Source: Candidatus Woesearchaeota archaeon (lineage in GTDB: Archaea; Nanobdellota; Nanobdellia; Woesearchaeales; WJIZ01). Taken from it: 42,420 nucleotides of DNA. The stretch lies in the NCBI GenBank assembly GCA_018303125.1, contig JAGVYS010000007.1, forward strand, positions 1 through 42,420. The letters are read 5' to 3'. Below the pieces are notes generated by a model. It ran no database searches. It had not been told where the DNA came from and saw only the letters and a list, made by a program, of their open reading frames with translations. Position numbers and translations under genes: made by a program. Positions 1-42,420 of this stretch are shown one piece after another; the first letter of the stretch is position 1; each line of letters begins with the position of its first letter.

Positions 1-83
1 CTGAACTATTAAAGTTTGCGAAAACGACGAGGGTCGCATATATCGCAAATTCATCTACGGGCTGAAGCCCGCAGGTTTCTTTG

Positions 84-725
84 CTATGCTCCCCCTAAAT
101 TCTTGCCTACATCTTCAGACTCATTTTCAGGTAAATGCAGATAATAGCGCAGTGGCCTGTCATTTTCAGGAACTTTCAGCTGCAAAAACAGATTTAGGCT
201 ATCAGCTATAATACTCCTTGCGATGTCTTTTTCTGCCCCACCTATATAGCGATAATGCTTTACAAGGAATGAATAATATTCTGGCAGTGTTACCTGCCTC
301 CTTGCTTTCTTATCTGGACTTTCTTGGCTTCCACTTGAGTAGAATATGCCCGGAATGCAGCTTGCCAATCTTGAATAGGCATTACCATGCTCCCCGAGAT
401 TAGAGCCCTTTTCAGACCATTTTAATGTCGTTTCCAATGTTTGCAAAGTGCCATCGAGACTCCCCAATGTATTTTCATCAATTGCAAGGCTTATCAATGG
501 CCTATGGGATGTTCCGTACGAAATACTTCCAGACCATATGGCTGCTGAAACAAGCTTGTTAAACTCAGTAAACAGAGGAGATGTATATAGAAGAGGCAAT
601 AATCCCTTAGCTTCAAGAAAATGCCTCGATTCTCTGGCCTGAGGCAGGTCAGGATTCTTGTAAGTAGACAAGAATGCTTCCAATGTTACAATTGGTGACT
701 GCTTCGCAAGTACGGTAGCTGCCAT
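84..725 (-). CDS. hypothetical protein (213 aa)
   Basis: Long ORF in the supplied track; no family recognised; TA-rich upstream region. Confidence 0.55.
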   Translation of the reverse strand: MAATVLAKQSPIVTLEAFLSTYKNPDLPQARESRHFLEAKGLLPLLYTSPLFTEFNKLVSAAIWSGSISYGTSHRPLISLAIDENTLGSLDGTLQTLETTLKWSEKGSNLGEHGNAYSRLASCIPGIFYSSGSQESPDKKARRQVTLPEYYSFLVKHYRYIGGAEKDIARSIIADSLNLFLQLKVPENDRPLRYYLHLPENESEDVGKNLGGA

Positions 726-971
726 ATATTGTAGTAACTGAGTAGTGGTATATTAATCTTTCCAAGGATTATGTATAGAAGAAAAATCAAGATACTTAAT
801 TATTTTTAATATTGATAATGATAACCTTCTGTGCCAGGATATGCTTGAAAATGATGCAACCCAACTTTGACAGTTCTTCAATTATTTTGATGGAAAATAT
901 AGGATAATGGTAAATTATTAATTATAATCTGCCTTTTATTTGAAATGAGCAAAAAGATGTATGCCAAAATA

Positions 972-1532
972 TTATGGCAGGACTCCTTCCCTATTGCTAA
1001 AAATTAATGAGTATACTCTTTTTTCCAGCCTGACGCCTCCGCCTACACCTCTCAGTTCATCTGGTGTTTTGTCAAGATGGTCTGCAAGAAATGGAGTAAT
1101 CCTGTCCTTATTCATTTCTAACCATACTGGGTCTTCTGCCAAAGCGTCTAATGGTAACCTCTCTCTGCGAGAGTATATGTCACTTCTGCCTTCATATCTA
1201 GTCCCTTCAGAAATAATGTCCCTGATAGCTGAACCTATCTGAGGATTATATGGCGGCAAATTTGTGACCCCCAAAGTTTCCAGTTCTGCGCAGATTAAAG
1301 AGTAATAATCTTTTGGGTCAATTGTGCTTCTGTAATCAAATTGTGCAAAGGTGCTAAATATTGCCCTCATCATTTCACTTGGTGACGGTGCAAAACCATT
1401 GTCATCATACCATGCAGCTGCACGCCTATGCGATGGCTGAAAGGTTATTTTACTTCCGTGTTTTTCATCAAACCTCTCGTACTTGAAGGCCGGATCCTGT
1501 TCCACGAATTTTCCATTGCCATTTCTTTTCAT
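972..1532 (-). CDS. hypothetical protein (186 aa)
   Basis: ORF in track with AT-rich upstream promoter-like region; no family recognised. Confidence 0.55.
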   Translation of the reverse strand: MKRNGNGKFVEQDPAFKYERFDEKHGSKITFQPSHRRAAAWYDDNGFAPSPSEMMRAIFSTFAQFDYRSTIDPKDYYSLICAELETLGVTNLPPYNPQIGSAIRDIISEGTRYEGRSDIYSRRERLPLDALAEDPVWLEMNKDRITPFLADHLDKTPDELRGVGGGVRLEKRVYSLIFSNREGVLP

Positions 1533-1625
1533 GTATGCTCCCTGTATAATCGATAAAAGGAGGTAATTATTATATAATTTATAAAGTTCACTATTAAATT
1601 AGGTAGTAATCTACGAGAAGTATCC

Positions 1626-2498
1626 TTAAAGCACTTCCTCGCTTATGTGATGAACAGGATAAAATAAGGCAAGAAGATATGGGTTTATGGCTTCATTTGA
1701 TTTTTCTATCGCCTTAAGATATTCCTGCTCCTTTTCCTTTATCTCGCTTATCAATGCCCTGTTATGCGTAAAGAGGACTTTCTGGTTAAGCTTCAGCAAT
1801 TCTATCAGTATAGTCATGCCTATGCATGCAGCATTATTCTTTTCCTTTACTTCCATTTCTTTTATCATGTCCCGCATTATGTCGCTCATGCTTTCAAGGT
1901 TCCTTATTATGGAGTAGATTGAATTCGTAAGGTCCCTTTCCTTGTAACCATACATATTAAGGATTCTTCTGCAATACAAGTCAAGCTTGTTCATGAGGCT
2001 CTCATACTTTATGATTCCCTGCAGATTTGAGAAATCCCCTGACCTGAAAACATCTGCAAGTTCTTGTAACATGCTTACTGCTATGTTGAATATTCTCTCA
2101 TATACCTGGTCAAAGGTTGATGAGTCTATCTTGACTATGTTCTGCAAGGTAATTGAGCCTTCCTTCTGCTCGACTATCTCGAAGCCTGTGAGCATGAACA
2201 TGCTCTTCTCAACAGAGTCTATAACACTAGGGTCCTTAAAATTAAGCCTTATCGTGTCATAGCCTCTAACATAGGGTGAGACAAAAAGCCTTTTTGGAAA
2301 CTGGGAGAAGGATTCATAGTTCACTGATATCTCCCTTGCACTATCACCATTCTCAGAGGGAGTTATGAATAGAGAACTGCCCTTCTCAATGACATGCAAC
2401 TCATCTCCTTTCTTTATGCTGTTTAGCCTTATCCATTTTGCAGGTAAGCTTATCATGTGGGTGCATGGACCCTGCTGGACTACTTTTCTCTTCATCAT
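1626..2498 (-). CDS. PhoU-domain protein with N-terminal AbrB/SpoVT-like swapped-hairpin domain
   Basis: MMKRKVVQQGPCTHMISLPAKWIRLNSIKKGDELHVIEKGSSLFI is AbrB-like; helical PhoU-like C-terminus. The track ORF extends upstream through AT-rich sequence, so I place the start at 2498. Confidence 0.75.
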   Translation of the reverse strand: MMKRKVVQQGPCTHMISLPAKWIRLNSIKKGDELHVIEKGSSLFITPSENGDSAREISVNYESFSQFPKRLFVSPYVRGYDTIRLNFKDPSVIDSVEKSMFMLTGFEIVEQKEGSITLQNIVKIDSSTFDQVYERIFNIAVSMLQELADVFRSGDFSNLQGIIKYESLMNKLDLYCRRILNMYGYKERDLTNSIYSIIRNLESMSDIMRDMIKEMEVKEKNNAACIGMTILIELLKLNQKVLFTHNRALISEIKEKEQEYLKAIEKSNEAINPYLLALFYPVHHISEEVL

Positions 2499-2791
2499 TG
2501 CATATTTGGAGAGGTAGTTTATATATTTAAATATTATTATATTATTATTACTTATTATTATATTAGCTAAAAATATAAATATTATGTAATACTTGGATTT
2601 TGTAATGCATAACAACATGAATATACATGAAACCAGCATGAAGGTGAAAGGTTCCATATTCTCAACAAGCGGAAGAAGAGGGATTGGCCTAAGGGAGCCG
2701 ATAAGGGATATATATTTGAGCCGCTTGAATCATCTAACATAAGATAATATACGCAAAAAAATATTTAAGTGAAATTAAATCTCTGCGCAGA

Positions 2792-3229
2792 ATGGGAGAT
2801 AGTAAAAATAGTATTGAGTATAGGTTGGAATTCCTGATTGATTTTTGTGATAAATATGCTTTGACTGTAAATGAAGTAAGGCCAAATGACTTCCCTAACT
2901 ATGGCTCCTTTGTTTGTTTTACTGATAATCCCAATGCCGTCAAGGCAAGACTGCTTCAGGTCATGGCTGAGAATAAGGTTACAATAAGCCAGTGTGACCC
3001 CGCTAATAATGCCTCCCCTATATCACCGCCAATACATTATGAGGATCCTGGATATTTAGTAACTGCCAAAAGCAAAGAAGATCTCGAGCTTCGGCTGAGG
3101 TGGTTTAAGCGTACAGTCATAGAAAGGGCTTATAGGGAAATAACTGACCTATCAAGGCAACTGATTCCCAATCCAAAGGAAGGAAATGGAAATTCCATTG
3201 ATAATAGCGTCATAGGATTGCAGATTTGA
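2792..3229 (+). CDS. hypothetical protein (145 aa)
   Basis: ORF with TATA-like aaatatttaag about 25-30 nt upstream of the ATG (leaderless layout). Confidence 0.6.
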   Translation: MGDSKNSIEYRLEFLIDFCDKYALTVNEVRPNDFPNYGSFVCFTDNPNAVKARLLQVMAENKVTISQCDPANNASPISPPIHYEDPGYLVTAKSKEDLELRLRWFKRTVIERAYREITDLSRQLIPNPKEGNGNSIDNSVIGLQI

Positions 3230-3367
3230 TTTTATTTTTTCAACTTTCTCCTTTATGGCTTCCCTGATAAAACTGCTTACCGATGTGCCTGCTTTCTCCT
3301 TAAGCTACTCCCACATCCTGTTGGTGCAGTAGAAGCTTCTCCTCTCTCTCCTGTCCAATATTTCCAT
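3152..3367 (-). pseudogene. Ribbon-helix-helix (CopG/Arc-like) protein interrupted by one in-frame TAG
   Basis: GAGGTGA RBS then ATG at 3367: MEILDRRERRSFYCTNRMWE*LKEKAGTSVSSFIREAIKEKVEKI; the single TAG is at 3307-3305. Confidence 0.6.
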
Positions 3368-3444
3368 TAAGCATCACCTCTTTGTGAAGCTTGATGAAAA
3401 ATCCGCTATAAATATCTGTTGGGCAAATTTAAGTTACAAAGAAA

Positions 3445-4875
3445 TCAGTAGCATTTCCCGAAATAAGCTGATGAATATGCGTCCTTGCCGCAATGGATGC
3501 ATCTTTTCAACTCTTCCTTCTGGCCGAATGGGATGCACCTTGAATTGGCGCTTGTCTTTTCCTTAATTGCTTCCTCGCACTGAACGCTGCCGCAGAATGG
3601 CGAGAAGGCAATTTTCTTGCCCTCAATAGCCTTGAGGAACTGCTCCCAGGAAGAAGTTTCAACTATGCTGTGCTTCAGCTTCTCATGAGCCCGGGTGAAC
3701 AAATGATTCTGGATATCATCAAGGATTTCGGCAATTTTGGCTTTTACTGCAGAGTCCTTTACATCAATTTTTTCCCCTGTATCCCTTCTTGCGATAACTA
3801 CCCTTTTCTTCTCTATATCTTTCGGCCCTATCTCTATCCTTAAAGGAACGCCCTTTAATTCCCAGTCATTGTATTTCCAGCCAGGTGAATAGCCTTCCCT
3901 TGAATCAATATGGATCCTGAATGAGCCCAATGCCTTCCTTATTCTGGCACATTCCTTCAGTATTTCTTCCTTGCCTTCGTCAAAGACTATGGGGACAATA
4001 ACTGCCTGTATGGGCGCTATTTTTGGAGGAAGGATGAGACCTTTGTCATCGCCATGCTGCATGACTGCTGCACCGATGAGCCTTGTCGAGAATCCCCATG
4101 AGTTCTGCCATGGCAGATGGCTTTCCTTATCCTTGCCTAGGAAGCTTATGCCGAATGCTTTTGCAAATCCCTGGCCAAGATTATGAGATGTCCCGCACTG
4201 CAGGAATTTCCCGTCAGGCATGAATGCTTCAATTGTTGTTGTGTATTCTGCGCCTGCAAATGTCTCCATCCTTGACTTCATGCCTTTTATTACTGGCACA
4301 GCCAGTATCTCCTGCAGCAGTTTTTCATATTCATCTAAAATGCCAAGGGTTTCCTTGTCACACTCTTCCCTGCTTTCATAGACGCAATGCCCCTCCTGCC
4401 AGAGGAATTCCCTTGAGCGCAAAAAAAGCTTGACATCCTTAACTTCCCATCTTATTATGTTGCACCACTGGTTTATCCTCAGAGGCAAATCCCTATGGCT
4501 TCTTATCCATCTTGAATATGAATCATAGATTATAGTTTCAGATGTAGGCCTGAGGGCAAGGCTTTCCTCTTCATCCTTTCCTTTGACCCATGCGACTTCC
4601 GGGGCAAAGCCTTTGGCGTGCTCTGCTTCCTTCTCAAAGAATTTCTTTGGTATAAAGACAGGGAAATATGCGTTCTGGACTCCCCTTTTTTTAAGGATGC
4701 CGTTGAAATACCCCATGATACCTTCCCAGATGGAGTAGCCGTAAGGCCGTATTATCATTGTCCCCCTGACTGGAGAGTAATCTGCAAGCTCTCCCTTGAC
4801 TACGACTTGGCCATACCATTCAGGCATGTCCTGCTCCTTGTTCACGGTTATGCCCCTTATGTCCTTCTTTTCCAT
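3445..4875 (-). CDS. proS: prolyl-tRNA synthetase (archaeal/eukaryotic type)
   Basis: Class II aaRS motifs: RPTSETIIYDSYSRWIRSHRDLPLRINQW, FLWQEGH, C-terminal extension ending in ..YFGKCY. Confidence 0.95.
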   Translation of the reverse strand: MEKKDIRGITVNKEQDMPEWYGQVVVKGELADYSPVRGTMIIRPYGYSIWEGIMGYFNGILKKRGVQNAYFPVFIPKKFFEKEAEHAKGFAPEVAWVKGKDEEESLALRPTSETIIYDSYSRWIRSHRDLPLRINQWCNIIRWEVKDVKLFLRSREFLWQEGHCVYESREECDKETLGILDEYEKLLQEILAVPVIKGMKSRMETFAGAEYTTTIEAFMPDGKFLQCGTSHNLGQGFAKAFGISFLGKDKESHLPWQNSWGFSTRLIGAAVMQHGDDKGLILPPKIAPIQAVIVPIVFDEGKEEILKECARIRKALGSFRIHIDSREGYSPGWKYNDWELKGVPLRIEIGPKDIEKKRVVIARRDTGEKIDVKDSAVKAKIAEILDDIQNHLFTRAHEKLKHSIVETSSWEQFLKAIEGKKIAFSPFCGSVQCEEAIKEKTSANSRCIPFGQKEELKRCIHCGKDAYSSAYFGKCY

Positions 4876-4986
4876 TTTAAATCAGCCTGCAGTTGCTTCA
4901 GGCAATATTTATATATAGTTTTCGGAAGCCATTTCCATTAGTTATATAACTTCCGGCAGTATGCATTGAGCATGACAGAATTAATT

Positions 4987-5327
4987 TCATTGGCATAAAA
5001 GGCAAAAATGCCTTTCGAGCGGGGTGAGAAATGATGGGTAAGGGAAAATCAAAGGGATGCTGTTAATAGCAACAAGTGCTTTCCGCTGATAAATGGTCAG
5101 CGGCAGGCTCACTAGGTTATATATGCCAGGAATTTTCCCATTTTCTGAATCAACAAAAACATCTGTACCATCTCCAGCATGAATCTCAACAACATATGCA
5201 ATCCTTCCATATTTCTCCCCAATGAATACATCTGCAACGCGCCATGAAATGCCTTTTTTGCAATGGCTACAGCCTCTTCCTCAGAAATCCGGGGAATTGT
5301 GCCTTGTTTAGATAAATTACAATGCAA
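4987..5327 (-). pseudogene. PepSY-domain protein split by a -1 frameshift at an A6 run (possible programmed frameshift)
   Basis: Frame 0 EEEAVAIAKK joins -1 frame GISWRVADVFIGEKYGRIAYVVEIHAGDGTDVFVDSENGKIPGIYNL; slippery A AAA AAG at 5259-5253; only a TTG start is available. Confidence 0.55.
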
Positions 5328-5709
5328 GGAAACTCAAAATAAATATTGCGAAATTGACCAGATAGGCTGCATTGCAGACAATGCAATATTTTCTTATCCT
5401 GAAATGCATCAGGTAAAAAAGATAGATTGTGGCAAGCATTGCAAGCAGTGAAATGCCGAAGACAATAGTGTAAAGGCCAATATATGCGAAAAGAATTACA
5501 AGAAAGTAATATGCAATGCCAATTATGGCATTTGAAATGCCAAAAAGATGGGAATAACTGCTTGAGATAACCTGCGTACATGATAGTTTGCTAGAAATAT
5601 CGCAAGCCGCCTTATAGCCAGAATCATTTGCAAGCTTCCTTCCCACATAAAGGATGTAAAGCGACAAAACTATCCCTAAAACTGAAACTGCATACATTGC
5701 GAAATTCAT
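5317..5709 (-). CDS. VKOR (vitamin K epoxide reductase)-like membrane protein
   Basis: 130 aa, four TM-like segments, KLSCTQV and CIVCNAAYLVNFAIF CxxC motif. Confidence 0.8.
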   Translation of the reverse strand: MNFAMYAVSVLGIVLSLYILYVGRKLANDSGYKAACDISSKLSCTQVISSSYSHLFGISNAIIGIAYYFLVILFAYIGLYTIVFGISLLAMLATIYLFYLMHFRIRKYCIVCNAAYLVNFAIFILSFLAL

Positions 5710-5721
5710 TGCCGTCTACCT

Positions 5722-6354
5722 TTATTTTTTGAGCAGCTTGAATGCGTGCGTCCACTCGTTTCGCAAAAATCCCGGGATGCACCACAACATGCACAATGGC
5801 TCTATAGCCCTGGCCGCTTCTGCCTTTCCCATGTCTTCAGCTTCAAAGCCGAACTTATCGAGAATCCTGCTTACTTCCTTTTTCGCCTTATCACTGTTGC
5901 CGCAGATGAACATTGTTGGTTTTGAGCCTGAAAAATCAGGATTTACCATAAAGGCGTTCCCTATGCTGTTGAATGCCTTCACAAAATTGGCATCCTGGAA
6001 AGTTTCCTGCAGCTGCTCCATAAGCGAATTGTCAAGCGAGGTGAAGAATTTCAGCACTCCATTTTCCGGCGGAGCATCTGCAATTGGATTTGTAGTATCA
6101 ATGATTGTTTTGCCATTGATATTTCCTGCTGCCTTGAGAGCATCCTTTGCTGCTGTGCCCTTAACCGCAAGCACAATTATTTCCCCAAATGAAGCTGCTT
6201 CTGAAAAGCTTCCTGTTTTTGCCTTGTTTTTTGACTTCCATTCTGAAAGCTTTTGCTGATTGCCTGTTCCCACCATCACTTCATAGCCGTGCTTCATGAA
6301 GCCTCCTGCCAATGCCTTCCCTACATCACCTGAACCTAAAATGCCTATTTTCAT
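5722..6354 (-). CDS. NADPH-dependent F420 reductase / NADP oxidoreductase (npdG-like) family protein
   Basis: MKIGILGSGDVGKALAGGFMKHGYEVMVGT Rossmann start; TNPIAD, KAFNSIG. Confidence 0.75.
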   Translation of the reverse strand: MKIGILGSGDVGKALAGGFMKHGYEVMVGTGNQQKLSEWKSKNKAKTGSFSEAASFGEIIVLAVKGTAAKDALKAAGNINGKTIIDTTNPIADAPPENGVLKFFTSLDNSLMEQLQETFQDANFVKAFNSIGNAFMVNPDFSGSKPTMFICGNSDKAKKEVSRILDKFGFEAEDMGKAEAARAIEPLCMLWCIPGFLRNEWTHAFKLLKK

Positions 6355-6472
6355 TTTGTACCTCCTATTTTGCTAACCCATCCTCCAATAAAAATCTTAC
6401 TGCCCCATGCAAAATTTTTATAAATGAAGAACTCTCATTTTACTTATGGTACGCATTGTGCCTGCAAAATGA

Positions 6473-7069
6473 CTGAAGTATTTCCTTCTGCTGGAATTCC
6501 TGATTTTTGGCAGCCTGGGGGGTTTTTTAATCTATAATGGAGTTTACCTTAAATTTAACACAAGCAACCCTTTCCAGGATATATTCTTTGGCATTGTGCT
6601 GATTCTTATCCCTGCTGGAATAACTACATATGTATTTACTTTCGGCAGGGCGAGGAAGCTCGAAATAGATGAAAAAGGGATAAATTTCGGACGGCAATAT
6701 TATGGGCCTTTCAACAAAAAAGGGCCGTTTAGCATATGGAAAGGAATAAAGAGGCATAAAGAAGAGCTCTTTATTGCATGGGATGAGATTGATGCTGTCC
6801 ACATAGGTGAATGGAGCAGGTGGTGGCTTAGGTATTCATCCTTGGTAACTTTGTACATGGGAGACAAAAGAGCCACAACTATAGATGGTGCCTTGACTGA
6901 ATTAGGGATTCCTGTAAAAAGGATGAATTACTATTTCCTTACTATAGAAACAAAGAAAGGGGATTATTACTCCTATGACCTTCAGTTCAATTTAATGAGC
7001 GACGCAAAGAAGGCCATCATTGACATGGGGAGAAAGGAAATCATAAACGAGGAATCTTACAACATCTGA
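6473..7069 (+). CDS. membrane-anchored hypothetical protein, PH-like; start uncertain
   Basis: Track ORF starts at GTG 6596, but the frame is open back to 6473 with hydrophobic segments (LKYFLLLEFLIFGSLGGFLIY); in-frame TGA at 6470-6472 separates it from an ATG at 6446. Confidence 0.5.
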   Translation: MKYFLLLEFLIFGSLGGFLIYNGVYLKFNTSNPFQDIFFGIVLILIPAGITTYVFTFGRARKLEIDEKGINFGRQYYGPFNKKGPFSIWKGIKRHKEELFIAWDEIDAVHIGEWSRWWLRYSSLVTLYMGDKRATTIDGALTELGIPVKRMNYYFLTIETKKGDYYSYDLQFNLMSDAKKAIIDMGRKEIINEESYNI

Positions 7070-7072
7070 GGA

Positions 7073-7855
7073 TTACCATTCAAGGACATCGTCAAAAACA
7101 TAAATCTTGTCATTGAAGTCCCAGAAAGCAAGCTTAAGGCTGCTTGGGAGCTTTTCCCTTAGCATTTTGTAATTGTTCATGTTTACGCCATGCAGCATGA
7201 CATAGTCTGCCCCGGTTGCCTCGACTTTATCATAGAATCCCTCAACCAGTTCCTCAGAAGGGAAATAGGAAACAGGATGTATCCAGTAGATTAGGCCTGT
7301 GCTTATATCCGGATATTCTGCTGTTACATATTCAACAACACCTGGTGAAACAGAGCTTATCATGACATTCTCAAGAACGCCCCTTTCGGCTGTGTCCTTG
7401 ACAACAAAATCAACAAGCCGCCTGTCATCTGCCTCATTGCCCTGGCTTTTGATCTCTATGTTTATTGGCTTTGACTTCCCTATTATGCCCATAACTTCCT
7501 CATAAGTGGGAATGTAGAAAGACTCTGTTTCCTTTAGCTCATCATAGCTCATTGCAGAAATCCATCTTAATTTTTTCTGGAGCCTTAGCAGTGTATAATC
7601 ATGGTAGACAACTATTTTCTTGTCCTTTGTATACTGGATATCAAATTCAATAAATGTGAATTCCGGAGAAGTTACTGCATCCTTGAATGCTTCGAGTGTA
7701 TTTTCAGTGTCCTGCACTGAGCTGCCTCTATGTGCGCCAATTACGCTTGGCTCATTTGCAGCAGTTATGTCAGGTGAATGTGAAAGAAGGAATACTATGC
7801 CGCAGACTGCAATAATCAATGACATCAATGCCAATCTGCCTTTCTTAGCTTGCAT
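7073..7855 (-). CDS. glycerophosphodiester phosphodiesterase (GDPD) family protein
   Basis: GAHRGSSVQDTENTLEAFKDA, FIEFDIQYTKDKKIVVYHDYTL. Confidence 0.9.
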   Translation of the reverse strand: MQAKKGRLALMSLIIAVCGIVFLLSHSPDITAANEPSVIGAHRGSSVQDTENTLEAFKDAVTSPEFTFIEFDIQYTKDKKIVVYHDYTLLRLQKKLRWISAMSYDELKETESFYIPTYEEVMGIIGKSKPINIEIKSQGNEADDRRLVDFVVKDTAERGVLENVMISSVSPGVVEYVTAEYPDISTGLIYWIHPVSYFPSEELVEGFYDKVEATGADYVMLHGVNMNNYKMLREKLPSSLKLAFWDFNDKIYVFDDVLEW

Positions 7856-7921
7856 AGCAGAATATAATCTCCCTTGAGTATTTAATCTTTTCTATTATTA
7901 CTATTTATTAGTGACTACAAA

Positions 7922-8725
7922 TCAGGATGCCATTGCCCTTGCAGGGCCTGCGATTTCTACTGACCTTGCGCCCTTCTCGTCATTAATCACTGACTTCACG
8001 AGCTTCATGTAATCCTTTGCGCCCCTTGAGCTGTTGTCATAGGAGAAGATTGACTTGCCGTATTTCGGCGCCTCCTTCAGCTTTGAGTTTACCCTTATCG
8101 GCTCAGAGAGCATGTCATAGAACTCGTTCCTCATCTTGTCAAGGCTCTCCCTGCAAATCTTATTGCGCTTGTCATGCAAAGTCGGAATTATCTTCGTTAT
8201 CTTTGTGGATGTGCCGAATGTATGGTTTATAGTGACTATTGCCTCCATTATTTTCTTCAGGGCATGATAGCCTAAGTAATCGGTCGGCACAGGGATGAAT
8301 GCTTCATCACAATAAATAAGCGCGTTCTGGTTGAGTATGCTTAAAGAAGGGGATGCATCAATTATAATATAGTCATATCCCTTTACTTTTTTCATCTTTT
8401 CAGAGAGAGTGAATTGCGCATTGCCCTTCTTTGACAGCAGTGCATCTGCTTTTGTGAGAGTTTCCTTGCTTGGTATTATGTCGAAATTCTTCGCGAGGTT
8501 CCTTATGCATTCTCCCGGGTCTGCATTGTCTATAAGCATGTCATAGATATCCTTCTCTACCTCATGATGCAGCGAAACCGCGACATTGCCCTGCGCGTCC
8601 ATGTCAATAAGGAGAACTCTTCTGTCATTCCTTGAAAGCCCTGCAGCAAGATTCACTGCAGTTGTTGTCTTGCCAACACCGCCCTTTTGGTTTATCACGC
8701 AGATTTTTCTCATTTTATCCCTCAT
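7922..8725 (-). CDS. parA: ParA/Soj-family ATPase
   Basis: Deviant Walker A KGGVGKTTTAVNLAAGLS; IDMDAQGN; YIIIDASPSL. Confidence 0.9.
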   Translation of the reverse strand: MRDKMRKICVINQKGGVGKTTTAVNLAAGLSRNDRRVLLIDMDAQGNVAVSLHHEVEKDIYDMLIDNADPGECIRNLAKNFDIIPSKETLTKADALLSKKGNAQFTLSEKMKKVKGYDYIIIDASPSLSILNQNALIYCDEAFIPVPTDYLGYHALKKIMEAIVTINHTFGTSTKITKIIPTLHDKRNKICRESLDKMRNEFYDMLSEPIRVNSKLKEAPKYGKSIFSYDNSSRGAKDYMKLVKSVINDEKGARSVEIAGPARAMAS

Positions 8726-8910
8726 CCTCGCTGTTTAGTGGGTAGCTGAAAGTGTATACTAATATATAAAACTTACTGAATTGCACCTTAAGTCTGTTTA
8801 ACTTCGTGCCGAGAATGCAATTATCCTATTTTAGATACTAGTATAGTAAAATGATAAAATTTATATACCGGCTTATTTCTAAGGCTATAAACCAAATTGG
8901 AGGATTTAAA

Positions 8911-11900
8911 ATGAAAAAAATGTTCGTTATATTGCTAGTCTTGTCGATAATGCTTTATGCCTGCGGGGAAAAGGATGCCGCAGAGGCCGATGATGGCCTT
9001 GGTGTGAAAACAGGAGCTGCTATGTTCGCACCTAAGGCAGCTGATAGCCAAATCAGCGGATTCCTGATAGAGAGCGGCAATAACAAGGTGAATTTGTATG
9101 AAGAGCTTAATAGCGTAGTCAACAGTGTCGGAGGAAAAGAGTTTGCTGCGCTGAAGGATGGCAAATTTATGGGGATATCTTCATCTGCAAGCTATAAGCA
9201 GAGCCTGTCTTTGCCATCTGCCTATGTTGCATGGGATGTTGACCCGGACTCATCGCCTGAGGACCCTGCCTATTACCTCGGATTCAACAATGGAGAGCAA
9301 GGATTGTACTACAAGCTTACATTTGGCGATAAATTTCCTTCATCTTCCTTGTCTGATGGCAGCACTCTTCATGATTTTATTAGTTTTGTTGACCAAGACA
9401 GCGATTTTGGAATCACTCTCTTAGGCAAGAAATATTACGTGACCTCGGCAAAAAAGAACAAGGATAACAGCATTTACATGAGGCTTGTGGAGAATAAGGC
9501 AAGCGATACACTCGAGGAATATGGTTTAGGGAGATACTTTGTGAATGGGAATGCTTATACTGTCCAGATTAACGCGATTGATGCAGAAGCAAAAAAGGCA
9601 GAAATATTTGATGGAGAAAGTGGGAAATTTATTACCCTAATGTCTGAAGGCGAGTCATATCCCCTTGAGAATGGAGTTTATATTGAAATAATTTCCATAA
9701 GTGAGTCCGAGGTGCCGGGAGTCGCTAAGACAGATAAGAAAGTAACATTTGTTTTAAGTGATAATATTGTAGAGTTGGACGGCTTTAACAAGCGCCTGAT
9801 AATAAATGACGAAACAATAGATGATGTATGGGTTAATATGCCTGCGACAACGGATGGTATAGGGAATGTGGCCTGGAATGGCCTGACAATCAACTGGGTT
9901 CCGACTGATGACTATTATATACCTGAAGACGGAAGGCTTTCAGAGCAGGTAAAGGACCATAATGATTATTCCCGTTTCCTCAAGTCACTTGGAGTAGATT
10001 ATTATTTTCAGGGATTGACTAACGAAGGAGATGATGTGATTAATATATTGTCTTCCGGCTCAAGCGGGTATGGTGACCCATATAGAATTAGTTTCACTAA
10101 CAAGAGAGGAACACTCTATGATTTTACGCTTGGCTATTATGATAGCTCAAGCCCCCTAAAAATCAGCTGGGGAGAGAGCAGGGAAGACCCATTAAAGTTC
10201 AGGGCAGGAGACAGGGTATGCGAGAATGACCTTTTTATAGTTGAATCACGGAGCAGCATTTCAAGGGTGCTAAGGCTTCTTGATGTTAATACTGATGCGA
10301 GGCTTGTCACAATCGGGGACATTGGGACAATGGAAAAATATGATTACAGCTACAGGAAATCTGGGAAGTACCAGATAGCAAAGGTAGCGATGGATGGCGA
10401 GAATTATGAGCTTGCTATAGATGAGGATGAGGAAAATTGCGTGCTATTGAGGAAGATTTCGCCGTATGCAAACAGTGCAAACCTCTGGACAAAGTATGGC
10501 GTTATATCCCTTACCGAACCTTCACTGGGTGGCAAATACGCTATAACCATAAACGAAACCAACATCAATTTATTTGCAACTGGCCAATACTCCTTTAGAT
10601 TTGAGCTTGACAGCGATGAAAGGTTCAAGCTTTTGCGATATAATCTATGGGATTATGGTTTGGAAACCAATGTAGGAATGGCAACTCTTGACAGTGATGA
10701 TAACGCTGAGGAAGGAGTCTCAAGCAAAGGCACCCATATAAAGCATTACAATATGGACAAGCAGGATGCATGGAAGATAAAGATGCCAAAGTATGATGTT
10801 GAGGCTAAAGTTTATTTGACACCATATCCGTCAAGCACAAAGGCAATTAACAAAGTGCCGTTAGGAATTAAAGATTTATCGGAATATCCTAGAGGGCTTG
10901 TATCTAGTGGCAGATTCAGAGGTTTATTTGTTGTTGGTGATAATGCGCCGGCAGATGATGTCATTTCTCTATCAGATGTAATTTTGGCTGTACAGTATAC
11001 GGGTGGCACAGAAGATACTTTAACAAAAATCAAAACTGAGTCTGTTCTGGCTTCTGGCATAAAGGATGTGTATATGTGGCAGAATTTGGTATTAATAGGC
11101 ACTCTTGATTCAAATCCCTTAATAAAGAAATTTATCTCAAGCGTCAGCAACTATGGGGAGATTCACCTGCTTGAAAATAGCCTCTATTCCGCTATTATCG
11201 TTACAGGAAAAACAAAGGAAGGAGTGAATAAGGCAGCAAGTGTGGTTGCCAATGCAAAGGAGCTGAGGGGCACATTCATGGCAATTGATGAGGGCGGAAG
11301 GATTAGCTATGGTTCAAGATCTTCTTTATCCGGTAGCGGGTCTTTGTCATGCACAGTTATTTCGGAGCTTTCTTCAACAGTAGCAAATTTACGCAATACT
11401 AATGAGGTCAAATCCGGCAACAGCAAGATTATCCTAAAAGAAGGCGTAAAGGCAATAACTGGTGACTATATTGTCGCGCCTAGTGCCAGAGGCGGATTTG
11501 TTTTACAAGTTGTAAGCATTGAAAACTACAACAATGAAAGAAAAGATTTCGTTGGTGACTTTGCAATATTTAAGGATGTTGCAACAGGGGAGGAATTGAT
11601 TTTATACCCAAATGAGGAACGCAAAGCTACATTATATCTTCACGGTGAGTGGTACTTTATTGAATATGGGACAGAATACACAGCGAAGCAAACAAATTAT
11701 GTAATTTTGAACGCCGCTCTAGAAAATTACAAAGGATATAATTTCGAGGGATGTGGCTTTGGCGAGGGTTCATCCGCTACTGCTTTGGATTGTAGCCTGA
11801 TAGCCGCGGATGTTGTATCGGATATAGCAGATGCCAAAATTCGACACTCGAAAAATAATGTAAGACTAAAAGAAGGTGATGAGGTAAACATATATGATAG

Positions 11901-12831
11901 TGTACTGTTGCCTACACCGAAAGGAGGCAAACTTCTTAATGTCTTGTTAATAGATTTCTTAGATGATGAAAATAGCATCTATGTAAAAGACGGCAATGGG
12001 GAAGAATATACTTTTCGGGTAGACAATGAAAATGAAGCATCAATTGGAGGCAAGAAGGGAGTTATTGGAAAAGGGACAGCCATATTTAATGGGATACAGT
12101 ATCAGTTCTCCTATTTTCATGACTTAGTTAATATAAAAAGATATGTGACCTTCACACCCTTGGCTGAAGAGTACAAAGGATACAACTTCGAGAGTTGCGG
12201 ATTTGATAAACTAGGCTATTGCGATTTGATATCCTATGAGATTAAGTCCCTAGTAAAGAAAGAAATGAAGGCAGGCAGAAACGTCATATTGAAATCGCTT
12301 GTTAGAGCAACTAAAAATGACTTGATACTATTGCCTACACCTAAAGGCGGTGCTATTCTGGATGTTGACTATTCTGGAAATAAATTGGTTATAGGGTTGA
12401 CTGATTACGAAGGTCGAAAGGTGTACGATATGACAGAGAAGTTAGTTAGACCATGGTTTTTTGATATGATTATTCATGGAGCTAGGTTTGCGTTTTCAAT
12501 TGCGGATGGAAGCTTTATAACAGTTATGTCTGGAGATTACCCGAACTATAGCTTTGAGGGATGCGAGTTCAAGACTGCGCCGACATCTACATCATTAGCA
12601 GCCGGTACTTTCACCCACTGCGACATTGGAGGACGATGGGGCTGGAGGGAAGGCACATCTTCCTGCCCTGTCGGGACAAATCGCGTTGTCGATTCGTGTC
12701 CTGCAGAATCAAGCCAGTATGGTACACAAGGCTGCTATTATACAGGAAGCAACCAGGGCGGAGCGAAAAACCCATGCTGGGACTTTGAGCATGACCAGAG
12801 TGATGAATGCTGCTTTTACATGTGCAGCTAA
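8911..12831 (+). CDS. Large secreted S-layer-like lipoprotein (about 1306 aa) with C-terminal tandem repeats and Cys-rich tail
   Basis: RBS ggagg before ATG 8911; signal MKKMFVILLVLSIMLYAC; NLVLIGTLDSNPLIKKF..NSLYSAIIVTGKTKEGVNKAASVVAN resembles archaeal S-layer C domain; three GYNFEGCGF-type repeats. Confidence 0.75.
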   Translation: MKKMFVILLVLSIMLYACGEKDAAEADDGLGVKTGAAMFAPKAADSQISGFLIESGNNKVNLYEELNSVVNSVGGKEFAALKDGKFMGISSSASYKQSLSLPSAYVAWDVDPDSSPEDPAYYLGFNNGEQGLYYKLTFGDKFPSSSLSDGSTLHDFISFVDQDSDFGITLLGKKYYVTSAKKNKDNSIYMRLVENKASDTLEEYGLGRYFVNGNAYTVQINAIDAEAKKAEIFDGESGKFITLMSEGESYPLENGVYIEIISISESEVPGVAKTDKKVTFVLSDNIVELDGFNKRLIINDETIDDVWVNMPATTDGIGNVAWNGLTINWVPTDDYYIPEDGRLSEQVKDHNDYSRFLKSLGVDYYFQGLTNEGDDVINILSSGSSGYGDPYRISFTNKRGTLYDFTLGYYDSSSPLKISWGESREDPLKFRAGDRVCENDLFIVESRSSISRVLRLLDVNTDARLVTIGDIGTMEKYDYSYRKSGKYQIAKVAMDGENYELAIDEDEENCVLLRKISPYANSANLWTKYGVISLTEPSLGGKYAITINETNINLFATGQYSFRFELDSDERFKLLRYNLWDYGLETNVGMATLDSDDNAEEGVSSKGTHIKHYNMDKQDAWKIKMPKYDVEAKVYLTPYPSSTKAINKVPLGIKDLSEYPRGLVSSGRFRGLFVVGDNAPADDVISLSDVILAVQYTGGTEDTLTKIKTESVLASGIKDVYMWQNLVLIGTLDSNPLIKKFISSVSNYGEIHLLENSLYSAIIVTGKTKEGVNKAASVVANAKELRGTFMAIDEGGRISYGSRSSLSGSGSLSCTVISELSSTVANLRNTNEVKSGNSKIILKEGVKAITGDYIVAPSARGGFVLQVVSIENYNNERKDFVGDFAIFKDVATGEELILYPNEERKATLYLHGEWYFIEYGTEYTAKQTNYVILNAALENYKGYNFEGCGFGEGSSATALDCSLIAADVVSDIADAKIRHSKNNVRLKEGDEVNIYDSVLLPTPKGGKLLNVLLIDFLDDENSIYVKDGNGEEYTFRVDNENEASIGGKKGVIGKGTAIFNGIQYQFSYFHDLVNIKRYVTFTPLAEEYKGYNFESCGFDKLGYCDLISYEIKSLVKKEMKAGRNVILKSLVRATKNDLILLPTPKGGAILDVDYSGNKLVIGLTDYEGRKVYDMTEKLVRPWFFDMIIHGARFAFSIADGSFITVMSGDYPNYSFEGCEFKTAPTSTSLAAGTFTHCDIGGRWGWREGTSSCPVGTNRVVDSCPAESSQYGTQGCYYTGSNQGGAKNPCWDFEHDQSDECCFYMCS

Positions 12832-13001
12832 TCCGGAAAAGAAGCATTTATGGATGGGGATTTGTCTGCTGGATATGAATAATCTAGCGGACTACTATTT
12901 TTTCTGGTGATGTTTTATATGTAAAAATCTAGAGTTACTTATATTCTCTCAGAAGAAAGCAACAACAACTTATGGATAGGAGACTTTTTTATTGTGATTT
13001 G

Positions 13002-13733
13002 TTAATTTTCATCTTCAAACTCTCGTAATTTAGCAGTCAATGCATATTGTACAATACTTTGTCTTGCCGGGTCCAAAAGTACATGCTGTGCTATAACATA
13101 AAGCAAATCTGAACGGTAAATTATTTTTTCTATGGCTTTTTTCAATAATTTGGAATGTTTAATTTTTTGCTGGCTATATGCAATCAATGCATATAAGTCA
13201 CAAGCATCTTTATTTTCTTTATCTGATTTATCACGTGAGAAAAGTGCGATGCATTTTAAAGCAATTAAAGTATCAATATTTGCTAAACTAAATCCATTCA
13301 TATTAAAATAGGTTATATGCTTTAACGGTTCAAGGTGCCAACTCTTTAGTGCATTTGTTTGCCTATCACAAAATAAATCTAAAAAGATATGAATTAGATT
13401 GAAAATTTCTTCTTTCTCCGCATCCTTCTGTGAAATATACTTTTTAGATTCCCTATTGTAAATTCTTTCCCACCGAAAGTACATGCCATTAGGAGTAAAA
13501 CCTAAATCTTTTATTAGTTTGTGAAATTCATCTTCTTTAGAATGGTCAAAGCTAATGTCTATATCACGAGAACCCATATAATTTTTACCAAACGCTTTGG
13601 AGTAGGTATTATCAACATAAAAAAAAGTTGCCCAACCGCCAATTATAGCAATACGGATATTTTTTTTATCACATTCCCTAGACATTTCTTTTAGCAAGTT
13701 TAAAGATAACTCGGTTTCGGTAGGGTCATACAT
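13002..13733 (-). CDS. nucleotidyltransferase, AbiEii-like toxin candidate
   Basis: IAIIGGWATFFYV ... GSRDIDISFD (GG...DxD); overlaps upstream antitoxin-like ORF by 8 nt. Confidence 0.75.
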   Translation of the reverse strand: MYDPTETELSLNLLKEMSRECDKKNIRIAIIGGWATFFYVDNTYSKAFGKNYMGSRDIDISFDHSKEDEFHKLIKDLGFTPNGMYFRWERIYNRESKKYISQKDAEKEEIFNLIHIFLDLFCDRQTNALKSWHLEPLKHITYFNMNGFSLANIDTLIALKCIALFSRDKSDKENKDACDLYALIAYSQQKIKHSKLLKKAIEKIIYRSDLLYVIAQHVLLDPARQSIVQYALTAKLREFEDEN

Positions 13734-14379
13734 ATTTATGATACTTCCTCATTATAACGTTTAACAATTCTTTTGATGCTTCTACCCCTCTTCCTCCATA
13801 GGAAAATAAATCTGCGTATAGCTGCGGTAATGAAACTAAATTTACATCCCTTACATTCATGATTCCTTCAAAATATTCTTCATCTATCAAAAGACAGATA
13901 ATACTCCCATTTTTTCCTATAGGGAGCATATTTTCATCTCTGAAAAAAGTTTCCCATCTCTTTAAATCCTTCTTAAGTATATAGAGATGAGTATCCGAAG
14001 GTGCAACATAAGGACTAACATGCTCAGTAGCTGAAAATAAAGTAAATGCGTATTTCAATTTTAATTGTCGTGCTTCGTTTGCTATTTTGAGCATAATATA
14101 TTGTGGTCTTTCGGCAGCTACAAATTCTTGACGCTCAAGCTCCCTAATGGAATATGTGTATCCCCAAGCAGTCATTAACTTTATTGGGTCAATAACTTTG
14201 ACTCCTTTGCTTATTGTAACGTATTCGCTTCGCTCTAAACGTAAAACTAACCTTTTTGCCATAGCTGGAGTAACTCCAGCTTTTTTCGCTAAAGTGCTCA
14301 ATTGAAGGCTTGAACCATCTTCTAGAGCATTGACTAGAAGAATCCTTATCAATGCATTAAGTTTTTCAGGTATTAACAT
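13726..14379 (-). CDS. winged-HTH protein, AbiEi-like antitoxin candidate
   Basis: N-terminal HTH (LSTLAKKAGVTPAMAKRLVLRLERSEYV); operon with nucleotidyltransferase; ends LFSYGGRGVEASKELLNVI. Confidence 0.7.
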   Translation of the reverse strand: MLIPEKLNALIRILLVNALEDGSSLQLSTLAKKAGVTPAMAKRLVLRLERSEYVTISKGVKVIDPIKLMTAWGYTYSIRELERQEFVAAERPQYIMLKIANEARQLKLKYAFTLFSATEHVSPYVAPSDTHLYILKKDLKRWETFFRDENMLPIGKNGSIICLLIDEEYFEGIMNVRDVNLVSLPQLYADLFSYGGRGVEASKELLNVIMRKYHKYV

Positions 14380-14395
14380 ATTAAATCACTTTACT

Positions 14396-14470
14396 AAACT
14401 ATACTTTATTAGCTACTCTTATACTATACTAAGTATGGTTATACTATACTTTAAATAGATGTACTATACT
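14396..14470. promoter_or_regulatory. Operator-like direct repeats (ATACTATACT) upstream of the AbiE-like operon
   Basis: AAACTATACT 14396-14405; ATACTATACT 14421-14430 and 14441-14450; GTACTATACT 14461-14470; last three spaced exactly 20 bp. Confidence 0.7.
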
Positions 14471-14578
14471 ACTATTAAAATATTACTATAAAAAAGGTAG
14501 TAAAGGGTATACCAATCTACATAATGAAAAGTATATGTCTAGCATGTTTACGAATAATGTGGATAATTCGCAGGACTG

Positions 14579-14644
14579 CTAAGGTCTCAGGTATGGCACA
14601 ATCTTTGGTATAGCCCAAAAGAGGAAAAATAGCAAGAATGCCAT
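14579..14644 (-). CDS. candidate 21-aa single-TM microprotein MAFLLFFLFWAIPKIVPYLRP
   Basis: TATATATAAAG TATA box about 30 nt upstream of ATG in leaderless configuration. Confidence 0.3.
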   Translation of the reverse strand: MAFLLFFLFWAIPKIVPYLRP

Positions 14645-15008
14645 AGTAGCTGTTCCTGTGATGAACCGCTTTATATATATCCATTATTATCATCTCCGGG
14701 CTTAACGATAAACGTCTTCATATTTAAAGGCTGATAAAATTATAAGCTTTCATTTAACCTGCCAGTAGTAGCTGTTATGGTTTAAATGCCAATTTTGGAG
14801 CTTTTTATCTACCCTTATAAATTGACCTTCTAATTCTTCAAAATTTTGCACTTATAGGAGTTTATGTCCGATGTGGGAGTTTATAGCCAAAGCCGAATTA
14901 TAGAAAGCTTTATATACACTCTTTGATTTCTCTTTATAAATTTTTATATAATGAAATGGATATAATCAAGAAAAATAAGGGGGGTTCTTGATTCGCAAGG
15001 TGGTATGA

Positions 15009-15929
15009 ATGGCTGATATGGTCAAAAAATGCCCTGAATGCGGCGGTATAAACCTTTTCTGGAATCGCGAAAAAGGCGAGATTATCTGCAGAGACTGCGG
15101 GCTTGTCATTGAGGACAAGATGGTAGACTTCACGCAGGAATGGCGTGAGTTTGATTCTAATGAGTCTGAGAGCAGGAGAAGGACAGGAGCACCTATGACC
15201 TTTACCCAGTATGACCAGGGATTGGGCACAGAGGTAGGCCAGAAATCGGATTTATTCAAGCTTGACAGCGGTGACAGGAACAAGTTCTTCAGGCTCAGGA
15301 AATGGCAGTATAGAATATCAACTGCAATAGAAAGAAACCTAAAGCTGGCATTGGCTGAGCTGAAAAGAGTTTCTTCATTCCTTAAATTGCCTAAATCTGT
15401 TGAGGAAGAGGCAGCAAGAATCTATACGCTTGCTGTGCAGAGGGGGCTTGTAAGGGGAAGGAGCATGGAAAGCGTTGTTGCGGGCGCGTTATATGCTGCA
15501 TGCAGGCGCCATGAAGTGCCAAGGACGCTTGATGAGCTTAGCGAGGCTTCCGGGATAGAAAAGAAGGAAATAGGAAGGACTTACAGGTTTGTAACGAGAG
15601 AATTGGGCCTGACAATATTGCCTTCAAATCCTGCCGATTACATTGCAAGGTTTGCATCTGCCCTGAAATTGTCGGCAGAGACGCAGTCAAATGCAATAGA
15701 GATACTTGAAAAGGCGCAGAAGATTGAGCTTACATCCGGAAGAGGACCGACTGGGATAGCATCTGCTGCTTTATACGTTTCAGCCCTTCTCCATGGGGAG
15801 AAGAGGACGCAGAGAGAAGTTGCGGATGTGGCTGGTGTAACTGAGGTGACGATAAGGAACAGGTACAAGGAGCTTCTTGAAGAACTTAAGCTTGAGAAGG
15901 AAATCAAGAAGACCAAGAAGAGGAAATAA
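15009..15929 (+). CDS. tfb: transcription initiation factor IIB (TFB)
   Basis: N-terminal Zn ribbon CPECGGINLFWNREKGEIICRDCGLVI and two cyclin-like repeats. Confidence 0.97.
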   Translation: MADMVKKCPECGGINLFWNREKGEIICRDCGLVIEDKMVDFTQEWREFDSNESESRRRTGAPMTFTQYDQGLGTEVGQKSDLFKLDSGDRNKFFRLRKWQYRISTAIERNLKLALAELKRVSSFLKLPKSVEEEAARIYTLAVQRGLVRGRSMESVVAGALYAACRRHEVPRTLDELSEASGIEKKEIGRTYRFVTRELGLTILPSNPADYIARFASALKLSAETQSNAIEILEKAQKIELTSGRGPTGIASAALYVSALLHGEKRTQREVADVAGVTEVTIRNRYKELLEELKLEKEIKKTKKRK

Positions 15930-15944
15930 TTCTTAGGTGATTTT

Positions 15945-16703
15945 ATGTCTTTAATCAACAAATTGAGCTATTGGTTTAATTGCCATAGAATAAATAAAGC
16001 TCTCAAAAATCAGCAGCCTGTTGCTGTTATATCTGATGTTCTGGGCAACAGAGGAGCGCTTGAGGCGGTCCTTGCAGATATTGAAACCCGTAATCCTGCT
16101 GTAATTGTCAACCTTGGCAATTTGGTAGGTGGAAAAGAATCGACAGAGTGTATTGAAATGGCAATGGAAAGAAAAATCATTTCTGTTAGGGGCAATTATG
16201 ACATATCTGCCGCAAGAGCAAAACTTGAGAGAGCATCTGGCTGGGATGACGTAGAGCTAAATAACAGACAAGTAAGTTATCTCAGAGATTTGCAGGCTGT
16301 TTATAATGTCGGTTATGCATATTTCACACATGCTACCCCTCTTAGGAGGGAACTGCTTGCGCTTCCTAATGGGACTGACAAGCATTATCCTACCATATCC
16401 CTCCATCCTGCGCAGAATACTAATTTTGCTCAAGCAGTTGAAGGAGCTTTCGAGCGTGCAGATGCAGATATAATATTTGTCGGCCATACATGTATCCCGG
16501 CTATTATAATAAAGGATGGGCAAATCTTTGATGCTAATGTATTTTCAAACCCTTATGCTGACAATGAAAGATTTATAGCAAATCCCGGCTCAGTTGGTGA
16601 ACTGAAGGATTTTCGATCGGACAGAATGTCAGGATTAGCATCATATGCAATGCTTCATCAGCGCAAAGTATCTTTCCACACAGTAACATATCAGCAAGGA
16701 TAG
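15945..16703 (+). CDS. metallophosphoesterase-fold protein with lost metal ligands
   Basis: VISDVLGN / LGNLVGG / RGNYD / FTHATP / VGHTCIP / ANPGSVG align with DIHGN/GDLVG/GNHD/HGSP/GHTH/NPGSVG. Confidence 0.8.
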   Translation: MSLINKLSYWFNCHRINKALKNQQPVAVISDVLGNRGALEAVLADIETRNPAVIVNLGNLVGGKESTECIEMAMERKIISVRGNYDISAARAKLERASGWDDVELNNRQVSYLRDLQAVYNVGYAYFTHATPLRRELLALPNGTDKHYPTISLHPAQNTNFAQAVEGAFERADADIIFVGHTCIPAIIIKDGQIFDANVFSNPYADNERFIANPGSVGELKDFRSDRMSGLASYAMLHQRKVSFHTVTYQQG

Positions 16704-17023
16704 GAAAAAAGCTTTTCCTTAAAGTTTGCAATTCTGCCTTTCTCTACCTTAATGCCTTCTTTTTCAAGGAGATTTATTTTTCTTATTGAGTTTAGCTTGC
16801 CGTAATACCCTCCGAGAGAGCCATTTGAATTTACGACACGATGGCATGGAGTGGCATGGGTATTTTTGTTTTTCTTCAAGGCCTGGCCCACTGCCCTGTA
16901 TGCCTTTGTGTGCAGGGCCTTGCCGATTTCTTTGTAGGTAGTTAGTTTACCCTTAGGTATTTTTCTGCACAATTCCCATACCTTGCTCTCAAATGAAACA
17001 GTGACCATTTTAGATAGTACCAT
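16691..17023 (-). CDS. ogt: methylated-DNA--protein-cysteine methyltransferase
   Basis: PCHRVV active-site motif, KGKLTTYKEIGKAL, GGYYGKLNSIRKINLLEKEG. Confidence 0.92.
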   Translation of the reverse strand: MVLSKMVTVSFESKVWELCRKIPKGKLTTYKEIGKALHTKAYRAVGQALKKNKNTHATPCHRVVNSNGSLGGYYGKLNSIRKINLLEKEGIKVEKGRIANFKEKLFSYPC

Positions 17024-17061
17024 TAAGCTTTCAATGTATATATAAGTTTTCTAGTTCGGAT

Positions 17062-17643
17062 TTACAAAGATTTGAGGAATTTCAGGACAGGCATGATTTC
17101 CATTTTTTCCTTATATTCCTTTGAAAGAAGAATCAATTTTTCTTTCTCCAGAATTATTCCCCTTGCCATGAGAATCCTCTGCATCCTGCCATTCGAGATA
17201 TATTGCAGGAACTGCGTGATATTTTTCGGCTTTTGAGTGTGATGGCATCTCTCAAAATCAATCATGACTGGCTTTCCATTCCGTATTATTATGTGCTTGT
17301 ATGGGTTCTGCATCTCTTCTTTGCCGATACCCATCATGTCCATATCATAAAGCTGTTTTACTATTTCCGCAAGTATCCTCATTATTTCTCCCCTTTCAGC
17401 ATGCAGAATATGCTTTTCAAGAAGCTCCCCTTCCACATATTCCATTCCCAAACTTGAATTTTCAAAGAAAATAAATTTCGGGCCTATGCCTTTCTTGTTC
17501 AGCTTTGGAAGAAACTGCGCCTCAATATCTATCCTATGCGTCTCTGATTTCGGGTTTTTTTCCTTGATTACTATTTTTTCCTTATTGTATTCTGCTAAAT
17601 ACGCAATGCCTCTCTTTCCCTTTGCAAGCAGCCTTTTATCCAT
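17062..17643 (-). CDS. Bud32/RIO-like small protein kinase
   Basis: MDKRLLAKGKRGIAYLAEYNKEKIVIKEK, GIGPKF, EYVEG, PVMIDFERC (DFG-equivalent). Confidence 0.65.
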   Translation of the reverse strand: MDKRLLAKGKRGIAYLAEYNKEKIVIKEKNPKSETHRIDIEAQFLPKLNKKGIGPKFIFFENSSLGMEYVEGELLEKHILHAERGEIMRILAEIVKQLYDMDMMGIGKEEMQNPYKHIIIRNGKPVMIDFERCHHTQKPKNITQFLQYISNGRMQRILMARGIILEKEKLILLSKEYKEKMEIMPVLKFLKSL

Positions 17644-18223
17644 TTGCAAGCCTGTAACAAGATATATCCTCGAAAAATATGTGGATTGATTCAAGCATTT
17701 CTGCCTTGTAGCCATATTCATCCATCAATGAGCCTACCTTTTCCTTTCCTGTTGCTGATGAGAATATGAGCAATATGCATCCTGCCGAAGAAAGGTATGC
17801 CTTTGCTTCCTTAAGAAATTTGTCTATTATCTCATGCCCTTCCTTCCCGCCGTCCAATGCAAGCTCTGGCTCTTTTTCTTCAGGAAGATAAGGTGCATTG
17901 AAAATTATTGTATCGAACTTATTGCCTTTTTTTCTTGGCTGTATGCCCTTGAAAATTCCATCCACTATTATGACTTCCTTTTTCTCAAAAACAGAGAAAA
18001 GGTCAGAATGAATAAGAAGTATTTTGTCAGAATGAATGTGCCCATTGCAGTAAGTCAATGCTTCCTGGTTGATATCAACGGCAATAACGAAATCCGCTTT
18101 TTTTGAGGCTGCAAGAGCCTGTATGCCTGTTCCTGTGCCTATGTCAAGGCAAATGCCTTTTGCATACTTTTTCACGTATTTTTCAAGCAGGTAAGAATCT
18201 TCTGCTGGTTCGTAAATGCTCAT
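17636..18223 (-). CDS. HemK/PrmC-like N5-glutamine methyltransferase (aRF1 methyltransferase-like)
   Basis: EPAEDSYLLEKYV, LDIGTGTGIQALAA, FNAPYLPEEKE (NPPY-like NAPY), ALDGGKEGHEII. Confidence 0.85.
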   Translation of the reverse strand: MSIYEPAEDSYLLEKYVKKYAKGICLDIGTGTGIQALAASKKADFVIAVDINQEALTYCNGHIHSDKILLIHSDLFSVFEKKEVIIVDGIFKGIQPRKKGNKFDTIIFNAPYLPEEKEPELALDGGKEGHEIIDKFLKEAKAYLSSAGCILLIFSSATGKEKVGSLMDEYGYKAEMLESIHIFFEDISCYRLANG

Positions 18224-18292
18224 TCTCTTTCCTTCACCCTAAAATATTTAAATGAGTGCTACTTCCCATTTATATAACTTATATAAATTAAA

Positions 18293-18868
18293 ATGCCATC
18301 TGTAAAAATCTCGGACAAAGTCAATGGAAGGGTTATACTTGATCCTGCACAGTTTATGCAACAGAGTATAGAAGCAGCTATTTTAATTAATACGCATAGA
18401 AAGGAATTGCCAGCAGACTCCAGTTATAACGGAAGGGTCATCATCGCTGGGATAGGTAATAATGGGGAAGCAGTTCTGGATGCCATGAAACCGTACTTAA
18501 TGGAAACTCTTAATGGTGCTGTTTATGGCTTTGTTGACACAAGTTTATCAGGATACCACCTAGTTAGTGAAGAAGTTTTCGGAGTTGATAGAACTACACA
18601 TTTACCTACTGATGTAGATAGAAGTTATGCTGTCCTTGTGGCTGCAGACACTTTTAATAGCCTAACGCTATTGGGTGCCATCAAAGAATTGTTTGCACTA
18701 GGACGCCCGAAAAGAGTCGATTTGGTCACGCTCGTTAATGATCCTGGTAGAAGAGTGATACCATTACACCCTAATCTTTCTTTCTTGGAAACCGAAATAT
18801 CTGACCAACATGGTGTTTATTTTAACGCTGCATCAAAAATAACAAGAATGTATGAAAATGAACATTAA
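18293..18868 (+). CDS. PyrR-like phosphoribosyltransferase-fold protein with degenerate PRPP motif
   Basis: AVLVAADTFNSLTLLGAIKELFALGRPKRVDLVTLVNDPGRRVIPLHPNLSFLETEISDQHGVYF aligns with PyrR [41 protein letters not shown]. Confidence 0.7.
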   Translation: MPSVKISDKVNGRVILDPAQFMQQSIEAAILINTHRKELPADSSYNGRVIIAGIGNNGEAVLDAMKPYLMETLNGAVYGFVDTSLSGYHLVSEEVFGVDRTTHLPTDVDRSYAVLVAADTFNSLTLLGAIKELFALGRPKRVDLVTLVNDPGRRVIPLHPNLSFLETEISDQHGVYFNAASKITRMYENEH

Positions 18869-18882
18869 TAGAGATTGCTGCA

Positions 18883-19803
18883 TCAGCCCAAACGTTTCTT
18901 TGACACATAATTATAAGCATTAAATGCAGCTGTAACTCCCTCAGCAACTCCTGTTATTGCCTGCTTGAAATCAGTATTGACAACATCCCCTGCGGCATAT
19001 GCCCCTTCTACATTTGAAAAGCCATGCCTGTCTATTATTACCTCTCCCTTGCTATCAAGCGCCATGCCTATGTCCTTAGCCAAACTGGATAGGGGTATAT
19101 GGCCTATTGCAATGAATGTTGCATCAAGCGCAAGTTCCTTTGAGCCATTGTGAGCCTTGTCAAGTATCACCTTATTGACAAACCTGTCCCCTTTTATTTC
19201 AACAACATTTGTCTTGTTTATAACCTCTATCTTGCTGTTGGCCTCTATCCTTCTTAAGTTGACAGGCTCAGGATGTATCTTGTCGCCCCTGTAAATCATG
19301 TAAACCTTGCTAGCGTATTCGGCAAGCACAAGGGCATCCTTGGCAGCAGAATCAGAGCCGCCTATTATGGCAACAACCTTGTTCTTGTAGAATGCGCCAT
19401 CGCATAACGCGCAGTAATGGACTCCCTTGTTTGCAAATTCCTTTTCGCCCGGAACATTAAGCTTCTTCCATTCGGTTCCTGTTGCAAGTATTATAGATGT
19501 TGCAAAGTACTTTGATTCCCTTGTTGTGACTATGAAACCGTCTTTTGCCTTCTCAACTTTGTCAACCTTAATCTCCTTCATATCGACTTTGTAATCAAGG
19601 GCATGCTCCCTTAGCTTCTCAGCAAGCTCTGTGCCGGTAATCATCTTGAAGCCTGGATAATTTGCAACCTCATTAGTTGTCATTATCACTCCTCCCATTA
19701 CATCGCCCAATAGAAGGGTCTTCATCTCGAACCTTCCAGCATACATTGCAGCGCCGAAGCCAGTTACGCCGCCGCCTATTATCACCAAGTCGTATTTTTC
19801 CAT
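18883..19803 (-). CDS. trxB: thioredoxin reductase family protein
   Basis: GGGVTGFGAAMYAGR, CALCDGAFYKNK CxxC, AAGDVVNTDFKQAITGVAEG. Confidence 0.9.
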   Translation of the reverse strand: MEKYDLVIIGGGVTGFGAAMYAGRFEMKTLLLGDVMGGVIMTTNEVANYPGFKMITGTELAEKLREHALDYKVDMKEIKVDKVEKAKDGFIVTTRESKYFATSIILATGTEWKKLNVPGEKEFANKGVHYCALCDGAFYKNKVVAIIGGSDSAAKDALVLAEYASKVYMIYRGDKIHPEPVNLRRIEANSKIEVINKTNVVEIKGDRFVNKVILDKAHNGSKELALDATFIAIGHIPLSSLAKDIGMALDSKGEVIIDRHGFSNVEGAYAAGDVVNTDFKQAITGVAEGVTAAFNAYNYVSKKRLG

Positions 19804-19866
19804 GCTTCGCGTGACTTTATAGCGACTTATAAAGTTTTTGATGAGGCATTTTGAAGAAAATATTGA

Positions 19867-20595
19867 CTATAACATGTCAAGGATGACTTTTGCAATCATT
19901 AAAAATGCTATTGCAACCATTGCTTTCCTGATGAATCGGCTGCCGTGCTTCACGGCAAGATGCGAGCCCATCCATGCGCCTATGAAGCTTCCGAGGAACA
20001 TTGAAACAATCAGCAAGACAGAAACTGTTGAGCTTAACACAAGGATTGTTGATGAAATCAGTATTTCCGGAATGGCTGCAACTATATCTGTGCTCCTTGC
20101 CACCAGATAATCCTTGCCAAAGAAATAAACCAGTACAAGAACAGCAAATGTTGCGCCTGCCATGGCAAGAGCGCCACTCCATATGCCAACAACAAGCATA
20201 AGCAATAACCCGATAACTTTTGCTTTTTTGTGCTTTACTGGCCTTGCCTTCCCGAGCAGGAAAAAAATGCCGACAAAAACTCCAGCAAGAACAACGAATC
20301 TAAGTATAGTGTCAGGAAGATTCACAACCGTTATTGTGCCGACAAATGAGCCAATGACCAAGGGTGCCATTATCATAAATGCAAGATTCCAGTCAATACT
20401 TTTTGATTTCAAATAACCATTTAATGCACCCGTAACTGTTCCTGCATCTGATACCCTGTTCAGGGCAAGGGCATTTACAGGAGGGATGCCGAAAGCAAGC
20501 ATTGTCGGCACAGCAAAAACTCCTGCTCCACCTGAAATGGCATTTATAAGCCCCATTAACAGTCCAAGAAAAAATATCAGGATTATTTCTACCAT
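19867..20595 (-). CDS. sulfite exporter TauE/SafE family membrane protein
   Basis: GLLMGLINAISGGAGVFAVPTMLAFGIPPVNALALNRV; multiple TM segments. Confidence 0.85.
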   Translation of the reverse strand: MVEIILIFFLGLLMGLINAISGGAGVFAVPTMLAFGIPPVNALALNRVSDAGTVTGALNGYLKSKSIDWNLAFMIMAPLVIGSFVGTITVVNLPDTILRFVVLAGVFVGIFFLLGKARPVKHKKAKVIGLLLMLVVGIWSGALAMAGATFAVLVLVYFFGKDYLVARSTDIVAAIPEILISSTILVLSSTVSVLLIVSMFLGSFIGAWMGSHLAVKHGSRFIRKAMVAIAFLMIAKVILDML

Positions 20596-20650
20596 TCAAC
20601 TGTATTTCCAAATTGGATTTATTTAACTTTTGATGCCTAGTACACTTGTA

Positions 20651-21803
20651 TAGTACCGAAATCACGTAACCTTCCTATGGAAATTTCTTTATATAAATCG
20701 TTTCGCAAATCTTAAAAGCGAAATTTTTTCATAGACCTCTTTTTTGAAGTAGGCTAAATGTTACCTAATAACGATGCATGTAGGTACCACATCGTCGTTA
20801 AAACCTATAGTACCGATATTACGTAACCCGTTCCGAAATCATGTAACATTTTCTAGTTTTTTACAAACGTTTTTCGTATGCTTCATTAGGAGTCATGTAA
20901 TCTAGTGCCTCACTCGGTCTCTCATTATTATAGTATTCAAAAAATTCATCCAATGTATTAAATCGGTCATCAAATTCTGTATCCAGAATGTGAAAGAACT
21001 TCTCACATTTTCCATTGGTCTGTGGATGTCTCACTTTTGAAGGAACAAGTATTATGCCCAACTCCTTTAAAACTTCTTGAAATTCATGATCAGCCTCTCC
21101 ATCCTTATCTGTTTTTACTGATACATACTGTGTTCCATGATCAGTATTCAGAATAAAGGGAGTTACTAAATTGTCACCTACAGACTTGTAAAGGCCCAAT
21201 AGTGCATTTCTAGTAGTCTGCTCGCCGAGACAATGACCCATCACTTTTCTTGTGCAATCATCAATATAAATCTGGATCGTTTGGCCATTTAATTTCGAAG
21301 CCTTAATGACATGGCCATTGGTATGCCGCATATAGTTAGGTAGTGGCCATTCGTAGCGTTTGTATTTTCTTGGCTTTCTTTTCTTAAGATTGGGTTTTTG
21401 AAAGCCTTCTTTTATGAGAACCTGACTCACTTTCCTAAGAGAAACGCCAAATCCTTTTTTTGTTAGAATATTATGAAGATTTCTCCCTCCACATCTATAT
21501 TTTCTGTAAGTCTGTACTACAAGATCATAGAATTTGGGATTTAATGGCTCAAAGAGTCTGCCAGAGATATGATCTTTAAGACCTTCTTTGCCTTCGTTTT
21601 CATATTTTTTCCGTATTTCCCAAACAGTTTTTCGGGTTACTTTCTGAGCCAATGCAATGCTCTTTATTTGAGCTCCCTTCTTTATCTGTTTAACAATCCA
21701 CTCACGTTTTTTTTATTAAGTTTATACATATTGATTCACCGTAGAAAAGATATCTTACTTTATTTATAAACTAAAAGAAATGTTACGTAATTATGATACT
21801 AAT
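20651..21803. mobile_element. IS481-like element with related terminal repeats; left end present in several copies
   Basis: Left tagtaccgaaatcacgtaac (20651), tagtaccgatattacgtaac (20808), ttccgaaatcatgtaac (20831); right reverse complement tagtatcataattacgtaac (21783-21802); DDE transposase between. Confidence 0.6.
20861..21729 (-). pseudogene. IS481-like DDE transposase, split by a -1 frameshift at an A8 run
   Basis: MYKLNKK at 21729 joins -1 frame KREWIVKQIKKGAQIKSIALAQKVTRKTVW...; D at NTDHGTQYV and E at NGKCEKFFHILDTEFD; first-Asp position reads RHTNGH. Confidence 0.75.
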
Positions 21804-21857
21804 CAAGGCATTATTTTTCTAGAAAGTATTATATATATGGCTTGCATGATTTAACCT

Positions 21858-22097
21858 ATGAAGGATACACTTCTTTCAAGGAGCGTACTTTTTGCGCCTT
21901 TGCTAATAGCTTTTTTATGGATGGGGCTACTTGTCCTTAATGCAGGCTCTCCTGATGCTTCGCAAAAGCTATCTCCAACGAAACTTGATTACATTGTGAA
22001 TGTCTTATTTGTTTTCATAATAGTTTATTCTGGAGTTCTTGCAGTTGTATTTTACAATATGAAGCATAAAAGAATTCATAAGATTATACATAAGTAG
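21858..22097 (+). CDS. small two-TM membrane protein (79 aa)
   Basis: TATA atatatatgg upstream; hydrophobic segments. Confidence 0.6.
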   Translation: MKDTLLSRSVLFAPLLIAFLWMGLLVLNAGSPDASQKLSPTKLDYIVNVLFVFIIVYSGVLAVVFYNMKHKRIHKIIHK

Positions 22098-22257
22098 ATT
22101 TTAATGAGCCATAATCCTTCTTTGAATAGCTTTCTGAATAATACTCTTTGGCAGCCTTATAGTCCATTGCTCCAAAGTGCGATGTGCAGAATACGCATGC
22201 AAGGGCAAGCACTGCAATGCCTGAATAGCCTGACGATATCCTTGATATAAGCGACAT
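22084..22257 (-). CDS. candidate 57-aa secreted/membrane peptide MSLISRISSGYSGIAVLALACVFCTSHFGAMDYKAAKEYYSESYSKKDYGSLKSTYV
   Basis: ATG at 22257 with AGCTTATATATTC TATA box about 25 nt upstream; below the track's size cut-off; preferred over the 70-aa ORF in another frame. Confidence 0.4.
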   Translation of the reverse strand: MSLISRISSGYSGIAVLALACVFCTSHFGAMDYKAAKEYYSESYSKKDYGSLKSTYV

Positions 22258-22332
22258 AAACTTGTTGTTGCTTCAGAATATATAAGCTTTTTCTGCGCTG
22301 GATTTTTAAGCACATTATGATTTCAGAGCAGC

Positions 22333-24399
22333 ATGTGCGGAATACTTGGCATATTCAATGCAAGCGGAAATGTGAAGGAAGCGCTGCTATCAATGGCAGA
22401 AAGGGGAAGGGATGGTTGCGGAATCTGCGACAGCAGCAACTGTCATTACTCTCCTGACATAGCTGGCTTGCCAGCTATAACTACAAACTGCATGGCACAT
22501 CTCCTGCATTCTGTTGTTGGCTGTGTCAACCAGCCACTGAAGAAAAAAGGGATTTTTATAGCCAATTGCGAGATATACAACTGGAATATCCTTGACAAAA
22601 AGTATTCTTTCAATTCCAGGAATGATGCTGAGCTATTAATGGATTTGCTGGAGAAAAAAGGCATCTCTGAGGAAGTACTTGATGAGCTTGATGGAGTTTA
22701 TGCTGTAGCATATCTTGGTGAAGGAAAAGTGCATATAATGAGGGATATACTGGGAGTTAAGCCATTATGGTATTCCATAGAGGAGGGATTTTGCTTTGCA
22801 TCCGAAAGGAAGGCGCTTGTTAAGCTTGGACTGAAAAAAATAGAGGAGCTTAATCCGAGAATTATCATGTCATATGATACAAAATCAGGAGAAGCAATGC
22901 AGACAAGGAGACAGTTTCTTGCCAGTTCTAACTTAGATAGCAATTATGCTGCTGTCACAGAGAAGCTTCTTCTTGAGGCAGTAAGTAAGCGGATTCCTGA
23001 TGGAAAATTCGGCATACTTTTCTCAGGTGGCATAGACTCAACATTTATAGCTAAGATATGCAAGGATTCAGGAAGGGAATTCGTATGCTATGCAGCAGGA
23101 ATTAAAGGAGAGAGGGAATCTTTTGACATCATTCAGGCAAAGGATGCTGCCTCGAGGCTCGGCTTTAAGCTAAAGACAATTGAGATTTCAAAGGAAGATG
23201 TTGAGCAATATCTGGCAAAGATAGTTCCATTGATAGAGGACAGCAACGTGGTCAAGGTGGGAGTAGGCATTACAATGTTCGCAGCATGCGAGCTCGCAAG
23301 AAAGGACGGCATAAAAGTCATATTCTCTGGATTAGGCTCTGAGGAATTATTTGCAGGATACGAGAGGCATAAGAATGCTCTTGATGTGAATGTAGAATGC
23401 CTCTCCGGGCTGCTGAAAATTTATGAGAGGGACTTGTATAGAGATGATGTGATAACAATGCACAACAATCTTGAGCTCAGGCTTCCTTTCCTTGACAAGG
23501 CTCTTGCAAGGTATGCATTAGGAATACCTGCAGAAATGAAGATATTGACAGAGAGGAACAAGGCCATACTAAGAGATGTGGCAAAGAAAATCGGCATTCC
23601 AGTTGACATAGCTGAAAGGAAGAAAAAGGCAGCGCAGTACGGCTCAGGCTTTGACAGGGCAATAGGGAAACTGGCAAGAAATGAGAAGATGTCCAAATCA
23701 GCTTATCTTGAAAGGTTTTACAGAAAGCCAAATGTTAAGCTTGCTGCCTTATGGAGCACAGGAAAAGACAGCGCATATGCAGCATGGCTGATGAAGAAGC
23801 AAAATTATGAAATATCCTGCTTAATCTGCCTAAAGAGCGCAAACAAGGATTCCTATATGTTCCATACACCCAATGTCGGAATAGCAAATCTGCATGCAGA
23901 GTCAATGAAGGTGCCGCTGATAATGAAGGAGACAGCAGGCACAAAAGAAGAAGAGCTCGATGACTTAAGAGATGCCCTTGCCGAGGCAAAGGAAAGATAC
24001 GGCATACAGGGAGTTGTAAGCGGGGCAATATTCTCTAATTACCAAAGAGAGAGAATAGAAAGAGTATGTGACAGGCTCAGCTTAAAGATATTCTCTCCTT
24101 TATGGCACAAGGACCAGGAAGCTGTTCTGGGTGAAATTTCAAGCAATGGCTTTGAAGCAATAATAGTGTCAATTGCTGCTGAAGGCTTAACTAAAGAATG
24201 GCTGGGAAAGAGAATTGATTTTGATTTGATACGCAAGTTGAAATCACTCAAAGGAATAAACATAAGCGGCGAAGGCGGAGAGTATGATTCTTTAGTTATA
24301 AATTGCCCACTTTTCACAAAGCCGCTTAAGGTTCTTGGCTCAAAAATAGAAGAGGACACAAAAAATTCAGCAAGGCTGCATGTGGAATGCTTGCTATAG
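22333..24399 (+). CDS. asparagine synthetase (class II GATase + AsnB-type synthetase) fused to Dph6-like diphthine-ammonia ligase
   Basis: MCGILGIF GATase nucleophile Cys2; FSGGIDSTF PP-loop and SGLGSEELFAGYERH; second PP-loop ALWSTGKDSAYAAWLM plus YMFHTPN, GVVSGAIFSNYQRERIERVC, GEGGEYDSLV. Confidence 0.9.
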   Translation: MCGILGIFNASGNVKEALLSMAERGRDGCGICDSSNCHYSPDIAGLPAITTNCMAHLLHSVVGCVNQPLKKKGIFIANCEIYNWNILDKKYSFNSRNDAELLMDLLEKKGISEEVLDELDGVYAVAYLGEGKVHIMRDILGVKPLWYSIEEGFCFASERKALVKLGLKKIEELNPRIIMSYDTKSGEAMQTRRQFLASSNLDSNYAAVTEKLLLEAVSKRIPDGKFGILFSGGIDSTFIAKICKDSGREFVCYAAGIKGERESFDIIQAKDAASRLGFKLKTIEISKEDVEQYLAKIVPLIEDSNVVKVGVGITMFAACELARKDGIKVIFSGLGSEELFAGYERHKNALDVNVECLSGLLKIYERDLYRDDVITMHNNLELRLPFLDKALARYALGIPAEMKILTERNKAILRDVAKKIGIPVDIAERKKKAAQYGSGFDRAIGKLARNEKMSKSAYLERFYRKPNVKLAALWSTGKDSAYAAWLMKKQNYEISCLICLKSANKDSYMFHTPNVGIANLHAESMKVPLIMKETAGTKEEELDDLRDALAEAKERYGIQGVVSGAIFSNYQRERIERVCDRLSLKIFSPLWHKDQEAVLGEISSNGFEAIIVSIAAEGLTKEWLGKRIDFDLIRKLKSLKGINISGEGGEYDSLVINCPLFTKPLKVLGSKIEEDTKNSARLHVECLL

Positions 24400-25248
24400 G
24401 AAACTTTGCCTTATAATCTCCTTGTAAATATCAACATTTTCCAGCACAAAGGATTCTACCCATGCGGCAAGGAACAAAATTACCAGGGTAAATACAAGTG
24501 AGATTGCGGTATTTGTCAGGATACTGTTGAATTTCTTTGAGAATGGGCTTTCCCTCATCAAAGCTTTCGATATCACACCTGCTGTTGTCGCAGAGCAAAT
24601 GTAGGCAAATGCCTCAAGAAGCATATGGGGAGTTACGATGGACAGTATAAGCAGGAAATAGGCAAATGGGTCATTGTTGACATTCAATGCAGCTGTCTTT
24701 GCTAATGTGCCAAAAATCGTACCCCAGACAGAAGCGTTCCATATAATAAGGAAAAGGCCGCCATCACCTATCAGGAAAGATGTCATGAATATTACGGTCA
24801 GGACAACAAAATTATGTGTAAGCAGGTTTGTAAATAATGGTGAAAAGAATCCTGCCTTTCCTGTTGTATCACCATAAAGGACATTTACCTGATTCTCGAA
24901 TATATGGTTTGTTGCAAGCGTCGGAAGCATGATAGAGAAAATGGAAAATGTTAGGAGAATCCCAATGAACAAGAGGATATAGACAATGAATATGTTCCTG
25001 TGGTCTTTCATGAAAACAAGAATGTTAAATTCCTTTTTTTTCGATTCAATCTTTTCCTCACTTGTCATGAGGCTGCTTATTGTCGGATAAGCTATGAGCG
25101 AGATTATTGCCACTGCAACTATTGCAGGGTCCTCTGGGAAAAGAAGCACAGCAATGCCTATGCCTATTATTCCATAACCTATGCCTAAAAGCAGGGCATA
25201 CAGAGGATTCCTTTCCACAAGCCTTAGGTTGTATATGTGCTCAAGCAT
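24394..25248 (-). CDS. stage II sporulation protein M (SpoIIM) family membrane protein
   Basis: HNFVVLTVIFMTSFLIGDGGLFLIIWNASVWG ... PHMLLEAFAYICSATTAG; start at MLEHIYNLRLV overlaps upstream gene. Confidence 0.8.
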   Translation of the reverse strand: MLEHIYNLRLVERNPLYALLLGIGYGIIGIGIAVLLFPEDPAIVAVAIISLIAYPTISSLMTSEEKIESKKKEFNILVFMKDHRNIFIVYILLFIGILLTFSIFSIMLPTLATNHIFENQVNVLYGDTTGKAGFFSPLFTNLLTHNFVVLTVIFMTSFLIGDGGLFLIIWNASVWGTIFGTLAKTAALNVNNDPFAYFLLILSIVTPHMLLEAFAYICSATTAGVISKALMRESPFSKKFNSILTNTAISLVFTLVILFLAAWVESFVLENVDIYKEIIRQSFL

Positions 25249-25975
25249 TTTTTGTCTCCGAAAGAACAGAGTCAATTACTTTTTCAGGATAGCCATATTT
25301 CAGCAACCCTTCCCTTACCTGCTCTTTTGTGTACCCTCTTTTTTGATACTTATTTACATAATCCCTTATGGCTTCTGTTTTTTTGTTCGCTATTCCTACA
25401 AGCCCATGCTTTCTCCTTGCCTCGAAAAGCAGCAATATTATTGGTATTGCGACAACTATTGTCATTACAGTCCATGGAACAAAGTCTGAAAAAGAAGGCT
25501 GGCCTGTTACCATGCCAAGAGCCCTTTCAGCATCCTCCCTTGAATCAAATGCAATTAGGATGTTGGAGCCAGAAAGGGAAATGCTAGGTTCTCCTGAATA
25601 TGTGCCTTCTATTAGCTCATCCATGAGCATGTTTGTGCCTGGCGAGCCGATGACAACTAGGCTTCCGGAAGCAGAGATATCTTTCTCTTCCGTAAGCGCG
25701 ATGCCAAGATGCGAGGCAATCTTTTCCGCATATTCTCTTTCATATTCCTGGGCATTAGTGCCAATTACTGCCGTATACCTTTCAGGGCTGCCCCGGATAG
25801 TCTCAATAAGCAACGAGTATTTTCCATCATAAGCGCTTCCTGTGCCAGAGAAACGGCCAGAAGTTCCTGCGAGAGTAAACACATAGAATACTATTATCCC
25901 TACAAGTGCAAATAAAACAAGCTTCTCCAACTCTTTTTCGTTAGTCCTCCTTTTTTGTTTCACATTATAACCCAA
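25241..25975 (-). CDS. membrane-anchored protein with S-layer-like domain
   Basis: N-terminal TM; SLVVIGSPGTNMLMDELI...SGSNILIAFDSREDAERALGMV; second TM; C-terminal short helical domain. Confidence 0.6.
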   Translation of the reverse strand: MGYNVKQKRRTNEKELEKLVLFALVGIIVFYVFTLAGTSGRFSGTGSAYDGKYSLLIETIRGSPERYTAVIGTNAQEYEREYAEKIASHLGIALTEEKDISASGSLVVIGSPGTNMLMDELIEGTYSGEPSISLSGSNILIAFDSREDAERALGMVTGQPSFSDFVPWTVMTIVVAIPIILLLFEARRKHGLVGIANKKTEAIRDYVNKYQKRGYTKEQVREGLLKYGYPEKVIDSVLSETKNA

Positions 25976-26017
25976 TATAGAGCAATATTTAAAAATATTG
26001 GATTTTTATGCTTTGGA

Positions 26018-26452
26018 ATGGCAGATTGCATTTTTTGTATGATCTCACAGGGCAAGGTGCCTTGCCACAAGGTTTATGAGGATGAAAAATGCTTTGCTTT
26101 CCTCGACATAGCGCCTGTCAGCAGAGGACATGTCTTGGTAATACCTAAGGAACACGCAGCCAAGATGCATGAGCTTAGCGATGAGTCATGCCCTGCCCTG
26201 ATGTTGGCTGTAAAGAAAGTCTCGAAGGCCGTGCAGGAGGCATTCTCATGCGATTTTAACATCCTGAACAATAATGGGAAGATGGCAGGACAAGCAGTCC
26301 ATCATGTCCATTTTCATGTTATACCCAGGAGAGGAATAAAGGAGGAATTTTCATTCAACTGGGTGCCCAGAAAACAACAGGGTGATGATGATGCGGAAGA
26401 GATTCTTGAGAGGATAAAGGAGCGCATCATTGGCAGTGCAAATAAGCAATAA
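26018..26452 (+). CDS. HIT-family nucleotide hydrolase
   Basis: MADCIFCMISQGKVPCHKVYEDE ... VHHVHFHVIPR histidine triad. Confidence 0.93.
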   Translation: MADCIFCMISQGKVPCHKVYEDEKCFAFLDIAPVSRGHVLVIPKEHAAKMHELSDESCPALMLAVKKVSKAVQEAFSCDFNILNNNGKMAGQAVHHVHFHVIPRRGIKEEFSFNWVPRKQQGDDDAEEILERIKERIIGSANKQ

Positions 26453-26474
26453 AGCGAAGGGGAATGCTCTTACT

Positions 26475-27209
26475 TTATGGACTTGCAGCCTGCCACATAA
26501 GCTCAAAGTATTTTCTGTAGCCATCGGCAATTGACTTGTTCTTAATCACAACCGCAATCGGCTCTTTTTCAGAAAGTAGCAGGATGGCTGAATTGTCTCC
26601 ATAAATCCTTAGGGCAGCCATGGAAGAATAGTGCTCAGGTATATACCTTATTTTGCTGAGTGGGTGCTTCTTTAAACCCTTTCTTGCCTTCTCGCTGTAT
26701 ATTAGCCTGTTCTTTATTTTTGCCTTAGCCCTTTTACTGGCGAAATGTCTGATATAATGCTTAAACATATTCTCAAGCTGATAGCCTGGGCTGACACCAA
26801 TATAACCCTTTCCTGTTCTCAGGATATGGTCAAATACTGTTTTTAAGCCTTCAACTCCCCTGAAAAACCTCACGTCATGTCCTTCTTCAAATTTTGTCCT
26901 TAAATCCAGCTCTGGCATGATTTTATTAAGCCTCTCCTTTAGGTTATCCAGCCTGAACTTTCTTTCTTCCACCAGCCCAATCAGCCTTTTTGGGCTTGCA
27001 GGGCTGAAGACTTTCTTGTTGTTAACTATAACAGAGCTGACGAGCCCTTTTTCAACCAATCTTCCAATGGAATCATATATATTTCTCCTGTGCATTCCAG
27101 TTTTCTCCATAATCTGCCCTATCCCGGCAGTTCCAAGGCCCAATAGTTCCATGTAAATTTTAGACTCGCTATTGGTCAATCCAAGTTCAGACAAAATTTT
27201 ATCATGCAT
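26475..27209 (-). CDS. TrmB-family transcriptional regulator
   Basis: LGLTNSESKIYMELLGLGTAGIGQIMEKTGMHRRNIYDSIGRLVEKGLV HTH; TrmB-like C-terminal half. Confidence 0.8.
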   Translation of the reverse strand: MHDKILSELGLTNSESKIYMELLGLGTAGIGQIMEKTGMHRRNIYDSIGRLVEKGLVSSVIVNNKKVFSPASPKRLIGLVEERKFRLDNLKERLNKIMPELDLRTKFEEGHDVRFFRGVEGLKTVFDHILRTGKGYIGVSPGYQLENMFKHYIRHFASKRAKAKIKNRLIYSEKARKGLKKHPLSKIRYIPEHYSSMAALRIYGDNSAILLLSEKEPIAVVIKNKSIADGYRKYFELMWQAASP

Positions 27210-27418
27210 ACATATTGGACAGCTTGCCAATTCTTAAATTTTGTGGTAACCTTATATCACCACACTGCTTTAAATAATCTGGAGCTGCAGTATAGGTATA
27301 ACCGAAAAATTTCAGTATAGCACTGCATGAGTTGGGGGAATGGAAGCAACAGCCTGAATGAAAATAGGCTTTCAGCATGTAGAATACAGAGTAAAATTCA
27401 ATTGCCTTTAAACTAACG

Positions 27419-29359
27419 ATGAAAATATTTTTCGCAAGCCAGTCATTTTACCCACATATAGGGGGAGTATCAACATACCTTCTCAATCTAGCCATAGGGC
27501 TGAGCCAGGGAGGCAATGAAATAGTTGAAGTCCACCTGAGGATTCCAAATGAACGGACAGAAGACACTGTAAAAGGCATCAAGGTTTATCGCATACCTCG
27601 GACACCCATTAGGGAAGGATTGCTTAAGGGATACAGCAATTTTAAGGAAAGAATCTATAAGGAGTGTCATGGTGAAGGGGATTTCTTCAAGAAAGAGCCT
27701 CTTGTGACCTATGGTTACGATGAATATCTCCAGATAAACTCATTACTCGGCAAACAGATAGAAGACCTTCTGGAAAAAAACCCAACCGAGATAGTACACA
27801 TACACGATTTTCAGCTCCTCATGGTTTACAAGAATGTGCCAAGGGGGGTGCCAGTTATACTGACATGGCACATACCTTTCATGGATTCAATTTCAAACCA
27901 CTTGAAGCGATTCCTGATTAGGCACATGAAAGGATTTGACAAGGTGATTTTTTCATGTGATGAATACGCGAAATCGGCAGTCAAATGCGGATTACCTCCC
28001 AACAGGGTGGAAGTGATACATCCCATCGCAAACACCACCATGTTTAGGCCAAAGAAACACGATAATGAGCTGAAACGCCTGTGCAATATCCCTAACGACT
28101 GCAAGACTATATTGTGCGTACAGCGCATCGACGCAAAGAGCGGTCATGTCCAGTTAATTAAATCCATGCAAAGCGTACTTGCCGGGTTTCCAAAGGCAAG
28201 GTTGGTATTTATAGGCGGAAAATCCATGACAAGCAAGATATCAAAGGAGAGGGAAAACATCGAGAAGGAGGTCCATGCCCTTGTAAAATCCCTCGGCCTG
28301 CAGAACAGTGTATTTTTTGCAGGGAGCATTGAATACGAAAAGCTTCCCGCATATTACAATTCTGCGGACATTGTTGCCCTTACATCGAAGAATGAAGGTT
28401 TCGGCCTCGCTGTCACAGAAGGGATGGCCTGCGGAAAGCCGATAGTAGCCACAAATGTTCCAGGCATAGTTTTGCAGGTGCAGGATGCCGTAAATGGATT
28501 TATCGTAGAGCCGGGAGATTATGAAAAAACGGCTGAAAAGATACTGGAGCTTCTGAAAAATGATAAACTCAGAGAGGCAATGGGAAAAGAAAGCCTATGC
28601 ATAGCCAAATCAAGGTTTTCAATGTCAAAAGGCATAGATATGCATCAAAGGCTCTACAGAAAACTGATTAAGTCAAAAACTGACTGGTGCCTTAAGACTG
28701 TAAAATTGGAGCATGTTTCTGCCATTATCACTGACTTCGACAGGACTATTACTGACAGACCGGGTGTCATAAATAAAACTGTCTTGGATGGGCTCGATTC
28801 TCTGAATAAGCCATTAATCTTGGTTACCGGAAGGGTGATGGATTATGCAAAAGAGCTTTTAAGGAAATATCCTGTATGGGACTGCATAATTGCAGAGAAT
28901 GGTAGCTATGCATATTTTCCAGGCAAGGACCTTTGCTGGAGCTTTACTTCCGGGCCGTTCGAGGAAGCAAAAATGATTCTCAGGAGAGAGAATTTTCCAG
29001 CAGATTTCGGAAATGGTGTAATCAGCATTTCCAAGTCGATTGAAGCTAAAGCAAAAGAGGTTTTAGGCAGCGTGGCAAGGCATATAGGATTCATAACCAA
29101 CGCGGATGAAGTGATGCTGCTCCCGGAAGGAATAAATAAAGGCATTAGCGTCAAGCTTGCTTTGGATTACATGGGAATAGACCTAAAGAACACAGTAATA
29201 ATTGCTGATGGGGAGAATGACATAAGCCTCTTTGCAAATCCTGGATTTAAAGTAGCAGTGGCAAACGCAGACGAGAAGCTCAGGCTTCTGGCAGATGAGG
29301 TCACAGACAAACCCTCTACAGAGGGTGTGCTTGAGGTAATAGAAAAATTAAGAATGTAA
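27419..29359 (+). CDS. bifunctional GT4 glycosyltransferase - HAD (Cof/SPP-like) phosphatase
   Basis: GGVSTYLLNLA, EGFGLAVTEGMACGKPIVATNVPGI (GT4 donor motif); C-terminal ITDFDRTITD, VTGR, INKGISVKLAL, IADGENDISLF (HAD motifs). Confidence 0.88.
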   Translation: MKIFFASQSFYPHIGGVSTYLLNLAIGLSQGGNEIVEVHLRIPNERTEDTVKGIKVYRIPRTPIREGLLKGYSNFKERIYKECHGEGDFFKKEPLVTYGYDEYLQINSLLGKQIEDLLEKNPTEIVHIHDFQLLMVYKNVPRGVPVILTWHIPFMDSISNHLKRFLIRHMKGFDKVIFSCDEYAKSAVKCGLPPNRVEVIHPIANTTMFRPKKHDNELKRLCNIPNDCKTILCVQRIDAKSGHVQLIKSMQSVLAGFPKARLVFIGGKSMTSKISKERENIEKEVHALVKSLGLQNSVFFAGSIEYEKLPAYYNSADIVALTSKNEGFGLAVTEGMACGKPIVATNVPGIVLQVQDAVNGFIVEPGDYEKTAEKILELLKNDKLREAMGKESLCIAKSRFSMSKGIDMHQRLYRKLIKSKTDWCLKTVKLEHVSAIITDFDRTITDRPGVINKTVLDGLDSLNKPLILVTGRVMDYAKELLRKYPVWDCIIAENGSYAYFPGKDLCWSFTSGPFEEAKMILRRENFPADFGNGVISISKSIEAKAKEVLGSVARHIGFITNADEVMLLPEGINKGISVKLALDYMGIDLKNTVIIADGENDISLFANPGFKVAVANADEKLRLLADEVTDKPSTEGVLEVIEKLRM

Positions 29360-29369
29360 TCATTGCAAA

Positions 29370-30404
29370 ATGGCATTAAACAACATGATATACACAGAAA
29401 TTATCATTGCAACTGCAGGAATTATAGGCTCATTCATCGCAGCCAAATTGCTCTGCTTTGTGTTGGATAGATACATAAAATCATTTACAAAGAAGACGAA
29501 GACAGATATTGATGACCGGATTCTTGCGGCACTGGAAAGGCCGTTCATAATTCTCGTTGTAATTATAGGGCTGTATTTTTCACTATTGCAGGTTGATTAT
29601 GTCCGCCAATATGTAGGGATAATGAATGATGCTTTCTTCGTACTCAGTGTTTTGTGGACTGTTTTTGTGCTATACAGGCTTACAAAAGTTCTCATGGAAA
29701 AATGGGTTTCCACTAATCCGTCTTTTCAGAACATGCCTAGGCTTGTCGTTAAGATAGCTGATGTCCTAATCTATTTCATAGGCCTGATAATTATCCTCAA
29801 GCACTTCAACATAGAGATAACTCCCTTCGTTGCGACATTAGGGATAGGTGGCATTGCCATAGGCTTTGCTCTTCAGGACACACTCTCAAATTTTTTCTCC
29901 GGCTTGTACATAATCTCCGACAGGCCGATAAACATCGGTGATTTCATTGAGCTAGAGGACGACATAAGTGGCTATGTCGAGGACATAGGCTGGCGCACTA
30001 CCAGGATAAGAACACTGCCAAATACGATGGTAATAGTCCCAAATTCAAAAATTGCCTCATCTATAATAAAAAATGATACTCTACCTGTCCCGGAAATGAG
30101 CATAGTAATCCAATGCGGAGTATCCTATGCCTCAGACCTTGACAAGGTTGAAGAAGTCACGATAGACACAGCCACGGAAATACAGAAAAACACTGAAGGC
30201 GCAGTCAAGGATTTTAAGCCCTTCATAAGATACCATACCTTCGGAGATTCAAACATAAATTTTTCTATTATACTGAGGGTTAAGACATTTGTTGACAAGT
30301 ATCTGGTGACGCATGAGTTCATCAAAGCCCTGAAAAAGGCATATGATAAAGAAGGCATAGAGATATCGTGGCCTGTCAGGAAAATTTACTACGGCAAGAA
30401 ATAA
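29370..30404 (+). CDS. mscS: MscS-family mechanosensitive channel
   Basis: GIGGIAIGFALQDTLSNFFSGLYIISDRPINIGDFIEL, GWRTTRIRTLPNTMVIVPNSKIA. Confidence 0.95.
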   Translation: MALNNMIYTEIIIATAGIIGSFIAAKLLCFVLDRYIKSFTKKTKTDIDDRILAALERPFIILVVIIGLYFSLLQVDYVRQYVGIMNDAFFVLSVLWTVFVLYRLTKVLMEKWVSTNPSFQNMPRLVVKIADVLIYFIGLIIILKHFNIEITPFVATLGIGGIAIGFALQDTLSNFFSGLYIISDRPINIGDFIELEDDISGYVEDIGWRTTRIRTLPNTMVIVPNSKIASSIIKNDTLPVPEMSIVIQCGVSYASDLDKVEEVTIDTATEIQKNTEGAVKDFKPFIRYHTFGDSNINFSIILRVKTFVDKYLVTHEFIKALKKAYDKEGIEISWPVRKIYYGKK

Positions 30405-30508
30405 TGCCAATGATTCTATCGACTTTTCAGGCATACCTTAAATAGCCTTAGTTTTATGCACATGGAAAGATAAGCTTTAAAATGGAACTGTTGTTCTATT
30501 TGTCCTAC

Positions 30509-30629
30509 GGCGGTGTAGCTCAGCCTGGTTAGAGCGCTAGACTCATAAGCGTATGAGTTATGAGACATTATGTCGATGATGCTAAGCAGGGTTATCTAGA
30601 GGTCGTGGGTTCAAATCTCGCCACCGCCA
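30509..30629 (+). tRNA. tRNA-Met(CAT) with 46-nt intron at canonical position 37/38 (30548-30593)
   Basis: GGCGGTG/CACCGCC acceptor, CTAGA-CTCATA...A-TCTAG anticodon arm, GTGGG-TTCAAAT-CTCGC T arm; no encoded CCA. Confidence 0.9.
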
Positions 30630-30786
30630 CTTTTCTATCCGGCAAGTCTACGGTAGGGCGCAATTGTATGGATGAGTATGCTATCCCAGATTGCAATGCT
30701 TAATTCTTTGCGATTGACTGGAAACCATTAATTTTGTTCCGGAATAATCCCAAATTTTATATATTCCAAATAATAAATGAGATAGT

Positions 30787-31755
30787 ATGAAATATAGGCT
30801 ACTCCAACTTGGTGTGTTAATTGTTGCAATTCTGTTTCTTTATGGATGCGCAAAAGAGAATCCTAGCGAACTAGTCTCAGGAGACCTTTGCGGTGAAATC
30901 TCTTATCAGGATTCAATCTATCAAATCAACTTGTGCAATGGTTTGGGAAACCTCATATTCAGCCAAGCAACGAATGCAAAAATATCTGAATTTAATCCAT
31001 TCTTTGTCAGAATTTCAGATGCAGAGTATAATGAGACACATGTTTTCAATTTTAATGGCATTGAAAACATAACCAGCTGTAGCAGTTGCCTTGGAATTGG
31101 TACGCCATATGACGGCACAAATATGGGAGCACCAGATGAACAGATATTTTGCAAGCTTCAGCTTCCGATAAAATTCCACTGGTATTATGACTTGCCAAAT
31201 AGTGAATATGGCCCTGACAGCCCTGGTTGGTGGATGGAGGATGAAAGATATATCCGCTTCCTGGACACCGTGACAGACTTAAAATGGGGAAACCTGCAAA
31301 TTTACGACAAGAAGACCGGAAAGAGGGTAATGTACGAATGGTGGGGGTCAGATTGCACCAAAGAGGAGTCTGACTTTTCACCAAGTTGGCCATCTTTTAT
31401 CCCATCTGCCCCGGTTTTCGGAAAATCAGGCAATATATCATTTCTTAGTTTAAATGCCCCAACATCCTTTAGGGATAATCCTAATAACGATCCGGCATTC
31501 TATGATCAGATGTGGGGACGTGGATACCCTGTCCAGTTATCGCGCTATAATCCAGATGCCCGTCTCACTAACAAGGTGAGCGTAAACGGCATCGATTGCT
31601 ATACTGCATCTTCGTTAAATACCGAAGCAGCTGACATATGCATAAATAAAGAGTTATGCATCGTTGATTATGCAAACTCACCTAGCTTAAAGCGAGTTAT
31701 ACTCTCCAATGATTTTAGCGATGATGTGTTTAATCTGCCTGCTGTCTGCAAGTAA
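30787..31755 (+). CDS. putative lipoprotein with Cys-rich domain
   Basis: MKYRLLQLGVLIVAILFLYGC signal/lipobox; CGEISYQDSIYQINLC...CSSC. Confidence 0.65.
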   Translation: MKYRLLQLGVLIVAILFLYGCAKENPSELVSGDLCGEISYQDSIYQINLCNGLGNLIFSQATNAKISEFNPFFVRISDAEYNETHVFNFNGIENITSCSSCLGIGTPYDGTNMGAPDEQIFCKLQLPIKFHWYYDLPNSEYGPDSPGWWMEDERYIRFLDTVTDLKWGNLQIYDKKTGKRVMYEWWGSDCTKEESDFSPSWPSFIPSAPVFGKSGNISFLSLNAPTSFRDNPNNDPAFYDQMWGRGYPVQLSRYNPDARLTNKVSVNGIDCYTASSLNTEAADICINKELCIVDYANSPSLKRVILSNDFSDDVFNLPAVCK

Positions 31756-31822
31756 ATTTAATGGATAATCTAATTCTAGTATAACTAATTGTAGCTTATA
31801 GTTCTAACAAATAAAGAAAAAT

Positions 31823-31837
31823 GCCTTCTAGGAAGGC
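31823..31837. terminator. Hairpin GCCTTC-TAG-GAAGGC between convergent genes
   Basis: 6-bp perfect stem, directly adjacent to the glnA stop codon. Confidence 0.35.
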
Positions 31838-33298
31838 TCAGAGGTCATAATAGAGGTTAAATTCCCATGGATGCGGCCTTATCCTTATAGGGTCTATTTC
31901 CTTTGCCCTCTTATAGCCAATCCATGTCTCTATCAGGTCCTTTGTGAATACCTTCCCATGCAGAAGGAAATCATGGTCGTTTTCAAGCGCGGATATTGAC
32001 TCTGCCAATGAGCCCGGTACGCTTTTTACGCTTTCTAACTCCTTGCCTTCAAGCTCATAGATGTTCTTCTCAAGCGGCTCGCCTGGGTCAATTTTTCTCT
32101 TTATTCCGTCAAGTCCTGCCATTAGCATGGCTGAGAATGCAAGGTACACATTAGCTGAAGGGTCTGGTGTTCTGAACTCTATTCTTTTCGCGTTTTCGCT
32201 GTTAGAGTACATTGGAATCCTTATTGCAGCGCTCCTGTTTCTTTTTGAGTATACTAAGTTAACAGGCGCCTCGAAGCCAGGCACGAGCCTTTTATATGAG
32301 TTTGTGGTCGGAGCTATTAGGCCGCAAAGTGCAGGGGCATGCTCAAGCAGGCCTCCAATGTAATATTTCGCGGTTTCACTCAGCATTGCATAGCCATCCT
32401 TGTCGTAAAACAGATTTTTCCCTTTTTTCCAGAGGCTCATGTGAGTGTGCATGCCGCTTCCGTTATCGTTGAACAACGGCTTAGGCATGAATGTTGCTGA
32501 TTTGCCATGCTTTGCAGCTATATTCCTGATAATATACTTGTACATCATTACCTGGTCGGCCATCCTAACCATAGGAGAATAACCCATGTCAATCTCGCAC
32601 TGGCCGCCTGTGGCAACCTCATGATGGTGGCACTCAATATGGATGCCTGACCTTATGAGAGTTGTAACAATCTCGTTCCTTATGTTTTGCAGCGTGTCAG
32701 TTGGAGGAACTGGGAAATAGCCTTCCTTGTACCTTGTCTTGTAGCCGAGGTTGTTTGCTTCACTTCCCGTATTCCATGCTCCTTCATTAGAGTCAATATA
32801 ATAATAGCCGCAATTCTCCCTCTGGTCATACCTTACGCTGTCAAAGATGAAGAACTCAAGCTCAGGTCCATAATGGCCAACTTCGGCTATGCCTGTCTCC
32901 TTTAGGTAGGCTTCTGCTTTCTGTGCCACATATCTAGGATCCCTTGAGAAGAACTCGCCTGTTTCAGGCTCCTTTATGCTTCCTATCATACTCACTGTTG
33001 AATCTGAGAATGGGTCCGTAAACATTGTCTTGACATCAGGCATCAGCAGCATGTCGCTCTCATAAATCTCCTTGAAGCCCCTTATTGAGCTTCCATCAAA
33101 GCCGAATCCCCTTGAAATTGAGCCTTCGTTAAATTCTGATATAGGTACTGTAAAATGCTGCCATATACCTGGCATGTCTGTGAATTTCATGTCAACGAAC
33201 TTTGCAGTGTCCAAGCCGTGCCTAAGGCTGTCTGCAAATTCTTTCCTTGATTTTAAATGCTCCTCATCTATGAATTTGGTCATGCCTTCAGGACTCAT
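31838..33298 (-). CDS. glnA: glutamine synthetase type I
   Basis: FGFDGSSIRGF, GPELEFFIFD, NGSGMHTHMSLWK, KRLVPGFEAPVNL, NRSAAIRIP. Confidence 0.97.
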   Translation of the reverse strand: MSPEGMTKFIDEEHLKSRKEFADSLRHGLDTAKFVDMKFTDMPGIWQHFTVPISEFNEGSISRGFGFDGSSIRGFKEIYESDMLLMPDVKTMFTDPFSDSTVSMIGSIKEPETGEFFSRDPRYVAQKAEAYLKETGIAEVGHYGPELEFFIFDSVRYDQRENCGYYYIDSNEGAWNTGSEANNLGYKTRYKEGYFPVPPTDTLQNIRNEIVTTLIRSGIHIECHHHEVATGGQCEIDMGYSPMVRMADQVMMYKYIIRNIAAKHGKSATFMPKPLFNDNGSGMHTHMSLWKKGKNLFYDKDGYAMLSETAKYYIGGLLEHAPALCGLIAPTTNSYKRLVPGFEAPVNLVYSKRNRSAAIRIPMYSNSENAKRIEFRTPDPSANVYLAFSAMLMAGLDGIKRKIDPGEPLEKNIYELEGKELESVKSVPGSLAESISALENDHDFLLHGKVFTKDLIETWIGYKRAKEIDPIRIRPHPWEFNLYYDL

Positions 33299-33527
33299 TT
33301 TTTACCTCCCATATAGCAGACACATGTCCGCAACTATTCATAGTGCCTGTTAGATATATTATATATCTTTTCGTTGTTCTATTTTACAATAGTTTAAAAT
33401 TTCTCTTAATTTTATATTATTTTATAATTTTATACCTTGAAATATGCATAAAATATACAATTTTTTGGCTTAAATTGCAGATATTCAGGGCATCGGATTT
33501 ATAAATCAAGATATAAACCGGCTAGCG

Positions 33528-34037
33528 ATGAACCAGGAAGTGAATGATTTTATCCAATTCGCAATTGAACAATATAGGGGATTGGCTCATTTTTGCACAT
33601 TCATGCCCGGAGCAAAATATGGGGCAGTATACAATGGCAATCATCTGCCATGGAGGCATGTAATAGTAGAGGACGTAGGCATAGGAAGTGCAGTATCCGT
33701 TGTACACCCTCTGGCAAAACAGTTACAGCTTGATGGCGAAGTAATTGAGCAGGTACGATTTCTGCCAGGAATGAATGTGGGAGAAGGCAATAGCATATTT
33801 ATTAATCATTTTATTGGAAATGACGATTCTGGTCTTAATCCCTCAGTTATAATTGGAGAAGTTCCTGTCGATAACCATATGTACCCTAATGAAATAATTA
33901 TATTCAGGCCATATGATGCTTCTAAAGTGCAAGAAGTGCTTAGGACAGTCATTTCCAGGCATAATGGTACATACAGCTTTGATAATTATGTCATTGAAAA
34001 ATATGTAAGAGGTCATGGGCACTGTAGGAATCGCTGA
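33528..34037 (+). CDS. hypothetical protein (169 aa)
   Basis: ORF with upstream AT-rich region; no family recognised. Confidence 0.55.
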   Translation: MNQEVNDFIQFAIEQYRGLAHFCTFMPGAKYGAVYNGNHLPWRHVIVEDVGIGSAVSVVHPLAKQLQLDGEVIEQVRFLPGMNVGEGNSIFINHFIGNDDSGLNPSVIIGEVPVDNHMYPNEIIIFRPYDASKVQEVLRTVISRHNGTYSFDNYVIEKYVRGHGHCRNR

Positions 34038-34060
34038 ATCTTTTTATTCCACGCAAAAAA

Positions 34061-34144
34061 CTATTTCTTCTCGAAAATGCTCCATATTACATAAATAGGA
34101 ACAAAAAATACTAGCGCACCGAGAATTAAGCTTTGAACCTGCAT
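34061..34144 (-). CDS. candidate 27-aa single-TM microprotein MQVQSLILGALVFFVPIYVIWSIFEKK
   Basis: Short ORF directly downstream of 34192-34449; hydrophobic helix with basic tail. Confidence 0.25.
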   Translation of the reverse strand: MQVQSLILGALVFFVPIYVIWSIFEKK

Positions 34145-34191
34145 GGGTAGCAATGATTGCCAGGAACATGAGCCGATACAGCCAGCTTTTG

Positions 34192-34449
34192 TTAAAGTAT
34201 GCCATTATTTGTTTTAAAGCCATAGAAAGGGATTTTATAGTCATGCTCTATAATTGCTATGGCGTCATTAACTCCATCCCCGTTGAAATCCTCACCAACC
34301 GGACGGAAACTCCTCGGAAAATAAGCATTATGTGTATACATGATTGCAGCCCCTACAAGAGTTACCGCAGCTACAGCTCCAATTACAATAAAATTAAGTG
34401 GATTGCTATTGGATGTTTTAGACATAGATATAGGGTTGTTTCTTATCAT
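34192..34449 (-). CDS. small membrane-anchored protein with one EF-hand/dockerin-like calcium loop
   Basis: Single TM then EDFNGDGVNDAIAIIE (DxNxDGxxD). Confidence 0.6.
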   Translation of the reverse strand: MIRNNPISMSKTSNSNPLNFIVIGAVAAVTLVGAAIMYTHNAYFPRSFRPVGEDFNGDGVNDAIAIIEHDYKIPFYGFKTNNGIL

Positions 34450-34518
34450 ATAAACTTTCCTTATATAATTAAATTCGCTGAAATAAGGATAGCCTTGCTC
34501 AGAGAACTTAAGATGATT

Positions 34519-35740
34519 TTATTCGGTTAACTTTTTCTGCCCGCGCTCGTGCCACCTTGAGTTATGGAATAGGTTGAGTCCTGGGTCCAGGATTACATCT
34601 CCTCTCATTTTCGGGGGGTGTTTGGCTATGAACTCCAAATCAAGCTCCACGCCCCAACCAGGCTTATTCGGCACAGTGAATTCTCCGTCAGTAACTTCTG
34701 TATACCAGTCTGCTGCCTTTTTTACATGTGCATCTGCATAATCATTGAAGTGCTCCAGAACCTTTGCGGGCCTGATAGCTGCCATTAAATGTATGCCTGC
34801 CAGAGTTGAAATTACTCCCCCTACATTATGCGGAGCAACCATGATTGAATGAGTTTCAGCAGCCTGAACGAGCTTCATTGCCTGCAATACTCCAAAATTG
34901 GTAGGGTCTACTTGGATTATGTCAGCACCTCCTAACTCAAATAGCCTATGGAAATCTGAAGGAGGGTATAGCCTCTCCCCAGTTGCCACCGGAATCTTTG
35001 ACTTTGACCTTACATATGCATGCCCCTTTAAATCAGTTGGCCTGCACGGTTCCTCTATCCATCCCGGCCTTATGCCTGCATCATATATAGCATCTGCAAT
35101 CTCAAGCGCTTGATGGGGAGAAAATCTTCCATGCATCTCAACGAATATCTGCATATATTCTGGTACTGCCTCATTAACTGCCTTAATAAGGTCAATTGAC
35201 CTCCTGAATTCTTTCCTGCTCAGCTCATGATTTCCGCTCCCGAACGGGTCAAATTTCAGTCCCTTATAGCCCTTTCCTACAACTGCTAATGCCGCACTCT
35301 GGAATTGCTTTGGCTCTCGCTCAACAGTGTACCACCCATTCGCATAGGCAGGTACCTTATCACGCATTTTGCCGCCGAGAAGCTGGTAAACCGGAACGTT
35401 CATGGACTTTGCTTTAGCATCCAGGCAAGCCATTTCAAGTATGGAATAAGCTGTAATCGTCCGCTTCCCGGGACATTGAAATCATCTAAGGTAAATCTCT
35501 GGTACAATGTCTCTATGTCATGTGCGCTGTGACCTATGAAATGGTGCTCAGTGTCCCTAAGAAGCTGAACAACTGAATGAGTCCGCCCGACAACTCTTGA
35601 TTCCCCATAGCCTTTGATGCCTTCTTCAGTTGTAAGAACAACATAAGTAAGGTTTCGCCATGGTGTGCCTAAGACATGCACATCATACTTTGCTATTTTA
35701 AGTTCCTGAATATCAATCTCCCCCTAATACTGTGAGAATG
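34519..35740 (-). pseudogene. mandelate racemase/muconate lactonizing enzyme (enolase superfamily), frameshifted
   Basis: N-part (35400-35681 ORF) DVHVLGTPWRNLTYVVLTTEEG..LDDFNVPG and C-part (34519-35433 ORF) ITAYSILEMACLDAKAKSMNVPVYQLLGGK.. lie in different frames; no ATG before the N-terminal homology. Confidence 0.75.
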
Positions 35741-35803
35741 CCGAATATTATTTAAGCCTTTTCCGATTTTTAATATCAACAATATCTAAGGTTACAGAAA
35801 GTA

Positions 35804-35891
35804 TAGCCCCGCTCGGATTCGAACCGAGGTCCCCGCCTCCAGAGGGCGAGATGATTGGTCCCCCGAGGATTGACCGCTACACTACGGGGCT
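35804..35891 (-). tRNA. tRNA-Gln(CTG) with 15-nt BHB-type insertion in the D-loop (35855-35869)
   Basis: AGCCCCG/CGGGGCT acceptor, TCGCC-CTCTGGA-GGCGG anticodon arm, CTCGG-TTCGAAT-CCGAG T arm; removal of TCCTCGGGGGACCAA gives a 73-nt cloverleaf. Confidence 0.9.
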
Positions 35892-35946
35892 ATGGCAGTG
35901 CAGGATAACTATCGGCTTTTAAACCTTTTTGGAAAGAACTTATTTT

Positions 35947-36606
35947 TTACTGAGAACTATCTTTCTTCTGCTCTTCCTCTTCAGGAATATCTTCTTCAGC
36001 AGGCTCTTCTATTTTTTTCCTTTCCTTCGGCTTCTTTGCAGTGGCAGACTGGTCCTTGTTAAGGCTGAAAGATATTACCTCACATGATTTAATCGGGTAT
36101 ATTTTCTTTATCTTCTCCTTTGTTTCTTTCATGACACTACCCTTGACAATATCCTCGCAGAATTGGACATAGTCTGTCTGTGATGCCATCTTCGAAACGA
36201 GCTTTATGACCTCTGAGTGAATCTTGGACGTCACTGAACCGCGAACTATCTTCTGCGTCACAATAAGTATCTTTATTGTCACAACCTTTTTGTCTTTGGT
36301 TACGGCATTCATTACCTCATCTATTCTTGAACGGCCCTTCTTTACAATTCTCCTGACCATTGTCGGCATGAGCCTGAGCCCTAAGAATGATGTAAAAGCC
36401 TTATTACCCTCAACTTTGTCAACAACGAAGCTTATTTCAGTTGACTGCTTCTTCATATCATCAGAAAAAACCGCAAAATTAACCTTAATTTTCTTGCCTA
36501 TAAGCAAGGCTGGCTCAGAAACAAGAGTTTCGCCTATTTGCCTGTCCTGAAACATAGGAGGTGCAATCAAGCTTACCCAGTTCTTTTTTGAAATTGGTTT
36601 TGACAT
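35947..36606 (-). CDS. rps3ae: 30S ribosomal protein eS1 (S3Ae)
   Basis: KNWVSLIAPPMFQDRQIGET; RSRIDEVMNAVTKDKK; IYPIKSCEVISF. Confidence 0.92.
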   Translation of the reverse strand: MSKPISKKNWVSLIAPPMFQDRQIGETLVSEPALLIGKKIKVNFAVFSDDMKKQSTEISFVVDKVEGNKAFTSFLGLRLMPTMVRRIVKKGRSRIDEVMNAVTKDKKVVTIKILIVTQKIVRGSVTSKIHSEVIKLVSKMASQTDYVQFCEDIVKGSVMKETKEKIKKIYPIKSCEVISFSLNKDQSATAKKPKERKKIEEPAEEDIPEEEEQKKDSSQ

Positions 36607-36658
36607 TTTTGCTGAGACTCATAGATGGTATATAAAGATATCGCCAAGGCCAGAAACA

Positions 36659-38608
<1,950 letters not shown>

Positions 38609-38661
38609 TTATGCTGTCTATAATTGAATAATTTTAATGAAATAATCATGGTGATTCAGGA

Positions 38662-38907
38662 TTGCTTGACAAATTGATAGCTGAAGCTGAGCAGCAAACG
38701 GATAGTGGCTTGAGAATAATCGTGGAAGAGAAGGAATGTTTGGGTTACTGCAGATTGGGGTTGCGGGTTGACGTAGAATTGCCAAATGGTCAAAAAATCA
38801 GATATGCTATGGAAGCTGGCCAAGGAAGATACCCGACAGTCATCAATTCAATTGAAGATGACTCAGTTCAGACCATAATACGAGCAAATCTTCCATCACA
38901 GGAATGA
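38662..38907 (+). CDS. hypothetical protein (81 aa, TTG start)
   Basis: ORF in track; no family recognised. Confidence 0.45.
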   Translation: MLDKLIAEAEQQTDSGLRIIVEEKECLGYCRLGLRVDVELPNGQKIRYAMEAGQGRYPTVINSIEDDSVQTIIRANLPSQE

Positions 38908-38967
38908 ATTTATTACCTGTTAATTTTTTCCGCAATCATTTTATTCTCTCCCATTAATACTCTGAAT

Positions 38968-39141
38968 ATGGACAATCGCCTGCTTAAAATCTGCGAGAAG
39001 ATGGCAGAGGAAGAGAGGGAAAAGAAGAGTAAAAAGAAGAAAGCGTTAGAGCTTCCTAAGGAAAAAAGGCTGCAGTATTATTCTGGATGGGGGAGGGGCA
39101 ATTCAAGCAAAAAAGAAGATAAGCAAGAAAGGCTTGTATGA
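38968..39141 (+). CDS. small highly charged protein (57 aa)
   Basis: MDNRLLKICEKMAEEEREKKSKKKKALELPKEKRLQYYSGWGRGNSSKKEDKQERLV*; below the track cut-off. Confidence 0.5.
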   Translation: MDNRLLKICEKMAEEEREKKSKKKKALELPKEKRLQYYSGWGRGNSSKKEDKQERLV

Positions 39142-39148
39142 AATTTTT

Positions 39149-40237
39149 TCAATAACCTTCGAAAGCTGTCTTGCCTCTAAGAACTGTCCTTGTTTTCGGT
39201 GCTTTCTTAACTTCCCCAACAATCTGACCTTTTGCAATTGATGCAACATCCTCAGTTTCTTCCTTATTACAGATTATGAAGAATCCCATGCCCATGTTGA
39301 ACTTGGAGTACATGTCCTTGTCAGACAATCTTGATTCTTTCTGCAGGAGCCTGAATATAGGAGAAGGCTCAATAGGATTGTCAATCCTGAACTCGAACTT
39401 TCCGGGGAACCTGTTGAAATTCTTCAGGCCATATCCAGTATTGTTCACTCCAACAGCCTCAAAGTCCTTTGTGACTTTCGCCATTGCCCTTACATATATT
39501 TCAGTAGGTTCGAGCATCACTTCCCCTAAAGTTTTGCCGTCAAAATCAGAGTCAAGGCCGAATTTTCCTGTGTAATTTTTCCTGAATATACTTCTTGTCT
39601 CGAAATCACCATTAAGCAATATATGCCTTGCAAATGTAAATCCGTTTGAATGAAGTCCAGATGAAGGCAGTGCAACTATGCTTTGACCGTCCTTCAGGGA
39701 AAAGTTCACCTTTGCTTTTTCCACAAAGCCTATCATTCCGCCGGCAATGTCGAAGCCATATCCTGGCCTGATGCCTGACATAAGCTCATCCACAGATGCA
39801 GTCTCGCCTTTCCCGAAATTAATCCTTATGGAATTCCTAAGTATTGATGAGGCATCGCATTGCTCCAGCCCATTAACTATGCCTTTGACTATGTCTCCTG
39901 TCTTGCCTTCTTCCTCTATCTTGTGTTCCGCGGCTATATAGTCTATGAATAAGAATGGCGACATATTGCCTATGGTGGCAAGGTCATTGGCTGACATTGC
40001 TACCAAGTCGATGCCTATTGAGTCATATTTATCCATGGCAGAGGCAAGGATTACTTTTGTGCCAACACCATCGATAGAGCATGCAAGAAAATGCTTTGGA
40101 AATACTTCCTTGTTCTCATACACTTCGCAGAACATGCCGGCGGAGCTTTTCAGCATATTGCTCTTCATTGATGTAGGGATAGCCTTTTTTATAGCATCAA
40201 CTGCGTTTTTTTCCCTTTTACCGTAATCTGTATTCAT
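39149..40237 (-). CDS. purM: phosphoribosylformylglycinamidine cyclo-ligase (AIR synthetase)
   Basis: CSIDGVGTKVILA, GIDLVAMSANDLATIG, PGYGFDIAGGMIGFV, LPSSGLHSNGFT. Confidence 0.93.
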   Translation of the reverse strand: MNTDYGKREKNAVDAIKKAIPTSMKSNMLKSSAGMFCEVYENKEVFPKHFLACSIDGVGTKVILASAMDKYDSIGIDLVAMSANDLATIGNMSPFLFIDYIAAEHKIEEEGKTGDIVKGIVNGLEQCDASSILRNSIRINFGKGETASVDELMSGIRPGYGFDIAGGMIGFVEKAKVNFSLKDGQSIVALPSSGLHSNGFTFARHILLNGDFETRSIFRKNYTGKFGLDSDFDGKTLGEVMLEPTEIYVRAMAKVTKDFEAVGVNNTGYGLKNFNRFPGKFEFRIDNPIEPSPIFRLLQKESRLSDKDMYSKFNMGMGFFIICNKEETEDVASIAKGQIVGEVKKAPKTRTVLRGKTAFEGY

Positions 40238-40274
40238 ATGCGAATGGAAATCATCAAGCTTTTAAAATTTCCTG

Positions 40275-40622
40275 TTAGGCCATCTTAAGCTTGCCTGTTA
40301 TCCTGTCTATTTTCTCTTCCTTGTCAGGTCCAATGCCAAGGCAAGTTACTGTACCGGGCTCAACAACTGTCCTGCCTGCGTCTGTAATTAGTGCATTGAC
40401 TAATCCTAAATCATCTGCATCTTTTTTGTATTTGAGGAGCTCTTCTTGGCTTGCTACCTTAAGCACTACTTTTTTCATGCCTAAAGAACGCCATTTCTCA
40501 ATCTCATCCTTGTGGCTCCTAAGCATCGATTCCGTTGAAGCATGCGCAACTTGGGAGCTTGCCTTTCCAATAGGCATCTTGAGATCTGACCTGATAATTA
40601 TGACCTGCTTGTAGCCCTGCAT
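40275..40622 (-). CDS. pth2: peptidyl-tRNA hydrolase Pth2
   Basis: VIIIRSDLKMPIGKASSQVAHAS; DAGRTVVEPGTVTCLGIGP. Confidence 0.95.
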   Translation of the reverse strand: MQGYKQVIIIRSDLKMPIGKASSQVAHASTESMLRSHKDEIEKWRSLGMKKVVLKVASQEELLKYKKDADDLGLVNALITDAGRTVVEPGTVTCLGIGPDKEEKIDRITGKLKMA

Positions 40623-40766
40623 GTTTAAATTAAATTCAGGAAGGATTTAAGCTTTTTGCATTCGGGATTGGTGTTCTATTTCATTTTCCTTATCGGAATG
40701 AGAGCCTAGAATTGCTTACAGTATGGCACAAACTGTCACAAAATCACACTGCGAAGAGGGGTATGT

Positions 40767-41426
40767 TTAATTTTTTTGTGGAACCGATGGGTAGTCACAA
40801 GCTTTGCAATCATCTATTTGTCGGATTGAGCCAAAACCTATTACTATGGGTAACGACGAAAGCTCTGGGTCTGTAATGCTCACAAAGCCCGAATCAAAAG
40901 CACTTACTTTATCTCTAAGGGCTTTGTCCAAAGACAAGCTTATTTCAAAACCATGGCCTTTGGACACATCACATAAATCAAACTTATAATGTCCTGTATA
41001 GTTTTCCAGCCCGTTTATTTTCCCGCAAATTCTTTGTGCCGTCGTTCCTGGCAGTGCTGGCTCGAGAGCCAAGTTGAACGTCTTGATACACTGCAATGAA
41101 AGCGTATCAAAAATCTTTGTTACTGTTCCATACCCTTCTTTCTCGAATGTCACCATAAGGGTAGAAGGAGCAGGATCGCCGCCTGCGAGTATGTTTGTGA
41201 GATTGAATTTACCTGAGGCGTCAGTGACTTTTTTTTCCCGGTCGCTTGTAATTTTTATCCCTGCTGCAGGTGTCCCGTCAGGATAAGTTATTGTTCCTGA
41301 GAGGCAGGGCTTATAATTTTGTCCTGTGCCTTCTGATACTGTCGGCTGGGTGATAGGAGGTTCTTGGCAGCCCGAAATCAACAGCAGGCACAGCAAGCAG
41401 ACTACGCAATATATGTTTATTGTCAA
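40767..41426 (-). CDS. putative lipoprotein: carboxypeptidase-regulatory-like domain plus Cys-rich C-terminal domain
   Basis: CLLLISGC lipobox; GTITYPDGTPAAGIKITSDREKKVTDASGKFNLTNI; CGKINGLENY..LC..CKAC. Confidence 0.7.
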   Translation of the reverse strand: MTINIYCVVCLLCLLLISGCQEPPITQPTVSEGTGQNYKPCLSGTITYPDGTPAAGIKITSDREKKVTDASGKFNLTNILAGGDPAPSTLMVTFEKEGYGTVTKIFDTLSLQCIKTFNLALEPALPGTTAQRICGKINGLENYTGHYKFDLCDVSKGHGFEISLSLDKALRDKVSAFDSGFVSITDPELSSLPIVIGFGSIRQIDDCKACDYPSVPQKN

Positions 41427-41732
41427 TTTAACACCTTGTAAGGGAATGGGTTATTCAGTTTAAAATTATTTGCTTTATCAGTATCTCCGATTGTAGTCCC
41501 ATGAATACAAATATTCAATGCTAGAATAATGAATATAACCTGCGGTAATGCGCTGTCCGCCTTTTTCTGCAATGGCAACACGCCAGTAATAAGCATCCTC
41601 AATGCCCGATTTCCCCCAAACGTGCATAGCTGACGCTGTTTTATGCCTCAAGTGCCATGAATTTCCAAGTAACCCCACAGCATTGCCTACTCAATATTGT
41701 CAAGGTATCTCTTAAACGGGGCATAGTAATGC

Positions 41733-42011
41733 ATGTTTTTGTTGACGATCCACAGCAAATGGAACAAAATAGAGCACAAATTGTTTAGCTTTATTAGCAT
41801 GAATTGGAAAGCCAAGCCACTTTATGACTATGCAACCATAATCAATCTCATCTCTGCCATAACAACGCAAAGCGGACTAAAAGTCTACGCAAGACTTGAC
41901 AAAAGGAAATATGAAAAAGGCATCAAAGTGAGTGATGAGGAATTTGGGGCAATCAAGATTGGCCAGAATTCTTTTCATGGAAATTGGAACTATACAATTA
42001 AACCGAATTGA
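41733..42011 (+). pseudogene. C-terminal fragment of ISAzo13-family-like transposase
   Basis: HSKWNKIEHKLFSFISMNWKAKPLYDYATIINLISAITTQSGLKVYARLDKRKYEKGIKVSDEEFGAIKI..FHGNWNYTI. Confidence 0.7.
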
Positions 42012-42047
42012 AGTAGGCATTTTATTTTGCGGTAAATCCTAAGCACT

Positions 42048-42420
42048 GTTGTTGACCTTGACCATCTCCTGCCAATGATCTTCAAGGTAAGGAAAGGTCC
42101 GGTCAGCGACCATTGGGACTCGCTGGCTTTGGTTCGTAAGGCCTCATCGCATAAAGAAGCTCAAAAGCTTTGATGCTGATAAGGGATATACGAGCGAGAG
42201 GCTCAGAAAATATGTGGTTGAAAGATGCAAAGCAGAGGACTGCATCAAGGTAAAGAACCATGATGTGTCAGTATGGAAAACTAAAGGGCAATATCTAAAA
42301 AAGGCAAAGAGGAGGAAGCTAAGGGCAAATTACCGGGCATTGTGTGAAACCTATCATAGCGTGCTAAAGAGGGTAACAGGAAGCGCTGTAAGGTCAGTAA
42401 AGGTAAGCATGCAGAACAAG
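42048..42420 (+). pseudogene. degraded IS4/IS5-type DDE transposase fragment running off the window
   Basis: DHLLPMIFKVRKGPVSDHWDSLALVRKA in one frame, then SFDADKGYTSERLRKYVVERCKAEDCIKVKNHDVSVWKTKGQYLKKAKRRKLRANYRALCETYHSVLKRVTGSAVRSVKVSMQNK in another. Confidence 0.6.

Follow-up and report, generated by a model that had tools for sequence, protein, structure and literature searches.

The window (the whole 42,420-nucleotide stretch of DNA analysed here, from a Candidatus Woesearchaeota archaeon) carries on its minus strand a tRNA-Gln(CTG) gene whose D arm is interrupted by a short insert, the parts of which are set out in Table 1. The second intron-bearing tRNA gene of the window, tRNA-Met(CAT), lies at 30509-30629 (+), its anticodon loop being interrupted near 37/38 by an intron of 46-48 nt. 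Elsewhere, a single ORF at 22333-24399 (+) fuses an asparagine-synthase-like part (GATase and Asn_synthase) to a diphthamide synthase domain (Diphthami_syn_2), and another at 27419-29359 (+) fuses a group 1 glycosyltransferase to a C-terminal HAD-type hydrolase. An enolase-superfamily gene of the mandelate racemase type at 34519-35681 (-) occupies two frames, its N-terminal domain being encoded by one ORF and its C-terminal domain by another that overlaps it; the split is due to either a frameshift or an assembly error near 35400-35433.

Anatomy of the tRNA-Gln(CTG) gene and its insert

Read from 35891 to 35804, the minus strand is AGCCCCGTA GTG TAGC GGTC AAT CC TCGG GG GACC AAT CAT CTCGCCCTCTGGAGGCGGGGACCTCGGTTCGAATCCGAGCGGGGCTA, and a check of the letters, the coordinates, the 4-bp GGTC:GACC helix, the AAT/AAT bulges and the CC/GG inner helix found all of them as the preliminary description had given them. 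The covariance-model scan proposed there does recognize a tRNA, in whose D loop 18 nt are inserted compared with the Infernal model. Run without introns, ARAGORN miscalls the unspliced gene as tRNA-Ile(aat), whereas removal of the 15 nt leaves the perfect 73-nt tRNA that had been anticipated, called tRNA-Gln(ctg); likewise, the spliced forms of these genes receive tRNA-Gln calls and the unspliced ones do not.

The central helix joins the 5′ exon to the intron with four of four base pairs and is bordered on opposite strands by two 3-nt bulges, and a cut after the second base of each bulge restores the tRNA, in keeping with the finding that the splicing endonuclease EndA cuts between the second and third bulge residues (PMC4307357). 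Considered by itself, the CTG gene leaves the position of the cut ambiguous, as AA occurs twice. In relatives, some introns have AT, GT, TT or TA as their last dinucleotide where this one has AA, and these require a cut after A21, which places the splice site at 21/22, the border of the D loop and the D stem.

As to the class of the motif, the bulge-helix-bulge (BHB) form originally proposed stands for the central helix, the bulges and the inner helix, but the motif is the relaxed HBh′ and not the strict hBHBh′, for the inner helix has just 2 bp and the outer D stem is not flush, a 4-nt TAGC lying opposite the 3′ bulge ahead of the GTG/CAT D stem. HBh′ is a recognized relaxed form of the BHB motif (PMC6379350). 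The suggestion that 15 nt is near the lower size limit has to be dropped, given that archaeal tRNA introns range from 11 to 129 nt and their medians lie at 12-25 nt (PMC4090602), and that introns as short as 10-13 nt are predicted at or close to the anticodon loop in several genes of the same genome.

Folding of the CTG gene alone is no better than that of shuffles (z -0.3), and its minimum-free-energy structure is a different fold, at -35.7 versus -31.0 kcal/mol for the cloverleaf with the BHB motif, which counts against splicing. For the precursor of the TTG paralogue described below, the minimum-free-energy structure is the cloverleaf plus the relaxed motif (z -3.6). Because single-RNA folding was uninformative for the CTG gene, statistical support was taken from the comparison of relatives.

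Table 1. Features of the tRNA-Gln(CTG) locus (window positions) and two further tRNA genes of the same genome with noncanonical introns
Feature	Position	Strand	Basis or remark
Pre-tRNA-Gln(CTG) gene, 88 nt (predicted 73 nt spliced)	35804..35891	-	Infernal RF00005, 46.0 bits; ARAGORN on spliced form
Predicted intron TCCTCGGGGGACCAA, 15 nt, between A21 and U22	35855..35869	-	sequence and relatives
5′ exon GGTC (18-20a), exon strand of 4-bp central helix	35872..35875	-	pairs with 35857-35860
Intron GACC, intron strand of central helix	35857..35860	-	pairing kept in relatives
5′ bulge AAT, predicted cut AA/T	35869..35871	-	EndA bulge rule (PMC4307357)
3′ bulge AAT, predicted cut AA/T	35854..35856	-	EndA bulge rule (PMC4307357)
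Inner hairpin CC-TCGG-GG	35861..35868	-	helix compensated in TTG paralogue and SURF_58
D-stem 3′ strand CAT, partner GTG at 35880-35882	35851..35853	-	sequence; same pairing in minimum-free-energy fold of TTG pre-tRNA
TAGC, between GTG/CAT D stem and central helix	35876-35879	-	sequence
Anticodon CTG	35840..35842	-	ARAGORN, spliced form
TATA-like box TTTAAAAG, 25-32 nt upstream of tRNA 5′ end	35916..35923	-	sequence only
tRNA-Arg(CCT) with 17-nt intron	L027:1501-1592 (G000:C33:8063-8154)		spliced form folds as normal tRNA
tRNA-Thr(CGT) with 17-nt intron	L031:690-779 (G000:C46:5689-5778)	-	unspliced gene miscalled tRNA-Leu(aag)

The insert in the same genome and in relatives

The genome assembly (1.35 Mb in 54 contigs, 94.7% complete, 34 Rfam tRNA matches) holds only two tRNA-Gln genes that we could find, CTG and TTG, which sit on different contigs and both carry the insert. 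In the TTG gene, on contig 15, the homologous 15-nt insert reads GGTC AAT TC TTAG GA GACC AAT, and its inner hairpin TC-TTAG-GA differs by a compensatory change of the first inner pair from C-G to U-A; a TATA-like box, GTTTAAATAT, recognizable by its letters, lies at about the same upstream distance as in the CTG gene. These observations bear directly on two other explanations. The first is that the window gene is a dead or non-functional copy, with an intact tRNA-Gln elsewhere. Since the assembly is 94.7% complete, such a copy could be missing from it; however, a search pattern that also allows D loops of mature length matches just these two genes and no intact tRNA-Gln in the assembly, and both isoacceptors combine the insert with perfect exons and TATA-like boxes. 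A dead copy is thus extremely unlikely, and the intact second gene that the preliminary description had raised against its own reading did not materialize. The second is that the insert arose as an error of assembly, or else through a short tandem duplication of GACCAATC by chance, a thought encouraged by the CAATC at both ends of the 15-nt period. The insert recurs on an independent contig of the genome and in independent genomes from independent projects, with differing introns whose helices are compensated, so that an artefact, also foreseen at the outset as an objection, is ruled out and the chance of this explanation as a whole is virtually nil.

Two further genes of the genome contain noncanonical introns of this kind, both 17 nt long. 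They were spotted by eye and then checked by splicing, upon which both were correctly recognized: tRNA-Arg(CCT), with an intron at 28/29 (AGCG ACA CTT CCAA AAG CGCT AGA), and tRNA-Thr(CGT), with one at 30/31 (CGGC AGA TTC TAAG GAA GCCG AGC). With Gln(CTG) called Ile and Thr(CGT) called Leu, routine tRNA calling cannot be relied upon in DPANN genomes, and as a result tRNA sets may be understated or isoacceptors may seem to be missing.

The preliminary description had also proposed looking for the same insertion in the tRNA-Gln of related genomes. In pattern surveys, each covering as many as 371 genomes, an insert at the identical point turned up in no fewer than 31 tRNA-Gln genes; they belong to about 20 families within the window's order and, in addition, to one genome from the same class but not from that order. 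Among 99 sampled relatives, at least 19 carry such an insert. The inserts of the 31 genes range from 14 to 34 nt, with one further case of 13 nt, while the exons stay mature-like, and this variable length beside constant exons resembles the behaviour of an intron and not of a functional loop. Many relatives have a mature, intron-less D loop, sometimes beside an insert-bearing gene in one genome: in both G081 and G148 the second tRNA-Gln has the intron-less spliced sequence, and the gene of G033, GTGTAGCGGTCAATCATCTCGCCCTCTGGAGGCGGGGAC, is exactly the spliced sequence without the insert. A scan of named genomes places the same intron in Woesearchaeota, Nanohaloarchaea (two genes in strain M3_22), an Aenigmatarchaeon (L117) and metagenome-assembled genomes of Thermoplasmata. 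In three relatives (L040, L045 and L052), the tRNA-Gln gene has, besides the D-arm intron, an apparent second intron adjoining the anticodon. Matches in the bacteria Litoribacter (L041) and Gracilibacillus (L043), as well as those in G018, G032, G058, G067, G001 and G040:C66, proved to be chance matches and not tRNAs.

Across these genes, the central pairing is maintained through changes among G-C, A-U and G-U pairs, and inner hairpins of unrelated sequence begin in register. At least three of the four central pairs together with at least two inner pairs, in a fixed register, are present in 25 of the 31 inserts, versus a mean of 1.8 and a maximum of 8 in 2000 trials with shuffled sequences. 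The 31 inserts came from patterns that do not require central pairing; one of them (G006a) was first met with a pattern requiring NCC only and was later recovered without that requirement, and a first sequence set, drawn partly with a pattern requiring GRCV and hence biased for central pairing, was excluded as a basis for this statistic. The low scores of G091 and G052b arose from the script picking another register, and the two genes of G011 and that of G040 show, by eye, a comparable geometry displaced by a few bases, which in G040 and G011a takes the form of GCG:CGC pairing with bulges GCA/GAA. SURF_58 (L059 = G148), a relative from another family, has exons identical to those of the window gene at 73 of 73 positions: its intron, TTGGACACAGACCAA, has an inner hairpin (TG-GACA-CA) with 0 of 8 positions in common with that of the window, and the helix is kept all the same (TG/CA versus CC/GG). 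The paralogue, the relatives and the covariation thereby give strong support to the preliminary proposal that this DPANN tRNA-Gln has a BHB-type intron of 15 nt in its D arm.

The same comparison speaks to the possibility that no splicing takes place and the mature tRNA retains the insert as a larger D loop containing a hairpin. Across relatives, the length of the insert and the sequence of its hairpin vary freely, whereas the geometry of the splice sites is constrained, and many relatives do without the insert altogether. In a functional tRNA, G18 and G19 are needed for contact with the T loop. The pairing always engages these two residues and, because they are locked in the intron helix, the insert cannot sensibly persist in the mature tRNA.

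EndA, RtcB and the predicted splicing route

A single EndA of 194 aa is encoded in the genome (G000:C4:54097-54678; PF01974, 102 bits), which bears on the earlier call to identify its type. Its catalytic Tyr, His and Lys are conserved in an alignment with EndAs of solved structure, and it is nearest in sequence to NEQ205, the catalytic subunit of Nanoarchaeum equitans (3iey_A, E 4e-36), and also to the Methanocaldococcus jannaschii enzyme. No second EndA or beta subunit was detected in the genome's own 94.7%-complete assembly even at E<=10, with a query sensitive enough to detect the N. equitans beta chain NEQ261 at 2e-12, and nearly all of 50 relatives likewise have a single EndA. The length and one-subunit make-up fit, as far as the gene tells, the alpha4 type of M. 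jannaschii, a homotetramer of ~180-aa units. Alignment with the M. jannaschii, Sulfolobus tokodaii (CSL) and ARMAN-2 (ASL) enzymes shows that the CSL/ASL loop, an insertion with a conserved Lys before the SLxE motif, is absent from the EndAs of the window genome, its Woesearchaeal relatives and the Nanohaloarchaeal and Thermoplasmata carriers; among the aligned carriers, only the Aenigmatarchaeal EndA (L117) resembles ARMAN-2. Broad specificity has been tied to (alpha-beta)2 or epsilon2 enzymes with CSL/ASL loops, the alpha4 and alpha′2 forms being called strict (PMC6379350, PMC12397907, PMC4090602). An EndA without these loops and with no detected second subunit, in a genome with predicted introns of relaxed motif, means that the loop rule does not tell the whole story, unless something in this genome was missed.

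The ligase RtcB was not found in the window genome's assembly. It is present in 55 of 60 relatives, among them the six remaining genomes of the window's family, so that an assembly gap is the likely cause.

Besides the fold of the CTG gene, the points that weigh against splicing are the relaxed motif, an EndA without CSL/ASL and without a detectable beta subunit, and the RtcB missing from the assembly. Retention of the insert draws on the last two, as an EndA of this type is not predicted to cut relaxed motifs; set against the constrained splice-site geometry and the engagement of G18 and G19, it is nevertheless very unlikely. We consider it very probable (about 0.93) that the 15-nt insert is a noncanonical archaeal tRNA intron of BHB type at 21/22, cut by EndA. 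According to this route, once the gene is transcribed, exon residues 18-20a (GGUC) would pair with the GACC near the 3′ end of the intron, and two 3-nt bulges (AAU and AAU) would flank the resulting 4-bp helix. The genome's single EndA would then cut both bulges after the second of their three bases (AA/U), freeing a 15-mer, and the exons would be joined into the 73-nt tRNA-Gln, presumably by RtcB, if the genome has one. Excision would have to come before G18 and G19 can quit the intron helix for their normal contact with the T loop.

Known D-arm introns and a possible origin of the recurrence

Short D-arm introns of BHB type are already known, and their splicing is proven in Crenarchaeota. 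The closest likeness is to the tRNA-Glu genes (UUC and CUC) of S. tokodaii, whose D-arm introns are cut in vitro by that organism's own EndA (PMC4307357): there, too, the intron is short, the motif is BHB-like and cut between the second and third bulge residues, and an AA-rich direct repeat at the borders leaves the junction ambiguous from cDNA alone (PMC4307357). The S. tokodaii case differs in its isotype, Glu, and in its EndA, an (alpha-beta)2 enzyme with a Crenarchaea-specific loop. BHB-type introns away from 37/38, in the D arm among other places, also occur in Thermoproteales, Thaumarchaeota and Caldiarchaeum (PMC8450103, PMC3218864, PMC3293823), which have a two-subunit or loop-bearing EndA, unlike the DPANN genome studied here with its one small loop-less enzyme; moreover, it is one site in one isotype that recurs here in about 20 families. 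The view from which we started, that introns outside the anticodon region are established mainly in Thermoproteales, is accordingly too narrow, given their confirmation in S. tokodaii, the reports from other Crenarchaeota and Caldiarchaeum, and their recurrence in the present order.

Within DPANN, ARMAN-2 (Micrarchaeum) similarly has noncanonical tRNA introns with relaxed motifs (PMC12397907, PMC4033280); its epsilon2 EndA, however, is a three-unit enzyme with the ASL loop, unlike the 194-aa single unit without ASL of the window genome. The likeness to N. equitans lies in the enzyme, the window EndA being closest to NEQ205 of the NEQ205/NEQ261 pair (PMC3655853), and the difference in the separate beta subunit, which N. 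equitans has and the window genome does not detectably encode. In Nst1, as here, the catalytic subunit is present and a beta subunit was not identified (PMC3655853). No D-arm intron in tRNA-Gln is reported for Nanoarchaeum or Nst1 in those portions of the sources that were available. Full-text literature searches, of incomplete coverage and thus compatible with the existence of earlier reports, returned none of D-arm introns in Woesearchaeota. As far as searched, what is new is the combination of a single-unit EndA lacking the loops with an intron that recurs across a DPANN order at a single site in a single isotype.

Noncanonical tRNA introns have so far been explained by co-evolution with features of EndA, namely the beta subunit, the CSL and the ASL, and a DPANN order that combines recurrent D-arm introns with a plain single-unit enzyme offers a clean natural test of this idea. 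Somewhat short of even odds, we tentatively suggest that Woesearchaeota, Nanohaloarchaea and some Thermoplasmata may splice noncanonical introns with relaxed motifs using an EndA without CSL/ASL and, in Woesearchaeota and Nanohaloarchaea, without a beta subunit, and that the tRNA-Gln D loop may be a recurrent site of intron gain. If true, this would contradict the accepted rule by which noncanonical introns depend on such loops or subunits. The repeated gain might be explained by the self-complementarity of GGCC, through which a short GGCCAAT duplication could yield a spliceable BHB motif in one step. An origin by duplication, which the intron may have had, can be set beside the gene of G081, which reads GGCC AAA TCAAGGA GGCC AAT.
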